From assembly GCA_012523465.1 (NCBI GenBank), contig JAAYIK010000028.1, forward strand, positions 186,001 to 250,000: a stretch of 64,000 nt of DNA, given 5' to 3'. Below the pieces are notes generated by a model. The model ran no database searches and was not told the DNA's origin. It saw only the letters and a list, made by a program, of their open reading frames with translations. Shown piece after piece: positions 1 to 64,000 of this stretch. The stretch comes from Lysobacteraceae bacterium. GTDB lineage: Bacteria > Pseudomonadota > Gammaproteobacteria > Nitrococcales > AK92. Within the stretch, counting starts at the first letter, position 1. Each line of letters starts with the position of its first letter. A program made the translations under genes and the position numbers.

Positions 1-1773
1 CGCATCGCCGCCGACGATCCCAGGACCGTGCTCGGCCTGCCGGAAGTGATGCTGGGACTGCTACCCGGCAGTGGCGGCACCCAGCGCCTGCCGCGCCTGA
101 TCGGTTTGCCCAACGCCCTCGACCTGATGCTAACCGGACGTCAGATCCGCGCTGACAGGGCGCGCCGGCTCGGCCTGGTGGACGAGGTAGTGGCCCCGTC
201 CATTCTGCTGGAAGCGGCGGTCAAGCGGGTCCGCAAGCTGGCCGCGACCCGGCAGCGGCAGGATGCAAACCGGGGCGGCCTGCTACGCTGGGCCCTGGAA
301 GGCAACCCTATTGGCCGCAATCTGGTGCTCGAGCAAGCCCGCAAGCAAATGCTGGCCAAGACCAAGGGCCACTATCCGGCGCCCAAGCGCATACTCGAAG
401 TGGTGCGCAAGGGGCTGGAGGATGGCTTCGAGGCCGGTCTCAAGGCGGAAGCCGAGGCCTTCGGCGAGCTGGCGATGACGCCGGAAGCACGCCAGCTGAT
501 GCACCTTTACTTCGCCACCACCGAGCTGAAGAAAGACAGCGGCGTCGCGGACCCCGACGTCCGTCCGCGCCAGCTGCGCAGGATCGGGGTACTGGGCGCC
601 GGCCTCATGGGCGCCGGCATTGCCTACGTCACCACGGCCCGCGCCGGCTTGCCAGTCCGCCTCAAGGACCGCGACGCCGCCGCCCTGGGCCGCGGCATGC
701 AGTACATCCACGAACGCATCCAGCGGCGGCTGAAGCGGCGCGACATCCCGGCCATCGAAGCCGCCCGGCAGCGCAACCGGGTCACCGCCACGCTGGACTA
801 CAGCGGCTTCCGCCAACTGGACCTGGTGATCGAGGCGGTCTTCGAGGATCTCGCGCTCAAGCATCAGATGGTCAAGGACGTGGAGGCCCACTGCGGTGAA
901 CACACCATCTTCGCCACCAACACCTCGTCTATTCCCATCAGCCGCATCGCCGAGGCGGCCGCCCGCCCCGAGAACGTCATCGGCATGCACTACTTCTCGC
1001 CAGTCGACAAGATGCCGCTGCTGGAAGTCATCGCCACCGACAGGACCAGCCCCGAGGTCATCGCCACCGCGGTCGAGATGGGCCGCCAGCAGGGCAAGAC
1101 AGTGATCGTGGTCAAGGACGGCGCCGGCTTCTACGTCAACCGCATTCTCGCGCCGTACATGAACGAGGCTGCCCACCTGCTCAAGGAGGGCGTGCCCATC
1201 GACCGCATCGACCAGGCGCTGACCCGCTTTGGCTTCCCGATTGGCCCCTTCGCCCTGCTGGACGAAGTCGGCATCGACGTCGGCTCCAAGGTCGGCCCGA
1301 TCCTGTACCAGGCCTTTGGCGAGCGCATGAGGCCAGTGGACGCGGCCGAGCGACTGCTGGCCGATGGCCGCTACGGCAAGAAGTCGAAGAAGGGTTTCTA
1401 CAAGTACGACGGCAGCCGCAGTGGCGAGCGCAAGGTCGACGAGAGCGTCTACGCCCTGCTCGGCATCACGCCGGACAAGCGGTTGCCAGCCGAAGAGATC
1501 ATCGACCGCTGTGTGTTGCTAATGATCAACGAAGCCGCCCGCTGCCTGGACGAAGGCGTCATCCGCTGCGCCCGCGACGGCGACATCGGCGCCGTCTTCG
1601 GCATCGGCTTCCCACCCTTCCGCGGCGGTCCGTTCCGCTACGCCGACAAGCGCACCTGCAAGCAGGTGGTGGCCCGCCTCCAGGAGCTGCAGGCCGCCCA
1701 CGGCGAGCGCTTCGCCCCGGCCGAGCTGCTGGTGCGCATGGCAGAGGAAGACGGCAAGTTCTACCCGGACTGA
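1..1773 (+). CDS. fadJ: 3-hydroxyacyl-CoA dehydrogenase / enoyl-CoA hydratase, fatty-oxidation complex alpha subunit (5' truncated)
   Basis: Bifunctional beta-oxidation enzyme that hydrates enoyl-CoA and then oxidises the 3-hydroxyacyl-CoA with NAD+. The frame is open from base 1, so the start and the first part of the crotonase domain lie outside the window. What remains of the hydratase is its second half ([19 protein letters not shown], about 40-100). It is followed by a Rossmann NAD site ([11 protein letters not shown], about 586-618), the dehydrogenase catalytic region ([14 protein letters not shown]) and the C-terminal helical repeats ([14 protein letters not shown]; a second copy with [15 protein letters not shown]). 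FadB and FadJ have the same architecture; fadJ is preferred only weakly. No thiolase gene follows, and the next gene is convergent. The frame ends with TGA at 1771-1773. Confidence 0.93.
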
Positions 1774-1968
1774 GCGCGGACCCGTTCGTTTGAACCTGCT
1801 GGCGGGGCTGGAGACATCCAGCGCCTGCCGGCCTTCACGAGGCGCCAGCAGGAGCTTTCCGCTCCGACGCGGATGTCGTGGCGGCATCGGCCGCAGCTGT
1901 CGACCTGGTTGCAGGGGAAGAGGCACGGCGCGTCCCTGCGCCGGGAGAAGCGCGCAAAATCGCGTTCG

Positions 1969-2274
1969 TCAGAAACCGCGGACTTTCACGCAGTGCCGTC
2001 CGCCGAGGACGTAGAAGTCGCTCTTGTACTCGACCAGGCGCAGGTCCTTGATGTCGCCCGCACGCACGGCGGTGGTCAGATCGCGGCTGCCGAAGGGGCC
2101 GAAGAACAGCACGTAGTACTCGCAAGCCTGCCCCGCCTTCATCTCTTGACGGAAGTCGGTGCCTTTCAAATCGACGACGTTGGAAACTGCCGGATGGATG
2201 GTGGTGCAGCCGGAAGCAATGACAGCAGTCAATGCCAGGCCAGCCAGGGTGAGGAGCTTGTTTTTCTTGCGCAT
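1969..2274 (-). CDS. small putative lipoprotein
   Basis: A 101-residue protein with a basic N-terminus (MRKKNKLL), a hydrophobic stretch and a lipobox ending ASGC at residue 23. A mature chain of about 78 residues would be anchored to a membrane by lipidation. The mature part contains two further cysteines (ACEYY and RHCVK) and is otherwise not recognisable; it has the feel of a TRL-like or small cell-envelope lipoprotein with a GPFGSRDL turn. It is convergent with the upstream fadJ-type gene, and no operon partner is obvious. Function unknown. Confidence 0.75.
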   Translation of the reverse strand: MRKKNKLLTLAGLALTAVIASGCTTIHPAVSNVVDLKGTDFRQEMKAGQACEYYVLFFGPFGSRDLTTAVRAGDIKDLRLVEYKSDFYVLGGRHCVKVRGF

Positions 2275-2622
2275 TTTTCATTCCGTCGTGCCGAAACAGT
2301 ATCGCTACGGCAATGTGGGCATCCGAAACCAAGCTAGGAGCGCGGAAAAGTCACCCCTTTCTTAAAGGGCGACCGAGTGGCGATGGGAATTAAGAAAAAC
2401 TTGGCCTGGGCCCGGCGGCGCCAAGGACCAGCGGCGCAGGCTAGCTGCCAGCAGGCCAAGCGTGTGGGAAAAGCCTTGGGAGCGGCGCGTGCGTTGCGAT
2501 GGCCACAGCTTGCCATCCGCGCAGAGGACGGTCGGGGTCGTCGTCGCCTTGCGCTGAAGGCGCCGCCATGTTTGCGAAGACGCGGCAGGTTGCCCGGCCG
2601 CCGTCCGGCGAGAAGCCCAGCC
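2275..2622. other. 348-bp intergenic stretch
   Basis: It lies between the lipoprotein start and the encapsulin stop. An A/T-richer patch around 2340-2400 holds a small inverted repeat (CCCTTT ... AAAGGG, about 2355-2370) that could end encapsulin transcription or lie in the lipoprotein leader. Open frames here look like shadows. I see no RNA gene or convincing promoter. Confidence 0.5.
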
Positions 2623-3453
2623 TCACCGCTGCTTGCGGTTCGACGCCGGCGTTGCTTCCTTCAGCACGCAGATCGCCTCGGCGTCGTCCAGCATCAGCAC
2701 CAGGCTTTCGCTGACGAACAGCTGATGGTGTATGCCGTCGGTACCAGAATAGCCGGTCATCAGGTCCTGGCCGATGACGATGCGGCCGGCATGGCTGTCC
2801 ACCAGCACCCCGCCTTCGATGTCGGCCTTGTAGACGCCCAGCTCGCAGAGACGCTTGAGGTGCTCCAGCTGCAGCATGTCGGTGCCTTCGTAGCGGCGGA
2901 ACAGGGTATTGTAGAGGTGCGGCGACAATGATAGGGCGTAAGGGCCGTGGAAGCCGCTGGCATCGAGCCGGTTGACCGCCGCCAACACGTCGTTGAGCGC
3001 CTGTTCCACCGCGCTCCAGTCACCGATGGTAATCTCGTGCCGGCCCCTGGCGGTCAGCAACCCTTCGAGGCCGAAGTCGGGACTGCCGTAGTAGATAAAT
3101 TCCTCTTCCCGCCGCGCCACCGCCTCGGCCGCATCCTGCGCCGGGCTCAGTTCCAGCGGCAGCCCCATCTGCAAGTGCCCCTGCACCCGTCGCACGCTCA
3201 GGCCGAAGCTCTTGCGCAGCATGGGCACGGCAATCGCACGGCTGATCACGGCCCCAGCCTCGTCGGGCCTCACCTGTCGGCAATACTCGTCGGTGCCGAT
3301 CTCGATCGAGGTCAGCCCTACACCATAAGGCCCCAGCACGTCGAGGAAGCGGCGGGCGGTAAGCCGCTCGCGGGCAGCGACCACGGCCGCCTCGTCGATT
3401 TCATCCCAGATGAAGTCCGGAAACTGCGCCTGTTGGCGGTTGAGATAATTCAT
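2623..3453 (-). CDS. encapsulin shell protein (family 1, linocin M18/CFP29-like)
   Basis: Shell protein (276 aa) with the HK97 capsid fold, which self-assembles into a proteinaceous nanocompartment. Features typical of family 1 encapsulins are the N-terminal WDEIDEAAVVAARERLTARR helix, the FLDVLGPYGVG segment, REEEFIYYGSP and the C-terminal GRIVIGQDLMTGY and LVLMLDDAEAICVL strands. The length matches the family (about 265-285). The start at 3453 overlaps the stop of the upstream encapsulated ferritin gene in an ATGA, so the two are translationally coupled. A longer in-frame extension to 3633 runs back through the ferritin gene and is rejected. The cargo is clearly the upstream ferritin, so this is an iron-storage encapsulin. 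Confidence 0.95.
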   Translation of the reverse strand: MNYLNRQQAQFPDFIWDEIDEAAVVAARERLTARRFLDVLGPYGVGLTSIEIGTDEYCRQVRPDEAGAVISRAIAVPMLRKSFGLSVRRVQGHLQMGLPLELSPAQDAAEAVARREEEFIYYGSPDFGLEGLLTARGRHEITIGDWSAVEQALNDVLAAVNRLDASGFHGPYALSLSPHLYNTLFRRYEGTDMLQLEHLKRLCELGVYKADIEGGVLVDSHAGRIVIGQDLMTGYSGTDGIHHQLFVSESLVLMLDDAEAICVLKEATPASNRKQR

Positions 3454-3845
3454 GGCCGCTTCGCCTTCAGATCTCCGACCGTGAACCGCGGCAGCTCGGG
3501 GTCGGCTGACGCCGTCCCGGCCGTCCCTACCTCGCTTTGCTCCGCGGCTTTCTCGACCTCCGTGATCGGCGTCCGGGTGAACAAATAGGTTTCCATCTCC
3601 TTGGCGAAATCGGGGCTGCGGCGCCGCAGCCATTCCAGCACCATGCAGGCGTGCTCGATTTCCTCGCGCATGTTGTGCAGCAGAATGGCCTTGAGCTCGG
3701 CATCCTGGCAGGCATCGGCGCGCTGGCGGTACCAGTCCACCGCTTCCAGTTCCTCCTGCAGCGACACCAGGGCCTGATGCAGATGGCGGGTTTCCGTGCT
3801 GAGATCAGATAAGGGTTCGTGGTAGCTATCGCTGGACGCTGCCAT
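3450..3845 (-). CDS. encapsulated ferritin-like protein (EncFtn)
   Basis: A 131-residue two-helix ferritin-like protein, the cargo of the encapsulin encoded directly downstream. Known EncFtn proteins form an annular decamer whose ferroxidase centre assembles between subunits. The ligands of characterised EncFtn (Glu32, Glu62, His65) fall at exactly those positions here, in QEELEAVDWYRQR and REEIEHAC; the W38-Y39 pair is also kept. A flexible linker (about 95-115) leads to the C-terminal targeting peptide PRFTVGDLKAKRP, matching the usual [LF]TVGxL encapsulin cargo signal. A good ribosome site (AAGGAAGG) precedes the ATG. The protein lacks the full four-helix ferritin bundle, as expected. Confidence 0.94.
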   Translation of the reverse strand: MAASSDSYHEPLSDLSTETRHLHQALVSLQEELEAVDWYRQRADACQDAELKAILLHNMREEIEHACMVLEWLRRRSPDFAKEMETYLFTRTPITEVEKAAEQSEVGTAGTASADPELPRFTVGDLKAKRP

Positions 3846-3862
3846 GGAATTGTCCTTCCTTG

Positions 3863-3874
3863 CAACCCGGGTTG
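3863..3874. promoter_or_regulatory. 12-bp perfect palindrome in the EncFtn leader
   Basis: CAACCCGGGTTG lies between the candidate EncFtn -10 and its ribosome site. It could be an operator for an iron- or redox-responsive regulator, or a short leader hairpin. It is not a Fur box. Confidence 0.35.
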
Positions 3875-3881
3875 TCCTGCA

Positions 3882-3909
3882 GATTTATGGGGGCTCAGGC
3901 GCAGTTCAA
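3882..3909 (-). promoter_or_regulatory. candidate sigma-70 promoter of the EncFtn-encapsulin operon
   Basis: On the minus strand, TTGAAC (3909-3904) and TAAATC (3887-3882) are separated by 16 bp, about 40 bp upstream of the EncFtn ATG. The -35 overlaps the -35 region of the divergent hrpB promoter. Confidence 0.45.
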
Positions 3910-3931
3910 GCCAGCGGGCGACGGTTATAAT
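3905..3931 (+). promoter_or_regulatory. candidate hrpB promoter with perfect TATAAT
   Basis: A perfect -10 hexamer TATAAT lies at 3926-3931, only 7 bp before the hrpB ATG (3939), with a weak TTCAAG at 3905-3910 (15-bp spacer). Transcription should begin at or next to the ATG, giving a leaderless message. No Shine-Dalgarno sequence precedes the start. Confidence 0.55.
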
Positions 3932-3938
3932 CGCTACC

Positions 3939-6401
3939 ATGCTGCCCATCGACGCCGTCCTCCCCGAACTCCTGCAAGCCCTGCGCGATCGCAATGCCGT
4001 CGTGCTGCAGGCCCCGCCAGGGGCCGGCAAAACCACTCGCGTTCCCCTGGCCCTGCTGGAGCAGCCATGGCTGCAGCAGCGGCGCATCGTCATGCTGGAG
4101 CCGCGCCGGCTGGCCGCGCGAGCGGCGGCCGGCTTCATGAGCCGACTGCTCGGCGAGCCGGTCGGGGGCACAGTCGGCTACCGCATGCGCCTGGACAGCA
4201 AGGTCTCGGCCGCCACCCGCATCGAGGTGGTGACCGAGGGTGTACTGACCCGCATGCTGCAGGAAGACCCGGCGCTGGAGCGCTATGGCTGCGTCATCTT
4301 CGATGAGTTTCACGAACGCTCACTGCAGGCCGACCTGGGGCTCGCGCTGTCGCTGGAGGCTCAGCAAGCGCTGCGACCCGACCTGCGCCTACTGGTGATG
4401 TCGGCCACCCTGGACGCCGCGCCGGTGGCCAAGCTGCTGGGTGGCGCGCCGCTCATCAGCAGCCCCGGACGCAGCTTTCCGGTTGCCGTCCGCTATCGCC
4501 CACCGGCCCGTCTGCCGCTCGAGCAGCACCTGGTCGAGACCGTGGTGCAGGCGTTGCGGGAGGAGCCAGGCTCCATGCTGGTGTTTCTCCCCGGCGCCGG
4601 CGAAATCCGCCGGGTCGGACGCATGCTGTCAGGGCGCTTGCCCGCCGACGTCCTGCTCGCGCCTCTCTACGGCGAGCTGCCGCAGGAGGCCCAGGATGCC
4701 GCCATCGCCCCCGCGCCACCGGGCCGGCGCAAGGTTGTGCTCGCCACTTCCATCGCCGAGACCAGCCTCACGATTGAGGGGGTGCGGATCGTGGTTGACA
4801 GCGGGCTGGCGCGCCGACCAGCCTTCGATCCGGCCAGCGGCCTGACCCGTCTGCGCACGGTGCGGGTTTCGCAGGCCGCAGCTGAGCAGCGACGGGGCCG
4901 CGCCGGTCGCCTGGAACCCGGGGTCTGCTACCGCCTCTGGAGCGAGGCCGAGCAGGCTCGTCTGGCTGCCTTCGCCACGCCGGAGATCCTCGAAGCCGAT
5001 CTTAGCGATCTGGTGCTGGAGCTGGCGCAATGGGGCGCGCTGGAGCCAGACGCGCTCAGCTGGCTGGATCCACCGCCGGGGCCGGCCTGGGAGCAGGCCA
5101 AGGCGCTGCTGCGACAACTGCAGGCGCTGACGCCGGACGGCCGCATCACCGACCACGGCCGTGCCATGAAGGCACAACCGCTGCACCCGCGCCTGGCCCA
5201 CATGCTGCTCCGCGGCCGAGAGCTGGGGTGGGGGCGGCTGGCGGCCGACCTGGCAGCCCTGCTATCGGAGCGGGACATCCTGAGCAATTCGCGGGAAACT
5301 AGCATCGAAGTGCGCCTAGCCGCGCTGCGCAGCGGTGCTGGCGCGCACCGGGGTCGGCTGCAGCAGGTCCGGCGCAGCAGCCAGGCGCTGCAGCGGCCCG
5401 ACTCGCCGCAGCGGCCTGAAAGCGCTGATGCGGCCGGCATCCTGCTGGCATACGCCTATCCCGACCGCATCGCCCGCCGCCGTCCCGGCCAGGGCGCGCG
5501 CTATCTGCTGGCCAATGGTCGCGGCGCCTATCTCGCCGCCGACGACCCGCTGCAGGCGCAAGAGTTCCTGGTCGCCGCCGAGCTCGATGGCGATCCGCGC
5601 GATGCGCGCATTTTTCTGGCCGCCGGCCTCGGCCAGGAGGCGCTGGAGGAGCACTTTGCTGCCGCCATCACTGTGCACAAGCACATCGCCTGGGACGACG
5701 CCCAAGGCGCGGTGCTGGCCCGCCAGCAGCGCCGCTACGGCGCCCTGGTCTTGAGCGACACACCGCTCGCCAGCCCCGAGCCGGAGGCCGTGGCCACCGC
5801 GCTGCTGGACGGCATCCGCCGCCGCGGCCTGCATGTCCTGCCCTGGACCGACGCGCTGCGCCAATGGCAAGCCCGGGTCCAGCTGCTGCATCGGCTGGAA
5901 CCGGACGCCTGGCCGGCGGTAAGTGACCAAGACTTGCTGTCGACTCTGGAAACCTGGCTGGCGCCCTTTCTGCAGGGCGTGACCCGCCTGAGCCAGCTGC
6001 GGCAAGTTCCGCTGCAACAGGCGCTGAGTAGCCTGCTGAGTTACCAGCAGCAACGCCAGCTGGAAAAGGAAGCGCCCAGCCACATCACCGTCCCCAGCGG
6101 CTCACGCATCGCGGTGGATTATCTGGCCGGGGAAACACCGGTGTTGGCAGTGAAGCTGCAGGAGCTGTTCGGCTGGCAAGAGACGCCGCGCATCGCCGGC
6201 GGCCGCGTTCCGCTCACCATCCAGCTGCTGTCGCCGGCCGGGCGGCCGGTGCAGGTTACCCAGGATCTGGCCGGCTTTTGGCGCCACGGCTACGCCGAGA
6301 TCCGCAAGGAACTGCGCGGGCGCTATCCCAAGCACCCCTGGCCCGAGGATCCGCTGACGGCAACTCCGACCCGGGGGGTGCAGCCTCGCCGCGCTCGGTA
6401 A
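3939..6401 (+). CDS. hrpB: ATP-dependent RNA helicase HrpB
   Basis: DEAH-family helicase of 820 residues, the normal HrpB size. The start MLPIDAVLPELLQAL aligns with the usual HrpB N-terminus, so the upstream in-frame extension to 3819 is rejected. Visible motifs are Walker A (APPGAGKT, residues 25-32), the DEFH box (122-125), motif III SAT, motif V (ATSIAETSLTI), motif VI (QRRGRAGR) and the HrpB-specific C-terminal region with RPVQVTQDLAGFW and RGRYPKHPWPEDP near the end. HrpB is a proteobacterial RNA helicase of poorly defined role. Transcription is probably monocistronic from the TATAAT immediately upstream. Confidence 0.96.
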   Translation: MLPIDAVLPELLQALRDRNAVVLQAPPGAGKTTRVPLALLEQPWLQQRRIVMLEPRRLAARAAAGFMSRLLGEPVGGTVGYRMRLDSKVSAATRIEVVTEGVLTRMLQEDPALERYGCVIFDEFHERSLQADLGLALSLEAQQALRPDLRLLVMSATLDAAPVAKLLGGAPLISSPGRSFPVAVRYRPPARLPLEQHLVETVVQALREEPGSMLVFLPGAGEIRRVGRMLSGRLPADVLLAPLYGELPQEAQDAAIAPAPPGRRKVVLATSIAETSLTIEGVRIVVDSGLARRPAFDPASGLTRLRTVRVSQAAAEQRRGRAGRLEPGVCYRLWSEAEQARLAAFATPEILEADLSDLVLELAQWGALEPDALSWLDPPPGPAWEQAKALLRQLQALTPDGRITDHGRAMKAQPLHPRLAHMLLRGRELGWGRLAADLAALLSERDILSNSRETSIEVRLAALRSGAGAHRGRLQQVRRSSQALQRPDSPQRPESADAAGILLAYAYPDRIARRRPGQGARYLLANGRGAYLAADDPLQAQEFLVAAELDGDPRDARIFLAAGLGQEALEEHFAAAITVHKHIAWDDAQGAVLARQQRRYGALVLSDTPLASPEPEAVATALLDGIRRRGLHVLPWTDALRQWQARVQLLHRLEPDAWPAVSDQDLLSTLETWLAPFLQGVTRLSQLRQVPLQQALSSLLSYQQQRQLEKEAPSHITVPSGSRIAVDYLAGETPVLAVKLQELFGWQETPRIAGGRVPLTIQLLSPAGRPVQVTQDLAGFWRHGYAEIRKELRGRYPKHPWPEDPLTATPTRGVQPRRAR

Positions 6402-6415
6402 GGAGGAAACAGGAA

Positions 6416-6445
6416 ACGAAAAGGGCGCCCGGATCAGGGCGCCCC
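6416..6445 (-). terminator. rho-independent terminator of the RRM gene
   Basis: Perfect 8-bp stem (6423-6430 with 6437-6444, GGGCGCCC on each arm) and six-base loop. On the minus strand it is followed by a T-rich run (TTTTCGTTTC). It lies 18 bp beyond the RRM gene stop, and on the plus strand just beyond hrpB. Confidence 0.8.
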
Positions 6446-6462
6446 GCAAGCGGATTCGATGC

Positions 6463-6750
6463 TTACCAGCGTTTGGCCGGACGCGCTCCGCGGCCGGGAC
6501 CGCCGTTTCTGCGGTCTTCGGCTTCGTTGATGCGCAGGTTGCGGCCGCCGAACGGCTGCCCGTCGAGGGCCTGGATGGCGGCATCGGCGTCCGCGGCCGA
6601 CATTCTGACGAACCCAAACCCACGCGGACGGCCGGTTTCCCGGTCCGTCATCAACCGCACGGACTCAACCGGGCCGAACGGAGCGAACAGCTCTCGCACC
6701 TCGTCCTCGGATGCGGAGTAAGGCAGATTGCCTACATAAATCGACTTCAT
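6463..6750 (-). CDS. RNA-binding protein with a single RRM domain
   Basis: A 95-residue bacterial RRM protein that binds single-stranded RNA. RNP2 is IYVGNL (residues 4-9) and RNP1 is RGFGFVRM (43-50), both with the canonical aromatic residues. A short Arg/Gly-rich tail (RNGGPGRGARPAKRW) follows the fold. Such proteins often respond to cold or stress; that is family knowledge, not seen here. The 390-bp stretch upstream contains a possible promoter, so it may have a long leader. A clear terminator follows it. Confidence 0.93.
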   Translation of the reverse strand: MKSIYVGNLPYSASEDEVRELFAPFGPVESVRLMTDRETGRPRGFGFVRMSAADADAAIQALDGQPFGGRNLRINEAEDRRNGGPGRGARPAKRW

Positions 6751-7140
6751 AGAAACATTTCACCCGTAGTCAAACAAACCGGCCCGTGCGAAACAGGCCG
6801 GGATTTCGAAAAGCGGTATCCGAGGTGAGAGAACTTGCCGCGGCTCCGCCAGCCGGCGCCAGGAATTTCGCCTTTCTAGGGTTGAAAAGCCTGGGCAGGC
6901 TTTGGCGACAATAAAACAATCCAGGAACGTGCGCAAACGCTTTTTCGCGTCCGCTAGGAATGGCCGCAGCCGCCACAAACGGCCAAATTCGCCGCCGGCG
7001 AAGCCGTGCTGGAAAGACGCAAGAAATAAAAGCCATTTGCGACAAAGGGATAGAATCGGCGCGCTCCGCTCCTGCGGCCGCCAAAGCCGCTGGGCGACGG
7101 GAAATGGCGTCCGCTCGACTCTTGCGTCCTCGGGGCTTCC
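6751..7140. other. 390-bp non-coding stretch, probable RRM leader
   Basis: No credible gene. On the minus strand a possible promoter (TTGCGC, 17 bp, TATTGT, roughly 6905-6935) would give the RRM gene an unusually long leader of about 150 nt. Its distal half is A/T-richer than the surroundings. A promoter-like TAGAAT at about 7051-7056 faces right towards no gene. Confidence 0.4.
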
Positions 7141-9180
7141 CTAGGTAATGGCCTTGCGCATTTGGGCGATCCAATCGCGCGCGGCAGCCTTGCGGTCGGG
7201 GTCGTTGGTCGGCGGCGCGCCGGCGCGGCGATCGATGCATTCCACCGCCTGGCCGACCGCGATCTCCTGCAGGAAGCGGGACGGCACCAGCCGCTCCAGG
7301 CCGCTGCCAGCTCCCAGATCAAGGCGGTCGGCATGGTGCAGCACCACCTCGTTCTGGGCCCGGGTCAGGGCCACATAGGCCAGCCGGCGCTCTTCGGGCA
7401 GGTTGTCGACCACCCCGTCGCGCGCCAAGGGCATCAGCTGCTCGGAGAAACCGAAAATGTGCACCGTCGGCCACTCCAGCCCCTTGGAGGCGTGGACGGT
7501 GCAAAGCGTCACCTTGGCCTCACTGGTTTCGGCCTCGTCGGTTCCCGCCGCAACCACCTCCAAGGCCAGCGCCCAGCGCTCGTCCGAGCCGCCCTCAGGC
7601 ATGGTTTCAAGCCGCTTCTGCATGGCGGTCTGCACGGCGCTCATGCGCGCCTTGGCCGGCCGCAACGCCTGCTCGATGCTCTGCGGATCGGTGGGCCGAC
7701 CCGCGGATTGTAGGACCGCCACCGCGCGCCGTTGCAGCCAGGTCCGGAACGGCCCGTACTCCTCGCACCAAGCCATGAGCTCAGCCGGCCCGCGCCGGTA
7801 CAGCTCCTCCAGCGCCGCCGCCAAAGCCCGCACGCCCTCCGCCGCCTTGGCCGACAAGCGACCAGTCTGCAGCAGCGGATCATCACCGGCGGCGATCATG
7901 TGCCCCACCCCCTTGGCTCCCAACCCTGGCACCAAATCGGCCAGCCGTGCCAAGGCCCGCACGTCGCGGCGGTTGGCGGCAAGCCTGCCGGCCGCCAGCA
8001 TCATGCGCACCTCGGCGTAGCTGAGCAGATCGGTGCCGGCCTTGATCCGATAGGGAATGCCATGGCGCAGCAGCGCTGTTTCGACGATGCGGGCAAGGCG
8101 GTTCTTACGGTAAAGCACGGCGATGTCGGCCGGACTGGCGCCGGCGGCGATAGCGGCCGCGATCCGCTCCGCCACCCCGTCCGCCATGCTCTCGGCATCG
8201 TCGTATTCCACGACCCGCACGGTGTCGGCCGGCGGGGCCTGGCGCACCGCATAGGGGTTCTTCTCCAGCCGGTTCTCGTTGTGCCGCACCAGCGCTGCCC
8301 CGCCGCTAACAATGGCCGGCGTCGAGCGGTAGTTGCGCTCCAGGCGATACACCACAGCACCGTAGCGCTCGATGAACTCTCGCATGTTCTCAGGGCGGGC
8401 GTGGCGCCACTCGTAAATGGCCTGGTCGTCGTCGCCGACCAGCAGCACGGTATTGTCCAGCGGCGTGATCAGCTGCAGCAGCCGGAACTGCGCAGCGTCG
8501 GTATCCTGGGCCTCGTCCACCGTGATGTCGCGCAGCTGCTGCCGAAGCCGCTCGCGCAGGTCGGCATGGCGCTTGAGCAAGCGCTGCGGCAGCAGGATGA
8601 GATCGGCGAAATCCAGTACCGAGGCCCGCCGCTTCTCCGCCTCGTAGCGGCGCAGGGCCTCGATGAAACCGCGCCGGGCATGGCCGCTGAAGCCGTGGCT
8701 GGCGCATAGCGTCTCGATTTGTTCCATGTCGGCCTCGTCGGTGATGTCGAGGCCGTGGGCGCAAATCGCTTCATGGAGGCGGATGGCATCGATGCGGCGG
8801 CTTTTGTCGGGCAACGGCACGGCAAGAAAAGCGTCCAACATGCGGCTGGCATCATCGGCATCCATCAGTGTGGCGTTAGCCGGCACGCCGATGAGCCGGC
8901 CGTGGCTGCGCAGCAGCCGGTTGCCGAAACTGTGGAAAGTGCCTATCCACGGCAGCTTGACGCTTTCCGGCAGCCGCTTGCGCAGCCGCTCGCGCATTTC
9001 CGCCGCGGCCTTGTTGGTGAAGGTCAGGAGAACCAGACCCTCGCTGGGCACGCCTGATTCGGTCAGCCGCCGCGCGGCCCGCTCGGTGGTGCAACGGGTC
9101 TTGCCCGAGCCGGCGCCGGCCAGCACGGCGGCAGGCCCGGTCTCGTGAGCGACGACTTTTGCCTGATCTGGATCGAGCAT
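7141..9180 (-). CDS. UvrD/Rep-type superfamily 1 DNA helicase
   Basis: A 679-residue ATP-dependent 3'-5' DNA helicase of the UvrD/PcrA/Rep group. Motifs are in order: I GAGSGKT (22-28), Ia LTFTNKAAAEM, II DEAQDTD (222-228), III around DDDQAIYEWR, IV RLERNYRS, V TVHASKGLEW and VI YVALTRAQ. The start at 9180 is chosen because a strong AGGGGGG ribosome site lies just upstream; the 25-residue longer form has none. It resembles Rep or a short UvrD in size, but I cannot tell which. No partner gene is nearby. Likely role: replication restart or repair. Confidence 0.93.
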   Translation of the reverse strand: MLDPDQAKVVAHETGPAAVLAGAGSGKTRCTTERAARRLTESGVPSEGLVLLTFTNKAAAEMRERLRKRLPESVKLPWIGTFHSFGNRLLRSHGRLIGVPANATLMDADDASRMLDAFLAVPLPDKSRRIDAIRLHEAICAHGLDITDEADMEQIETLCASHGFSGHARRGFIEALRRYEAEKRRASVLDFADLILLPQRLLKRHADLRERLRQQLRDITVDEAQDTDAAQFRLLQLITPLDNTVLLVGDDDQAIYEWRHARPENMREFIERYGAVVYRLERNYRSTPAIVSGGAALVRHNENRLEKNPYAVRQAPPADTVRVVEYDDAESMADGVAERIAAAIAAGASPADIAVLYRKNRLARIVETALLRHGIPYRIKAGTDLLSYAEVRMMLAAGRLAANRRDVRALARLADLVPGLGAKGVGHMIAAGDDPLLQTGRLSAKAAEGVRALAAALEELYRRGPAELMAWCEEYGPFRTWLQRRAVAVLQSAGRPTDPQSIEQALRPAKARMSAVQTAMQKRLETMPEGGSDERWALALEVVAAGTDEAETSEAKVTLCTVHASKGLEWPTVHIFGFSEQLMPLARDGVVDNLPEERRLAYVALTRAQNEVVLHHADRLDLGAGSGLERLVPSRFLQEIAVGQAVECIDRRAGAPPTNDPDRKAAARDWIAQMRKAIT

Positions 9181-9288
9181 GTTCCCCCCCTGTCGAGACT
9201 GCCGCCACACCCCGGCGGCCTCTCCAGCCGATCTGAGCGGGGGATTGTACGCCACCTCGGCCGGCGCCGCGGGATTGACCGGGCGCCC

Positions 9289-9317
9289 TTGCGCAACGGG
9301 AGGAAATCCTTTATCGC
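9289..9317 (+). promoter_or_regulatory. candidate promoter of H-NS-family gene 1
   Basis: TTGCGC (9289-9294), a 17-bp spacer and TATCGC (9312-9317), about 34 bp before the ATG, which has its own GGGAG ribosome site. Confidence 0.45.
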
Positions 9318-9351
9318 TAGGCCTAATTCGGACGTATCAGGGAGCACCAAG

Positions 9352-9684
9352 ATGGATCTCAGCAAATTGTCTCTGGCCGAACTCGTCGACCTGCGCCGCA
9401 AGATCGAGCAGGAGCTGCGGCAGCGCCATGCCCGCGACCCCAAGGGCACCGAATACGGCCTGCGCAACCTGGCCGACGACTGGGGAGCGGCGATTGCTGA
9501 CCTGCTGTCCGGCTCCGTCGCCGAGTCCAAGTACCTTCCGCCGGAAGACGTCCCGCGCTACCGGCATCCCATCGACCCGCGCCTGACCTGGTCCGGCACC
9601 GGCGCCAAGCCAGAGTGGGTCCGCCAGTGGGAGCGCAGCGGCCGCAGCCTGGAAGAGCTGGAGATCAAGCAGCCGCAGCAATGA
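9352..9684 (+). CDS. H-NS-family protein with altered DNA-binding loop (paralogue 1)
   Basis: A 110-residue H-NS/histone-like protein. It has an N-terminal oligomerisation helix (MDLSKLSLAELVDLRRKIEQ) and a C-terminal domain beginning RYRHPIDPRLTWSGTG. The family loop that enters the DNA minor groove is normally G-R-G-R/K-K-P; here it reads GTGAKPEWV, with two basic positions lost and Glu after Pro. Its paralogue at 51495-51812 keeps the canonical GRGRKPKWV. This copy may therefore bind DNA weakly and act mainly by co-oligomerising with other H-NS proteins (inference). GGGAG precedes the ATG. It is convergent with glpV, with a hairpin between. Confidence 0.9.
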   Translation: MDLSKLSLAELVDLRRKIEQELRQRHARDPKGTEYGLRNLADDWGAAIADLLSGSVAESKYLPPEDVPRYRHPIDPRLTWSGTGAKPEWVRQWERSGRSLEELEIKQPQQ

Positions 9685-9762
9685 CCGCAAGCGGTCCTGG
9701 CAAGGCGGTGGCGTTGCCTGGCACACCGCGCCGATCCCGCCACCAGGAACGCACGGCAGGCA

Positions 9763-9788
9763 CGACGGGCAGCTCAGGCTGCCCGTCG
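9763..9788. terminator. hairpin terminator between convergent genes
   Basis: Perfect 11-bp stem (CGACGGGCAGC with its complement) and TCAG loop. It sits between the H-NS gene and glpV and could serve either strand; there is no strong T-run. Confidence 0.6.
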
Positions 9789-9804
9789 CGGTTCTATCCA
9801 GGCT

Positions 9805-11553
<1,749 letters not shown>

Positions 11554-11679
11554 GACTCACTCCTTGACGATGCTCGAACATCCTCGTTCTCCTGCCGCGA
11601 CACTACGCCCGCGGCTCTTGCTCCGGCGCAACCTACCCGCCGGCGTCAGGCCTGCGCCTGAAGACGTCGCCGCCGCGCC

Positions 11680-11955
11680 TCAACCCCAGCGCAGCAGCAC
11701 CAGCAACCAGACCACCGACAAGGCGAACGCCCACCAGAGGCTGACCGCCTCGGTCAGCGCCAGCCAAGCCAGGTGGATGTAGGCCGCCGACAGCAGCCCG
11801 ATGAACAGCCGATCGCCCCTGGTGGTGGGGATGGGCAGAAAGCCCTTGCGCTCCACGCTGGGCGAGACTACTTGCCAGATGGTCATCAGCAGCAACAGCA
11901 CGCCGATGCCGCTGAAGAAGACGATGGTGGGCAGCGTCCATGCCATCCACTCCAT
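11680..11955 (-). CDS. small membrane protein of the glycerol ABC operon (DUF2160-like)
   Basis: A 91-residue protein with three probable membrane segments (roughly residues 5-25, 45-65 and 70-90). Small membrane proteins of this type (DUF2160) sit between glpQ and glpV in glycerol ABC operons, so it is probably an accessory subunit of the transporter. The start MEWMAW at 11955 is chosen because GGAGCG lies upstream and because the longer 101-residue form would overlap the glpQ end. A name such as glpU may apply, but I am not certain of it. Confidence 0.78.
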   Translation of the reverse strand: MEWMAWTLPTIVFFSGIGVLLLLMTIWQVVSPSVERKGFLPIPTTRGDRLFIGLLSAAYIHLAWLALTEAVSLWWAFALSVVWLLVLLRWG

Positions 11956-11965
11956 GACCGCGCTC

Positions 11966-12763
11966 CTATACCCGGCCCAGGGCAAAGCCCTTGGCGATGT
12001 GATTGCGCACGAACCAGATCACCAGCGCGCCCGGAATCAGCGTCAGCACCCCAGCTGCGGTCAGCACACCCCAGTCCAGACCCGAGGCGCTGACGGTGCG
12101 GGTCATCACCGCAGCGATGGGCTTGGCGTTGACCGACGTCAGCGTGCGCGCCAGCAGCAACTCCACCCAGCTGAACATGAAGCAGAAGAAAGCGGTCACG
12201 CCCACCCCGGCGCGGATCAGTGGCAGGAAGATCGTGAGAAAGAAGCGCGGGAAGCTGTAGCCGTCGAGATAGGCCGTCTCGTCGATCTCCTTCGGCACGC
12301 CGGACATGAAGCCCTCAAGAATCCACACGGCCAGTGGCACGTTGAACAGCATGTGGGCGAGCGCGACCGCGATGTGGGTGTCGAACAGCCCGACGCTGGA
12401 GTAAAGCTGAAAGAACGGCAGCAGAAACACCGCCGGCGGCGCCATGCGGTTGGTCAACAGCCAGAAGAAGAGATGCTTGTCGCCCAGGAAGCGAAAGCGC
12501 GAGAAGGCGTAGGCCGCCGGCAACGCCACCAGCAGTGACATGACAGTGTTCAGGCTGACGTAGATGATGGAGTTGAGATAGCCGCTGTACCAGGCTGGAT
12601 CGGAGAAGATGGTCCGATAGTTGTCGAAGGTGAGGCTCTTTGGCACCAGCGAGAACGTGGTCAGGGTCTCTGCCGTCGTCTTCAGCGACATGTTCACCAT
12701 CCAGTACAACGGCAGCATCAGGAACAGGATGTACGCCAGTAGGACCAGGTAGCGGATTCTCAT
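11966..12763 (-). CDS. glpQ: glycerol ABC transporter permease
   Basis: A 265-residue inner-membrane permease of the MalG type with about six transmembrane segments. The EAA loop that docks the ATPase is visible in GVPKEIDETAYLDGYSFPR, in the third cytoplasmic region. It starts two bases after the stop of the first permease, so the two are co-translated. Together with glpP it forms the glycerol channel driven by the glpS and glpT ATPases. Substrate inference comes from the linked glycerol genes. Confidence 0.9.
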   Translation of the reverse strand: MRIRYLVLLAYILFLMLPLYWMVNMSLKTTAETLTTFSLVPKSLTFDNYRTIFSDPAWYSGYLNSIIYVSLNTVMSLLVALPAAYAFSRFRFLGDKHLFFWLLTNRMAPPAVFLLPFFQLYSSVGLFDTHIAVALAHMLFNVPLAVWILEGFMSGVPKEIDETAYLDGYSFPRFFLTIFLPLIRAGVGVTAFFCFMFSWVELLLARTLTSVNAKPIAAVMTRTVSASGLDWGVLTAAGVLTLIPGALVIWFVRNHIAKGFALGRV

Positions 12764-12765
12764 GA

Positions 12766-13627
<862 letters not shown>

Positions 13628-13635
<8 letters not shown>

Positions 13636-14734
13636 GCCCGCCTCCTGGAATGATGAGCCGTCCGTCGGCATACAACAGGGTCCGCTCCGGGGGAAAACGC
13701 AGCCAGGCCTGTTCGCTCGGCAGCTCGCTGCCCTCCGGCAGCCGCAGCTTGAGCGTCCTGCGCCCCAGGACCACCGTCACCAGCACGTGCCCGCCCAGGT
13801 CTTCCACCGCCGCGATGCGGGCCGGCACGCCGTCCGCCGTCACCTGCCGCTGCAGCTGTAGGAACTCCGGCCGGATGCCCAGCTCCAGCGTGCGCGCGCT
13901 ACGGGCAGCCTGGGCAGCCAGCTGCGGCGCCAGCGGGATGCGGTGCTCGCCGTCGACTACCGCCGAGTTACCGGCGATCGTAACCGGCAGCAAATTCATG
14001 CCCGGGCTGCCGATGAAATAACCCACGAAGGTATGCTCCGGCCGCTCGAACAGCTCCTGGGGCGTACCAACCTGCACCACCTGCCCCTCGTACATCACCA
14101 CCACCTTTTCCGCGAAAGTCAGCGCCTCGGTCTGGTCGTGGGTGACGTAGACCATGGTCGGCCGCAGCCGCTGGTGGATCTCCTTGAGTTTGCCCCGCAG
14201 CCGCCACTTCAGGTGCGGATCGATCACGGTGAGCGGTTCATCGAACAGGATGGCCGCCACGTCCTCCCGCACCAGCCCCCGACCCATGGAGATCAGCTGC
14301 TTGCCATCGGCGCCAAGGCTGCGCCCGGGCCGCTGCAACGCCGCGGTCAGCTCCAGCATCTCGGCCACCTCGAGCACCCGGCGGTGGATTTCTGCCTTGG
14401 GTAGCTTGCGGTTGCGCAGGGGGAAGGCGAGGTTGTCGTACACCGTCATGGCGTCATAGATGACCGGGAACTGGAACACCTGAGCGATGTTGCGCTGCTG
14501 AGGCGGCAACGCCGTCACGTCCCGGCCGTCGAACAGCACCCGGCCCTCGGTCGGTTGCAGCAGCCCGGAGACGATGTTCAGCAAGGTAGTCTTGCCGCAG
14601 CCGGACGGACCCAGCAGGGCATAGGCGCCACCATCCTCCCACACGTGATCCAGCCGGCGCAGGGCGTAATCCTCGGGCCGGGTCGGCCTGCCGCCGTAGG
14701 CATGGGCGAGCTGCTGCAGCTGGATGCGCGCCAC
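13628..14734 (-). CDS. glpT: glycerol ABC transporter ATP-binding protein with degenerate signature motif
   Basis: A 368-residue ABC ATPase with a C-terminal regulatory (TOBE-like) domain. Walker A is GPSGCGKT (42-49) and Walker B ILFDEPLTVIDP. The ABC signature (usually LSGGQ) is replaced by LGADGKQ in GRSLGADGKQLISMGRG; similar ADxKQ loops occur in GlpT-type ATPases. With the canonical GlpS this suggests an asymmetric heterodimer with one fully competent ATP site (inference). Translation begins with GTG three bases after the glpS stop. Confidence 0.9.
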
Positions 14735-14737
14735 GCC

Positions 14738-15829
14738 TCAAACCCTCCCCGCCGCCCATGGCTCCGGCGCCGCCACCAAGCGGCCGGCCGGATCGAAAGC
14801 GAACAGCCGCGCTGGATCCAGGTGCATGGTCACCCCGCTGCCGATGGGCAGCAGATGGACCCCGGGCTGCTGGATCACCCAGTCGACGTCATGGTGGCGG
14901 ACGTGGATAAAGGTTTCCGAGCCAGTGACCTCCGGCACCACCACCCGGGCTGGCACCGCCACCTCGGCCTCGCTGCGGCGCACTATCGACAAATGGCTGG
15001 GGCGGATGCCAAAGCGATAGGCCCCGGACGGTAACTGCCGCAGGTGCGGCGGCAGAGGCAGCCGGGTGCTGTCGCCGAGCCGAACCTCGCCGTCGAGCCG
15101 CCCCGGCACCACGTTCATGGGCGGATCGCTGAAGACGTAAGCAACGTGCTCGGTGGCGGGGTGGTGATAGACCTGCAGCGTCGGCCCGTACTGGATCAGG
15201 CGACCGGCTTGCAGCACGGCGGTGTTGCCCCCCAGCGCCAGCGCCTCGAGCGGATCGGTGGTGGCGTAGACGACGATGGAGCGGCGGCGAGCGAAGATCT
15301 CGCGCATCTCGGCCCGCAGCTCTTCCCGCAGTTTGTAGTCCAGGTTGACCAGCGGCTCGTCCAGCAACAGCAGGTCGGCGTCCCGCACCAGCGCCCGCGC
15401 CATCGCCGTGCGCTGCTGCTGGCCGCCGGAAAGCTCGCTCGGCAGGCGGTCGAGCAGATGGTCGATGTGCAGCCGCTCGGCTTCCTCGCGCACGCGCCGG
15501 TCGATCTCGCGGCGGGGCAGACCAGCGATGCGCAGCGGTGAGGCGATGTTGTCGTAGACCGTCATGGACGGGTAGTTGATGAACTGTTGATAGACCATGG
15601 CGACGTTGCGCTTGCGCACCGGCACCTCGGTCACGTCGCGGCCGTGCATGAACACCCGTCCGCGGTCTGGCCTCTCCAGCCCCGCTATCAGCCGCATCAG
15701 CGTGGTCTTGCCGGCCAACGTCAGCCCCAGCAGCACGTTGAAGCTGCCCGGCTCCAGCGTCAGGCTGACATCGTCTATCCAGGTCTCGCCGCCAACCGTC
15801 TTGCTGATTCCCTTCAGCTGCAGGCTCAT
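14738..15829 (-). CDS. glpS: glycerol ABC transporter ATP-binding protein
   Basis: A 363-residue ABC ATPase with Walker A GLTLAGKT (35-42), a canonical signature LSGGQQQRTAMARAL, Walker B LLLLDEPLVNLD and a C-terminal TOBE-type domain. It starts four bases after the glpD stop and is the first transporter gene of the operon. It partners the divergent GlpT ATPase. Glycerol as substrate follows from the flanking glpD, glpR and glpK. Confidence 0.9.
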   Translation of the reverse strand: MSLQLKGISKTVGGETWIDDVSLTLEPGSFNVLLGLTLAGKTTLMRLIAGLERPDRGRVFMHGRDVTEVPVRKRNVAMVYQQFINYPSMTVYDNIASPLRIAGLPRREIDRRVREEAERLHIDHLLDRLPSELSGGQQQRTAMARALVRDADLLLLDEPLVNLDYKLREELRAEMREIFARRRSIVVYATTDPLEALALGGNTAVLQAGRLIQYGPTLQVYHHPATEHVAYVFSDPPMNVVPGRLDGEVRLGDSTRLPLPPHLRQLPSGAYRFGIRPSHLSIVRRSEAEVAVPARVVVPEVTGSETFIHVRHHDVDWVIQQPGVHLLPIGSGVTMHLDPARLFAFDPAGRLVAAPEPWAAGRV

Positions 15830-15833
15830 GGTG

Positions 15834-17369
15834 CTAGTTCCTCAGCCCCTGTCCAGCCGACGTCGTCAGCGGTGCCGGCTCCGCTTCCAGCCGCTGCTGC
15901 AGACGCGCCGCCTCGGTGGGCGGCAGCCTCAATCCAAGCTTAGTCCGGCGCCAGAGAATGTCATCGCTGCTACGCGCCCACTCGTGCGCGATCAGATAGC
16001 GCACCTCTCGCTCATAGAGATCCGCACCGTAGTGCTGGCCCAGATCGGCCAGGCTGGTCGCACCGTCCAGCAGCAATTCGCTGCGGCTGCCGTAGTTGCG
16101 GGCGTAGCGCAGCGCCAGAGGCGCTGGCAGCCAGGGATGGCGCTGGCAAAAGTCCTTGTGGAACGCGTCGAAGTCGGCCTGCGGCAGATCGCCTCCGGGC
16201 AAAGGCGCACCGGCGGTCCAGGAGCCGCGGCGGCGGCCGAGCAGGCTCTCGATGGCGCCCATGGCCTCTTCCGCCAAGCGCCGATAAGTGGTGATCTTGC
16301 CACCATAGACGGACAGTACGGGGGCCGCCGTGCGGTCCAGCTCCAGAGCGTAGTCGCGGGTCACGGCCGCAGGGTCGGCCACTTCATCCTCATCGTGCAG
16401 AGGGCGGACGCCGGCATAGCTCCAGACCACGTCATCCGGGCCGATCTGCTGGCGAAAGTAGCGATTGATGGCGTCGCACAAATAGGCCACCTCATCGGCG
16501 TCGATCGCGACCGTGGCGGGATCGCCCGTGAACGGCACGTCGGTGGTGCCGACCAGGGTGTAGTCCTGCTCGAAGGGGATGGCGAAGACGATGCGCCTAT
16601 CCGGGTTCTGGAAGATATAGCAGTAGCCGTGCTGGAAAAGCCGGGGCACGACGATGTGGCTGCCCTTGACCAGGCGCACGTCGGTCCCGGCGGTGAGGCC
16701 AGCGATCTGCTCCAGAAAGCGCCTGACCCAAGGGCCGGTCGCGTTCACCAGGCAGGCCGCGGTCACTCGGCGCTCGCTGCCGTCAGCGGCCTGCAGGCGG
16801 AGCCGCCAGCGCTTCGCTCCGCGCTCGGCAGCAGTGCAACGGGTGCGCGGCAGGATCGCGGCGCCTCGCTCGGCGGCGTCCATGGCATTGAGCACCACCA
16901 GCCGCGCATCCTGCACCCAGCAATCGGAGTACTCGAAACCCCGCTTCAGCTCCGGCCGCAGCGGCAGTCCGGCCGGATGGCGATGCAGATCAATCGCCCG
17001 TGAGCCCGGCAGCAGCCGGCGCTTGCCCAAGCGGTCGTAGAGCAGCAGCCCGAGCCGGATTAGCCAGGCCGGGCGCAGCGTGGGCTGGTGCGGCATGACG
17101 AAGCGCAGCGGCCAGATGATGTGCGGCGCGTTGCGCAGCAACACTTCGCGCTCCGTCAGCGCCTTGCTGACCAAGGAAAACTCGTAGTGCTCCAGATAGC
17201 GCAGGCCGCCATGGATGAGCTTGGTGCTGGCGGAAGAGGTGTGGGCGGCCAGGTCATCCTGTTCGCAAAGGAGCACCGAGAAGCCGCGCCCTGCCGCATC
17301 CCGGGCGATGCCGACCCCGTTGATGCCGCCGCCGACCACCACCAAATCGTAGTGCCGCTCCCGCTCCAT
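15834..17369 (-). CDS. glpD: glycerol-3-phosphate dehydrogenase (FAD, aerobic)
   Basis: A 511-residue membrane-associated flavoenzyme that oxidises glycerol 3-phosphate to dihydroxyacetone phosphate and passes electrons to quinone. The FAD-binding dinucleotide fold is at the N-terminus (DLVVVGGGINGVGIARDAAG). GlpD motifs follow: SSASTKLIHGGLRYLE, GTTDVPFTGDP and the C-terminal GGKITTYRRLAE. The gene heads the glycerol transport operon. Its promoter overlaps a GlpR-type operator (17442-17455), so it should be induced by glycerol 3-phosphate. Confidence 0.96.
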   Translation of the reverse strand: MERERHYDLVVVGGGINGVGIARDAAGRGFSVLLCEQDDLAAHTSSASTKLIHGGLRYLEHYEFSLVSKALTEREVLLRNAPHIIWPLRFVMPHQPTLRPAWLIRLGLLLYDRLGKRRLLPGSRAIDLHRHPAGLPLRPELKRGFEYSDCWVQDARLVVLNAMDAAERGAAILPRTRCTAAERGAKRWRLRLQAADGSERRVTAACLVNATGPWVRRFLEQIAGLTAGTDVRLVKGSHIVVPRLFQHGYCYIFQNPDRRIVFAIPFEQDYTLVGTTDVPFTGDPATVAIDADEVAYLCDAINRYFRQQIGPDDVVWSYAGVRPLHDEDEVADPAAVTRDYALELDRTAAPVLSVYGGKITTYRRLAEEAMGAIESLLGRRRGSWTAGAPLPGGDLPQADFDAFHKDFCQRHPWLPAPLALRYARNYGSRSELLLDGATSLADLGQHYGADLYEREVRYLIAHEWARSSDDILWRRTKLGLRLPPTEAARLQQRLEAEPAPLTTSAGQGLRN

Positions 17370-17441
17370 CGCTAAGCCATCCCTGTCCAGCGCCGCCGGC
17401 CATGGCAGCCCCGCTCACGGCTCGGAGCCCGCAGTCGCGAG

Positions 17442-17455
17442 GTTCAAATTAGAAC
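17442..17455. promoter_or_regulatory. GlpR-type operator at the glpD promoter
   Basis: Inverted repeat GTTC-N6-GAAC, the same architecture as at 18331-18344. It fits the family of GlpR operators with TGTTCG/CGAACA half sites and overlaps the glpD -10 hexamer, a position suited to repression. Confidence 0.7.
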
Positions 17456-17481
17456 ATAGAACCGCGGGAATGTTTTGGCAA
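17453..17481 (-). promoter_or_regulatory. glpD operon promoter
   Basis: Minus-strand -35 TTGCCA (17481-17476), 17-bp spacer, -10 TATGTT (17458-17453), about 84 bp before the glpD ATG. The GlpR-type operator overlaps the -10 region. Confidence 0.6.
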
Positions 17482-17501
17482 GTTGAACATTTTCTCCTTA
17501 T

Positions 17502-18284
17502 TTAGGTTCGGTTTTGATCAGCTGCTGCGATGTGCAGTTGCACGCCCGCTTCCGCCAAGGCAGCAGCCAGCCGCGGCGGCGGCTCGACGTCGGTGAACAG
17601 GGCATCGACCATCGACACCGGCCCCAGCCGCACCAGGGCGTGGCGGCCGAACTTGCTGTGATCCGCCGCCAGCCAGGTCTGGCGGGCGTTGGCAATGGCC
17701 GCCTGCAGCACGTTGATCTCGTGGAAGTCGAAATCCAACAACGTGCCGTCGCTGTCGATGCCGGAGATGCCGATCAGGGCGAGATCGACCCGAAACTGGC
17801 GAAAGAAGTCGACAGTGCTCTCGCCGGTGATGCCGTGGTCGCGGCTACGCACCACGCCGCCCGCCAGGATCACCTCGCAGTCCTGGTAGCCGCTCATCAG
17901 CATGGCGACGTGCATGTTGTTGGTGATCACCCGCAGCCCCCTGTGGCCGTGCAGGGCGCGGGCGATTTCCTCGGTGGTGGTGCCGAGGGTGATGAACAGC
18001 GATGCCTGATCCGGAACCTGCGCCGCCAGCAGCCGGGCTATCCGCCGCTTCTCTTCCAGATTCAGCACTTTGCGCGCGGTATAGGCCAGGTTCTCGACGC
18101 TGGAGGGCAGCCCGGCGCCGCCATGGTAGCGGCGCAGTAGACGTTGCTTACAGAGCGCATTGATGTCGCGGCGGATGGTTTGGGTAGTGACGTCGAAGCG
18201 CTGCGCCAGCGCCTCGATGGAGACGAAGCCCTGCTTGCGAACCAGCTCCAGGATTTCCTTTTGTCGCGCGTTCAATTCCTGCAT
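17502..18284 (-). CDS. glpR: DeoR-family transcriptional regulator of glycerol metabolism
   Basis: A 260-residue DeoR-family repressor. The N-terminal winged helix-turn-helix covers about residues 1-57 (ELNARQKEILELVRKQGFVS, ALAQRFDVTTQTIRRDI). The C-terminal sugar-phosphate sensor resembles other DeoR proteins, with ITNNMHVAMLM, LAGGVVR, GISGID and a terminal ADHSKFGR motif. The location between glpD and glpK and two matching operators identify it as GlpR. It would bind glycerol 3-phosphate and then release its operators. It has its own region upstream, separated from glpD by 132 bp that contains the glpD promoter. Confidence 0.93.
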   Translation of the reverse strand: MQELNARQKEILELVRKQGFVSIEALAQRFDVTTQTIRRDINALCKQRLLRRYHGGAGLPSSVENLAYTARKVLNLEEKRRIARLLAAQVPDQASLFITLGTTTEEIARALHGHRGLRVITNNMHVAMLMSGYQDCEVILAGGVVRSRDHGITGESTVDFFRQFRVDLALIGISGIDSDGTLLDFDFHEINVLQAAIANARQTWLAADHSKFGRHALVRLGPVSMVDALFTDVEPPPRLAAALAEAGVQLHIAAADQNRT

Positions 18285-18330
18285 GCTGCGGCCACCTTCG
18301 CTGCTTGCTGCCTGACAAGATAGCGCCTAA

Positions 18331-18344
18331 GTTCGAATATGAAC
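18331..18344. promoter_or_regulatory. GlpR-type operator between glpR and glpK
   Basis: GTTCGAATATGAAC, an inverted repeat GTTC-N6-GAAC in the divergent glpR/glpK region, matching the operator in front of glpD. It could repress glpK and autoregulate glpR. Confidence 0.7.
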
Positions 18345-18465
18345 ATCGCACTGGGCATTTTTTCCCATCCGACTACACTTGCCGCAGGAAAACCGGTCAA
18401 GGCAGGCGCCGCCGCGGCGGCAACGAACGCTCCGGCAGCGGAGCGCGGGCAGGAGGAGCGCGAGC

Positions 18466-19962
18466 ATGGCCAGTCAACCGCACATCCTGGCAATCGACCA
18501 GGGCACCACCAGCAGCCGCGCCATCGTGTTCAACAAGGACGGCGACATCGTCGCCCTGGCGCAGCAGGAATTCCCGCAGATCTACCCGGCTAGCGGCTGG
18601 GTCGAACATGACCCGGAAGCCATTTGGTCCTCCACCCTAGCGGTCTGCCGCGCGGCCCTCGACCAGGCCAGCCGCAAGGGCGCCGAGGTGGTTGCCGTCG
18701 GCATCACCAATCAGCGTGAGACCGCGCTGCTGTGGGAACGGGCCAGCGGTCGGGCGATCCACAATGCCATCGTCTGGCAGGACAGGCGCACCGCGGAGAT
18801 GTGTGCCGACCTCACGGCCCGCGGCCACGAACCCGGCATCATCCGCAAGACCGGCCTGCTGCTCGACCCCTATTTTTCCGCCACCAAGGTGGCCTGGATG
18901 CTGCGCCACGTACCGGGGGCAGCCGAGCGGGCCCAGCGCGGTGAGCTGGCCTTCGGCACGGTGGACAGTTTTCTGATCTGGCGCCTAACCAAAGGCAAGG
19001 TCCACGCCACCGACGCCACCAACGCCTCCCGCACTCTGCTCTACAACATCCACGCGCAGAGCTGGGACGACTCCTTGCTGGCGCTGTTCGACATTCCCGC
19101 CAGCGTGCTGCCCGAGGTCAGGGACAGCGCCGCCGCCTACGGGACCACCGATCCCGAGTGGTTCGGCCGCCCGCTGCCCATCCTCGGGGTGGCTGGCGAC
19201 CAGCAAGCGGCCCTGGTAGGGCAGGCCTGCTTCCGCCCCGGCATGGTCAAGAGCACCTACGGCACCGGCTGCTTCGCCCTCATCAACACCGGCGAAACGG
19301 CGGTGACCTCCAGGAATCGGCTGCTGACCACCGTCGCCTACCGCTGCGACAGCCGCACGGTTTACGCCCTGGAAGGCTCGATTTTCGTGGCCGGCGCCGC
19401 CATTCAGTGGCTGCGCGACCAGCTCGGGATCATCCGCACCGCTGCCGAGAGCGAGGGCCTGGCTGCCAGCCTCGCCTCCAACAACGGCGTCTATTTCGTC
19501 CCCGCCTTCACCGGCCTGGGCACGCCCTACTGGGACCCCAACGCCCGCGGCGCCATCTTCGGCCTGACCCGGGCCACCGGCATCGCCGACCTCGTCCGCG
19601 CCGCGCTGGAGTCGGTCTGCTACCAGACCCACGACCTGCTGGCCGCCATGGCCGGTGACAGCGCCACCAACCCCTCCACGCTACGGGTCGATGGTGGCAT
19701 GAGCGCCAACGACTGGCTGCTGCAGTTCCTGGCCGACGTCACCGGCACCAAGGTCGACCGCCCCCGCATCACCGAGACCACCGCGCTTGGCGCCGCCTAT
19801 CTCGCCGGCCTGCAGGCCGGCCTCTACGACTCCTTCGCCGAGCTCGAGCAGCACTGGCGCGCCGACCGCCGCTTCCAGCCCCGGCTGCAGAAGGCCGAGC
19901 GCGACCAGCTCCTGCACGGCTGGGCGAAAGCGGTCGCCCGGGTGCGGGAGAACCACGCCTGA
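18466..19962 (+). CDS. glpK: glycerol kinase
   Basis: A 498-residue FGGY-family kinase that phosphorylates glycerol to glycerol 3-phosphate. The N-terminal ATP-domain signature [13 protein letters not shown], the [14 protein letters not shown] region, [16 protein letters not shown] and the C-terminal [13 protein letters not shown] are all typical of GlpK. The start at 18466 is chosen by the AGGAGGAG site at 18451-18458; the longer in-frame form has an unstructured Arg/Ala-rich leader. It is divergent from glpR with a GlpR-type operator in the shared region. It feeds glpD and is supplied by the ABC transporter. Confidence 0.97.
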
Positions 19963-20003
19963 GGCGCGGCTGCGAGCCCTGCCAAGGCTTACAATGGGCA
20001 CTC

Positions 20004-20630
20004 ATGCCGAAGCCGGCGCAACGACGAGCTGCAGCGACAACGAATCCGATGTGGGACCAACGCTACGCCACCGATGAATTCGTCTACGGCACCGAGCCCA
20101 ACGACTTCCTGGTCGAGCACGCGCACCTGCTACAAGGCCCCGTGCTGAGCCTCGCCGAAGGCGAAGGTCGCAACGCGGTCTATCTGGCCTCCCTGGGGCT
20201 GGACGTGCTGGGGGTGGACGCCTCCGCCGTCGGCCTAGCGAAGGCGCAGCAGCTCGCCGCCGAGAAAGGCGTGACCATTCGCACCGAAGTCGCCGATCTG
20301 ACACGCTACACGCCGGCGCAAAGCTTCGGCGCCGTAGTCTCCATCTTCGCCCATCTTCCCAGCCAGGCCCGCAAGCGGCTGCATCGGCTGGTCGAGCAGG
20401 CGCTCAGGCCGGGCGGTATCGTCCTGCTGGAGGGCTACAGCAAGGATCAGCTCGGGCGCGGCACCGGCGGCCCCGGTGATCCGGACATGCTGCTGACCGC
20501 CGCCGAAATCGCGGCCGAGTTCCCCAACTGCACGCCGTTGCTGTGCCGCGAGATCAAGCGCGAGGTGATCGAAGGCAGGCTGCACACCGGCATGGCCAGC
20601 GTGGTGCAGTTCATCGGCAGGAAGAATTGA
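20004..20630 (+). CDS. class I SAM-dependent methyltransferase (TehB-like)
   Basis: Up to 208 residues. The body begins MWDQRYATDEFVYGTEPNDF, a hallmark of a widespread TehB-like methyltransferase group. Motif I is variant (LSLAEGEGRNAVYLASLG), followed by VLGVDASAVGL and a motif-IV-like region FGAVVSIFAHLP. Some relatives act on thiols or oxyanions, but the substrate cannot be read from sequence. Two starts are possible: 20004, 8 bp after a TACAAT -10-like hexamer (19990-19995) and lacking a ribosome site, or the internal MWDQRY at 20049. It lies 41 bp after glpK with no evident functional tie. Confidence 0.82.
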   Translation: MPKPAQRRAAATTNPMWDQRYATDEFVYGTEPNDFLVEHAHLLQGPVLSLAEGEGRNAVYLASLGLDVLGVDASAVGLAKAQQLAAEKGVTIRTEVADLTRYTPAQSFGAVVSIFAHLPSQARKRLHRLVEQALRPGGIVLLEGYSKDQLGRGTGGPGDPDMLLTAAEIAAEFPNCTPLLCREIKREVIEGRLHTGMASVVQFIGRKN

Positions 20631-20801
20631 TGCCGTCCGACCCCGGCACCGCCCTGCGCGCTGGCAGCGGACGTGCTAAGTTATTTCGATCAACGTCCAC
20701 CCGCCTTGACGCTCGGGGCAGCCGGCGGCTCCCTGCCTTTACGGCGGCACCCACACTCCCTAAGCTACGGCATTCAAATTTCCTAATAGGTCAAGATAAA
20801 G

Positions 20802-21650
20802 ATGCGTTTCGAAGGCACGTCCACTTACGTCGCGACCGACGATCTCAAGATGGCGGTCAACGCCGCCGCCACCCTGAACCGGCCGCTGCTCATCAAAGGC
20901 GAGCCCGGCACCGGCAAGACCATGCTCGCCGAGGAAGTGGCCAAGGCGATGGACCTGCCGTTCTTCGAGTGGCACATCAAATCCACCACCAAGGCGCAGC
21001 AGGGCTTGTACGAATATGACGCCGTCTCCCGTCTGCGCGACTCGCAGCTGGGCGATCCGCGCGTGCACGACATCTCCAACTACATCGTCAAGGGTCCGCT
21101 ATGGCGCTGCTTCGAGTCCGAGAAGCGGCCGGTGCTGCTGATCGACGAAATCGACAAGGCCGACATTGAGTTCCCCAACGACCTGCTGCGCGAGCTGGAC
21201 CGCATGGAGTTCTACGTCTACGAGACCCAGCAGGTCATTCGCGCCAGACACAAGCCCATCATCATCATCACCTCCAACAACGAGAAGGAGCTGCCGGATG
21301 CCTTCCTGCGCCGCTGCTTCTTCCACTACATTCGCTTCCCCGACAAGGAGACGATGGCGCGGATCGTCGAGGTTCACTTCCCGAACCTGAAGCAGGAACT
21401 GCTCAAAGAAGCTCTGGAGGTGTTCTTCGAGCTGCGCGAACTGCCTGGGCTGAAGAAGAAGCCCTCCACCTCGGAGCTGATCGACTGGCTCAAGCTGCTG
21501 ATGGCGGAAGACCTGCCACCGGAAGTGCTGCGCGAGAGCAGCACCCGCCGGGTGCTGCCGCCCCTGCACGGCGCGCTGCTGAAAAACGAGCAGGACATCC
21601 ACCTGTTCGAGCGGGTGATGTTCATGGCCCGCCGCAACCGCGAGGTGTGA
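20802..21650 (+). CDS. MoxR-family AAA+ ATPase
   Basis: A 282-residue MoxR-type chaperone ATPase. Walker A is GEPGTGKT (33-40), Walker B VLLIDEIDKAD (about 110-120), sensor 1 IIIITSNNEKELPDAF and an arginine-finger region FLRRCFFHYIRFPD. MoxR ATPases usually work with a von Willebrand factor A protein encoded next door to insert cofactors or assemble complexes. The partner here is the gene 22 bp downstream. No clear target (such as a dehydrogenase or Rubisco) lies beside it. Confidence 0.92.
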   Translation: MRFEGTSTYVATDDLKMAVNAAATLNRPLLIKGEPGTGKTMLAEEVAKAMDLPFFEWHIKSTTKAQQGLYEYDAVSRLRDSQLGDPRVHDISNYIVKGPLWRCFESEKRPVLLIDEIDKADIEFPNDLLRELDRMEFYVYETQQVIRARHKPIIIITSNNEKELPDAFLRRCFFHYIRFPDKETMARIVEVHFPNLKQELLKEALEVFFELRELPGLKKKPSTSELIDWLKLLMAEDLPPEVLRESSTRRVLPPLHGALLKNEQDIHLFERVMFMARRNREV

Positions 21651-21672
21651 GCCCCGCAGGGCCGAAGCGATC

Positions 21673-22860
21673 ATGCTGCTGAATTTCTTCTTCGCGCTAC
21701 GCCAAAGAGGCCTCAAGGTCACCCTGACCGAGTTCCTGACACTGCTGGAGGCGCTGGAAAAGCGCCTGGCCGTGCTCAGCATCGACGACTTCTACTACCT
21801 CGCCCGCGGCTGCCTGGTGAAGGACGAGACGCAGTTCGACCGCTTCGACCGCATCTTCGGCAACTACATGAAGGGCATCGAGCAGGCCCTGAGCGGCGAG
21901 GAGGGCATCTTCGCCCGGATCCCCGAGGAATGGCTGCGCCGGCAAGCCGAGCTGCTGCTGAGCGAGGAAGAGAGGGCCAAGATCCAGTCGCTGGGCGGCT
22001 GGGAAAAGCTGATGGAGACGCTGAGGAAGCGCCTCGAAGAGCAGAAGGAGCGCCATCAGGGCGGCAACAGGTGGATAGGCACCGCCGGCACGTCGCCCTT
22101 CGGCGCCTACGGCTACAACCCGGAAGGCATCCGCATCGGCCAGCACGAGTCGCGCCACCGCCGCGCGGTCAAAGTCTGGGACCGGCGCGAGTTCCGCAAC
22201 CTGGACGACTCGGTGGAGCTCGGCACCCGCAACATCAAGCTAGCACTGCGCCGCCTGCGCCAGTTCGCCCGCGAGGGTGCCGCGGAGGTGCTCGACCTCG
22301 ACGACACCATCCGCTCCACCGCCCGCAACGCCGGCTACCTGGACCTCAGGATGGTCCCCGAGCGGCACAACGCGGTCAAGGTGCTGCTCTTCTTCGACGT
22401 CGGCGGCTCCATGGACGAGCACATCCGCGTCTGCGAGGAGCTGTTCTCCGCCGCCCGTTCCGAGTTCAAGCACATGGAGTACTTCTACTTCCACAACTGC
22501 CTGTACGAGGCCGTGTGGAAGGACGCCCGGCGCCGCTTCGAAGAGCAGACGCCGACCATGGAGGTGCTGCACACCTATCCGTCCGACTACAAGGTCATCT
22601 TCGTCGGCGACGCCACCATGAGCCCTTATGAGATCGGCTACCCGGGCGGCAGCGTCGAGCACTGGAACGAGGAACCTGGGGAAGTCTGGCTACGGCGGGT
22701 GCTGGATACCTATCCCAAAGCCATTTGGCTCAACCCCGTGCCCGAGAGCCGCTGGGCCCACACGCCGTCGGTGCAGATGATCCGGCAGATCATGGACGGC
22801 CGCATGTTCCCGCTGACGCTGGACGGGCTGGAGCGGGGCATGCGGTACCTGGCGCGCTAG
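21673..22860 (+). CDS. VWA domain protein, CoxE-like, partner of MoxR
   Basis: A 395-residue protein with a helical N-terminal part (FFFALRQRGLKVTLTEF) and a C-terminal von Willebrand factor A domain. The metal site (MIDAS) begins DVGGSMD at about residue 242; the usual DxSxS is DxGxS, so the first serine is replaced. Other VWA features are the YFHNCLYEAVW segment and IFVGDATMSP. It is co-transcribed with the MoxR ATPase. The pair probably acts as a metal-dependent assembly or activation machine; the client is unknown. Confidence 0.88.
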   Translation: MLLNFFFALRQRGLKVTLTEFLTLLEALEKRLAVLSIDDFYYLARGCLVKDETQFDRFDRIFGNYMKGIEQALSGEEGIFARIPEEWLRRQAELLLSEEERAKIQSLGGWEKLMETLRKRLEEQKERHQGGNRWIGTAGTSPFGAYGYNPEGIRIGQHESRHRRAVKVWDRREFRNLDDSVELGTRNIKLALRRLRQFAREGAAEVLDLDDTIRSTARNAGYLDLRMVPERHNAVKVLLFFDVGGSMDEHIRVCEELFSAARSEFKHMEYFYFHNCLYEAVWKDARRRFEEQTPTMEVLHTYPSDYKVIFVGDATMSPYEIGYPGGSVEHWNEEPGEVWLRRVLDTYPKAIWLNPVPESRWAHTPSVQMIRQIMDGRMFPLTLDGLERGMRYLAR

Positions 22861-22876
22861 CCAGCGCCGCTTGCGA

Positions 22877-22895
22877 CCGGGCCAGCCAGGCCCGG
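22877..22895. terminator. hairpin between convergent genes
   Basis: Seven-base-pair stem CCGGGCC/GGCCCGG with AGCCA loop, located between the VWA gene and the convergent DsbA-family gene. No T-run. Confidence 0.45.
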
Positions 22896-22930
22896 CCCTA
22901 GCGCTGCGACGCGGGCGTCGAGCAGGCAGC

Positions 22931-23536
22931 TCACGCCGCCCGCCACCACTCCAGCGCCGCCTCCAGCCTGTCGTCGCCCCAGAACAGCTCGTTGCCGATG
23001 AGGAAGCTCGGCGCGCCGAAGATCCCGCGGGCGGACGCTTCATCGGTATTGGCCTTGAGCGCGGCCTTGTTGTCCTCGCTCTGCGCCCGCGCCAGCACGG
23101 CGTCGGGATCGTGGCCGCAAGCGGCGATGATCCTGGCCAGCACCTCTGGCTCCGCGATTTCCAGGTCATCGATAAAGTTGACGGCAAAGGTCCGGGGCAC
23201 GAAGCTCTCGGCCCACCCCTCGTTGGCAGCGATCAAGGCCACCCGGTTGGCCAGCACGGAATGGCGGGGGAAGTTGCTGGGCTTGGTGAAGCCGTGGCCG
23301 CGCTGCCGCGCCTGACGCTCCAGGTCGCGCCACATGTAGGCGCCCTTGCGCGGGTTGTTGGCGATCGGCGGGCCGTCCCAGCCGCACTCGCGCAGCACGA
23401 CGCCGAGCAGAAACGGCCGCCAGGTGATCGGCGCGCCGGCTTTCGCCGCCAGCTCGACGATGCGCTGCGAAGCGAGAAACGAATACGTGCTGGTGAAATC
23501 GAACCAGAATTCAAACGCAGGCTTGTTGGTAGTCAT
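22931..23536 (-). CDS. DsbA-fold oxidoreductase, 2-hydroxychromene-2-carboxylate isomerase-like
   Basis: A 201-residue DsbA-family thioredoxin-fold protein of the HCCA isomerase group. The N-terminus EFWFDFTSTYSFLASQRI has the family DFxSxYS motif in place of a CxxC; the serine normally contacts glutathione. The later signature GIFGAPSFLIGNELFWGDDRL is the cis-proline loop region. A glutathione-dependent isomerase or transferase is likely, but the substrate is unknown. Start at 23536 has GAAGGA upstream; the longer form runs into the neighbouring gene. It lies 67 bp after the aspartoacylase-family gene on the same strand. Confidence 0.88.
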   Translation of the reverse strand: MTTNKPAFEFWFDFTSTYSFLASQRIVELAAKAGAPITWRPFLLGVVLRECGWDGPPIANNPRKGAYMWRDLERQARQRGHGFTKPSNFPRHSVLANRVALIAANEGWAESFVPRTFAVNFIDDLEIAEPEVLARIIAACGHDPDAVLARAQSEDNKAALKANTDEASARGIFGAPSFLIGNELFWGDDRLEAALEWWRAA

Positions 23537-23603
23537 GGCTTGTCCTTCTCCCTCCTCAGATCGCCACAGCTTAGAGGAAGCCAAGCTGTCCGCAAAGACG
23601 CCA

Positions 23604-24680
23604 TCAGTCCAGCGACGCTTCGCCCAGCATGTCCGCGGCCACCAGCTGCTCCTGCAGGACCTCGACCTGACGGGCGACCTGATTGGCGCTGCCTGCAAAG
23701 CGGGCGATGTGGTAGAGCGCCTCACCTTCGTGCACCAGGGGCAGATTGGTGCGCCCAACCACGATGCCGGTCGCGTTGGCCTCGACGGCGATCTCGCACG
23801 CGCCGAAGGGATCGGCGATATGCCCCAGGACCTGACCCTGGCGTACCTGGGCGCCGAGCGCCACCTGGGCCCGGAAGATTCCGTCCTGCTCCGCCCGCAC
23901 CCAATTGCTGGAGTCGGCGACGAAATGCCTGCACTGTGGCACGGTGACGCCGCGACCGGCCGGCAGCATGCCAAGGTGGCGCATGACCCGAACGATACCG
24001 CGCACGCCGGCCTTGATGCCGGGTTCGTCGAAGCGCAGCGCCTCGCCGGATTCGTAGGTCAGCACCGGAATGCCCTGACTGTCGGCTACATGGCGCAGAC
24101 TGCCCTCGATCAGGCCGGCATTGATCACCACCGGCAGACCGAAGGCGGCGGCCATGGCAGCGCTGGCCTCGCTGGCCAGGTTCACCCGCACCTGCGGCAG
24201 GTTGGCGCGATGGCTAGCGGCGGTATGCAGGTCGATGACATGGCTGGCCTTGTCCAGCACCTCGGTCTTGAACAGGTGGGCGATGCGCGCCGCCAACGAG
24301 CCTTGCTCGCTGCCCGGGAAGGCGCGATTCAAATCGCGCCGATCAGGCAGATAGCGGGTGCGGCCGATGAACCCCAGCACGTTGACGATGGGCACTGCCA
24401 GCAGCGTGCCGCGAACGCGGCCCAGCTGCGGCAGCTGCAAGAGCCGGCGGATGATCTCCACGCCGTTGATCTCATCGCCGTGGATGGCGGCACACACCAG
24501 GAGCGTCGGCCCGAGCCGGCGGCCGTGCACGACATGCACCGGCATGGTAACCGGCGTGTGGGTATAGAGCTGGACGACGGGCAGATCGACCGTGGCACGG
24601 CTGCCGGCAGCGATCTCCTGACCACCGAGCACGAAATGGGCGCGAGTCGTATTGGGCACCGGGCCTCCGATCAACCGCAA
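23604..24680 (-). CDS. succinylglutamate desuccinylase/aspartoacylase family protein
   Basis: A 358-residue M14-like zinc hydrolase. Metal and catalytic motifs are IHGDEINGVEI (His and Glu ligands), RDLNRAFPGS and HVIDLHTA (second His). The C-terminal third (GIFRAQVALGAQVRQGQVLG) is a biotinyl-lipoyl-like beta barrel common in this subfamily. Members deacylate N-acyl amino acids or related small amides; substrate unknown. The start overlaps the end of the carbonic anhydrase-like gene by 10 bp, so translation is coupled. Confidence 0.88.
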   Translation of the reverse strand: MRLIGGPVPNTTRAHFVLGGQEIAAGSRATVDLPVVQLYTHTPVTMPVHVVHGRRLGPTLLVCAAIHGDEINGVEIIRRLLQLPQLGRVRGTLLAVPIVNVLGFIGRTRYLPDRRDLNRAFPGSEQGSLAARIAHLFKTEVLDKASHVIDLHTAASHRANLPQVRVNLASEASAAMAAAFGLPVVINAGLIEGSLRHVADSQGIPVLTYESGEALRFDEPGIKAGVRGIVRVMRHLGMLPAGRGVTVPQCRHFVADSSNWVRAEQDGIFRAQVALGAQVRQGQVLGHIADPFGACEIAVEANATGIVVGRTNLPLVHEGEALYHIARFAGSANQVARQVEVLQEQLVAADMLGEASLD

Positions 24681-25198
24681 CGGTAGCGGTCGGCGAGCTT
24701 AACGTAATAGGCGGCAGAATAAACCAGCCGCTCGCGCTCCTGCTCGGTCAAGGGTCGCACTTGCCTGACCGGGCTGCCCAGGTACAAATAGCCCGACTCC
24801 AGCACCTTGCCCGGCGGCACCAGGCTGCCGGCGCCGATGATGACGTCAGACTCCACCACGGCGTCATCCATGATGATGGCTCCCATCCCGACCAGCACCC
24901 GATCCTTGACAGTGCAGGCGTGCAAGATGACCTTGTGGCCGACGGTGACGTCATCCTCCACCGTGGTCGCCGCCCCGCCGGGCGAGTAGGGCCCGTCATG
25001 GGTAGCGTGCACCACGCTGCCATCCTGGATGCTGGTGCGGGCGCCGATGCGGATACGGTTGACGTCGCCGCGAATCACCGCCAGCGGCCAGATCGAACTC
25101 TGCTCGCCAATCGTCACATCACCGATCACGACGGCGCTCTCATCGACATACGCGCTGGCGGCGATGGTCGGGTGGATGCCTTGAAACGAACGGATCAT
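24671..25198 (-). CDS. gamma-class carbonic anhydrase-like hexapeptide protein
   Basis: A 175-residue left-handed beta-helix protein with repeated hexapeptides (VVIGDVTIGEQSSIWP, IRIGARTSIQDGSVVH). Zinc-ligand histidines are in the family places, VHATHDG and GHKVILHAC. YrdA/CaiE-type proteins of this family are trimers; some are true carbonic anhydrases, others have unknown activity. It precedes the aspartoacylase-family gene with a 10-bp overlap. Confidence 0.9.
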   Translation of the reverse strand: MIRSFQGIHPTIAASAYVDESAVVIGDVTIGEQSSIWPLAVIRGDVNRIRIGARTSIQDGSVVHATHDGPYSPGGAATTVEDDVTVGHKVILHACTVKDRVLVGMGAIIMDDAVVESDVIIGAGSLVPPGKVLESGYLYLGSPVRQVRPLTEQERERLVYSAAYYVKLADRYRCG

Positions 25199-25525
25199 CG
25201 ACGACTCCAAACTGTCTGCATGACCACGCCTGCCTGGCTGGCAAGCGGTACGGAGCGGCGCGCGATGCAGCCGCGAAGGCTTGCTATCTTGGAGCAGGCG
25301 CCGCCAAAAGCAAATCTTGCCTTTGCAGCCGACAAACGACGTATCGGCTTGGCCCACCGGCCAAATCCCCCTGTGCACTCCCGCTCGAAACGACCTCGCC
25401 GGCCGCAATTGCGGAGCCGTTTCCGCCCTCGGACCGCTTGAGCAAAGCGCGGGGGCACTGCAGAAGCTAGCCAGGAGAATGGAGCCGCCCGCCGCAGCGG
25501 GCGGGGCGGTCGTCAGCCGGCCCGG
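25199..25525. other. 327-bp intergenic stretch with a hairpin
   Basis: Between the carbonic anhydrase-like gene start and the gor stop, both on the minus strand. A perfect 8-bp GC stem (25485-25492 with 25497-25504, loop CGCA) lies just beyond gor and may end its transcript. The rest holds no credible gene or promoter. Confidence 0.45.
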
Positions 25526-26878
25526 TCAGACCATGGTCACCATCTCCTCGGCACTGGTGGGGTGAATGGCGACGGTGTCGTCGAAGTCGCGCTTGGTGGC
25601 CCCCATGCGCACGGCGACGGCGAAGCCCTGCAGCATCTCGTCGGCATGGGGGCCAAGGATGTGGGCGCCGACGACCTTCTCCTCGGGGCCGACGCAGACC
25701 AGCTTCATCAGCGTGCGGCGCTTGTCGGCAGAAAGAGCGTAGTCCATGGCGATGAAGCGGCTGGTATAGATCCTGACCGCGTCGCCGTACCGCGCCCGGG
25801 CTTCCTCCTCGGTCATCCCCACGGTGCCGATGGGTGGGTGGCTGAACACCACGGTGGGGATGTTCTCGTACACCAGACGGCGACCCTCCATGCCGCCGAA
25901 GAGGCGATCCGCCAGCCGGCGACCAGCGGCAATGGCCACCGGGGTCAGCTGCCATTTGCTGGCGATGTCGCCAATGGCATATATGCCGGGCACGTTGGTC
26001 TGCTGGAACGGGTCGGTAGGGATGCTGCCGTCCGGATTCACCTCGACGCCGGCGTTCTCCAGCCCCAGGCTATCCGTGTTGGGCTCGCGGCCCACGGCCC
26101 AGATGACCACCTCGTAGCCGTCCAAGCAGCGGCCGTCCTTGCTGTACAGCGCGATGCTGCCGTCGCTGGCACGCTCGAGCCGGGCAGTGTCGAAGCCGGT
26201 CACCACATGCAGGCTATCGGCCTGGGCGGCTTCCATGAAGCCATCACGCAACATCTCGTCGAAGCCGCGCAGCGGCTTGTCCTTGCGCAGCACCAGGGTG
26301 GTGTCGCTGCCGAGGTGGTGCAGCACGCCGCAGAGCTCGACAGCGATGTAGCCGGCGCCGACCACCGCGACCTTGTGGGGCTGGCGATCGAGCGCGAAAA
26401 AGCCGTCGGAGTCGATGGCCAGCTCGCCGCCCGGGACATCCGGCCGCCTGGGACGGCCACCGGTAGCGATCACGATGTGGTCGGCGCTGTAGCACCTGCC
26501 CTCGACTTCCACGGTGCGCTCGTCGACGAAGCGGGCGTAGCCACGGATGAGGGTGACGCCTTCCCGCTCCAGGTTGTGGAGGTAGATGCTGTTGAGGCGC
26601 TCGATGTAGTCGTCGCGACGCCGGCGCAGATCCGACCAGTCCAGGCGGAAGCTGCCGTCGAGACGAAAGCCGTAATCGGCGGCATGCCGCAGGCCCCAGG
26701 CCAGGCTGGAAGCGTTCCACATCACTTTCTTCGGCACGCAGCCGACGTTGACGCAGGTCCCACCCAGCCGGGCGCCTTCGATGACGGCCGACCTGGCGCC
26801 ATGGCGGGCTGCGCGCCGGGCCGTGGCCAGGCCGCCGCTACCGCCACCGATAGAGAGCAAATCGAAGTGTTCGGTCAT
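25526..26878 (-). CDS. gor: glutathione-disulfide reductase
   Basis: A 450-residue pyridine nucleotide-disulfide reductase that reduces GSSG with NADPH. The FAD motif is [15 protein letters not shown]; the redox-active pair is Cys42 and Cys47 in [13 protein letters not shown], at the same positions as E. coli Gor. The NADP-domain motif is [14 protein letters not shown], and the C-terminal [11 protein letters not shown] carries the active-site histidine/glutamate. The start MTEHFD at 26878 gives the family length; an upstream start at 26905 is less likely. It is divergent from opdA. Confidence 0.95.
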
Positions 26879-27052
26879 TTGCACCACTCTGTCGTTTGAA
26901 ACCACTGGCCCCTATCTTAGCGCCGCCATCGCGCGCCCGCTGCGCGCCGGCGCTCTGCTAGAATAGGCACAAGGATGGAGACGCCGGCTGCCAGCGCTTT
27001 AAAGTCCGGCAGGCAGCCAGCAACTTAAAGCCGTCCCCCCATTCGTGATGCG

Positions 27053-29110
27053 ATGAAAATCATGACCGATACCCAGAACCCGCTTCTTGCAACCCAAGGC
27101 TTGCCCGCTTTCAACGCGATCGCGCCCGAGCACATTGAGCCGGCCATCAGCGCACTGATCGAGGACAATCGGCGTACCCTCGAGCGGCTGCTGGAGCAGA
27201 ACCAGCGCTACACCTGGGACAACCTGATCGCGCCGCTGGAGGAAGCCTCGGACCGGCTCTCCAGAGCCTGGTCGCCGGTCCGGCACATGAACTCAGTGGT
27301 CAACACGGACGCCCTGCGCGCCGCCTACAACGCCTGCCTGCCGAAGCTGTCCGAGTACAGCACCGAGGTCGGGCAGAACGAGCGGCTCTACCGGGCCTAT
27401 CAGCAGATCCGCGACAGCGACGAGTTCGCCCGACTCAGCCAGGCCCAGCGCAAGGCCATCGAGGACGCCCTGCGCGACTTCCGCCTGGCCGGGGTCTCGC
27501 TGCCGCCGGCGCAAAAGCAGCGCTTCAAGGAAATCAGCCGCCGGCTGTCCGAGCTGCAATCCAGGTTCGAAGAGCACGTCATGGATGCCACCGACGGCTG
27601 GAGCAAGCTGATCACCGACGAGAAGGAGCTGGCCGGCGTGCCGGCCACGGCGCTGGCTAGCTTCCGTCAGAACGCCGAGCGCAAGGGCCTGGACGGCTGG
27701 CTGATCAACCTGGAGTTCCCGTCCTACTACGCCATCCTGACCCATGCCGACAACCGAGCGCTGCGGGAAGAGGTGTACCACGCCTATTGTACCCGCGCCT
27801 CCGAGGTCGGCCCCAACGGCGGCAAGTGGGACAACCTGCCGCTGATGGAGGAAATCCTGCGCCTGCGCCACGAGAAGGCGCGGCTGCTCGGCTTCGCCAA
27901 CTATGCCGAGCTGTCGTTGGCCACCAAGATGGCCGGCTCGACCCGGGAAGTCATGGACTTCCTCACCGACCTGGCGGCCCGCGCCAAGCCCAGGGCCGAG
28001 CAGGAGCTGGAAGAGCTGCGTGCCTACGCGCGCGAGGAGCACGGCGTTGCCGAGCTGGCGGTCTGGGACCTCGGCTACTACTCGGAGAAGCTGCGCCAGC
28101 AGCGCTATCAGGTGTCGCAGGAGGACCTGCGCCCGTACTTCCCGGCCGATCAGGTCATCGCCGGATTGTTCGAGGTGGTGCAGCGGCTGTTCGGCGTCAC
28201 CATCCGCGAGGTCGAGGGCGTGGACGTCTGGCACCCGGACGTGCGCTTCTACCGAGTCACCGACGCCAACGGCGAGCTGCGGGGCGAGTTCTATGTCGAC
28301 CTTTACGCCCGCGAGCGCAAGCGGGGCGGCGCCTGGATGGACGTCTGCCGCACTCGCCGCCGCACCACCACCGGCATCCAGACGCCGGTGGCCTATCTGA
28401 CCTGCAATTTCACCCCGCCGGTGGGCGACAGGCCGGCGCTGCTGACGCATGGCGAGGTGGAAACGCTGTTCCACGAGTTCGGCCACGGCCTGCACCACAT
28501 GCTGACTAAGGTCGACGTGGCTGCCGTCGCCGGCATCAGCGGCGTGCCGTGGGACGCGGTGGAGCTGCCCAGCCAGTTCATGGAGAACTGGTGCTGGGAG
28601 CGTGAGGCGCTGGACCTGTTTGCACGCCACTACGAGACCGGCGAGACCATCCCGGAGGATTTGTACCGACGCATGCGGGCGGCCAAGAACTTCCAGTCCG
28701 CCATGCAGACGGTGCGCCAGCTGGAGTTCGCCCTGTTCGACTTCCGTCTGCACCTCGAGTACGATCCCGCCCAGGGCGGCCGGATCTACGAGATCCTGGA
28801 CGAGGTGCGCCGGCAGGTGGCAGTGATACAGCCGCCGCCCTACAACCGCTTCCCGAACAGCTTCAGCCACATCTTCGCGGGCGGTTACGCGGCGGGCTAC
28901 TACAGCTACAAGTGGGCCGAGGTGCTGTCGGCCGACGCCTTCTCCCGCTTCGAGGAAGAGGGGATTTTCAACTCGGCCACCGGCAGGAGTTTCCTGCATA
29001 ATATCCTGGAGCAGGGCGGCTCCCGCGATGCCATGGAGCTCTTCGTGGCCTTCCGCGGCCGCAAGCCGTCCATCGAGCCGCTGTTGAGGCACACCGGCCT
29101 GGCGGCTTGA
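27053..29110 (+). CDS. prlC: oligopeptidase A (M3 family metallopeptidase)
   Basis: A 685-residue cytoplasmic zinc endopeptidase that degrades short peptides, including cleaved signal peptides. The zinc site HEFGH is at residues 474-478 (HEFGHGLHHML), with the distal ENWCWE glutamate about 28 residues on. The N-terminal LPAFNAIAPEHIEPAI matches OpdA/PrlC. Starts at 27053 and 27062 are both possible, and neither has a clear ribosome site. A TAGAAT -10-like hexamer lies at 26959-26964 in the region shared with gor. A strong hairpin follows the gene. Confidence 0.96.
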   Translation: MKIMTDTQNPLLATQGLPAFNAIAPEHIEPAISALIEDNRRTLERLLEQNQRYTWDNLIAPLEEASDRLSRAWSPVRHMNSVVNTDALRAAYNACLPKLSEYSTEVGQNERLYRAYQQIRDSDEFARLSQAQRKAIEDALRDFRLAGVSLPPAQKQRFKEISRRLSELQSRFEEHVMDATDGWSKLITDEKELAGVPATALASFRQNAERKGLDGWLINLEFPSYYAILTHADNRALREEVYHAYCTRASEVGPNGGKWDNLPLMEEILRLRHEKARLLGFANYAELSLATKMAGSTREVMDFLTDLAARAKPRAEQELEELRAYAREEHGVAELAVWDLGYYSEKLRQQRYQVSQEDLRPYFPADQVIAGLFEVVQRLFGVTIREVEGVDVWHPDVRFYRVTDANGELRGEFYVDLYARERKRGGAWMDVCRTRRRTTTGIQTPVAYLTCNFTPPVGDRPALLTHGEVETLFHEFGHGLHHMLTKVDVAAVAGISGVPWDAVELPSQFMENWCWEREALDLFARHYETGETIPEDLYRRMRAAKNFQSAMQTVRQLEFALFDFRLHLEYDPAQGGRIYEILDEVRRQVAVIQPPPYNRFPNSFSHIFAGGYAAGYYSYKWAEVLSADAFSRFEEEGIFNSATGRSFLHNILEQGGSRDAMELFVAFRGRKPSIEPLLRHTGLAA

Positions 29111-29490
29111 CCGTCACAACAGGGACGGAGCGACACGGATCGTTCATCGCTCTATTCGCCGCCGCGAGGAAAGCCGCCCGCGCCTTCTTCACGGCCAGGC
29201 GCACTTAGAACCGCTCCAGCAGCGGCGATGCCCGATGGGGCCGCGCAAGACGCGACCCCATCGCTGCTTTCCGCTGTCCGATCAAGCGGATAATCCGCTA
29301 AGATACGTGCGTTTTTTCGGCAACGCACCCGAGCGTCGCGGCTGCAGGCTGCAGCCGTTCGCGTCCATGGCGTCCTGCCACGATAGCAGGTCATAGCATT
29401 GTTGCGACCCTCATGCAGGCTTTGCTTGTCGGCGGCTACCGGCAGGAGACTTCTGGTGACCAAAATTCATAGGGCAACTCGTTAGCGCAT
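29111..29490. other. 380-bp region: terminator and structured leader before the Mrp operon
   Basis: It contains the opdA terminator (29234-29262), a palindrome at 29285-29299 (AGCGGAT-A-ATCCGCT), a promoter-like TAAGAT (29299-29304) and then two successive perfect hairpins. These are GTGCGTT/AACGCAC (29307-29313 with 29322-29328) and a 9+1+9 inverted repeat (29339-29357). A transcript from here would have a leader of about 180 nt. No gene is credible. Confidence 0.5.
29234..29262 (+). terminator. terminator of oligopeptidase A gene
   Basis: Twelve-base-pair stem with one mismatch (29234-29245 and 29251-29262), loop CAAGA, followed by GCTGCTTTCC. Confidence 0.65.
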
Positions 29491-32409
29491 ATGTCGGACA
29501 GCATGCTTCTCATCCTCCTGATCGCGCTTCCCTTCGTGGGCAGTCTGATTGCCGCGCTGCTACCGACCAATGCGCGCAACGCGGAGGCATGGCTGGCCGG
29601 GGCGATCGCGCTGAGCGGGTTGCTGATCACCGCGAGCTTCTTCCAGGACGTCGCGGCAGGCAAGGTGGCGCGCCTCGCGGTGCCCTGGCTTCCCATGCTG
29701 GGGGTCGATTTCAGCCTGCGCATGGACGGCTTCGCCTGGCTATTCACGGCGCTGGTGACCGGCATCGGCCTGCTGGTGGTGCTGTATGCCCGCTACTACA
29801 TGTCGCCGCAGGATCCGGTGCCGCGCTTCTTCGCCTTTCTGCTGGCCTTCATGGGCTCCATGCTGGGCATCGTGCTCTCCGGCAACCTGCTCCAGCTCGC
29901 CTTCTTCTGGGAGCTCACCAGCCTGTTCTCCTTCCTCCTGATCGGCTACTGGCACCACAGCGCCGTCGCCCGCGACGGCGCCCGCATGGCGCTGACCATC
30001 ACCGTCACCGGCGGCCTGGCCATGCTGGCCGGCATCCTGGTGCTGGGCCAGATCACGGGCAGCTACGAGCTGGACAAGGTGCTCGCCGCCGGCGAGCGTA
30101 TCCGCAACCATTCGTTGTACCTGCCGGCGCTGGTTCTGATCCTGCTAGGCGCCTTCACCAAGAGCGCGCAGTTCCCCTTCCACTTCTGGCTGCCCCATGC
30201 CATGGCCGCGCCCACGCCGGTCAGCGCCTACCTGCACTCGGCCACCATGGTGAAGGCGGGCGTGTTCCTGCTGGCCCGGCTCTGGCCGGCGCTGGCCGGC
30301 ACCGACGCATGGTTCTGGTTGGTCAGCGGCACCGGCCTGGCAACCCTGCTGCTGGGCGCCTACGTCGCCATCTTCCAGCACGATCTCAAGAGGCTGCTGG
30401 CCTATTCCACCATCAGCAACCTAGGGTTGATCACGCTGCTGCTGGGCATGAACAGCCCGCTGGCGGCGGTGGCAGCGATCTTCCACATCATGAACCACGC
30501 CACCTTCAAGGCCTCGCTGTTTATGGCTGCCGGCATCATCGACCACGAATCCGGCACCCGCGACATCCGTCGGCTCAGCGGGCTGCGCCGCCCCATGCCC
30601 TACACCGCCACGCTGGCCATGGTGGCGGCCACGGCCATGGCGGGCGTGCCGCTGCTCAACGGCTTCATCTCCAAGGAGATGTTCTTCACCGAAACGCTGC
30701 TGGTCACCACGCCGCTGCCCTGGCTGGGGAGCATTCTCCCCTATGCCGCCATTCTCTACGGTATCTTCAGCGTGACCTATTCGCTGCGCTTCATACACGG
30801 CACCTTCTTCGGCCCGCCGCCAGTGGATTTGCCGCGCCAGCCGAAGGAGCCGCCGCACTGGATGCGCTTCCCGGTCGAGTTGCTGGTGCTGCTGTGCCTG
30901 GTGGTCGGCATCGCGCCCGGCTTTTCCGTCGGCCCGCTGCTCGACGTCGCCGTGCTGGGCGTGCTGGGCGACGCCAAGCCGGCCTACAACCTGTCGGTCT
31001 GGCACGGCTTCAACCTGCCGCTACTGATGAGCGCCATCGCCATGGCCGGCGGCGTTCTGCTTTACCTGGCCCTGCAGCGCTACCTGCTGACCGGGACCGA
31101 AGGCACACCCTTCGTCCGCCACATGGCCGGCAAGCGCCTGTTCGAGCGCACGCTGGTGACGCTGTCCTGGCGCATCGCCCGGCCGCTGGAGGGGCTGCTG
31201 GGCACCCGTCGGCTGCAGCCGCAGCTGCGCCTGCTGGTGGCGGTCGCTGCCGCCGCCGCGCTGGCGGCTGGCTGGGACTGGCTGGCGGCACCGGCTCTGC
31301 GGCTGCCGGATGGACTGGACCCGACCTTGACCATCGTCTGGCTGATCGGCATGGCCTGCGCCGTGGGCGCCGCCCACCAGGCCAAGTTTCATCGCCTGCG
31401 CGCCCTGATCCTGATGGGCGGGGCCGGCATGACCACCGTGATCACCTTCGTCTGGTTCTCCGCGCCCGACCTGGCACTAACCCAGATGCTGGTGGAAATC
31501 GTCACCACGGTGCTGATCCTGCTCGGCCTGCGCTGGCTACCGCGCCGCATACCGGGCATCGATCCGCTGCAGCCGCTCACGCTGCCCCGGCGGCTGAGCG
31601 ATCTCACCATCGCCCTCGGCGCCGGCACCGGCGTGGGGCTGATGGCCTATGCGGTCATGCGCCGACCGCTGCCCGACACCATCTCGCACTACTTCACCGA
31701 GCGCGCCTACAGCGAGGGCGGCGGGACCAACGTGGTCAACGTGATCCTGGTGGACTTCCGCGGCTTCGATACCTTGGGCGAGATCACCGTGCTCGGCATC
31801 GTCGCGCTGACGGTCTACGCCCTGCTGCGCCGCTTCCGGCCGGCGCCGGAAAGCATCGCCATCCCGGAGCAGCAGCGGGTGCAGAACGCCTATGACAGCG
31901 CCCGTCCGGATCGGCAGCCGGGCCTGACCCTGGCCGAGTACATGCTGGTACCGGGCGTGCTGATGCGGCTGCTGTTCCCGTTCATGCTGGCGCTGGCGCT
32001 GTACCTGTTCCTGCGCGGACACAACCTGCCGGGCGGCGGCTTCGTGGCCGGCTTGACCATGGCCATCGCCTTCATCGTCCAGTACATGGCCAACGGCACC
32101 CGCTGGGTGGAGTCACGGATCCGGCTGCATCCGCTCCGCTGGATCGGGCTGGGCCTGGTATTCGCCCTGCTCACCGGCATCGGCGCCTGGCTGGCGGCGC
32201 ACCCGTTCCTGACCTCGCACACCCGCTATCTGGAGCTGCCCGTGCTGGGCAAGGTGCCGCTGGCAAGCGCGCTGTTCTTCGATCTGGGAGTGTTCTCCCT
32301 AGTGGTCGGCGCCACCGCGCTGATTTTGATCGCCCTGGCGCACCAGTCGCTGCGCAGCGCCCTGGTCGCTGCCCGTACCCCCGTTTCACCGCCGAGCAAG
32401 GAGGACTGA
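29491..32409 (+). CDS. mnhA: Mrp/Mnh/Pha monovalent cation/H+ antiporter subunit A, fused to subunit B
   Basis: A 972-residue polytopic membrane protein. The first part is the NuoL/MrpA-like proton-pumping domain (SPQDPVPRFFAFLLAFMGSM, FHFWLPHAM, HLFMAAGII-like region near 30500). The last 170 or so residues (LPGGGFVAGLTMAIAFIVQY and neighbours) form an MrpB domain, as in PhaAB-type antiporters. Together with C-G it exchanges Na+ or K+ for protons, giving salt and alkali tolerance. The stop overlaps the next ATG by one base (TGATG). No clear ribosome site precedes the ATG at 29491; an internal ATG at 29503 is an alternative. Confidence 0.95.
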   Translation: MSDSMLLILLIALPFVGSLIAALLPTNARNAEAWLAGAIALSGLLITASFFQDVAAGKVARLAVPWLPMLGVDFSLRMDGFAWLFTALVTGIGLLVVLYARYYMSPQDPVPRFFAFLLAFMGSMLGIVLSGNLLQLAFFWELTSLFSFLLIGYWHHSAVARDGARMALTITVTGGLAMLAGILVLGQITGSYELDKVLAAGERIRNHSLYLPALVLILLGAFTKSAQFPFHFWLPHAMAAPTPVSAYLHSATMVKAGVFLLARLWPALAGTDAWFWLVSGTGLATLLLGAYVAIFQHDLKRLLAYSTISNLGLITLLLGMNSPLAAVAAIFHIMNHATFKASLFMAAGIIDHESGTRDIRRLSGLRRPMPYTATLAMVAATAMAGVPLLNGFISKEMFFTETLLVTTPLPWLGSILPYAAILYGIFSVTYSLRFIHGTFFGPPPVDLPRQPKEPPHWMRFPVELLVLLCLVVGIAPGFSVGPLLDVAVLGVLGDAKPAYNLSVWHGFNLPLLMSAIAMAGGVLLYLALQRYLLTGTEGTPFVRHMAGKRLFERTLVTLSWRIARPLEGLLGTRRLQPQLRLLVAVAAAAALAAGWDWLAAPALRLPDGLDPTLTIVWLIGMACAVGAAHQAKFHRLRALILMGGAGMTTVITFVWFSAPDLALTQMLVEIVTTVLILLGLRWLPRRIPGIDPLQPLTLPRRLSDLTIALGAGTGVGLMAYAVMRRPLPDTISHYFTERAYSEGGGTNVVNVILVDFRGFDTLGEITVLGIVALTVYALLRRFRPAPESIAIPEQQRVQNAYDSARPDRQPGLTLAEYMLVPGVLMRLLFPFMLALALYLFLRGHNLPGGGFVAGLTMAIAFIVQYMANGTRWVESRIRLHPLRWIGLGLVFALLTGIGAWLAAHPFLTSHTRYLELPVLGKVPLASALFFDLGVFSLVVGATALILIALAHQSLRSALVAARTPVSPPSKED

Positions 32410-32753
32410 TGGAGCTCATCGTTGCCCTGGGCATCGGCGTCCTGGTCGCTTCCGGTGTCTGGTTGATCTTGCGGCCACGCACCTACCAGGTGATCATCGG
32501 CCTGTCGCTGCTCTCCTACGCCGTCAACCTGCTGATCTTCGGCATGGGACGGCTGCGGGAGAACGCAGCCCCGGTGGTGGAAGCCGGCGCCGTGATCGAC
32601 GCCAGCCAATACACCGACCCGCTGCCGCAGGCGCTGGTGCTGACGGCCATCGTCATCAGCTTCGCCACCACCGCCTTGTTCCTCGTGGTGCTGCTGGCCA
32701 GCCGCGGCCTGACCGGCACCGACCATGTTGACGGCCGGGAGCCTGGCTCATGA
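32409..32753 (+). CDS. mnhC: Mrp antiporter subunit C
   Basis: A 114-residue NuoK-like membrane protein with three helices (LIVALGIGVLVASGVWLIL; QVIIGLSLLSYAVNLLIFGM; LVLTAIVISFATTALFLVVL). It has the conserved LPQALVLTAIVI motif of MnhC/PhaC. It overlaps the preceding gene by one base and the following gene by four (ATGA), indicating tight coupling within the Mrp operon. Confidence 0.95.
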   Translation: MELIVALGIGVLVASGVWLILRPRTYQVIIGLSLLSYAVNLLIFGMGRLRENAAPVVEAGAVIDASQYTDPLPQALVLTAIVISFATTALFLVVLLASRGLTGTDHVDGREPGS

Positions 32754-34357
32754 GCGTCGGCTTGCACCATCTGATCATCGTTCCGATTCTGCTGCCACTG
32801 CTGGCCGGCGCCGTCATGCTGCTGCTTGAGGAGCGCCGGCGGCGGATCAAAGCCGGGCTGAACCTACTGGTCACCCTGGCGCAGGTCGGCGTCGCCGCGC
32901 TCCTGCTCCGGCAGGTGCACGGTGGCAATCCCGAGATCGGCGTCTACCTGCTCGGTAACTGGCCGGCGCCGTTCGGCATCGTGCTGGTGCTGGATCGGCT
33001 ATCGGCGCTGCTGCTGCTGCTCGCCAGCGTGCTGGCACTGGCATCACTGCTGTTCGCACTGGCACGCTGGCACCGCGCCGGGCCGCACTTCCACCCGCTG
33101 TTCCAGTTCCTGCTGGTCGGCATCAACGGCGCCTTCCTCACCGGCGACCTGTTCAACCTGTTCGTCTTCTTCGAGGTCATGCTGGCCGCCTCCTACGGAC
33201 TGGTCCTACATGGCTCGGGCACGACCCGCGTCAAGGCCGGCCTACACTATATCGCGGTCAATCTGGCTTCCTCGCTGCTGTTCCTGATCGGGGTCGCCCT
33301 CATCTACGGGGTCACCGGCACCCTCAACATGGCCGACCTGGCCAATCGCCTGACTCAGGTCGCGCCCGAGGATCTCGGGCTGCTGCGGGCCGGCTTTGCC
33401 ATCCTCGGCGTGGCCTTCCTGGTCAAGGCCGGCATGTGGCCGCTTTGCTTCTGGCTGCCGACGACCTACGCCGCTGCCAGCGCACCGGCCGCCGCCCTGT
33501 TCTCCATCATGAGCAAGGTCGGCGTCTATGCCATCCTGCGCCTCGGCCTGCTTTTGTTCGGCGACGGCAGCGATGCGGCCGGCTTCGGCAGCAGCTGGCT
33601 GCTCTACGGCGGCCTGCTGACCATCGGCTTCGGCGCCATTGCCGTCCTGGCGTCGCAGGATTTGAGCCGGCTAGCCGGCTACAACGTGCTGATTTCCTCC
33701 GGCACGCTGCTGGCGGCGTTGGGCGTGGCCGACCTGGCCATCACGGCCGGGGCGCTGTTCTATCTGCTCAGTTCCACCTTGGCGATCAGCGCCTTCTTCC
33801 TGCTGATCGAGCTGGCCGAACGCGGCCGCCGGCCAGGCGCCGACATCCTTGCCGTCACCATGGAAGCGTTCGGCGAGCCCGAGGAAGAGCCGTTGGACTC
33901 GGAAGAGGAAGTCGGCATCGCCATCCCGGCCACCATGGCCATCCTCGGGCTGAGCTTCTTGCTCTGCGCCCTGCTGCTGGCTGGCCTGCCACCGCTGTCC
34001 GGCTTCATCGGCAAGTTCGTGCTGCTGGATGCAGTACTGCGCACGCACGGCACCGCCAACGCCACGGCCTGGGTGCTGCTGGCGGTCATCATCCTGTCCG
34101 GCCTGGCGGTGGTGATTGCCATGACTCGCGCCGGCATCCGCACCTTCTGGGGACCGCTGGAGCGCAGCGTGCCGCGGGTACGGCTGATCGAGATCACCCC
34201 CATCGGCCTGCTGCTGCTGCTGTGCGTCGCGCTCACCGTCCAGGCCGGCCCGGTCATGCGTTACCTGCAGGACACAGCAGCCGCGCTGCATTCGCCCCAG
34301 GGCTATATCGAGGGGGTGCTGTCGGCGCCACGGGCGGGGCAGGGAGGTGAGACATGA
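32750..34357 (+). CDS. mnhD: Mrp antiporter subunit D
   Basis: A 535-residue NuoM/N-like subunit with about fourteen membrane segments. The family hallmark GDLFNLFVFFEVMLAASYGL is at about residues 130-150, with CFWLPTTYAAASAPAAALFS typical of MnhD further on. An acidic loop (EPEEEPLDSEEEV) sits between late helices. It overlaps mnhC and mnhE by four bases each. Confidence 0.95.
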   Translation: MSVGLHHLIIVPILLPLLAGAVMLLLEERRRRIKAGLNLLVTLAQVGVAALLLRQVHGGNPEIGVYLLGNWPAPFGIVLVLDRLSALLLLLASVLALASLLFALARWHRAGPHFHPLFQFLLVGINGAFLTGDLFNLFVFFEVMLAASYGLVLHGSGTTRVKAGLHYIAVNLASSLLFLIGVALIYGVTGTLNMADLANRLTQVAPEDLGLLRAGFAILGVAFLVKAGMWPLCFWLPTTYAAASAPAAALFSIMSKVGVYAILRLGLLLFGDGSDAAGFGSSWLLYGGLLTIGFGAIAVLASQDLSRLAGYNVLISSGTLLAALGVADLAITAGALFYLLSSTLAISAFFLLIELAERGRRPGADILAVTMEAFGEPEEEPLDSEEEVGIAIPATMAILGLSFLLCALLLAGLPPLSGFIGKFVLLDAVLRTHGTANATAWVLLAVIILSGLAVVIAMTRAGIRTFWGPLERSVPRVRLIEITPIGLLLLLCVALTVQAGPVMRYLQDTAAALHSPQGYIEGVLSAPRAGQGGET

Positions 34358-34848
34358 TGAAGCGCTGGTTGCCCTATCCACGCCTGGCGGCGCTGGTGCT
34401 GATCGCCTGGCTACTGATGAACCAGAGCCTGGCGCCCGGCCAGATCCTGCTGGGCGTGCTGCTGGCGCTGATCGGCACGCAGCTCCTGGTGCGGCTGCAG
34501 CCACCGCCCGGCTTCGCCAGGCGGGTGCAGACCATGGCGGTGCTGTTCGTACGGGTGCTGCTGGACATCATCCGCTCCAACATCGCCGTCGCCAGCATCA
34601 TCCTGAGCCGCAGGGCGGCCATGAACCGCACCGCTGGCTTCGTCCACATCCAGCTGACCTCGCGCCACCCTTATGTGCTGACGACCCTAGCCTGCATCAT
34701 CACGGCCACGCCGGGCACGATCTGGGTGGATTACGAATCGACCAGCGGCGTCCTGACCATCCACGTCCTCGACCTCATCGACGAGGAGACATGGATACGC
34801 ACCATTACGCAACGCTACGAAAGCCTGTTGCGGGAGATCTTCGAATGA
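34354..34848 (+). CDS. mnhE: Mrp antiporter subunit E
   Basis: A 164-residue membrane protein with two N-terminal helices and a soluble C-terminal part. Family motifs are SNIAVASIILS and TTLACIITATPGTIWVDYE (the TPGT sequence is characteristic of MnhE). It overlaps both neighbours by four bases. The subunit is needed for assembly of the antiporter. Confidence 0.94.
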   Translation: MMKRWLPYPRLAALVLIAWLLMNQSLAPGQILLGVLLALIGTQLLVRLQPPPGFARRVQTMAVLFVRVLLDIIRSNIAVASIILSRRAAMNRTAGFVHIQLTSRHPYVLTTLACIITATPGTIWVDYESTSGVLTIHVLDLIDEETWIRTITQRYESLLREIFE

Positions 34849-35126
34849 TGCTTGGATTCTTCACCGCCGCCTTGACTCTGACGCAAATCATGCTGGCGCT
34901 GGCTATGGCCTGCAGCAGCGTGCGGCTGTTCATTGGCCCACGGGCGCAGGACCGAATCGCGTCGATGGACGCTTTTTATGTCTCCGCCATGCTGCTGCTG
35001 CTGACTTTCAGCATCCGCACCGGCAGCAACCTGTATTTCGAGGTCGCTCTGGTCATCGCCATGCTGGGCTTCGTCGGCACCGTGGCGCTGGCCAAGTTCC
35101 TCATGCGCGGCGAGGTGATCGAATGA
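34845..35126 (+). CDS. mnhF: Mrp antiporter subunit F
   Basis: A 93-residue membrane protein with three helices. RLFIGPRAQDRIASMDAFYV is the MnhF/PhaF signature, the acidic DRI-D pair lying after the first helix. The ATG at 34845 overlaps the mnhE stop (ATGA). A longer open frame starting earlier is a shadow over mnhE. Confidence 0.93.
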   Translation: MMLGFFTAALTLTQIMLALAMACSSVRLFIGPRAQDRIASMDAFYVSAMLLLLTFSIRTGSNLYFEVALVIAMLGFVGTVALAKFLMRGEVIE

Positions 35127-35512
35127 ACGCTGCTGCCAACATGCCAGGCTGGGCGCTGTTCCTCACCGCCGTGCTGCTGCTGCTCAGCGCCTCGCTGACG
35201 CTGATCGGCACCATCGGCCTGCTGCGCCTGCAAACCTTCTACGAGCGCACGCATGCGCCGACGCTGGGCACCACGCTGGGCATCGGCTTCATGCTATTCG
35301 CGTCCATGCTCTACTTCAGCGTGCTGCAAAGCCGCCCGGTGCTGCATGAGTTGCTGATCGCGGTCTTCATGACCGTGACCACGCCCATTACCCTGGTGCT
35401 GCTGGTGCGCGCCGCGCTCTACCGCGACCGCCACGCCGGCAGCAGCGAGGTGCCGCAGACCACGCCACCCAAGTCCAGCCTGCTTGAGCAGGAGGACATC
35501 GACGGCAACTAG
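35123..35512 (+). CDS. mnhG: Mrp antiporter subunit G
   Basis: A 129-residue membrane protein with three helices. The conserved GTIGLLRLQTFYERTHAPTL is the MnhG/PhaG signature. It is the last gene of the operon and ends two bases from the convergent EamA gene stop, so no separate terminator fits between them. Confidence 0.94.
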   Translation: MNAAANMPGWALFLTAVLLLLSASLTLIGTIGLLRLQTFYERTHAPTLGTTLGIGFMLFASMLYFSVLQSRPVLHELLIAVFMTVTTPITLVLLVRAALYRDRHAGSSEVPQTTPPKSSLLEQEDIDGN

Positions 35513-35514
35513 TC

Positions 35515-36438
35515 TCAGTGCCGGGCGCTGCCGACACAGCCCTCGGCGATGGGCGCCGCCGCGGCAGACCGAGCCTGCGGCAGGTTCACCAGCAGCACGC
35601 CGATCATGACGACCATGAGGCCAGCCAGCGCCGCCGGGCTCAGGGTCTCGTCGAACAGCAAATAGCCGAGCAAGACGGTGACGGGTGGCGCCAGATAGAA
35701 CAAGCTGGCGACCCGGGATGCGGCGCCATGCCGGATCAGGACGAACAGCAGCCCGACCGCGCCCACCGACAGCGCCAGCACCAGCCAGGCCAGCGCAAAT
35801 AGGAACTCGCCGCTCCACTCGATCCGCATGCTCTCGAAGCCAACCGCCTGCAGCAAGAGCAGCAGCCCCGCCCCCAGATACTGGATGGTGCCGGCGGTGC
35901 GGATGTCGGAATCCGGACAGAAGCGCTTCTGATAAAGCGTTCCACCAGTAATCGAGAGCAGGGCGACCAGGGCGGCGACGAAAGCCCCCCAGCTGCCTGC
36001 GCCGTCGAGCCGGTTCCAGACCACCAGCATCACCCCCAGCGCTCCCAGGGCCAATCCCAGCCACTGCCGTAGTCCGACCTGCTCGCCCAGCAACCACCCC
36101 GCCAGCGCCGCGGTCAACAGCGGCTGCACGGCGACGATGATGGACACCACGCCGGCGGCCATGCCCAGGTGAATGGCATAGAAAACTCCGCCCAGGTAGC
36201 CGGCATGCACCAGCAGCCCGGCCACTGTAATATGAATGATCAGTCGCGGCCCGCGCGGCCACGAGGCGCCCATCAGCCAAGCCAGCAGCGCCAGCATCCC
36301 GGCTGCGATCAACAATCGCAGCGCAAGAAAGGTGAAGGGTTCGGTTGCCGGCAGACCGTACTTGGCGCCGATGAAACCGGTGCTCCAGAGCAGCACGAAT
36401 AGCGCCGGCGTTGCCGCCAGCCAGAAACGTGTAACCAT
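35515..36438 (-). CDS. EamA/DMT-family transporter
   Basis: A 307-residue inner-membrane protein with ten predicted helices in two EamA repeats (first FIGAKYGLPATEPFTFLALR, second ending LGYLLFDETLSPAALAG). DMT exporters move amino acids, purines, drugs or other small metabolites; substrate unknown. It resembles the second EamA gene at 62887-63804 only in fold. It is divergent from the exonuclease III gene. Confidence 0.88.
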   Translation of the reverse strand: MVTRFWLAATPALFVLLWSTGFIGAKYGLPATEPFTFLALRLLIAAGMLALLAWLMGASWPRGPRLIIHITVAGLLVHAGYLGGVFYAIHLGMAAGVVSIIVAVQPLLTAALAGWLLGEQVGLRQWLGLALGALGVMLVVWNRLDGAGSWGAFVAALVALLSITGGTLYQKRFCPDSDIRTAGTIQYLGAGLLLLLQAVGFESMRIEWSGEFLFALAWLVLALSVGAVGLLFVLIRHGAASRVASLFYLAPPVTVLLGYLLFDETLSPAALAGLMVVMIGVLLVNLPQARSAAAAPIAEGCVGSARH

Positions 36439-36500
36439 CGCTTCAACGTAAGGAAATCTCGAAGCGGCGGCAGCCCGGGGCTGTGCCGCACCATGCCGTC

Positions 36501-37268
36501 ATGAAAATCGCATCCTGGAACGTCAATTCACTCAAAGTCCGCCTGCCACACGTGCTCGACTGGCTCACCACCCGCGAGCCGGCCATCGTCGGCCTGCAGG
36601 AAACCAAGCTCACCGACGACAATTTCCCTGTCGAGCCGCTACGAGCGCTGGGCTATCACTTGGCCTACGCCGGCCAGCCAACCTACAACGGCGTCGCCGT
36701 GCTGAGCAAGCAACCCATCAGCGATGTCGTCACCGACCTGCCCGGGCTCGACGACCCCCAGCGCCGGGTGCTGGCAGTCACCACCGGCGACATCCGCTTC
36801 ATCAATCTCTACGTCCCCAATGGGCAAGCCGTCGGCACCGACAAATACGCCTACAAGCTGGACTGGCTCGAAAAGCTGGAAGCCTTCCTAGCGGACCAGC
36901 TGCGCCAATACCCCCGTCTGGCCGTGGTCGGCGATTTCAACATCGCCCCGGAGCCAGAGGACGTGCACGACCCAGCCGAGTGGGAGGGCAAGGTGCTGTT
37001 CTCCGAACCGGAGCGGGCAGCCCTGCGGCGCCTACTGGCGCTGGGCCTGATCGATACCTACCGCCTCTTCCCGCAAGAGCCGAAGCAGTTCAGCTGGTGG
37101 GACTACCGCATGAACAGCTTCCGCCGCAACCGTGGGCTGCGCATCGACCTGGTGCTGGCCAGCGCGGCCCTGGCCGCCGACTGCACCGCCGCCTATATCG
37201 ACCGCGAGCCGCGCAGCTGGGAACGGCCCTCGGACCATGCCCCCGTGGTGGCGGAATTCAAGCGCTGA
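36501..37268 (+). CDS. xth: exodeoxyribonuclease III
   Basis: A 255-residue AP endonuclease/3'-5' exonuclease of base excision repair. Motifs are SWNVNSLKVRLPH, GLQETKL (catalytic Glu), VGDFNIAPEPEDV (Asp/Asn) and PSDHAPVVAEF (catalytic Asp-His). The start MKIASWN at 36501 is the normal N-terminus; the six-residue longer start lacks support. No ribosome site is evident. A long GC hairpin follows. Confidence 0.96.
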   Translation: MKIASWNVNSLKVRLPHVLDWLTTREPAIVGLQETKLTDDNFPVEPLRALGYHLAYAGQPTYNGVAVLSKQPISDVVTDLPGLDDPQRRVLAVTTGDIRFINLYVPNGQAVGTDKYAYKLDWLEKLEAFLADQLRQYPRLAVVGDFNIAPEPEDVHDPAEWEGKVLFSEPERAALRRLLALGLIDTYRLFPQEPKQFSWWDYRMNSFRRNRGLRIDLVLASAALAADCTAAYIDREPRSWERPSDHAPVVAEFKR

Positions 37269-37287
37269 CGCCTCATCCCCGCTTATC

Positions 37288-37319
37288 CCCCCCGGCCGCA
37301 TGACAAGGCGGCCGGGGGG
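37288..37319. terminator. GC hairpin after exonuclease III gene
   Basis: Perfect 12-bp stem (37288-37299 with 37308-37319) and eight-base loop, 20 bp after the stop. No real T-run follows, so termination strength is uncertain. Confidence 0.55.
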
Positions 37320-37421
37320 CCCTGAATATTAGCGTTTTCAGACTCTTTCCACTCGCCGCGCGTCGACTAAGCCAATGCTGGCGCGCATTCGCTTCGCCTG
37401 ACCGGTCACGGCGCAGGCAGG

Positions 37422-37443
37422 ACTGTATCGCTGCCTTTACAGT
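37422..37443. promoter_or_regulatory. candidate upstream activating dyad
   Basis: Perfect inverted repeat ACTGTA-N10-TACAGT centred about 100 bp upstream of the sigma-54 -24/-12 region. Spacing and position fit the binding site of an enhancer-binding protein such as the one encoded at 40989-42347. Confidence 0.5.
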
Positions 37444-37521
37444 TCCCGCCGCAGCCTGCCGAAAGCCCCACCGGCAAGGTTTTTTCTCAACAAAAACAAA
37501 CATCTGCGAAAACACTCGCAG

Positions 37522-37538
37522 TTGGCATCGTTCCTGCT
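37522..37538 (+). promoter_or_regulatory. sigma-54 (RpoN) promoter
   Basis: TTGGCATCGTTCCTGCT: -24 TTGGCA and -12 CTGCT with the correct 10-bp GG-to-GC spacing. It differs from the TTGGCACG-N4-TTGCT consensus mainly at positions 7-8 and 13. It lies about 90 bp before the repeat-protein ATG and matches the local sigma-54 regulator gene. Confidence 0.75.
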
Positions 37539-37627
37539 TTAACAAACGGGCGACGCAACGGATGAACGTCCGTGGTCGACAGGTGCTTGACGCGTAACAA
37601 ACTAACCAACTTACCAGGAGCAAGGGA

Positions 37628-38212
37628 ATGAAGAAGACCATCGCAACCGCCATCAGCGCGCTCGGCCTCGTCCTGTCCGCCCAGGCCATGGCTGGTGACG
37701 ACGACATCATCTCGGTGCTGCCCATCGCCTCCAACGTGGCTCAGGGCCAGGCCACCGCCCATAGCCTGTCCCACAACGATGTCTTGTCGAACAACGACCT
37801 GCTGTCCCACAACGACATCCTCTCCAACAACGCCCTGTGGTCCAACAACACCGCCAATCTTCGCTCCGAGGCCACGGTGAAGGCCCAGGTTGCAGCCACC
37901 AATCTGGACGGCTCGGTGCGTGGCTCCACCGACGCCGGCAATGGTGGCGACGGCGGCAACGGGGTCGACGATTCGACGCTGGTTGGCGTTGGCGTGGGCC
38001 TGGGGCTGGGCCTGGGGCTGGGTGCCGGCGGGGCCGGCTTTGGCGGTTCCGGCGCGACCGGCGGCTCGGTGGGCACCACCACCACCAACTACATGCAGGA
38101 CCACACGATGACCAACGCCGTCGGCATCTTCCAGGTGGCCCAGAACGGCGGCATGAATGCCATGGCGCAGCAAGGCGTCACCGTCCAGGCCAACTTGAAC
38201 TTCAGCAAGTAA
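37628..38212 (+). CDS. secreted Asn/Gly-rich repeat protein, candidate fibre or amyloid subunit
   Basis: A 194-residue protein not recognised with certainty. It has a Sec signal (MKKTIATAISALGLVLSAQAM, cleavage about residue 22), then five tandem hexapeptides of pattern S[HN]N[DA][VLI][LW] at residues 48-77. A Gly/Val/Leu-rich stretch (about 118-146) follows, and the C-terminus reads GIFQVAQNGGMNAMAQQGVT. The Asn/Gln/Gly-rich, cysteine-free composition and QNxGxN pattern recall Fap and curli-type amyloid subunits (inference). GGAG precedes the ATG. It is first in a four-gene run behind the sigma-54 promoter and is followed by a strong hairpin that may raise its share of the transcript. Role proposed: major extracellular subunit. 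Confidence 0.72.
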   Translation: MKKTIATAISALGLVLSAQAMAGDDDIISVLPIASNVAQGQATAHSLSHNDVLSNNDLLSHNDILSNNALWSNNTANLRSEATVKAQVAATNLDGSVRGSTDAGNGGDGGNGVDDSTLVGVGVGLGLGLGLGAGGAGFGGSGATGGSVGTTTTNYMQDHTMTNAVGIFQVAQNGGMNAMAQQGVTVQANLNFSK

Positions 38213-38222
38213 GCGCAACGCT

Positions 38223-38251
38223 GCAGGTGCCGGCCATCGGCCGGCGCCTGC
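38223..38251 (+). terminator. strong hairpin inside the operon, after the first gene
   Basis: Thirteen-base-pair stem including one G-T pair (38223-38235 with 38239-38251) and ATC loop, 10 bp after the stop. With no T-run it is more likely a message-stabilising or partial attenuating element than a full terminator. Confidence 0.55.
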
Positions 38252-38284
38252 TGCCGACCTCAGCCAGGGAATGGGGATAGCACG

Positions 38285-38653
38285 ATGATGGAAGCACGAA
38301 CCAGGCTCTCGGTTTGCCGCCTCGGCACGGTCGTCGGCTTGCTGCTTGCGACCGCCGTTTACGCCGGCGAGGCGCCCGATGTGCTCGAGCTCGTTGGCCT
38401 GCAGGGTGACGTCAGCGAGCAGGAGCTGGACAGCACGCGCGGACGTCAGGACATCTTCAACGCCCAGATCAGCGAAATCAGCGAAAACGCCTACCTGAGC
38501 CATACCAGCGCCAATGGCGCCAGAACCGGCGACAACCTGATCAGCGGTGACGCGCTGTCCGGCCTTGCCGGCTTCTCCACGGTCATCCAGAACACTGGCA
38601 ACAACGTCATCATTCAGGATTCGCTGATCCTGAATGTCAGCGTACGCCAGTAA
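38285..38653 (+). CDS. small secreted protein with double-glycine-like motif, candidate minor fibre subunit
   Basis: A 122-residue protein with a Sec signal (cleavage after AVYA, residue 27) followed by VSEQELDSTRGR (43-54). That segment resembles the double-glycine leader consensus LSxxELxxIxGG, with Arg as the last residue. The C-terminal half (GFSTVIQNTGNNVIIQDSLI) is Asn/Gln-rich and beta-prone, similar in flavour to the first gene and to Fap minor subunits. No named family is recognised. The next gene encodes a C39-like peptidase, the enzyme class that cuts double-glycine leaders, so processing is plausible but unproven. Confidence 0.68.
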   Translation: MMEARTRLSVCRLGTVVGLLLATAVYAGEAPDVLELVGLQGDVSEQELDSTRGRQDIFNAQISEISENAYLSHTSANGARTGDNLISGDALSGLAGFSTVIQNTGNNVIIQDSLILNVSVRQ

Positions 38654-38672
38654 CCGCGCGGACGCGATCGCA

Positions 38673-39368
38673 ATGCTGCGCTGGCAACGCTGCCGCCTGG
38701 TCGCCGGCCTGCTCTGCTGGCTCACCATCGGCGCCGCGACGGCCAATCCGGCCATCCTGCCCGGCCTCGCCGACCATGTGACCATGCCGGTCACCAGCTT
38801 CGCCGAAGCCCGCTCGCGCGAGCTGATACGCCAGCAGTACGACTTCAGCTGCGGCGCGGCAGCCTTGGCCACGCTGCTGACCCACCATTACGACCATCCG
38901 GTCAGCGAACAGCAGGTGTTCAGCCGCATGTTCGAGCTGGGCGACCAGGAACGCATCCTCCAACAGGGCTTTTCCATGCTCGACATGAAGCTCTACCTGG
39001 AAAGCGCCGGCTTCACCGCCGGCGGCTACCGCATCGACCTGGCCAGGCTGGCGGAAATCGGCGTGCCAGCCATCGCGCTGCTGAACATCAACGGCTATCT
39101 GCACTTCGTCGTGATCAAGGGGGTGCGCGGCGACCGGGTGCTGATCGGCGATCCCGCGCTCGGCCTACGCACCGTCACCCGAGCCAGCTTCGAGGCGGGC
39201 TGGAACGGGATCTTCTTCCTGATCCGCAGCCACGCCAGCGTCGGCCGGCGGCATTTCAACCGGGACGAGGTTTGGGCCATGCTGGCACAGGCGCCGGTCG
39301 CGGACGCACTGGGCCGCGCCGACCTGGCCGGCTTTACCCTGCAGCTCGGTCTTCCGGGCTTGCGTTAG
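38673..39368 (+). CDS. exported C39-like cysteine peptidase (FapD-like)
   Basis: A 231-residue peptidase with a Sec signal (LVAGLLCWLTIGAATA, cleavage about residue 26) and no ABC or membrane domain. Catalytic residues fit the C39 fold: Cys60 in QQYDFSCGAAALATLL (with the oxyanion Gln), His144 in LHFVVIKG and Asp160 in LIGDPALG. C39 enzymes usually form the N-terminal domain of bacteriocin exporters; stand-alone secreted forms occur in the Fap amyloid system (FapD). Its targets may be the two neighbours with double-glycine-like motifs. The ATG at 38673 is preferred because it puts the signal peptide at the N-terminus; an ATG at 38634 overlapping the previous gene is possible. Confidence 0.85.
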   Translation: MLRWQRCRLVAGLLCWLTIGAATANPAILPGLADHVTMPVTSFAEARSRELIRQQYDFSCGAAALATLLTHHYDHPVSEQQVFSRMFELGDQERILQQGFSMLDMKLYLESAGFTAGGYRIDLARLAEIGVPAIALLNINGYLHFVVIKGVRGDRVLIGDPALGLRTVTRASFEAGWNGIFFLIRSHASVGRRHFNRDEVWAMLAQAPVADALGRADLAGFTLQLGLPGLR

Positions 39369-39383
39369 AGGAGAAATGCGAAC

Positions 39384-39848
39384 ATGGACAAGCTCGCTTT
39401 CCGTCTCCGCAGTGTCCTGGTCTGCGCGGCGCTGACGCTGGCAGCGGCTCTGCCGGCGCAGGCGGTGCAGGACTGGGAAAGCGTCGACGATGCCACGCTC
39501 AGTAGCCTGCGCGGTGGCTTCATCGACCGCCATGGGTTCCAGATCCACTTCCGGCTGGAAAACCTGGTCGCCATCGACGGCATGCTCAAGGTCCACAACC
39601 GGCTCGAGATCCCCTGGGGCGATTCGCGCCCGCAGGTCGAGCGCCTGGTCCAGGACACCGCCGACACCGGCGGGGTCAGGCTCACGCTGGCCAACCAGGG
39701 GCTGGCGACGCTGATCCAGAACACGCTCAACGACAAGTTCATCGATCACATGCGCATCATCAACGTGGAGCTGCGCAGCCCCGGCGGCCTGGCCGGCATC
39801 GGCGCGATCAGCCGCATCCAGGCGGGACTGATCTCCGCGCTGCGCTGA
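39384..39848 (+). CDS. secreted protein with double-glycine-like motif
   Basis: A 154-residue exported protein: Sec signal (cleavage after PAQA, residue 27), then VDDATLSSLRGGF with Gly44-Gly45, close to a double-glycine leader. The remaining 109 residues alternate polar and hydrophobic positions (FQIHFRLENLVAIDGMLKV; GLATLIQNTLNDKFIDHMRI), suggesting beta strands. No known family recognised. GAGGAGAAA lies upstream of the ATG. It is last in the sigma-54 operon and probably a chaperone, nucleator or minor subunit (inference). Confidence 0.68.
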   Translation: MDKLAFRLRSVLVCAALTLAAALPAQAVQDWESVDDATLSSLRGGFIDRHGFQIHFRLENLVAIDGMLKVHNRLEIPWGDSRPQVERLVQDTADTGGVRLTLANQGLATLIQNTLNDKFIDHMRIINVELRSPGGLAGIGAISRIQAGLISALR

Positions 39849-39873
39849 CTGGCGCCGCCGTCAGCCGTGTCCC

Positions 39874-39897
39874 GCGCCGGCCCACCATGGCCGGCGC
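39874..39897. terminator. hairpin between convergent genes
   Basis: Perfect 9-bp stem (GCGCCGGCC with its complement) separating the four-gene operon from the convergent barrel gene. Likely serves both strands; no T-run. Confidence 0.5.
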
Positions 39898-39899
39898 CC

Positions 39900-40931
39900 T
39901 CATTGGCGCCCCCACAGCACGAACGGCGAACGTAGTACCAACTGGATATCGGGCGCGTACTCGGTGACGCCCACCGCCAGCGCCAGGCTGACATTGTTGC
40001 CCGTCCCTACCCGGTGCGACAGGCCGAACAGCAGGGAACCGACCTGGAAGCGGCTGAACTGCGCATCCAGGCCAGGGTCGTGCTGATACTTGGTCTTGAA
40101 GACCACGCTGTGGTCGTAGCCCAGGCTGAAGGACATCCGCTCGTTGACGGCGAAGCCCATCCCGAAGCCGAAGCTCACCGCATCCCCCGGATCGACCCGG
40201 CCGTACTCGGCATTGACGCGACGGGACACGTTCCACAGGTAGGAGACATTGCCGAACAGCGCCACCGGGTCGGTCGGATAGATGAAGCTCAGCCCGGCCT
40301 GCACACCCCAGAACCCGGAGCCGGTGGGCTGCTCGCGAAAGATCTCGCCGATCGGGATCGGCGCGCCGGTGTCCTCGTCTTCGACGGTCAGCTCTTCTCG
40401 CGCCACCTCGAAGGGCCCCTCGCCGGTGCGGCTCTTGACCCGCAGGTTGACCACCGTGTACGGCCAGCCATTGCCGCCGTAGCTCAGCTGATAGCGCAAC
40501 GCAAGCTCGACGTCCCCCAGGCCATCACCGGATGAGTCGCGCACCAGATCGGTGGGCGAGCCCTTGAACAGCTCCCGCTCGCGAACGCTTTCCTCCTTGT
40601 AGACGAACGGCACCCGCAGCTCGGCTTCCAGTCGGCGCGTCAGGCCATAGCGCAGCGCAAAAGCGGCGGTCAGGGTATCCCGCTGCACCTCGCTGATGTT
40701 AATCAGCCCCACCAGCACCGCCGGCACCACCGTATAGCCCTCGACCGCCACCTGCATGTTGGACGAGTGGGTGTATTGCAGCGACGGCTCCAACACCAGC
40801 TGGCCGGCGGGTGTCAACACGCTGGGCTGATCGAAGATTTGGGCCGGCTCGGCCGGCGGCTGCTGCGCCAACGCGCTGCCGGCGACGGCGAGCAAACAAG
40901 AGGCGGTACGTCCCCAGGCGGAGTACTTCAT
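39900..40931 (-). CDS. outer-membrane beta-barrel protein, transporter-like
   Basis: A 343-residue protein with a signal peptide (cleavage after SALA, about residue 22) and a mature chain of alternating amphipathic strands typical of a barrel (LVLEPSLQYTHSSNMQVAVE, TLTAAFALRYGLTRRLEAEL, GFWGVQAGLSFIYP). It resembles the phenol-meta-pathway-type transporter family. FapF of the Fap system is also an export barrel, so this may be the export pore for the convergent operon. It lacks an obvious N-terminal coiled coil. AAGGAAG precedes the ATG; the gene is 57 bp after the sigma-54 regulator on the same strand. Confidence 0.8.
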   Translation of the reverse strand: MKYSAWGRTASCLLAVAGSALAQQPPAEPAQIFDQPSVLTPAGQLVLEPSLQYTHSSNMQVAVEGYTVVPAVLVGLINISEVQRDTLTAAFALRYGLTRRLEAELRVPFVYKEESVRERELFKGSPTDLVRDSSGDGLGDVELALRYQLSYGGNGWPYTVVNLRVKSRTGEGPFEVAREELTVEDEDTGAPIPIGEIFREQPTGSGFWGVQAGLSFIYPTDPVALFGNVSYLWNVSRRVNAEYGRVDPGDAVSFGFGMGFAVNERMSFSLGYDHSVVFKTKYQHDPGLDAQFSRFQVGSLLFGLSHRVGTGNNVSLALAVGVTEYAPDIQLVLRSPFVLWGRQ

Positions 40932-40968
40932 ACATTGCTTCCTTGCGGTTCTCGTTATGTTTTCGCTG

Positions 40969-40987
40969 GCGCGGGCGGCACCCGCGC
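40969..40987. repeat. inverted repeat between regulator and barrel gene
   Basis: Seven-base-pair stem GCGCGGG/CCCGCGC around a five-base loop, abutting the regulator stop. It could partly separate expression of the two minus-strand genes. Confidence 0.4.
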
Positions 40988-40988
40988 T

Positions 40989-42347
40989 CTAGCGGGTCAA
41001 AGTGCTGCTGCCGGTCCGCACGATCACCGAGCCGGCGGGCGGGGCGTCCAGCGCGTACTTGCGCATTAGCCGGTACAGGGTGACGCGCGAGGTGCCGAGC
41101 TGGCTCGCTGCCTTGGAAACGTTGTAGCGGCAGGCCTGCAGTGCCGCCTCGACGGCCATCCGCTCGGCGTTTTCCCGCACCTCCACGAGGCTCAGCGGCG
41201 CGTCCTGGCTGTCACGCAGCCCCAGGTCGGCGGGCCGGATCAAGCGCCCCTCGCACATCACCATGGCGCGCCGGACCCGATTGATCAGCTCGCGCACGTT
41301 GCCGGGCCAGGTGTGCGCCTCCATCGCCGCGTAGGCCTCGCGGCTGAAGCCGCGCACCCCTGGCGCCTTGTCCTTGGCGTAGCGCTCGAAGAAATAATCG
41401 GCCAGCACCGCCACGTCGCCGGCGCGCGCGCGCAGCGGCGGCATGTCGAGGCGCAGCACGTTGAGGCGATAATACAAATCGGCACGGAAGCGACCTTCCG
41501 CCACCGCCAGCTCCAGATTGACGTGGGTGGCGGCAATCACGCGCACGTCCACCGGCACCGAGCCACTGCCGCCAAGCCGCTCGATGACACCTTCCTGCAG
41601 GAAACGCAGCAGGTTGGCCTGCAGCTCCAGATCCAGATCACCGATCTCATCAAGGAAGATGGTGCCGCCGTTGGCGGCCTCGATGCGGCCGATCTTGCGT
41701 CGTTGTGCGCCGGTGAAGGCGCCGCGCTCATAGCCGAACAGCTCCGACTGGATCAGGCTGGCCGGCAGGGCACCGCAGTTGACCGCCACAAACGGCCCGC
41801 CGCTGCGGCGGGAATTGTCGTGAATGGCCTGCGCGGCCAGTTCTTTGCCAGTGCCGCTCTCGCCTTGGATCAGCACCGGCGCCTCGACGTTGGCGATCTT
41901 GCCGATGGCGGCCATCAAGGCGTGCATAGCCCGGCTTCTGCCCACCATGCGGTGCTGCACCGGTGGACCGTGATCGCCGAAGGCTTCCCGCAGCGCGCTC
42001 ATGCCGAAGGCGTGGCCGATGACGGCATTGAGCCGCTCCCAATGGACGGGCAGGGTGTGGAAATCGACGCAGTAGCGCAGCACCAGCTGCGCCAGCTCAG
42101 GCTTGCCGAGATCCTCGGCGGGCATCAACGCAATCCACTCGATGGCGCCGCGGGAAAGGATCTGTTCCAGCTCCGACAGATGCCAGCGCCCGTCGGCCAG
42201 TTCCACCAGGCCGACCTGATACTCTTCGAGGCAAGGGAGGGAATCAGGTGTCGCCGTCCGGACGTTCCAGGCAGAAGCCAGTACCGCAAGCTGATCCCAG
42301 GCGCTACCCTGTGGAGACAGATAGAGGATTTTCCTTTTTTGCATCAT
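40989..42347 (-). CDS. sigma-54-dependent enhancer-binding transcriptional regulator
   Basis: A 452-residue bacterial enhancer-binding protein. The AAA+ domain has Walker A GESGTGKE (162-169), the sigma-54-contacting GAFTGA loop (209-214) and Walker B GTIFLDEIGDL. The C-terminus has a Fis-type HTH (NVSKAASQLGTSRVTLYRLM). The N-terminal domain (1-125) looks receiver-like but lacks a recognisable phospho-acceptor aspartate: the segment reads YQVGLVELADGRW. It may thus respond to a ligand, as VpsR and FleQ do with cyclic-di-GMP (inference). The start at 42347 is chosen by GGGAAG upstream. It probably activates the promoter at 37522-37538. Confidence 0.9.
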   Translation of the reverse strand: MMQKRKILYLSPQGSAWDQLAVLASAWNVRTATPDSLPCLEEYQVGLVELADGRWHLSELEQILSRGAIEWIALMPAEDLGKPELAQLVLRYCVDFHTLPVHWERLNAVIGHAFGMSALREAFGDHGPPVQHRMVGRSRAMHALMAAIGKIANVEAPVLIQGESGTGKELAAQAIHDNSRRSGGPFVAVNCGALPASLIQSELFGYERGAFTGAQRRKIGRIEAANGGTIFLDEIGDLDLELQANLLRFLQEGVIERLGGSGSVPVDVRVIAATHVNLELAVAEGRFRADLYYRLNVLRLDMPPLRARAGDVAVLADYFFERYAKDKAPGVRGFSREAYAAMEAHTWPGNVRELINRVRRAMVMCEGRLIRPADLGLRDSQDAPLSLVEVRENAERMAVEAALQACRYNVSKAASQLGTSRVTLYRLMRKYALDAPPAGSVIVRTGSSTLTR

Positions 42348-42520
42348 GCGATCTTCCCTACTACGCAAGACGCGGTCGGACGCAGGCGGGGTTGCGTCAA
42401 TGGCAGCCCTGCCAGCTGGTGCAAAAGCCTCGGCGGTTGTCGGAGATGAGGAGACTGTTATTCGCCTTGTTCTGGGAGCGGCGCCTCGGTAACCGCGTCG
42501 TGCCTTCCATGGCTTTCCCG

Positions 42521-42540
42521 GGCGATGCCGCGGCATCGCC
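42521..42540. promoter_or_regulatory. 20-bp perfect palindrome upstream of ubiD
   Basis: GGCGATGCCG followed by its exact reverse complement, ending 30 bp before the ubiD ATG in the region shared with the sigma-54 regulator gene. It could be an operator or a cruciform/hairpin; no regulator is identified. Confidence 0.45.
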
Positions 42541-42570
42541 TACGGTTAAACCTAGTACACATTCTTGACT

Positions 42571-44037
42571 ATGCAATACCGCGACTTACGTGAATTCCTG
42601 CATAAGCTGGAGCAGTCGGGCGAGCTGCGAAGAATCCGCCACCCGGTCTCCCCCCGCCTGGAAATGACCGAGATCAGCGACCGCGTGCTGCGCCAAGGCG
42701 GCCCGGCCTTGCTGTTCGAAAGCCCTGCCGGCTACCAGATGCCGGTGCTGACCAATCTGTTCGGCACCCCGCAGCGGGTGGCCATGGGCATGGGGGCGGA
42801 CAGCGTCGACCAGCTGCGCGAGGTCGGCAAGCTGCTTGCCTTTCTCAAGGAGCCTGATCCGCCCAAGGGTCTGCGCGACGCCTGGCAGAGTCTGCCGATC
42901 TTCAGGAAGGTGCTGGACATGGCGCCCAAGACGGTCTCGCGCGCGCCCTGCCAGCAGAACGTGCTGGAAGGCGACGAGGTGGATCTCGGCAAGCTGCCGG
43001 TGCAGACCTGCTGGCCCGGCGACGCTGGCCCGCTCATCACCTGGGCGCTGGTGGTCACCCGGGGGCCGTATAAGGAGCGCCAGAACATGGGCATCTACCG
43101 CCAGCAGGTCATCGACCGCAACCGGGTCATCATGCGTTGGCTGTCGCATCGCGGCGGCGCGCTGGACTTCCGTGACTGGCAGCAGGCGCATCCTGGCGAG
43201 CCGTTCCCGGTAGCGGTGGCCCTGGGCGCCGACCCGGCCACCATCCTGGCCGCCGTCACCCCCATCCCGGACACTCTCTCGGAGTATGCCTTCGCCGGCC
43301 TGCTGCGCGGCGCCAGGACCGAGCTGGTGAAGTGCATCGGCTCCGAGCTGCAGGTGCCGGCGAGCGCGGAGATCGTGCTGGAGGGCCACATCCACCCGGG
43401 CGATACCGCCCCGGAAGGGCCGTTCGGCGACCACACCGGCTACTACAACGAGGTAGAGACCTTCCCGGTCTTCACCATCGACCGCATTACCTTCCGTGAC
43501 GATCCGATCTACCACAGCACCTACACCGGCCGGCCGCCGGACGAACCGGCGGTGCTGGGCGTGGCGCTCAACGAGGTGTTCGTGCCGATCCTGCAGAAGC
43601 AGTTCCCGGAGATTGTTGACTTCTACCTGCCGCCGGAGGGCTGCTCCTACCGACTCGCGGTGGTGACCATCAAGAAACAGTATCCGGGGCACGCCAAGCG
43701 GGTGATGTTCGGCGTCTGGAGCTTCTTGCGCCAGTTCATGTATACCAAGTTCGTTATCGTCACCGACGACGACGTCAACGCCCGCGACTGGAAGGACGTG
43801 ATCTGGGCCATGACCACCCGCATGGATCCGGCCCGCGACATGGTGGTCGTGGAAAACACGCCCATCGACTATCTCGACTTCGCCTCGCCGGTGTCGGGCC
43901 TCGGCAGCAAGGTCGGCTTCGACGCCACCAACAAATGGCCGGGCGAAACCAACCGCGAATGGGGCCGTCCAATCGTCATGGATCCGGCGATCAGGGAGCG
44001 GGTGGATACCATCTGGCCGGAGCTAGGCCTTGACTGA
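42571..44037 (+). CDS. ubiD: UbiD-family 4-hydroxy-3-polyprenylbenzoate decarboxylase
   Basis: A 488-residue prenylated-FMN-dependent decarboxylase of ubiquinone synthesis. The N-terminus [20 protein letters not shown] is the usual UbiD start. Further marks are [35 protein letters not shown] (with the catalytic Glu region) and [20 protein letters not shown]. The start at 42571 is chosen over a TTG two codons upstream. No ribosome site is visible. The gene is followed at 270 bp by an iron-sulfur flavoprotein reductase gene, an arrangement common near ubiD. Confidence 0.95.
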
Positions 44038-44050
44038 CGTGGCGCGCAGC

Positions 44051-44065
44051 CGCCCGCGGCGGGCG
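44051..44065. terminator. short GC hairpin after ubiD
   Basis: CGCCCG-CGG-CGGGCG, 13 bp after the ubiD stop, no T-run. The remaining non-coding stretch to 44306 shows nothing recognisable. Confidence 0.3.
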
Positions 44066-44306
44066 CGCGCCAGCGGCAGGCCCTGGTGGCGGCCACAAGA
44101 CCGGTGAACCTGCGCAAATCGCGGCCGCCTGCCGGGGCGCTCATCCGTCCGGGCAGCAAGGGCTATCGCCGTCGATTTTCCGCCCCTGCGGCAGGGTCGG
44201 GTTTATTCGCGCGCCACAAACCAGCACAATGTGCCCCTTGCGCGATGGCGCCTCGCCTGCGAGGAAGTCCTCGCAGCCGACCCAATTCAGGCTTGAGCGA
44301 GTAAGC

Positions 44307-45341
44307 ATGAGTTATACCGTTACCATCCAGCCCAGCGGCCATCAGATCAGCGTCAACGAAGGCGAGACCATCGTCGACGCCGCGTTGCGCCAGGGCATCG
44401 TCATTCCCTACAGCTGCCGCGGCGGCACGTGCAGCAGCTGCCTGGGAGAGGTCATCTCCGGACGGCTGCATTACCCTGACGGCATTCCGCCCGGCATCAC
44501 CGAGGCCGAGATCGCAGCCGGCAAGGCCTTGTTCTGTTCCGCCATGCCGCTGTCTGATCTGGAAATCCGGGTGCGTGAGGTTCGCGCCGGCACCGACTTC
44601 GTGCCGCGCAAGCTGCCGGTGCGCGTGGTCGAGATTGCCGACCTCTCCCACGACGTCCGCCGCCTCCTGCTCAAGCCGCCGGCCAACCTGCGCATGCCGT
44701 TCTTCGCCGGCCAGTACATCGACATCCTGCTGCCGGGCGGCAAGCGGCGCGGCTTCTCGCTGGCCAATGCGCCCCACGACGACGAATGCCTGGAACTGCA
44801 CGTGCGCCTGGTGCCTGGCGGCCAGTTCACCAAATACGTGTTCACCGAGCTGCGGGAAGGCACGCTGCTGCGCATCGAAGGCCCGTTCGGCCAGTTCTAT
44901 CTGCGCGAAGACTCGGAGCGACCGATACTGCTCATGGGTGGCGGCACCGGTTTCGCGCCGCTCAAGGGCATTCTGGAGCACGCCTTCCAGATCGGCGTGC
45001 AGCGCCCCCTACACCTCTACTGGGGCGTGCGCGCCCGCCGCGACCTCTACCTGCACGAGCTGCCGACCCGCTGGGCGCAGGAGCATCCCAACTTCCGCTA
45101 CACGCCGGTGCTGTCTGATCCCGACCCGCGCGATCAGTGGCAGGGCCGCACCGGGCTAGTGCCGGACGCCCTGCTGGCCGACTATCCGGATCTCAGCGGC
45201 TACGACGTGTACATGAGCGGGCCGCCGGCGATGATCGAAGCGGCCCGGAAGGCCTTCCTCGCGCATGGCCTCGATCCGGCCCACCTCTACTACGACTCCT
45301 TCGATTTCGCACCGGACTCCCGGACCAAAGCAGGGGCGTAA
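44307..45341 (+). CDS. 2Fe-2S/FAD/NAD(P)H reductase, CDP-6-deoxy-delta-3,4-glucoseen reductase-like
   Basis: A 344-residue electron-transfer flavoprotein. The N-terminal plant-type ferredoxin domain has cysteines 37, 42, 45 and 77 (SCRGGTCSSC and LFCSA). The FAD domain is next (FAGQYIDILLPGGKRRGFSLAN) and a C-terminal NAD(P) domain (LMGGGTGFAPLKGIL). Proteobacterial proteins of this kind beside ubiD are annotated as CDP-6-deoxyglucoseen reductases, though a real sugar role is doubtful; general NAD(P)H reductase is safer. The start at 44307 fits the ferredoxin N-terminus. A hydrolase gene follows after three bases. Confidence 0.92.
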   Translation: MSYTVTIQPSGHQISVNEGETIVDAALRQGIVIPYSCRGGTCSSCLGEVISGRLHYPDGIPPGITEAEIAAGKALFCSAMPLSDLEIRVREVRAGTDFVPRKLPVRVVEIADLSHDVRRLLLKPPANLRMPFFAGQYIDILLPGGKRRGFSLANAPHDDECLELHVRLVPGGQFTKYVFTELREGTLLRIEGPFGQFYLREDSERPILLMGGGTGFAPLKGILEHAFQIGVQRPLHLYWGVRARRDLYLHELPTRWAQEHPNFRYTPVLSDPDPRDQWQGRTGLVPDALLADYPDLSGYDVYMSGPPAMIEAARKAFLAHGLDPAHLYYDSFDFAPDSRTKAGA

Positions 45342-45344
45342 GCC

Positions 45345-46153
45345 ATGCCGTACATTCAAGCTGGCGACGTCCGAATCTGGTACGAAACCTTCGGCCAGGG
45401 CGAGCCGCTGCTGCTCATCATGGGCCTGGGCGGAACGGTGCGCTCCTGGGGCCTGCAAATCCCCCAGCTATCCAAGCGTTACCGACTGATCTGCCTGGAC
45501 AACCGCGGCGTCGGCTATTCCGACAAACCGCCCGGCCCCTACCGCATCGAAGACATGGCGGCGGATGCCTTGGCGGTGCTGGATGCGCTGAGCATTCGCA
45601 GCGCGCACGTGCTGGGGGTTTCGATGGGCGGGCTGATCGCGCAGGCTCTGTACCACGCCCAGCCGCAGCGGGTCCGCAGCCTCATCCTCGGCTGCACCGG
45701 GAGCGGTCCCAACGATCCCGATTACAGTCCCCCGGCCCCCAGGGTTTGGGAGATCTTGCTGCGGGACCCGGACCGTGAGCCGCAGGAGGCGATTTTCCGC
45801 GACCTGATCGAGGTCTTCTACCATCCCAGCTACCGCGCGCGGGTGCCCGACCTGCTGCCCCGGCTGCTGCGCCTCCATCAGAGCCTGCCGCAGCCGCCGC
45901 ACGCCTACCGGGCCCAGCTCGACGCCTGCCGCCGGCACACGCCGACCTCGCCTCGGCTGGCCGCCATCCAGGTGCCGACCCTGGTGCTGCACGGCGCTGA
46001 AGACGAGGTCTGGCCGCCGGCATTGCCGGTGCGGAGTTGACCGTGATCCCGGGTTCCGGCCATATGTTCATGATCGAAAAGCCAGAGGAGTTCAACCGGG
46101 CAGTGCTCGACTTCCTGGCGCGTCAGGCCCGGGCATGGCCGGCCGCCGGCTGA
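45345..46153 (+). pseudogene. alpha/beta hydrolase disrupted by a deletion-frameshift
   Basis: An alpha/beta-fold hydrolase whose reading frame breaks near 46010. The first frame (45345-46040, 231 residues) has the nucleophile Ser93 in GVSMGG and the acid Asp220 in HGAEDEV, but ends in PALPVRS. The expected continuation LAAGIAGAELTVIPGSGH, carrying the catalytic His, and then MFMIEKPEEFNRAVLDFL, is found in another frame from 46010 to the stop at 46151-46153. The usual PPANAE-like link between the two halves is missing, so about 20-25 bases appear deleted. The 231-residue product would lack the catalytic His. Either a decayed gene or an assembly error. Confidence 0.8.
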
Positions 46154-46220
46154 ACCGCACCGCCGTGCCGCGACGGCGCTGGACAGGATGACACCCACTA
46201 CAGGCAACCCGAGGACGCCA

Positions 46221-46967
46221 ATGAGATCGCGCCTTGTCGTCACCGTTCTGCTTTGCGGCCTGCTGAGCGGCTGCGCCACCAACTCCACGCCGCTCAACCC
46301 CTACGATCCGTACGAGGAGCACAACCGCAACGTCTTCGAGCTGAACCAAAAACTCGACCGCCACGTGCTCGAGCCGGTGGCTTCGGGTTACGCGGCCATC
46401 ACCCCGAGCTTCTTCCGCCGCGGAGTGGACAATTTCTTCAACAACGCCTCCTATCCAAAGGTCATCCTGAGCGATCTGCTGCAGGGCAAGTTCGCCCATG
46501 CCGCTCGCGGCACCGGCCGCTTCCTGGTCAACACCACGGTGGGCCTGCTCGGCATCTGGGACCCGGCCAGCCGCATCGGCTTGCCGGCGAGACGTTCGGA
46601 CATGGGGCAAACCCTCGCCGTCTGGGGCGCCAACAGCGGCCCCTATATCGAGGTGCTGGGGCTGGGTCCGAACTATGCCCGCGAGCTCAGCGACATTCCG
46701 GCCAGCATCGCCACCAACCCGCTAGGCTACATATTCACCTATCACGTTACCGTGCCATTGGCGGCGCTGTATTTCGTCAACAAGCGGGCCCAGCTAGACA
46801 AAGCAGTTCAGATCCGCGAGCAGGCGGCCCTCGACCCCTATCTGTTCACCCGCAGTGCCTACATGCAGTACCGGCAGAACCTGATCTACGAGGGCAACCC
46901 GCCGCAGGACGAGCTCTACGACGAGAGCCTCTTCGACGACGACTGGGATGAGAGCGAGGCCGAATGA
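46221..46967 (+). CDS. mlaA: MlaA/VacJ outer-membrane lipoprotein
   Basis: A 248-residue lipoprotein with lipobox LLSGC (Cys18). MlaA sits in the outer membrane and removes mislocalised phospholipids from the outer leaflet, handing them to the Mla pathway. Family features are DPYEEHNRNVFELNQKLD, the NFFNN segment, GLLGIWDPASRIGL and DLGQTL-like SDMGQTLAVWG. The C-terminus is acidic (DDDWDESEAE). Start 46221 gives a normal lipoprotein signal. Other mla genes are not in the window. Confidence 0.95.
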   Translation: MRSRLVVTVLLCGLLSGCATNSTPLNPYDPYEEHNRNVFELNQKLDRHVLEPVASGYAAITPSFFRRGVDNFFNNASYPKVILSDLLQGKFAHAARGTGRFLVNTTVGLLGIWDPASRIGLPARRSDMGQTLAVWGANSGPYIEVLGLGPNYARELSDIPASIATNPLGYIFTYHVTVPLAALYFVNKRAQLDKAVQIREQAALDPYLFTRSAYMQYRQNLIYEGNPPQDELYDESLFDDDWDESEAE

Positions 46968-46991
46968 CGCTGGCCCCTCGGGCCGGCGTCG

Positions 46992-47867
46992 CTAAAGCCT
47001 TGCCAGCAGCCGCTCCAGCAGCCGTTCCGCCCGGCTCAGATAGCTGGCGCCAAACAAGTTGAGGTGATTGAGCACGTGATAGAGCTGGTAGAGGTCGCGC
47101 CGCACCGGGTAGCCGGGATGGAGCGGCGCGGCAGCCTGGTAGGCATCGTAGAAGTTGCTGGTGAAGCCGCCGAACAGCTCGGTCATGGCGAGGTCGGTTT
47201 CGCGGTCGCCAAAATAACAGGCCGGATCGAAGATGACCGGCTCGCCGTCCAGGGACACCGCCACGTTGCCCGACCATAGATCGCCGTGCAGCAGGCTGGG
47301 CTGCGGACGGTAGCCGTCAAAGAAGGCTTCCAGCTGCTCCAGCACCGGCTTCGCCCAGGTCAGCAGCTGCGAATAGCCGCGAGCGGCGGCGCGCTCCAGC
47401 TGCGGCAGCAGCCGCCGCTCGCGGTAGAAGCGCAGCCAGTCGCTGTCCGGCGTGTTGTCCTGCGGCGTCGTCCCGATGGTGTTGTTCCGCTCCCAGCCGT
47501 AGCGCTCCGCCGTGACCGCGTGCAGCACAGCCAGCCGCTCGCCAAGCAGGGCCTGCGCCTCGCCCGTGACGGCCTTGAGCGGAATGTACTCCAGCACCAG
47601 AAAGGCGTAGCCGCCGACTTCGCCCAGCGTCACCACCTTGGGTACGCGCGGTCCGCCGGGCCGAGCCAGTAGCTGCAGCCCGGCCGCCTCGGCTTCGAAC
47701 ATCGGCAGCCGCTCGCTGCGGTTGAGCTTGACGAACCAGGCGCGCTCACCCGCCTCATAGCGGAATGCACTGTTGATCTGGCCGCCGCCGATCGGCCAGG
47801 CCCGTCCCGGCGGCAGCGGCTCGCCAACAGCGGCGGCGATCTGGCTTCCTATCGTTTTCCAATCCAT
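46992..47867 (-). CDS. fructosamine/ketosamine-3-kinase family protein
   Basis: A 291-residue kinase with the protein-kinase-like fold. Motifs are the Gly-rich GGGQINSAFR, the VKLN lysine region, the catalytic LLHGDLWSGNV and the metal-binding IFDPACYFGDRETDLA. Such enzymes phosphorylate ribulosamines or other ketosamines on glycated proteins, starting protein deglycation. The start MDWKTIGSQI at 47867 is the usual N-terminus; a longer form to 47888 is less likely. Convergent with mlaA. Confidence 0.92.
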   Translation of the reverse strand: MDWKTIGSQIAAAVGEPLPPGRAWPIGGGQINSAFRYEAGERAWFVKLNRSERLPMFEAEAAGLQLLARPGGPRVPKVVTLGEVGGYAFLVLEYIPLKAVTGEAQALLGERLAVLHAVTAERYGWERNNTIGTTPQDNTPDSDWLRFYRERRLLPQLERAAARGYSQLLTWAKPVLEQLEAFFDGYRPQPSLLHGDLWSGNVAVSLDGEPVIFDPACYFGDRETDLAMTELFGGFTSNFYDAYQAAAPLHPGYPVRRDLYQLYHVLNHLNLFGASYLSRAERLLERLLARL

Positions 47868-48160
47868 GCCACGTCTCAACCGACTCAAACCGAATCTCTG
47901 GACACAAATCGCGTACTGGCGGGCAGTGTATCAGTCCGCGCCGCAACGCGCCCGGGGCCCGACCTGACGCTCACCTCGTGCGGCTGCGCCGCGGCCCCGC
48001 TTAGGGATAACCCGCACCACACGCAGCTTACCCCAGACGCTGGATTGGATATGCTCATGGCGACGGTTCCGGCACAGGGACGTTGCACGCACCGGACCGT
48101 AGCGCCACAACCCTTAACGGCGCGGCGACAAAATCAACGATGGTCGACAGGAGGGACGCC

Positions 48161-48541
48161 ATGACTCCCACACTGAACATTCTCCCCAACTGTGTGTTGG
48201 AACTGCGCCCCTTGCGAAGGCCCGAGCCAGCCGCCGGGCAAGAGCGCGCCTGGCTGCTGTGCAGCCGCGACGACCTCGCCCGCACCATGTGGGAAATCGT
48301 CCTCGACACGCCGACGATGCACACCATGCTGGAGTGCTTTGCCGAGGGGCAGACCAGCGTCGAAGCCGGCATCGCACGGCTGCAGGTTTACCCGGATGCC
48401 GAGCTGGAGCGCAGCGTCATGCGCTGGGCCACCCAACAGCTGGCTCGCTACCTGGGCCGCCTCGGCGAGGCTATGCCGTTCGGTCGGCAGGGGATGGAAC
48501 CCGCAACCGGCGCCGGCCGCCTGGGCTATCGCCTGGTCTGA
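48161..48541 (+). CDS. hypothetical protein of 126 residues
   Basis: Not recognised. A perfect AGGAGG lies 8 bp before the ATG at 48161, supporting translation. The protein appears soluble: a beta-prone N-terminal half (NILPNCVLELRPL, AWLLCSRDDLARTMWEIVL) and a helical C-terminal half (AELERSVMRWATQQLARYL) ending in a Gly-rich tail. No signal peptide or membrane segment. It is isolated between the kinase and degV genes; a GC hairpin follows. Earlier in-frame starts lie upstream of the ribosome site. Confidence 0.7.
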   Translation: MTPTLNILPNCVLELRPLRRPEPAAGQERAWLLCSRDDLARTMWEIVLDTPTMHTMLECFAEGQTSVEAGIARLQVYPDAELERSVMRWATQQLARYLGRLGEAMPFGRQGMEPATGAGRLGYRLV

Positions 48542-48565
48542 CCAGCCGGCCAGCATTCGCTCCGC

Positions 48566-48586
48566 GGCCGGCGGCAGCCGCCGGCC
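48566..48586. terminator. hairpin between convergent genes
   Basis: Ten-base inverted repeat GGCCGGCGGC/GCCGCCGGCC with a single central base, between the 126-residue protein gene and degV. The plus strand continues TGCTCCTAACGCC, so termination is uncertain. Confidence 0.5.
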
Positions 48587-48604
48587 TGCTCCTAACGCCT
48601 TTCT

Positions 48605-49568
48605 TCAAGCCACCTTGCCGCTCAGCTCGGCGGCGAAATCGTGGGGCTCGGCAATCAGGGCCAGGCTGACCGCGCCCGGACCGATGTTGGCTCCGCCGAT
48701 GACGCTCATCATGCAAGTCAGCAGCTCCACACCATGCTTCCGGGCCGTGCTCGCCAGCCGATCGAAGCCGGGCAGCTGGGAGATCAGCGCCTCGTCGCCG
48801 GCATAGCTGACACAGACATAGGGCGCGAGCAGGCCCTGACGGATGCGCCGCTCGGCATAGGCGAACAAGCGCTGGACCGCTGTCTCGAAGCCACGCGCCT
48901 TGGCGGCGGCAAAGGTCTCCCCATCGTGGCCGCAGAGTATGGGGGCGATGTCCAGCGCTTTGCCCAGCAGGGCGCTGACCAGGCCGACGCTGCTGTCGCC
49001 TTTCCTGCGCGCGCTCGCGCACGTAATAGACGTCCGGCACCACGGCAAAGCCGTAAGTGCGCCTAGTCAAAGCCTCGATCCGGCTGCGCAGCTCGCTGCG
49101 CGGTACCTCGCTCTCGACCAGCCGAAGAGTCTCCGCGGCAATCACCCCTTGGCCAGCGAACAGATTGCGCGTATCCAGCACGCGCATGGAAAAGGAGCCG
49201 GCGACCCCGGCCGCCTCACGGTACTGGCGGTACTCGGCCATGATCCGTTGCATGGCCTGGCTGGCATGGGCATAGATCGGGCTGCGGGTCTGGGTGATGG
49301 TCTGGACCAGGGCGAAGTCGTAGTCGACGACGACCTGCTCCAAGAACAAGGCGCGGATCTGCTCGACCGTGTAGGGAACGGATTCGACGTCATGCCCTTT
49401 GGCGAGCAGGCCGCTGCGATAAAACAGCGACGTCTGCTGCGGATCTCGCCTGTCTTCGATCAGTTCGCCATCGATTCTGACCGAGATCGGCAGTATGCGG
49501 ATTTTGTATTTTTCCAAAAACTGCCAGGGCAGATCGCAAGCCGAATCCACGATGAGACCGAAGCGCAT
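48605..49568 (-). pseudogene. DegV-family fatty-acid-binding protein gene split by a frameshift
   Basis: DegV proteins bind fatty acids and support acyl phosphate formation. The first frame from 49568 (MRFGLIVDSACDLPWQFLEKY) covers the N-terminal domain and TVRDS-like ligand region down to DVYYVRERA. The second frame (RRKGDSSVGLVSALLGKALD, ending at 48605) continues the family sequence with IAPILCGHDGET and GANIGPGAVSLAL. The break falls at about 49013-49022 in an alternating CG run, where a 1- or 2-base slip is plausible. Restored, the protein would be about 320 residues, normal for the family. It may be inactivated, phase-variable or a sequencing error. Confidence 0.85.
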
Positions 49569-49682
49569 TCCCCCCTCCCGCCGGCGACTCCGCCGGCCAA
49601 TTCTGATCGATTTGTGAACCGTTTAACATTTTTTGACGAGGCTTGCTATTGACTCGCTGCGTTGCGGCGGGGCTACAGCGGC

Positions 49683-50090
49683 TCAGGCGGACGGCGCTTG
49701 TGCCCACGCGGCCAGCTCAGCATCGCGGGGGAGAGCGATGAAAGCATCGGGAGTGAACTCCTCGATGCGCCGCTCCAGTTCGCCGCGCTCCAGTCTTTCC
49801 AGCAGCCGCAGCTGGCCGTCGACGGCTTCCACCCGCCCCGTCTCCAAGGCCAGGCGCTCACCCTGGTCGGTCCGCAAAATCAAGACCAGCTCGCCGCTAC
49901 GCTGGTCCTGCGCCACCTCATCGACGCGGCCGATGGTCTCATCATCACGGCCGATCACCGGCATGGTTGCCAGCGCACTCGGCGTCATTGCCGCCAGCGA
50001 GGGCGGCAGTTCCCTGCGCTCCTGCGCCGCGGCCGTCGGCACGGCGAGCCCGAGCGCAACCAGCAGGGCCAGGGCAATCCAGTTGCTCAT
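49683..50090 (-). CDS. secreted PRC-barrel-like protein
   Basis: A 135-residue exported protein. A signal peptide (cleavage after TAAA, about residue 22) is followed by a short linker and a PRC-barrel-like segment, PVIGRDDETIGRVDEVAQD and LVLILRTDQGERLAL. The C-terminal tail contains LPRDAELAAWAQ. PRC barrels in small secreted proteins are of unknown function. Next on the same strand is degV; upstream lies glucokinase. Confidence 0.78.
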   Translation of the reverse strand: MSNWIALALLVALGLAVPTAAAQERRELPPSLAAMTPSALATMPVIGRDDETIGRVDEVAQDQRSGELVLILRTDQGERLALETGRVEAVDGQLRLLERLERGELERRIEEFTPDAFIALPRDAELAAWAQAPSA

Positions 50091-50164
50091 GCCTTCCCCT
50101 CTTGCAGCTCCAGTCTCAACTGCAAGCTGGGGCGGAGCGAGACGGGCTCCAAGGGCCGCGCTGT

Positions 50165-51157
50165 TCAGTCGCCGTCCGCCGCGGCGAAGGCTCCGATCAG
50201 GTCGGGGGCATGATCGAAGGCGGCGGATGCGCCCAGCAAGGCTGGATGCTCAGCGAGAATCACATAACTGGGAACGGCAGCCAGATAGGCCGAGAAGCGG
50301 CCGCGGCGCTCGAAACTGGCGCGGAATGGCGAGCCAACGAAATAATCGAACAGCCGCGGCACGATGCCGCCACCGATATAAAGCCCGCCGCGCGCGCCCA
50401 GCGTGAGCACCAGATTGCCAGCCACCGTGCCGAGCAGGGCGCAGAACGTCTCCAGCGCCTCCCGGCAAAGCGGACACGTGCCGGCGAGAGCGCGGGCGCT
50501 GACCTGTGGCGGGGTCAGCCGCTCCGCCGGCACGCCCTCGATTGCCGCCAGCGCCCGATACAGGTTGACCAGGCCAGGTCCAGACAGCAGCCGCTCGGCC
50601 GAGACATGGCCATAACGGCGGCTCAGCTCGCGCAGGATGGGCACTTGACGCTCGTCGGCAGCGCCAAAGGTGACATGTCCGCCTTCGCTTTGCAGAGGGA
50701 TCCAGTGGCCGCCGCCGGCGGGAATGAGCCCGGATACCCCCAGTCCGGTGCCGGGACCGATCACGGCGATGGGAGCGTTGCCTGTCGGTGCGCCGCCACC
50801 GACCTGGCGCAGCTCCTCTGGCCGCAGCCGCGGAACGGCCAGCGCCAGCGCGGTGAAATCGTTAAGCACCAGCAGCTGTTCTAGCCCCAGGCGGGCGCGC
50901 AGCGCCGTGACCGAGAACGACCAGGCGCGGTTGGTCATCCGGACTCTATCCCCGCTCACCGCAACCGCGGCCGCGATCGCTGCCCGCCTAGGGCGCACGG
51001 GCAGGCGCGCCAGATAAGCGCTGACGGCATCTTCCAAGGTCGCATGATCGGCGCAGCGCTCGAGGTGAATCGCATATGGCCACCCATCGCCTGCGCAGAG
51101 CGCAAAACGCGCGTTGGTGCCGCCGATATCGGCGACCAGCCGAACCTCCTCGGCCAT
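50165..51157 (-). CDS. glk: glucokinase
   Basis: A 330-residue ROK-unrelated (E. coli Glk-type) kinase that phosphorylates glucose. Motifs are LVADIGGTNARFAL (phosphate loop), VLNDFTALALAVP (catalytic Asp), IGPGTGLGVSGLIP, SEGGHVTFGA and the C-terminal GGLYIGGGIVPR. The start MAEEVRL at 51157 follows a GGGAG site. No sugar transporter or glycolytic operon lies next to it. Confidence 0.95.
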   Translation of the reverse strand: MAEEVRLVADIGGTNARFALCAGDGWPYAIHLERCADHATLEDAVSAYLARLPVRPRRAAIAAAVAVSGDRVRMTNRAWSFSVTALRARLGLEQLLVLNDFTALALAVPRLRPEELRQVGGGAPTGNAPIAVIGPGTGLGVSGLIPAGGGHWIPLQSEGGHVTFGAADERQVPILRELSRRYGHVSAERLLSGPGLVNLYRALAAIEGVPAERLTPPQVSARALAGTCPLCREALETFCALLGTVAGNLVLTLGARGGLYIGGGIVPRLFDYFVGSPFRASFERRGRFSAYLAAVPSYVILAEHPALLGASAAFDHAPDLIGAFAAADGD

Positions 51158-51494
51158 CTGCCTGCTCCCTGCCAATTGCCTGCTTTTGCGATCCGGGAAG
51201 CCTGCCTGTCAGCCGGCATTTGCACGCTCGAAGATCTTTAGATATGGCGCTCGCGGTGACTCCCGGAAACGGCGAGCATTGCCTGCAGGCCGGTGCATTC
51301 CCGGATCAGGCGCTGCGGTTTTTGCTTTCCGACCTGCCGCCATTGTCGGTCCAGGTGCCCGCACGATCGCCGCCGGCGCACCCCGATCACGATTCCCGAT
51401 TTGCCTTGCCGTTATTGGGCATTGAACCAGCTATTGCCAGACATCAATTAGATCTTATCGATAGATGGCAATGCGAGAATACCGAGCAATGGCA
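51158..51494. other. 337-bp intergenic region with the H-NS paralogue promoter
   Basis: The distal end (51420-51470) is A/T-rich, unlike most of the window, and holds a candidate promoter for the downstream H-NS gene. The GC-rich remainder contains only open frames I do not trust. Confidence 0.45.
51434..51461 (+). promoter_or_regulatory. candidate promoter of H-NS-family gene 2
   Basis: TTGCCA (51434-51439), 16-bp spacer, TATCGA (51456-51461), followed by a further A/T-rich stretch. The -10 resembles TATCGC at the first H-NS gene. Confidence 0.45.
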
Positions 51495-51812
51495 ATGAAT
51501 CTGTCATCCTATAGCCGCCAGGACCTCATCCGACTCCAGCGTCAGATCGAAAGGGAACTGGATTACCGGCGCCGCCAGGATCAGCGCACAGCGCGCAAGG
51601 AGATCCGGCAAATCGCCGAGAAATATGGACTCAGCGTCACCGAGCTGGTCGGCAGCAGCAGCCGTCGCAGCGGCTCAGTTGCCCGCAGTGGCACCGTCTA
51701 CCGGCATCCGGACAACCCGCAGCTGACCTGGGCCGGCCGCGGCCGCAAGCCGAAGTGGGTGAGGGAATGGGAAGCAGCCGGCAACTCGCTGGACCAACTG
51801 CGCCAGTCCTAA
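51495..51812 (+). CDS. H-NS-family DNA-binding protein (paralogue 2)
   Basis: A 105-residue H-NS-like nucleoid protein. The N-terminal helix (MNLSSYSRQDLIRLQRQIER) supports dimerisation. The C-terminal domain (TVYRHPDNPQLTWAGRGRKP followed by KWV) has the canonical basic minor-groove loop. Two possible starts (51489 and 51495) differ by two residues; the later is chosen by comparison with paralogue 1 (9352-9684). It probably silences A/T-rich DNA and may mix with paralogue 1. It lies downstream of glk and upstream of the ferritin-like pair. Confidence 0.92.
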   Translation: MNLSSYSRQDLIRLQRQIERELDYRRRQDQRTARKEIRQIAEKYGLSVTELVGSSSRRSGSVARSGTVYRHPDNPQLTWAGRGRKPKWVREWEAAGNSLDQLRQS

Positions 51813-52031
51813 CCGCAGCCGTGGTCGGCTCGAGCCGGCGCTGAAAAGGGGGCTGCCCGCCGCCTTCTGTCCTGGGCGCAGTGGCTGCCGCCTGCACCGC
51901 TGTCACTGCCTCGTCCCCCGCTGCCTCCGACGGCAAGCTCCGCCACCGTTATAAGCGATTGCTGTTGTACGCGCGGCAATCGCCCCAATTTCGGCCACTT
52001 CAAGCACCATGGACGAAGGAGGATGCACTCG

Positions 52032-53221
52032 ATGGCTCTTCATCTCATGGAAGAGAAAGGCGTGCCGTTGGAGCGACAGAAATTCACCTGGCGTGAGCTC
52101 GCGCCCGAGCCGATCAGCAAGCTCGACGACGATGCCATGACGCGGGTCAGGATCATCCTGATGAACGGCATCGAGCACCAGGCCAACCGCTTCTCTCACC
52201 ACTGTGCGCTGTTCAACGAGCATCTGCGGCTGCCGCTGGCGCGGATACGTCGCGTCGAGCACCACCAGGAAACATTGATCAACTGGCTGCTGCCGCCGGA
52301 CCAGTCGGGGCTGGAGACCACCATCGCCTACGAGCAGGTGGCGATCGAGATCACCGCCAGCGTCGCCCAGAACGAGCCCGACCCCTATCTCGCCCAGGTC
52401 TATCGCTTCGGCATGCTGGAGGACTTCGATCACCTCTACCGCTATTCGGCGCTGCTGGACCGGCTGGAAGGCAAGGACGCCAACAACATCACTCAGTGCT
52501 ACACTGACATCGCCATGGGGCGGCCGACCATCGACCAGCACCGACACCCCGAAGACGACCTTCGCAAGCATTACGACCGCAACACGGCTGCGCCCATCAG
52601 CCGTCTCAACGCACTCACCATCTTCTCCGCCGAGTACCAAACCCACGACTTCTACATGAATCTCGGGCCGACCTACGCCGACCCGGTGGCGCGGGCGCTG
52701 TACGCCGAGATCCTGTCCATCGAGGAGCAGCACGTCACCCAGTACGGCTCCATCATCGACCCCAACGAGACCTGGCTGGAGAAGTGGCTGCTGCACGAGG
52801 CCAACGAGGTCTACAACTACTACTCTTGCCTGCAGGGCGAGCCCAATCCGCGAATCAAGAAGATCTGGGAGCGCTTTCTCGACTATGAGCTCGGCCACCT
52901 GCACGTGGTCATGGAGCTCTTCAAGCAGCACGAGCGGCGCGACCCGGCCGAGATCCTGCCGGCCGAGCTGCCGGAGCCGATCCGCTACGAGAGCCACCGC
53001 GAGTTCGTGCGCCAGGTCCTGAACCAGGAGGTCGAGCTCACCGTCAACGGCACCGACTTCGTCCCGGGCGGCCTGGGCAGCAAGGAGTCGCCCGCCACTA
53101 GGGAATATCGGCATCACATCAACAGGGACGGCTCCCCCAGCGACACCGTCGCCGCCGAATACATCTGGCGCCCCGGCACCGAACTCAGCGACCGACACGC
53201 AGCCCCCGGCAGCTCATGTAA
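52032..53221 (+). CDS. large ferritin-like di-iron protein, 3' end uncertain
   Basis: A ferritin-superfamily protein of about 395 residues, family not recognised by name. Several helices carry Glu-x-x-His type iron ligands: GIEHQANRFSHH, AYEQVAIEITA, FSAEYQTHDFY, IEEQHVTQYG and DYELGHLHVVMEL, suggesting two four-helix bundles. The start at 52032 has AGGAGG nine bases upstream. The frame has no stop at the expected place and runs on through the next gene to 54083 with a low-complexity Arg/His/Ala tail. The natural stop may be TAA (53219-53221) or TGA (53227-53229) in other frames, both abutting the next ribosome site, so a 1-base indel near the end is suspected. Confidence 0.7.
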
Positions 53222-53232
53222 GGAGGTGAATC

Positions 53233-53985
53233 ATGGCAACCCGCACATCCACCGGAACCAACCGCACGGGCATGGACATGTCGCCCGCTCTCGCCAAGGA
53301 GCTGCTGCAAATCACCAGGGAGCACACGCCCCCAGCGGGGGACGAGAGCAAGCTTGCGCGCATGCGGCAGGACTTCTTCGCCTCCACGCAGCCGATCGGC
53401 ACCGTGCCGCCGCCGGGCACGATGAAAGGGATGGCGAAGTCGGCGCTGGAAGCCATCAAGGGCCACAAGCCGACGGTCTTGATCGACAAGCTCGGCGAGC
53501 AGCTGGCCTTCGAGCGCACCGGCGTCCGCCTGTACGACGCCGTACTTGCCAAGTTCGACGCCCTGGGCAGCTGGGACGGCGGTCCTACCCGGGCCCAGCT
53601 GGAGCAAAACCGAGACGAAGAGCTCGCCCATTTCGAGATGGTCCGCCAGCACATGCTGCGTTTGGGCGCCGACCCCACCGCTATGACGCCCTCGGCCGAC
53701 GTCGCCGCGGTGATCGCCTCCGGTGTGCTCAAGACCATCACCGATGCCCGCACCACGCTCTCTCAGGCGCTGCAGGCCCTGCTGGTCGCGGAACGGGCCG
53801 ACCTCGAAGGCTGGCAGGCGCTGATCCAGCTGGCCGAGGAACTTGGCCACGACGAGATGGCGGACGATTTCCGCGCCGCCGAGGAGGCCGAGGAACGACA
53901 CGGTGCCTGGGTGCGGCAGTGGCTAGGGGCCGGCATGCTGAAGGACGCCAAGCGCGAACTGCGCAAGTCGCCCGGCAAATCTTGA
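53233..53985 (+). CDS. ferritin-like protein
   Basis: A 250-residue four-helix ferritin-like protein. Candidate di-iron ligands are in AFERTGVRLYDAV, DEELAHFEMVRQH, LVAERADLEGW and EEAEERHGAWV (ExxH in the second and fourth). An N-terminal extension of about 60 residues (Thr/Pro-rich) precedes the bundle. AGGAGG lies six bases before the ATG. It immediately follows the larger ferritin-like gene and is probably co-expressed with it. Role unknown; possible oxidase, iron-handling or stress protein. Confidence 0.82.
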   Translation: MATRTSTGTNRTGMDMSPALAKELLQITREHTPPAGDESKLARMRQDFFASTQPIGTVPPPGTMKGMAKSALEAIKGHKPTVLIDKLGEQLAFERTGVRLYDAVLAKFDALGSWDGGPTRAQLEQNRDEELAHFEMVRQHMLRLGADPTAMTPSADVAAVIASGVLKTITDARTTLSQALQALLVAERADLEGWQALIQLAEELGHDEMADDFRAAEEAEERHGAWVRQWLGAGMLKDAKRELRKSPGKS

Positions 53986-54010
53986 GTCATCCTCCCACGC
54001 GATTTGTGCA

Positions 54011-54050
54011 CAGGCAGCAAACGGGAGCCCCGTTTGCTGCCTGCCCTTTC
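54011..54050 (+). terminator. rho-independent terminator after the ferritin-like genes
   Basis: Perfect 15-bp stem (54011-54025 with 54029-54043), three-base loop, then CCCTTTCTCC. Confidence 0.8.
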
Positions 54051-54172
54051 TCCAGGCTTCGGCGACAAAACGCAACCAATTGATTGAAAAGAAAATTACC
54101 GCCCTGATCAAATTGTCGCCAAAGCGTCGCACGGCTTGTGGCGATGCGGTCTAGAGGACCGTTTCCACGCGC

Positions 54173-54206
54173 TGTCCACAAAGTTATCCACAGGTTTTGT
54201 GGATAA
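54173..54206. promoter_or_regulatory. DnaA-box cluster
   Basis: Two perfect consensus boxes in opposite orientation, TTATCCACA (54184-54192) and TGTGGATAA (54198-54206), five bases apart, plus a near match TGTCCACAA (54173-54181). An A/T-rich tract lies 60-100 bp upstream. Flanking genes are not those usual at oriC. Confidence 0.75.
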
Positions 54207-54394
54207 GGGCAAATGCTGCGGCAGGACCAATGCCTTAGCGGTAGTTCGTGAAAGAGTTCTCAAAAACGGGTCGCAACTGCACTGGCAGGAGGCTGCTCGC
54301 TCTATGGCGGCGATTGTCGACCGCTCCCCGCGCCCCAAAAGCTAGAAGATCGCAACATTCGAATATTGCCTTATCCGCGACAAGGAGACAGTCG

Positions 54395-54652
54395 ATGCCA
54401 TTGCGCAAACAAACCGCCCAGGCCGCAGAACGAGCCCGCCACTTCGCCACCGGCAGCGCCCGGCAGCTCCAGGCTCGCGCCAAGTACCTTGCGCACTTGG
54501 CGGCCGCCCAAGGCTACCGGGCGGCGGCCTCGGCCGAGGAGGCGACCACCCGCGCGACCGCCCTGGCCCGACGCCACCCATTGTCGCTGCTGGCACTGGC
54601 AGCCGGCTGCGCCGCCCTGCTCGGCTTCGGGCTGCTGAGCCGCCGCCGCTGA
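54395..54652 (+). CDS. small C-tail-anchored membrane protein, DUF883/ElaB/YqjD-like
   Basis: An 85-residue protein: a long amphipathic Ala/Arg-rich helix (residues 1-60) followed by a C-terminal membrane segment (HPLSLLALAAGCAALLGFGL) and an Arg-rich end. This is the layout of the ElaB/YqjD/DUF883 family, stress-induced inner-membrane proteins that in E. coli bind ribosomes. AAGGAG lies upstream of the ATG at 54395; a longer in-frame form starting at 54248 would read through the promoter region and is rejected. Confidence 0.78.
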   Translation: MPLRKQTAQAAERARHFATGSARQLQARAKYLAHLAAAQGYRAAASAEEATTRATALARRHPLSLLALAAGCAALLGFGLLSRRR

Positions 54653-54682
54653 ACCATCCCGATCGCGCATGGCTTGCGTGCG

Positions 54683-54695
54683 CCTGCCAGGCAGG
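54683..54695. repeat. palindrome CCTGCC-A-GGCAGG
   Basis: Thirteen-base palindrome between the small membrane protein and the TetR gene. Either the terminator stem of the former or an operator. Confidence 0.35.
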
Positions 54696-54714
54696 CTATA
54701 CCTCTAGCCTGGCG

Positions 54715-54728
54715 AGCGAGCGCTCGCT
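54715..54728. promoter_or_regulatory. 14-bp palindrome upstream of the TetR gene
   Basis: AGCGAGCGCTCGCT, perfect, followed by TTTT. Located 65 bp before the regulator ATG; a candidate TetR operator, or a terminator stem. Confidence 0.4.
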
Positions 54729-54792
54729 TTTCGACCGCGCCCGCTCGCGAGGAGGGGGCGGCGCTTTCCGCGGCAGCGATCGGGGAATATGC

Positions 54793-55515
54793 ATGCGGCC
54801 CAGCAGCGGCTACAAGGAATTCAAGCGGCAAATCGACGCGCTCAAGGCCGACATCTGCCGCGAGATCTATCTGCAGAACAAAGAGCGCATTCGGGTCAAG
54901 AACGAAGACGTTGCCGTCGCCCGCCTGTCCGCGATATTCGACCACACGCTCGAGATCAGCAACCGGCTGGGCTTCCAGGCCATGAGTGTGCGCGACCTGA
55001 GCGAGCACAGCGGCATCAGCATGGGCGCGCTCTACAGCTACATCGAAAGCAAGGACAAGCTGCTAGAGATGATCCTGTGCATGGGCCGGATGGCGGTGAC
55101 GCGGGTGATGACGCAGGCTGCCGCCGAGCCGCTGGACGCCCGCAACCAGCTGCGGCAGCTGCTGCGGGCCCATCTTTACCTCACCGAAGCCATGCAGCCT
55201 TGGTTTTACTTCTCCTACATGGAAACCAAGCACTTCGATCGCGAGGCCCGCGAGCGGGCGCTGGAAGGCGAGCTGGCTTCCGAGCGCTATTTCTCCGACT
55301 GCCTGCTCCGCGGCAGCGCCGAGGGGGTGTTCGAGGTTCGCGATCCGGAACTGACCGCGGCCATGATCAAGCCGCTGCTGCAGGACTGGTACCTGAAGCG
55401 CTGGAAGTACCGCCGCCGCAACATCGGCGTGGAGGCTTACGCCGACGCATTGATTGAATTCCTCGAAGCCGCCCTGCTGAAGCGTCCAGCACCGACCGTG
55501 CCAGCGCCGCCTTGA
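54793..55515 (+). CDS. TetR/AcrR-family transcriptional regulator
   Basis: A 240-residue regulator with an extended N-terminus (about 45 residues) before the TetR HTH, RLGFQAMSVRDLSEHSGISM and GALYSYIESKDKLLEMIL. The C-terminal ligand domain is not characteristic. The gene heads a run of three redox-enzyme genes in the same direction, so it probably controls them; palindromes upstream may be its operators. Inducer unknown, though the acyl-CoA or lipid-type enzymes of such clusters are common companions (inference). Confidence 0.88.
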   Translation: MRPSSGYKEFKRQIDALKADICREIYLQNKERIRVKNEDVAVARLSAIFDHTLEISNRLGFQAMSVRDLSEHSGISMGALYSYIESKDKLLEMILCMGRMAVTRVMTQAAAEPLDARNQLRQLLRAHLYLTEAMQPWFYFSYMETKHFDREARERALEGELASERYFSDCLLRGSAEGVFEVRDPELTAAMIKPLLQDWYLKRWKYRRRNIGVEAYADALIEFLEAALLKRPAPTVPAPP

Positions 55516-55559
55516 GGCACATCCTTTCCATGGTTTCCACGCACCCGAAGGAGGTCTTC

Positions 55560-56324
55560 ATGTCTTCGAATCTGTTCGATCTGAGCGGCAGGATTGCCCT
55601 GGTGTCCGGCGCCAGCCGTGGCATCGGCGAGGCCACCGCCAAGATCCTCGCCGCCCACGGCGCCCACGTTATTTGCTCCAGCCGCAAGGCCGAGGCCTGC
55701 GAGAAAGTCGCCGAGGAGATCCGCGCTGCCGGCGGCAAGGCCTCCGCCTTCCCCTGTCACGTCGGCAACATGGAGCAGATCGACGCCATCGTCGCGCATG
55801 TCCGCAAGGAGCACGGGCGGCTGGATATCCTGATCAACAACGCCGCCACCAACCCTTACTTCGGCCACATTCTGGACACCGACCTCGGCGCCTTCGAGAA
55901 AACCGTGGAAGTCAACATCCGCGGCTATTTCTTCATGTCGGCCAAGTTCGGTCAGCTGATGCGAGAGCAGGGCCGCGGCGTGATCATCAACACGGCGTCG
56001 GTCAACGGCATCCGTCCCGGCCTGATGCAGGGCATCTACTCGATCACCAAGGCCGCCGTCATCAACATGACTAAGGCCTTCGCCAAGGAGTGCGGCCCGC
56101 TGGGCATCCGCGTCAACGCGCTGCTGCCGGGCCTGACCGAAACCCGCTTCGCTTCCGCCTTGATCGAGAACAAGGAAATCTACGAGCGCGCCGTCGCCAA
56201 CATCCCGCTGGGCCGCTCCGCCAAACCGGAGGAAATGGCCGGCACCATGCTTTATCTCGCCTCGGATGCCGCCAGCTACACCAATGGAGCCTGCATCATC
56301 GTCGACGGCGGGATGCTGGCCTAG
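55560..56324 (+). CDS. short-chain dehydrogenase/reductase
   Basis: A 254-residue classical SDR. The cofactor motif GASRGIG is at 17-23, NNAATN follows in the middle, and the active site has Ser in NTASVNG and Tyr160-x3-Lys164 in YSITK. The C-terminal IIVDGGMLA is typical. An NADP- or NAD-dependent alcohol/ketone reaction is expected; substrate unknown. The start at 55560 follows GAAGGAG; an open frame beginning 16 codons earlier is less likely. It lies 45 bp after the TetR gene. Confidence 0.93.
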   Translation: MSSNLFDLSGRIALVSGASRGIGEATAKILAAHGAHVICSSRKAEACEKVAEEIRAAGGKASAFPCHVGNMEQIDAIVAHVRKEHGRLDILINNAATNPYFGHILDTDLGAFEKTVEVNIRGYFFMSAKFGQLMREQGRGVIINTASVNGIRPGLMQGIYSITKAAVINMTKAFAKECGPLGIRVNALLPGLTETRFASALIENKEIYERAVANIPLGRSAKPEEMAGTMLYLASDAASYTNGACIIVDGGMLA

Positions 56325-56382
56325 GCAGCTCCGGCCTGCGCTCGGAGCGCGCCGCAGCTGACAGCCGACGAGGAGGAGGAAC

Positions 56383-57393
56383 ATGCGCACGAATACCCAG
56401 GTCAGGCTGGTTCGCCGCCCGGTCGGCGAGCCGAGCAGGGACGATTTCGAGATCGCCAGCAGCCCGTTGTCCGCACCGGGACCGGGCCAGGTGCTGGTCA
56501 AGGTGCTGTACGTCTCGCTCGATCCCGCCATGCGCGGCTGGATGAACGAAGGCCGCTCCTACATCGAGCCCGTGCCGCTTGGCGAGGTCATGCGGGCCCT
56601 GGGCGCGGGCCGGGTCGTCGCCTCAGGCGACCCGGCCTTCAGCGTGGGCGACTACGTCACCGGCCTGACCGGCGTGCAGGAATATGCCCTGGTCGAGGGT
56701 CACGAGCTCACCAAGGTTGACCCCGACCTGGCGCCATTGCCCGCCTTCCTGCACGTGCTCGGCATGACCGGCATGACGGCCTACTTCGGTCTGCTCGAAG
56801 TCGGCCGGCCCAAGGAAGGTGAAACCGTGGTGGTCTCAGCCGCTGCCGGCGCGGTCGGCAGCGTGGTCGGCCAGATCGCCAAGCTCAAGGGCTGCCGCGT
56901 GGTCGGCATCGCCGGCGGCCGCAAAAAGTGCGACTACCTGGTGCAGGAGCTCGGCTTCGACGCCGCTGTCGACTACAAGCAGGGCAATCTGAAGTCGGCC
57001 CTGCGCGCCGCCTGTCCCGATGGCGTCGATGTGTTCTTCGACAACGTCGGCGGCGACATCCTGGACACGGTGCTGACCCGGCTGCGCCTGCATGCCCGGG
57101 TCGTCATCTGCGGCGCCATCTCGCAGTACAACAATACCGAACCGGTCAAAGGCCCCAGCAACTATCTGTCGCTGCTGGTCAACCGCGCCCGCATGGAAGG
57201 CATGGTGGTCTTCGACTACCGGGACCGCTTTGCACAAGCGGTGGCGGAAATGGCAGGCTGGATGGCAGCCGGCAAGCTGCGCCACCGCGAGCACATCGTC
57301 CACGGGCTGGAGACTTTTCCGGAACGGCTGCTGATGCTGTTCCGGGGCGAGAACTTCGGCAAGCTGGTGCTCGCGGTGGCCCGCGACGACTAG
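56383..57393 (+). CDS. NADP-dependent medium-chain oxidoreductase (CurA/prostaglandin reductase-like)
   Basis: A 336-residue zinc-free MDR enzyme. Features of the leukotriene B4 dehydrogenase/CurA group are SLDPAMRGWMNEGRSY, GMTGMTAYFGLLEVGRPKEG, the nucleotide loop VSAAAGAVGSVVGQIAKLKG and FFDNVGGDILDTVL. It reduces alpha,beta-unsaturated ketones or aldehydes. GAGGAGGAGG lies before the ATG. Part of the TetR-SDR cluster. Confidence 0.93.
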   Translation: MRTNTQVRLVRRPVGEPSRDDFEIASSPLSAPGPGQVLVKVLYVSLDPAMRGWMNEGRSYIEPVPLGEVMRALGAGRVVASGDPAFSVGDYVTGLTGVQEYALVEGHELTKVDPDLAPLPAFLHVLGMTGMTAYFGLLEVGRPKEGETVVVSAAAGAVGSVVGQIAKLKGCRVVGIAGGRKKCDYLVQELGFDAAVDYKQGNLKSALRAACPDGVDVFFDNVGGDILDTVLTRLRLHARVVICGAISQYNNTEPVKGPSNYLSLLVNRARMEGMVVFDYRDRFAQAVAEMAGWMAAGKLRHREHIVHGLETFPERLLMLFRGENFGKLVLAVARDD

Positions 57394-57493
57394 CAGGCTC
57401 GAACAGCAAGACTGCCGCAAGGCACAGGGGTGCCGCCACGCCGGTCCCGTGCCGTGACGGCGCACATTCACGACGAACATTGAGGAGAGATTC

Positions 57494-58477
<984 letters not shown>

Positions 58478-58527
58478 GGGAACGGCGGGAGACGGAAGCC
58501 GACCGCGCGGCGCCAACCGCGCGGTTT

Positions 58528-59523
58528 TCATTTATTGGCCTGCGGCAGCCCGGGCGTATGGCCCGGCAGCCGCTCGCGGTTGTGCGGTGCCAGCCAGTTG
58601 ATCTGCGGCCCGAGAGGAATGATGCGGTTGGGGTTGATGGTGGGATGGCTGGTGTAGTAGTGGCGCTTGATGTGATCGAAATTGACGGTCTCGGCCACTC
58701 CCGGCAGCTGATAAATTTCCCGCGCGTACGCCCACAGGTTGGGGTAATCGACCAGCCGGCGCAGGTTGCACTTGAAATGGCCGACATAGACGGCATCGAA
58801 GCGCACCAGCGTCGTGAATAAACGAATGTCAGCCTCGGTGAGGCGCTCGCCGGCCAGATAGCGCTGCCCCGCTAACCGCTGCTCCAGCTCGTCCAGCACC
58901 GAGAACAGCGCCTGCACGGCTTCCTCGTAGGCTTCCTGCTTGGTTGCGAAGCCGGCCCGGTAGACGCCGTTGTTGACCCGCTCGTAGACCACCGCGTTGA
59001 CCAGGTCGATTTCCTGCCGCAGCGCGGGCGGATACAGATCCAGCTCGGCATTGCCCCAGCGGTCGAAGCTGCCATTGAGCATGCGCAGGATATCGGCCGA
59101 TTCGTTGTTGACGATGACCTGCCGCCGCTTGTCCCACAGCACGGGCACGGTCACCCGGCCGGTGTAGCCGGGATCGGTGAGGGTATAAAGCTCGTAGAGA
59201 TAGCGCTTGCCGTTGATCGGGTCGCCGGTGGCGCCGGGATAGTCATCGAAGGTCCAGCCATGCTCGCCCATATACGGATGCACCACGGACACGCCGATGA
59301 CCTGCTCCAGCTCCTTGAGACGCCGGGCGATCAGAGTGCGGTGGGCCCAGGGACAGGCCAGGGAGACGTACAGGTGGTAGCGGTCGGGCTCGGCCGGGAA
59401 CTCGGCGCCGGCCTCGTCGCGCACCACGTTACGAAAGGCGCTGCTTTCGCGGACGAACTGCCCCCCCGTGCTGGCCGTATCGTACCAGACATCCTGCCAG
59501 ACCCCGTCAACCAGTCGCCCCAT
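58528..59523 (-). CDS. glutathionyl-hydroquinone reductase / omega-class GST (YqjG/ECM4-like)
   Basis: A 331-residue S-glutathionyl-hydroquinone reductase-type GST. The active-site cysteine is Cys57 in SLACPWAHRTLI. The thioredoxin-like half has VPVLWDKRRQVIVNNESADI and the C-terminal helical half RYLAGERLTEADIRLFTTLV and HPTINPNRIIPLGP, a typical ECM4 ending. It removes glutathione from glutathionyl hydroquinones. The start MGRLVDG at 59523 fits the family. Convergent with the quinone oxidoreductase gene. Confidence 0.93.
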   Translation of the reverse strand: MGRLVDGVWQDVWYDTASTGGQFVRESSAFRNVVRDEAGAEFPAEPDRYHLYVSLACPWAHRTLIARRLKELEQVIGVSVVHPYMGEHGWTFDDYPGATGDPINGKRYLYELYTLTDPGYTGRVTVPVLWDKRRQVIVNNESADILRMLNGSFDRWGNAELDLYPPALRQEIDLVNAVVYERVNNGVYRAGFATKQEAYEEAVQALFSVLDELEQRLAGQRYLAGERLTEADIRLFTTLVRFDAVYVGHFKCNLRRLVDYPNLWAYAREIYQLPGVAETVNFDHIKRHYYTSHPTINPNRIIPLGPQINWLAPHNRERLPGHTPGLPQANK

Positions 59524-59732
59524 GTCGGTATCCCTCGATTGTTCGTCGGCGCTGCCGCCCGGCGACGCGCCTCTGTTATTGCTTGTGATGCTTGGATGCA
59601 AGAGGCGCGCGACTTGCCGGCACGCCCGGAGCAGGCCTGGCCGCGAGCCGGCCAGCAGCAGCCCGCGGCAGTCGGAAAAACGCGGTTTCGCCTGGCGAGA
59701 AAACGAGCTGCCTTGGACTCACCATAAGGGGT

Positions 59733-59757
59733 GGCCGTCATGATGGCAATGACGGCC
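59733..59757. terminator. hairpin after the nitrilase-family gene
   Basis: Eight-base-pair stem GGCCGTCA/TGACGGCC with a nine-base loop, 11 bp past the stop of the minus-strand nitrilase gene. No T-run. Confidence 0.4.
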
Positions 59758-59767
59758 AACCACGAAC

Positions 59768-60655
59768 TCACAGATCGACGGTCTCGACCTCGGCAAACAC
59801 CGCCTGATGGCGCCAGTCGTGGAAATTGAATACCTGACCGGAGCGGCGCACCCGTTGCGCCCGCTGCAGCCTGGCCGTGCCATGCACCCAGCCTGGACGG
59901 TTCAACTCGCCCATGCTGACGATGCCATCGTCCGGGAAACCGACGTCAACCGGGCCATACAGCGCCGCCGCCCCCACGTTGACGTCCACCGCCTCCGACC
60001 ACTCGGCGGCGCCGACGGTCACGGCCTGGACCACGTGGCACTGATTTTCCAGCGCCCGCGCCTGCGCGCCGATGCGCACTCGGTAGTAGCCGGCCAGCGT
60101 ATCGGTGCAGCTGGGGGCGAGAATGAGGTCCGCGCCGGCCTCCGCCAGCACCCGCGCCAGCAGCGGGAACTCGACGTCGTAGCAGATAGTGATACCGAGG
60201 CGACCAATGGCGGTGTCGAACAGGCGCAGCCGCGAGCCGGGACTGATGCCCCACTGTTCGTCCTCGAAACGGGTCATGATGCATTTGTCCTGATGGCCCA
60301 GCGCCCCGCTGGGCGCGAACAAATGGGCCCGGTTCACGTAGCGCCCGTCCTCTTCCCGCACCGGAAAGCTGCCGGCCAGGATGTGGACGCCGTGCCGCCG
60401 CGCCAGAGTCTGGTGGATTTCCAGGAAATCCGGCAGCAGATCCTGCATGGCCTGCAGCTGCCGCGGCAGGGAACGCTGCACCTCGGTCTCGAACAGCGAA
60501 GCCAGCTCCATGGCGGCGTACTCCGGGAATACCAGCAGCTGGGCGCCGGCTTCCACACCCCGCTCGACCCAGTCGCTCAGCTTGGCCGCGAACTGCTCGA
60601 AGCGGTCGAAGTAGCCGATGGGGTACTGCGCGGCGGCGATGTGGACCCGGGACAT
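59768..60655 (-). CDS. carbon-nitrogen hydrolase (nitrilase superfamily)
   Basis: A 295-residue nitrilase-fold amidase. The Glu-Lys-Cys triad is Glu45 in LLVFPEYA, Lys in GHQDKCIMTRFE and Cys in ITICYDVEFP. It hydrolyses C-N bonds in small amides; substrate unknown. The start at 60655 overlaps the upstream GNAT stop (TGATG), giving tight coupling. In some bacteria (for example Bacillus YhcX-type proteins) the GNAT and nitrilase halves are fused in one chain, so the two products probably act together. Confidence 0.92.
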   Translation of the reverse strand: MSRVHIAAAQYPIGYFDRFEQFAAKLSDWVERGVEAGAQLLVFPEYAAMELASLFETEVQRSLPRQLQAMQDLLPDFLEIHQTLARRHGVHILAGSFPVREEDGRYVNRAHLFAPSGALGHQDKCIMTRFEDEQWGISPGSRLRLFDTAIGRLGITICYDVEFPLLARVLAEAGADLILAPSCTDTLAGYYRVRIGAQARALENQCHVVQAVTVGAAEWSEAVDVNVGAAALYGPVDVGFPDDGIVSMGELNRPGWVHGTARLQRAQRVRRSGQVFNFHDWRHQAVFAEVETVDL

Positions 60656-61251
60656 CACAGCGACTTCATCCAAAAGACCATGGGCTTGGGCGACTCGGCG
60701 GTCTCGTCCAGGTCCTGCCAAACGAAGGTGGTCCTCAGGTCGGACCGCTTCTGATAGCCTCGCCGCTGCCAAAACCCATCCAGCGGCAGGTAATCCGCCG
60801 GCCGGCGTGGATGGTCGGCCGGCCGCTCCACCGCGCAGAAGCAGATTTTCTCGAACCGGCCCAGCCGCCGGGCATGCGCCTCCCGTTCCTCGAAGAAGCG
60901 CACCCCGATGCCGCGGCCGCGGTATTCCGGCAGCAGCACCGACTCGCCGCAGTAGAAGATGCGCTCCACCGGCTCGCCCTGCTGCTCGAAAGGCCGGCGC
61001 AAATCATCAACCTCGTCGCTCAGCGGCAGGCCGCTGGAGGCGCCGACCAGGCGCTCGCCGTCGAACACCAGCACAAACAAGCTGTCCGGCGAGTCGATGT
61101 AAGTTTGCAGGTACTTGCGCTCGTAATCCTCGCTCCCCTCGTACAAATAGGGGAACTCCCGGAACACCTGAATCCGCAGCTGGGCAATGCCCGGCAGCTG
61201 CTGCGCGATGGCCGCGCCATACAGACGCTCGATCCGCAGTTCATCCGACAT
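60655..61251 (-). CDS. GNAT-family N-acetyltransferase
   Basis: A 198-residue acetyltransferase. The acetyl-CoA binding motif is LLPEYRGRGIGVRFFEERE (the R/Q-x-x-G-x-G/A pattern as RGRGIG). A preceding strand (ERIFYCGESVLL) and the later FWQRRGYQKR are typical. It is the partner of the nitrilase-type gene that begins in its stop codon. It probably acetylates a small amine that the nitrilase hydrolyses or vice versa (inference). Confidence 0.9.
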   Translation of the reverse strand: MSDELRIERLYGAAIAQQLPGIAQLRIQVFREFPYLYEGSEDYERKYLQTYIDSPDSLFVLVFDGERLVGASSGLPLSDEVDDLRRPFEQQGEPVERIFYCGESVLLPEYRGRGIGVRFFEEREAHARRLGRFEKICFCAVERPADHPRRPADYLPLDGFWQRRGYQKRSDLRTTFVWQDLDETAESPKPMVFWMKSL

Positions 61252-61343
61252 GGCTGACCCTCCCCAATAGCAGCGCGCAATGGTAGCAGGCCAAGGACCA
61301 AAGGAGTGAGAGCCGTGCCGCAGCCGCTGCTCCTAGGCGGTGT

Positions 61344-62840
61344 TCAGTCGGGGTAAATCACCAGGCGTCGCTCCGGCTCGCTACCCTGACTATGGGCCGA
61401 CAGCTGGTGGCGCACGATGACCTTGTGTTGCAGCTTGCGCAGCGCCGGCGGCTGCGGTGCCAATGCCAGCGGCACGCCCTGCTCGCGCACCCGCAGCGCG
61501 GCGTCCTCAGCTTCGCGAATGGCAGCGTCCACGGCCGCCTCGTCCAGCCCCGGCAGCCTGTTGAAGACATCCTGCAACACCCGCCGGATCTGGCTGGTGG
61601 TGTTCTTGCGCACCGTGTGCAGCGGAATCTGGCGGTACATCAGCAGGCGCTGCAGGCGTGGATCGGCAGCCCGGGCGCGCTGGGCCAGCACCATGTCGGC
61701 GCGGTCCGGGCTGGCCACGGTGCGGGCGTTCAAGCGCAGGTCACGAATGGCCCGCTCGACCGAGTCCCGTGCCAACCCATAGACGAAGATCGCGGTCTGC
61801 CGCCCGTTACGGGGAGTGGGCATGGCCCAGGGAGTCGGCGGCGGTGCCGGTTCGCCTGACAGGACTTCCTCCTCGCCGCCGCTGCGACGGAGGATGCCGC
61901 CGCTGGGTCGGCCGCGAAGCAGATTGTCGACGGCGTTGGCAGCATCCGGATGCACCACCAGCTCGTCGCGGTCGAGGATTTCCACTACCACGTCGAAAGT
62001 CGGCGGCTGCTTGCGCTCGTTGACCGTCTTCTGGGTGCCGCGCAGCCGCGCTTCCTCGTCGGTGAGCGTGACCGTCTGCACGCCGCCGACCAGGTCCGAC
62101 AGGGTGGGATTTTGGATCAAATTCTCCAACGTGGTACCGTGGGCAGTGGCGATAAGCTGCACCCCGCGCTCGGCGATGGTGCGCGCCGCCAACGCCTCCT
62201 GTGCGGTGCCGATCTCATCCACCACGATCACTTCCGGCATGTGGTTCTCCACCGCCTCGATCATGCCCGCGTGCTGCTGGCTGGGGTGCGCCACTTGCAT
62301 GCGGCGCGCGCTGCCAATGGCCGGATGGGGCACGTCGCCGTCGCCGCCGATCTCGTTAGAGGTGTCGATCACCACCACCCGCTTGCCGAAGCTGTCCGCC
62401 AGCACCCGCGCCGCCTCGCGCAGGCGGGTGGTCTTGCCGACGCCGGGCGGCCCCAGCAGCAGCAGGCTCTTGCCGGCCTCGATCTGGTCGAGGATGGGAT
62501 CGATGGTGCCGTAGACCGCGCGTCCCACGCGCAAGGTCAGCCCGATGATGTGGCCGCGGCGGTTGCGAATGGCGGAAATGCGATGCAGCGTGCCCTCGAT
62601 GCCGGCGCGGTTGTCGGCGCTGAACTCGCCGACCGCATTGACCACCGTGGCGATGTCGTCCGCGCTGACCGGAGCCTCCGACAAATCCACCGCGCGTTTG
62701 GCGTATCGGGCCTGCGGCCGCCGCCCCAAATCCATGATGATCTCCAGCAACCCATCGCGCTCCAGGCTGGCCGCCGCCTGCCGCAAGGGCGCGGGCAGGA
62801 CGGCCAGCAGCAAATCCAGATCGTCTGTGTGTATTTCCAT
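61344..62840 (-). CDS. AAA ATPase with R3H domain (Ycf45/SpoIIIAA-like)
   Basis: A 498-residue (or 504 from 62858) cytoplasmic ATPase. Walker A is LLLLGPPGVGKTTRL, Walker B EVIVVDEIGTAQEA, followed by AERGVQLIATAHGTTLENLI. The C-terminal part has two nucleic-acid binding regions; the last, VIVRHQLSAHSQGSEPER, fits an R3H domain (Arg-x3-His). Similar to chloroplast Ycf45 and the sporulation protein SpoIIIAA. Role in nucleic-acid metabolism is likely but not defined. Start choice between 62840 and 62858 is uncertain; neither has a strong ribosome site. Confidence 0.88.
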   Translation of the reverse strand: MEIHTDDLDLLLAVLPAPLRQAAASLERDGLLEIIMDLGRRPQARYAKRAVDLSEAPVSADDIATVVNAVGEFSADNRAGIEGTLHRISAIRNRRGHIIGLTLRVGRAVYGTIDPILDQIEAGKSLLLLGPPGVGKTTRLREAARVLADSFGKRVVVIDTSNEIGGDGDVPHPAIGSARRMQVAHPSQQHAGMIEAVENHMPEVIVVDEIGTAQEALAARTIAERGVQLIATAHGTTLENLIQNPTLSDLVGGVQTVTLTDEEARLRGTQKTVNERKQPPTFDVVVEILDRDELVVHPDAANAVDNLLRGRPSGGILRRSGGEEEVLSGEPAPPPTPWAMPTPRNGRQTAIFVYGLARDSVERAIRDLRLNARTVASPDRADMVLAQRARAADPRLQRLLMYRQIPLHTVRKNTTSQIRRVLQDVFNRLPGLDEAAVDAAIREAEDAALRVREQGVPLALAPQPPALRKLQHKVIVRHQLSAHSQGSEPERRLVIYPD

Positions 62841-62886
62841 GGTGACCCAATGCGTCATGCGGCCAGCTCGACCCGGCCCCAACCAA

Positions 62887-63804
62887 CTACTCTTGCGCTA
62901 TGACCCGCACAGCACGCTGCCGTTCCTGCCGCAGTGTCACCACCGACATCAACGCCAATCCAACAGCGATCACGACCATGCCGACGGCTTCGGCCGGATT
63001 CGGCCGCTCGCCGAACTGTAGCCAGGCGCCCAGCACCGCGATGGCCGGCACCGCCAGGGCGTTGAGGCTGGCGGTACCGGCCGGCAGGCGTTCCAGCACA
63101 TAAAGCCACATTATCCAGCCCAGCGCCGTGCCCGGGATGGCGACGAAGGCGAGCGCCCCGAGCAGCTCGGGAGCCCAGACCACCGCCGGTTCCGGCACCA
63201 CCCAGGCGAGAAGGATAATGGGAATGTTGCCGAGCGCGAGCTGCCAGGCGTTGAGCGACGGCAGATCCAGCCGCCGCCGCGCCTGCATGCGCTTGGCGAC
63301 GATCACCGCCACCGCCCAGCACAAGCCGGCACCGACCGCCAGCAGCTTGCTTGCCGTACTGCCAGCCAGCGACCAGGGCTGCAGGATGAGCACCAGCCCG
63401 CCGGCGGCGCAGCTCACCGCCAACCACTGCAGCGGCTGCAGCCGCTCCCCCAGGAACAGTCGAGCCAGCAACAGCGTCCACAACGGCATGGTATAGGCCA
63501 GCACGGCCACCTTGCCGGCGCCGCCGGTCACCAGGGCGAGCTGCACCAAACCGGTGAAGCCGGCGGTCTGCAGCAGCCCCAGCAGGAGCGCCTCGCGGAA
63601 CGCCACAGGCCGCAAGGAGCGGCCGGCGGCGGCCAGCACGCCGAACAGCACCGCGGTCGCCACCACCCCGCGTAGCGCCACGAAGGTGAGCGGCCCGGCG
63701 TATTGCATACCGAGCTTCATCAGAATCCAGTTGTAGCCCCAGATCGCCGACAGGACAGCGAACACGGCGAGCGCGATCCGACGATCGCCACCTGCGGTGG
63801 ACAT
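62887..63804 (-). CDS. EamA/DMT-family transporter
   Basis: A 305-residue inner-membrane transporter with ten helices in two EamA units (GYNWILMKLGMQYAGPLTFV; second ending QFGERPNPAEAVGMVVIAVG). The N-terminal signature resembles the RhaT/EamA exporters. Substrate unknown. It lies 46 bp from the R3H ATPase start, on the same strand, so may be co-transcribed with it. Confidence 0.9.
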   Translation of the reverse strand: MSTAGGDRRIALAVFAVLSAIWGYNWILMKLGMQYAGPLTFVALRGVVATAVLFGVLAAAGRSLRPVAFREALLLGLLQTAGFTGLVQLALVTGGAGKVAVLAYTMPLWTLLLARLFLGERLQPLQWLAVSCAAGGLVLILQPWSLAGSTASKLLAVGAGLCWAVAVIVAKRMQARRRLDLPSLNAWQLALGNIPIILLAWVVPEPAVVWAPELLGALAFVAIPGTALGWIMWLYVLERLPAGTASLNALAVPAIAVLGAWLQFGERPNPAEAVGMVVIAVGLALMSVVTLRQERQRAVRVIAQE

Positions 63805-63882
63805 GAGGGAACGGCCTCCGGCGGGAATGCGGAAACGGGGCCTGATTGTAGCGGAACTGCGGCCGTAGCTGCGAGAAGGGCA

Positions 63883-64000
63883 TCAGGCGCGCAGGCATTC
63901 CTCTTCGCCGTGGGCATCGATGGTGTACAGCACCACCGGTCGGCGCCAGACCCGGTGCACGTACTCCAGCACCCGCTGTGCCCGCTGCGGATCCAGCCCG
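63883..64000 (-). CDS. 3' end of a probable SpoVR-family protein
   Basis: Only the last 39 codons are in the window, reading GLDPQRAQRVLEYVHRVWRR then PVVLYTIDAHGEEECLRA and stop. The LxYVxRLW-xPVxL pattern is like the C-terminus of SpoVR (YcgB) proteins. The rest lies beyond 64000, so identification is provisional. Confidence 0.5.
   Translation of the reverse strand, partial: GLDPQRAQRVLEYVHRVWRRPVVLYTIDAHGEEECLRA

Follow-up and report, generated by a model that had tools for sequence, protein, structure and literature searches.

Passages in two articles on Pseudomonas fluorescens PF07 describe the closest known system, the control of fapA–E by BrfA, RpoN and c-di-GMP. There, fapA has a -24/-12 promoter, identified by 5'-RACE, that needs RpoN and BrfA, and brfA lies in reverse orientation beside the fap genes (PMC9207406); BrfA is presented as a c-di-GMP-sensing enhancer-binding protein (PMC13101488). 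The Fap system, FapA to FapF, is outlined in excerpts of PMC5557850 and PMC3792158, the latter of which counts fapF separation and fapA loss among its known deviations. In the parts of PMC5552954 that deal with Burkholderia cenocepacia, BerB binds c-di-GMP and, together with RpoN, activates a gene that regulates the biofilm matrix, and VpsR of Vibrio cholerae is said there to act independently of RpoN.

The locus studied here lies in a 64-kb stretch of DNA, called the window throughout. With the BrfA/RpoN system, as the passages on PF07 present it (PMC9207406, PMC13101488), it shares a -24/-12 promoter before the first gene, a reversed activator gene adjoining the fap-type cluster and a GAFTGA activator of about 440–450 aa. 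The same 20-bp palindrome is also found upstream of fapA in related Pseudomonas (locus L212 and others). As in the Fap system of the excerpts cited (PMC5557850, PMC3792158), there are a FapD-like C39 protease, a FapF-like barrel and secreted N/G-rich proteins; the locus differs from that system in a FapF-like protein without the N-terminal coiled coil, in scores that all fall below the NCBIfam equivalog cut-offs and in divergent subunits. BerB differs in controlling berA, and thereby exopolysaccharide, according to the same parts of PMC5552954. VpsR has an N-terminal VpsR domain homologous to that of the activator here; the GAFTGA motif and the -24/-12 promoter of our locus indicate RpoN, unlike for VpsR.

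We conclude that positions 37422–37538 are very probably the control region of a Fap-like operon, at which the neighbouring activator, acting on a dyad, would open the RpoN polymerase, probably in response to c-di-GMP. Since RpoN–BrfA control of fap is already published for P. fluorescens, what is new is the variant locus and an operator that crosses genera. The features are, with their basis in brackets:

37288–37319, no strand: strong GC hairpin in the gap between xth and the promoter (sequence)
37399–37408, no strand: TGACCGGTCA palindrome (present, not conserved)
37422–37443, no strand: ACTGTA-N10-TACAGT dyad, the enhancer-type operator predicted for the adjacent VpsR/BrfA-type activator (sequence and conservation)
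37482–37501, no strand: A/T-rich stretch, 20–40 bp upstream of the -24 (recurs on average in homologous promoters)
37504–37521, no strand: CTGCGA-N6-TCGCAG palindrome, directly abutting the -24 (present, not conserved)
37522–37538, plus strand: -24/-12 (RpoN, sigma-54) promoter TTGGCATCGTTCCTGCT (predicted, sequence)
37628–38212, plus strand: first gene, secreted N/G/S-rich repeat protein of 194 aa with ..LSHNDVLSNNDLLSHND.. (sequence)
38285–38653, plus strand: secreted protein of 122 aa with a short FapE-like N-terminal motif, ending VIQNTGNNVIIQ.. (sequence)
38634–39368, plus strand: C39 peptidase, FapD-like (profile match)
39384–39848, plus strand: secreted protein of 154 aa with a distant FapE-like N-terminus (sequence)
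39900–40931, minus strand: FapF-like outer-membrane protein (matches the barrel of solved FapF)
40989–42347, minus strand: sigma-54 activator of BrfA type with VpsR domain, GAFTGA and Fis-type helix-turn-helix (sequence)

The Fap-like operon and the neighbouring activator

The C39 peptidase scores 163 bits against NCBIfam FapD, below the equivalog cut-off of 330, and its catalytic cysteine is present (DFSCGAAALAT). The outer-membrane protein reaches 149.5 bits against NCBIfam FapF, below the cut-off of 700, and matches the solved FapF barrel (5o67) with an E of 9.5e-35. As the FapF match begins at residue 24 of the protein and position 102 of the profile, the N-terminal coiled-coil region is missing. 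An AlphaFold model built from 4 sequences had a mean pLDDT of 50, so FapF was assigned by sequence similarity and not by fold search; a search with a profile containing Pseudomonas FapF was circular and is not counted. NCBIfam FapB and FapC matched no operon protein, and the C-terminal part of the first-gene subunit aligned to FapB with an hhalign probability of 39%, so that it is not recognisable as either. The FapE-like N-terminal motif gave 92% in the 154-aa and 86% in the 122-aa protein. The 194-aa repeat protein is probably the fibre subunit, the fibres would be amyloid in nature, and we call the operon Fap-like, not a confirmed Fap system. Farther along the window, at 52023–54083, a 686-aa ORF overruns a 250-aa ORF (53233–53985) on the same strand in another frame, possibly through a frameshift or a long chance extension.

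The activator gene probably starts at 42347, within a longest ORF that begins at 42536, and its stop at 40989 lies 3.45 kb from the promoter region, in agreement with an earlier sequence-only reading that had placed an enhancer-binding protein gene 3.5 kb away in the same locus. In the AAA+ protein, the GAFTGA motif and a Fis-type helix-turn-helix are present and Walker A is intact; its N-terminal VpsR domain matches solved VpsR (7v2b) with a phmmer E of 1.6e-8. It has the recognition helix SRVTLYRL in common with most fap-adjacent activators. In a tree of 46 activators, that of the window joins L141 (support 94), with L145 next (92); the fap-adjacent activators do not form one supported clade, and the deep branches are weakly resolved. 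The c-di-GMP arginine of FleQ-type activators has no counterpart at the same position in this activator. Judging from BrfA, BerB and VpsR, high c-di-GMP is the likeliest on-signal; the genome has 22 GGDEF-domain matches.

Many loci combine an activator, an outer-membrane protein and a C39 peptidase with small secreted proteins, from the family, order and class of the window to Variovorax (L006) and a proteobacterial metagenome bin (L005). The FapF family was found in 35 of 369 sampled genomes of the class, none above the equivalog cut-off. This recurrence bears on the idea that another sigma-54 activator of the genome, and not the local gene, drives the promoter. At least four sigma-54 activator matches at E<=1e-60 (scoring covered 4 of 22 candidates) would offer such a protein, but the neighbourhood of this activator subtype and amyloid genes is conserved in many genomes and the activator co-occurs with the dyad; we regard a distant activator as very improbable.

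By their C-terminal motifs, the subunits seem to fall into three or more classes: canonical FapB/C, that of the window and one ending SSGLYN..VGGVSVAAHS. Large secreted subunits of the last class lie upstream of C39 in L145, L147, L148, L149, L167 and L173; L145 and L167 have them in tandem, and the promoter setting is of the same kind. Second, diverged loci with C39 and an outer-membrane protein occur in L156 and L157 (genomes G032 and G033), with no adjacent match to a VpsR-type activator.

The promoter and its upstream elements

The promoter is intergenic, between the end of xth at 37268 and the first operon gene, 106 bp before the operon. The gap from GG to GC in TTGGCATCGTTCCTGCT is 10 nt, in the context TGGCA..TGC, which bears out the spacing and position claimed for it in the sequence-only reading; from this spacing, transcription would be expected to start at about 37549, some 12 nt downstream. 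Among 89 matches above 7 bits in the window, scored with a matrix derived from the sigma-54 consensus, the site ranks second. The top match, on the minus strand at 55488, lies over coding ORFs, and for this reason the score alone is not proof. The genome has a single rpoN (TIGR02395, 501 bits, cut-off 277). The hairpin after xth may be an end point of upstream transcription. A riboswitch or structured leader was considered and dropped, as a permissive search of 37270–37720 gave nothing credible; an Rfam search at gathering thresholds over six homologous loci found tRNA alone.

The conserved core of the dyad, CTGTATC-N6-TTTACAG, occupies 37423–37442, with the midpoint of the dyad some 89 bp before the -24. 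Its arms of 6 bp are not rare by chance; it stands above chance by virtue of its conservation in homologous upstream regions. No further copy of ACTGTA-N10-TACAGT was found elsewhere in the genome at up to one mismatch, and the switch therefore looks dedicated to this locus. Such copies near sigma-54 promoters had been proposed as a check in the sequence-only reading; their absence fits a dedicated switch and is no refutation, and a genome-wide regulon for the dyad was rejected. The relaxed motif CTGTW-N10-WACAG has five perfect places in the genome, and within 3 kb around each, only the Fap-like locus pairs it with a correctly placed -24/-12-like site; at the L239 place, the -24/-12 match is on the minus strand and more than 700 bp off. 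Allowing one mismatch raises the number to 162, compared with 141 for the backward control, a small excess that we did not count. The NifA upstream activator site is TGT-N10-ACA and the LexA box CTGT-N8-ACAG; neither assignment was kept for the dyad, in which the spacing is 12 from TGT to ACA, not 10, and 12 from CTGT to ACAG, not 8.

The remaining elements of that reading are all present in the DNA, but the regulatory roles given to them found no support. Of the 29 homologous upstream regions, 2 contain TGACC-N0 (for TGACCGGTCA), none TGCGA-N6 and 4 CTGCG-N8, where the background mean is 3.0; the TGACCGGTCA and CTGCGA-N6-TCGCAG palindromes are both probably due to chance. An A/T-rich patch had been suggested as one that IHF could bend. 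The A/T fraction 20–40 bp upstream of the -24 does average 0.59 in homologous promoters, against 0.39–0.52 in other bins; the best IHF match in this region, 11 of 13, was equalled or exceeded by 347 of 1000 shuffles. The core of the reading, a sigma-54 promoter with a dyad and a matching local activator, was upheld by their co-occurrence across genomes; the operon content had gone unnamed in it.

Conservation across homologous loci

For each locus, we chose the top-scoring -24/-12 site that lay on the same strand as the operon, at most 6.5 kb and more than 600 bp away from the C39 gene. The set of 29 comprises activator-adjacent loci with a promoter score of at least 11.5 bits, the window excluded. 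Also omitted from the counts were L236 (the same locus as L005), L144, L147 and L155, in which the activator side is outside the available stretch, and the diverged loci L156 and L157. Ten activator-adjacent loci below 11.5 bits fall outside the 29 (L005, L143, L150, L151, L164, L170, L212, L213, L216, L219), several of which end at contig ends; under the site rule, no promoter qualified in L234 or in L217, whose activator is truncated by the end of its contig.

The best -24/-12 site lies 46–164 bp before the first predicted secreted-protein ORF in 26/29 loci, the exceptions being L162, L172 and L218; the same placement was seen in one (L226) of five loci examined that have no adjacent activator. 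These figures bear on whether the -24/-12 and the dyad are chance matches and the operon is transcribed from a sigma-70-type promoter. Chance -24/-12 matches do occur, as the best one in the window shows by overlapping coding ORFs. Yet position and sequence of the element are conserved in those 26 loci, and a scan of 36500–38500 for a sigma-70-like site found 0 against 0.2 expected; of all the alternatives we weighed, a sigma-70-type promoter has the least to recommend it and is barely credible. The five amyloid-type loci without an adjacent activator (L220, L224, L226, L227, L229) include four without a -24/-12 at the operon start, as if such loci had switched to another control.

To find palindromes without bias, 1024 half-sites at 21 spacings were scanned over the 29 upstream regions, the window excluded. 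CTGTA-N10-TACAG came first of the 21,504 designs, in 19 of 29 regions (mean 3.0, sd 2.3), and the designs ranked below it were mostly registers of the same palindrome. This conservation agrees with the claim of a perfect dyad at enhancer distance. At 8 or more of 10 positions, the dyad is found in 19/29 loci and in 6% of random 260-bp segments from the same loci; 500 Markov resamples gave a mean of 1.6 loci with the dyad and a maximum of 6 in 29. In the first 25 non-window regions, at the same threshold, spacing N10 gave 20 sites in 17/25 regions against 1–9 for other spacings, N16 forming a second, smaller peak of 9 sites. As these 25 regions were inspected before the motif was fixed, the independent tests are 13 later-fetched loci and the Pseudomonas fapA set. 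In the later loci, N10 gave 7 sites in 5/13, against 0–4 for other spacings. All five dyad-bearing loci are activator-adjacent, L222 is activator-adjacent without a dyad, and seven others have neither, among them L233, which has no upstream sequence because its site is at a contig end. Kinship among loci was controlled only in part, with 15 ten-mers common to L152 and L153 and 4–6 in the other flagged pairs.

We then weighed the possibility that the sigma-54 promoter is real and the dyad is bound by some other regulator, a repressor or a global factor, the local activator using another site. In keeping with it, 10/29 activator-bearing loci have no good dyad at 8 of 10 (L006, L140, L142, L145, L146, L154, L160, L162, L173, L222; in L162, a lower-scoring promoter closer to the gene does have one), the distance from dyad to -24 ranges from 44 to 229 bp across loci (89 in the window), and binding by the local activator is a prediction. 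Against this, the dyad accompanies the activator in the 19 loci and is present in 0/5 testable loci without one (L233 left out; Fisher p 0.005 with L233, about 0.011 by hand without it), although these five are a weak control because four of them have their selected -24/-12 somewhere other than at the start of the operon. Its single copy in the genome also speaks against a global regulator. The Pseudomonas fapA promoters tell against this reading too: they carry the same palindrome, and BrfA controls fapA in P. fluorescens PF07. We consider another dyad-binding regulator unlikely, if the most serious of the alternatives, and retain the local activator as the protein that would bind the dyad. 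In L140 (G001:C11), the activator gene at 4162–5375 is in two frames through a frameshift, either broken or misassembled; its promoter region has a strong -24/-12 and no good dyad.

The palindrome in Pseudomonas and its meaning

L212 is P. fluorescens EK007-RG4, not PF07, the source of BrfA, so that likeness to PF07 BrfA is by description. It encodes a 440-aa GAFTGA activator, reversed and adjoining fapF, and upstream of its fapA lies GCGGCACGCCTTCTGCT, with CTGTTTCAAACCTGAAACAG 81 bp further up. Its fapF runs in the direction of the fap operon, with fapA–C present, and is convergent with the activator gene; in the window, the FapF-like gene is on the opposite strand with the activator, the two in tandem and both convergent to the operon. 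The subunits here, unlike those of L212, are not recognisable FapB or FapC. L022 and L050, taken up as BrfA candidates, proved to be another activator type; the fap-adjacent activator was located via FapF.

FapA was found in 71 of 99 sampled Pseudomonas genomes. Of these 71 matches, 30 made up the promoter set, and sites above 7 bits were present in 25; activator presence was established for L212 and L213. At 9 or more of 10 positions, counting either A or T as a match at the inner one, the palindrome occurs in 12 of the 25 fapA promoters, at -80/-81 in 10 of the 12; leaving out L212, it is in 11/24, mostly at -80/-81. In L259, L260, L261, L263 and L272, the chosen site is 340–375 bp off and probably the wrong one. 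An unbiased scan of 23 non-redundant Pseudomonas regions, without L212, placed registers of the palindrome among the top designs, together with unrelated ones such as CCCTG-N3. The motif was therefore predicted outside Pseudomonas and found within it. Upstream of fapA in L213 (P. brassicacearum), 5480–5710 holds several imperfect copies, suggesting multiple activator sites. Among the titles, abstract openings and passages covered, we found no description of the palindrome (Guo 2024, a possible source for the mapped BrfA site, lies outside this coverage), and the main text of PMC5552954 on BerB contains neither "palindrom" nor "inverted repeat".

In the mechanism that we propose, the VpsR/BrfA-type activator from the opposite end of the locus would bind the palindrome at 37423–37442, about 90 bp upstream, the DNA would loop across the A/T-rich stretch, and the GAFTGA loop and AAA+ ATPase would open RpoN–RNA polymerase at 37522–37538. 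With the activator on, fibre subunits and the FapD-like protease would be made, and high c-di-GMP as the trigger would tie amyloid production to the sessile state. More broadly, we see an even chance that CTGTAWC-N6-GWTACAG is the common operator of a VpsR/BrfA family that links c-di-GMP to amyloid secretion well beyond Pseudomonas, and that this locus and its relatives build amyloid fibres from subunits of a class other than FapB/FapC, which a coil-less FapF exports. Such an operator would provide a testable DNA code for the timing of amyloid-type matrix production in bacteria and would make target prediction possible for an activator family that is probably linked to c-di-GMP. The locus also draws attention to loci of the Fap-like kind whose subunits are unusual and whose exporter is simplified.

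Follow-up and report, generated by a model that had tools for sequence, protein, structure and literature searches.

Two small exported proteins of a Lysobacteraceae bacterium, S1 and S2, are probably matured in two steps, Sec export being followed by a cut at a second leader behind the Sec signal, made by a periplasmic FapD-like C39 peptidase within a Fap/Fil-like export system; this reading draws on leader conservation among homologs and on a structure model. The genes lie at 37.6 to 42.5 kb of the window (the whole 64,000-nucleotide stretch of DNA analyzed here), in what is, judged from its sequence, a Fap/Fil-like functional-amyloid cassette and not a bacteriocin locus, because the nearest NCBIfam models are FapD and FilB for the peptidase and FapF and FilC for the barrel. 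A periplasmic C39 peptidase is already known; what appears to be new is the conserved post-Sec leader predicted in S1, S2, and FapE.

Results

The cassette runs in the order repeat protein, S1, C39 peptidase, and S2, followed on the opposite strand by a barrel and an activator:

37523-37537, + strand: sigma-54-type promoter-like site TGGCATCGTTCCTGC (consensus match only), ~105 bases 5' of the first gene
37628-38212, + strand: Sec-exported protein in the large-subunit position, with LSHND/LSNND repeats and the C-terminal motif GIFQVAQNGGMNAMAQQGVTVQANLNF
38285-38653, + strand: S1, small Sec-exported protein of 122 aa with a predicted post-Sec leader
38411-38446, + strand: S1 leader motif VSEQELDSTRGR, aa 43-54
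38673-39368, + strand: FapD-like periplasmic C39 peptidase, 231 aa (ORF opens at 38634)
39384-39848, + strand: S2, small Sec-exported FapE-like protein of 154 aa with a predicted post-Sec leader
39483-39518, + strand: S2 leader motif VDDATLSSLRGG, aa 34-45, then Phe
39900-40931, - strand: FapF-like barrel (NCBIfam FapF and FilC, both below cut-off)
40989-42536, - strand: VpsR-domain sigma-54 activator adjoining the cassette (Pfam VpsR, Sigma54_activat, and HTH_8)

The peptidase matches PF03412 at 84 bits (cut-off, 22) with the Cys/His/Asp residues and the Gln intact. Its nearest NCBIfam models are FapD (E = 5.7e-48) and FilB (E = 1.5e-32), both below cut-off; with 163 bits against the >330 bits of the FapD equivalog (NF058616), it is homologous to FapD and is not filed as FapD itself. 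We preferred the start at 38673 over that at 38634 for its better signal peptide, and numbered from there the catalytic residues are Gln54, Cys60, His144, and Asp160, which bears out the first-pass annotation's secreted C39-like peptidase with intact Cys60/His144/Asp160 between two small exported proteins. All four residues are invariant in 81 homologs, partly by selection in the case of Cys and His, which lie within or beside the search patterns. Fold comparison aligned the peptidase part to the peptidase domains of PCAT1, ComA, and LahT (Z of 14 to 15). Of the relatives with a solved structure, LahT is the nearest in sequence (E = 8e-8), its Gln21, Cys27, His101, and Asp117 corresponding to the four residues in the window. 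Unlike a C39-ABC exporter, the protein (231 to 244 aa) consists of a Sec signal and a C39 domain only, and no other C39 domain in the host genome exceeds the Pfam cut-off. A C39-like match below the cut-off lies in an unclassified 731-aa ORF (L152; G000:C15:5233-5571), possibly a C39-like-domain ABC exporter.

We identified 80 FapD-like loci, by name from Gamma-, Beta-, and Alphaproteobacteria and relatives of Geotalea/Geomonas. Most keep the order of a large N/Q/S/T/G-rich Sec protein, S1, FapD-like peptidase, S2, and FapF-like protein, and S1 homologs lie 5' of fapD in about 70 of the 80; Sec signals were called by a simple hydrophobicity rule rather than a trained predictor, and the homologs are mutually related, so that these and the following counts are non-independent samples.

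The 37628 protein resembles the large subunits of other loci only in its Gln/Asn C-terminal motif, GIFQVAQNGGMNAMAQQGVTVQANLNF, which is common to N/Q/S/T/G-rich proteins at the same place; the large proteins of other loci end in QNxGxxSLxQQSVNVQANL or similar. At 194 aa it is unusually short for its position (~240 to 1,100 aa elsewhere), and it carries LSHND/LSNND repeats (37750-37850). Neither this protein nor S1 has a Pfam match or a significant NCBIfam match, and amyloid formation by the large protein is inferred from its position and composition. A Fap system in the strict sense has FapB/FapC subunits with repeats, and none of the FapA, FapB, or FapC models matched in the cassette. The barrel scores 149.5 bits against NCBIfam FapF (E = 1.2e-43) and also matches FilC (E = 1.2e-17), both below cut-off; the FapF equivalog (NF058560) calls for >700 bits and an N-terminal coiled coil, which the barrel, encoded on the opposite strand, lacks, unlike Pseudomonas FapF.

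The activator adjoining the cassette is its probable regulator. A similar sigma-54 activator was found in 52 of 82 loci, with a VpsR-like part in 40, and 25 of 74 loci have a sigma-54-like site 5' of the gene for the large subunit, compared with 4.0% of control windows. Together, the promoter-like site at 37523-37537 and the VpsR-domain activator at 40989-42536 suggest sigma-54 control of the cassette, perhaps linked to c-di-GMP.

The first-pass annotation had placed double-glycine-like motifs in both small exported proteins, and we recovered them there, at aa 43-54 of S1 and aa 34-45 of S2. The S2 Sec signal ends in LPAQA, about 18 aa before the end of the motif. Among 50 S2 homologs, Leu at -7 and Gly at -2 and -1 are invariant, Arg occupies -3 in 98% and Phe +1 in 90%, and the motif ends in RGG in 49 and KGG in one; position -4 is Leu, Met, Gln, or another residue. 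No columns of this divergent family are better conserved than those of the leader: in an alignment of 32 S2 proteins with a mean column identity of 22%, L39, G44, and G45 are invariant and R43 and F46 are conserved in at least 90%. The S1 Sec signal ends in AVYA, about 27 aa before the end of its motif. In an alignment of 72 S1 proteins built without regard to the motif, -12 is L/V/M/I/A, -7 is Leu/Met, and -2 is Gly/Ala in 72/72, with drift at -11 to -8 and -6 to -4; position -1 is Arg in 36, Gly in 23, Lys in 7, and Met in 4, and -4 is mixed. In 41 of the 72 S1 proteins, a matrix made from S2 alone gave a score above the 99% level of shuffles, at the expected place.

Hydrophobic residues at -12 and -7 and a small residue at -2 are the marks of a double-glycine leader, and both families have them, a few members with Ala at -12. 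Such leaders also have a hydrophobic -4 and Gly, Ala, or Ser at -1, and for these two positions the picture is mixed, with Gly always at -1 in S2: the predicted leader is relaxed, with -1 often Arg or Lys (in FapE and many S1 proteins) and -4 often polar, Gln, Ala, and Ser being frequent there, and the exact cut position is putative. The bond that we predict could be one residue off. In characterized C39 peptidases, the cut follows GG, GA, or GS. We read the motif as a FapD site because its conserved positions are those that matter for the characterized C39 peptidase LahT150, in which leader positions -12, -7, and -4 matter and -3, -5, and -8 do not (PMC6363468). The leader bound to LahT150 forms a two-turn helix (-11 to -4) and then extends into the cleft (PMC6363468).

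The peptidase and S2 share one reading frame and were modeled with AlphaFold as a single chain, the peptidase stop being read as Gly. In this fused model, S2 residues 28-37 and 38-47 have pLDDT values of 88 and 91, compared with 54 and 67 for the flanking stretches, and S2 modeled alone reached 78 (31-40) and 60 (41-50); residues 36-41 form a helix, and bridge residues fall at 43 and 45-46. The model fits a leader in the peptidase groove, short of proof, as a single chain imposes a high local concentration and C39-leader complexes are in the AlphaFold training set.

The same 12-residue block is present in 24/24 FapE relatives, recovered by a FapE-model search across the order of a Marinobacter genome and the class of the window (seven lie above the NCBIfam FapE cut-off), where it ends in RGR or RGK with an aromatic residue next in most; a PLSDB tblastn search with a FapE query found no Pseudomonas, and the order-wide search was used instead. 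In Pseudomonas-type FapE the block follows immediately on the Sec site (VYA-SSGFKPIELKDSEMAELRGR-YVMPGR). S2 scores 12.5 bits (E = 0.059) against the FapE equivalog (NF058559, >250 bits), a match that covers the signal peptide and leader, and a profile-profile alignment of S2 with FapE across the leader block gave an E value of 5e-7. A fold search with the S2 model (pLDDT 69) returned no match (best E = 0.15). Conservation across homologs, the check proposed for the motif at the outset, thus extends over 50 S2 proteins, 72 S1 proteins, and these FapE relatives.

Leader-bearing Sec proteins recur at related loci. In 29 of 30 loci picked solely by the FapD profile, a leader-bearing Sec ORF adjoins the peptidase, and FilA of Acinetobacter carries MDDAALSAATGQ behind its Sec signal. 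In a Methylobacter MAG (L068), three small Sec proteins bearing LTETQMDNVSAGG, LSTTQMDGVNAGG, and LSLNEMDQVTAG precede a second C39 gene; the first two of these sequences come closer still to the textbook leader, which suggests that the arrangement is general. This second C39 cassette (L068:981-4588), with near-canonical double-glycine leaders on its three small proteins, also holds a Sec/TM C39 peptidase and a FapF-like protein and lies directly upstream of a Fap-like cassette. Other loci (L119:1178-1570, L117:3530-3868, and L120) encode small Sec proteins, placed where FapA would be or ahead of it, with the blocks LEDARLASIRGK-F, VSDSVLHGVNGR-G, and LGDADFARVSGG-V; because of these blocks, FapA-type proteins may be further substrates.

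Around fapD, 127 of 314 Sec-like ORFs within 1 kb score above 12 bits, against 2 of 271 more than 2.5 kb away (P = 6e-38); the control was drawn from the locus flanks, and the contrast is partly circular, the combined scoring matrix being built from S1 and S2 themselves. The leader motif is absent from the 37628 protein, and 0 of 10 BLAST-matched homologs score as leader, a scoring of large subunits that shares this partial circularity. The S1 and S2 alignments and the S2-only test are free of it. The combined matrix also yields a few false matches inside FapD.

Discussion

In the maturation route that we propose, Sec would carry S1 and S2 across the inner membrane and their Sec signals would be removed, leaving the next 18 to 27 residues as a pro-leader whose last 12 residues read [LVIMA]xxxxLxxx[RST][GA][GRK]. 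In the periplasm, these 12 residues would lie as a short helix in the hydrophobic groove of the FapD-like C39 peptidase, and residues -3 to -1 would thread into its catalytic cleft, a shape in keeping with the model. FapD would cut after or beside the Gly-Gly/Gly-Arg pair, and the cut would free S1 and S2 for export via the FapF-like barrel or for joining the fiber. By homology, the FapD cut in Pseudomonas FapE would fall between LKDSEMAELRGR and Y, just behind the Sec site.

Sec export followed by periplasmic C39 maturation had been proposed in the first-pass annotation. Motif conservation supports this core idea; moving a C39 peptidase to the periplasm is not new, since a 2017 study placed FapD activity there and FapD is needed for secretion, its C38A variant abolishing that of FapC (PMC5557850). 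That study called the FapD target unclear and said that Fap proteins lack canonical C39 sequences, having considered GG and GA motifs in FapE and FapF (PMC5557850), and the target was still undetermined in a later paper (PMC6173800). FapE was also the sole Fap protein without N-terminal peptides in whole-cell mass spectrometry, peptides being absent for ~70 residues (PMC5557850), a gap that exceeds what a ~17-residue leader explains. Looking for C39 cleavage in the periplasm behind a Sec signal, our literature search turned up FapD alone, and no description of a conserved post-Sec leader in FapE or its relatives was found in the literature searched.

There is a modest chance that the motif is instead a docking signal for FapD or the FapF pore, bound uncut, with FapD cutting elsewhere, such as in the FapF linker, much as the C39-like domains of RTX exporters hold and do not cleave their substrates. 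The Arg/Lys at P1 and the polar -4 of many members would suit this reading, as would the existence of catalytically dead C39-like domains (cited in PMC5557850) and a similar block at the coiled-coil end of a subset of FapF (YQIDDLEQYRGG and others). Against it, the catalytic Gln, Cys, His, and Asp are invariant in the 81 homologs, the C38A change blocks secretion, and the block is missing from most FapF proteins, including that of the window. Because most FapF proteins lack it, FapF is not a general FapD substrate, and we rejected it as a general target. Where the block does occur (DLEQYRGG, ELEQHRGG, or LNAQRARG, ending the periplasmic coiled coil in FapF homologs of L005, L014, L025, L036, L030, L063, and L075), it is close to the place where Rouse et al. 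suspected FapD cleavage.

The bodies behind the leaders bear on two further points. The first-pass annotation had expected similarity to be lost downstream of the motif; on the contrary, S1 and S2 keep a common C-terminal 30-residue motif (hhalign 90%, E = 1.4e-6). We therefore rejected a variable cargo behind a constant leader, and S1 and S2 would be subunits or accessory proteins rather than bacteriocin-like cargo. The shared motif also means that the two leaders may lack independent origins. If S1 and S2 are distant paralogs, the block could be the conserved start of a mature FapE/S1 fold used in assembly, its leader likeness due to coincidence or common descent; we consider this improbable, since conservation falls on the leader-binding positions and not between them, the spacing is the C39 leader register, the stretch that precedes the beta domain otherwise differs in length among the proteins, and the same arrangement sits on different bodies, in FilA (MDDAALSAATGQ) and in L068 (LTETQMDNVSAGG and LSTTQMDGVNAGG).

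Three known systems come closest. As in the biofilm-amyloid Fap system of Pseudomonas (fapABCDEF), the window has a Sec-signal C39 peptidase, a FapF-type barrel, a FapE-type protein, and an amyloid-type large subunit, and a sigma-54-type activator adjoins related fap loci; it differs in that its proteins do not reach the equivalog cut-offs of FapD and FapF and match no FapA/FapB/FapC model, its order is large subunit-S1-D-S2 with an oppositely oriented FapF-like gene whose product has no coiled coil, and its S2 leader ends in Gly-Gly where that of FapE ends in Gly-Arg/Lys. With Fil of Acinetobacter (FilA-FilF) it shares a FilB-like C39 peptidase, a FilC-like barrel, and a leader block behind a Sec signal, whereas no counterparts of FilD-FilF were seen at the window and the FilA body is unlike S1 and S2. 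The leaders of PCAT1, ComA, and LahT have the same -12/-7/-2 spacing, C39 fold and catalytic residues, and helix-then-extended form; in the window, by contrast, the peptidase is free-standing and periplasmic with no ABC transporter, the leader follows a Sec signal, and among the related proteins P1 is often Arg/Lys and -4 often polar. That gene order and motif mark a system for a bacteriocin or a peptide signal, with the C39 step in the cytoplasm, as the likeness to class II bacteriocin leaders and the sub-cut-off C39 match in the 731-aa ORF elsewhere in the genome might suggest, is scarcely credible beside a cassette with no ABC exporter, with Sec signals on the peptidase and on both substrates, and with a FapF-like pore and an amyloid-type subunit as neighbors; we rejected this reading on the missing exporter and the Sec signals.

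It seems somewhat probable that Fap, Fil, and their relatives, a widespread class of Gram-negative systems for extracellular fibers, use a two-signal export code, in which Sec is followed by a C39 leader that FapD/FilB read in the periplasm, with FapE/S1-type proteins as substrates and a cut that gates FapF secretion; in FapE-type proteins that cut would fall between [LVI]xxxx[LM]xxxRG[GRK] and [FY]. The leader in FapE predicts a FapD cut site and offers a specific, cheap test of the FapD target, which comes down to one bond and a few point changes. More broadly, the finding suggests a use of double-glycine leaders beyond the cytoplasm, where they may give Sec substrates a second tag for sorting or activation.
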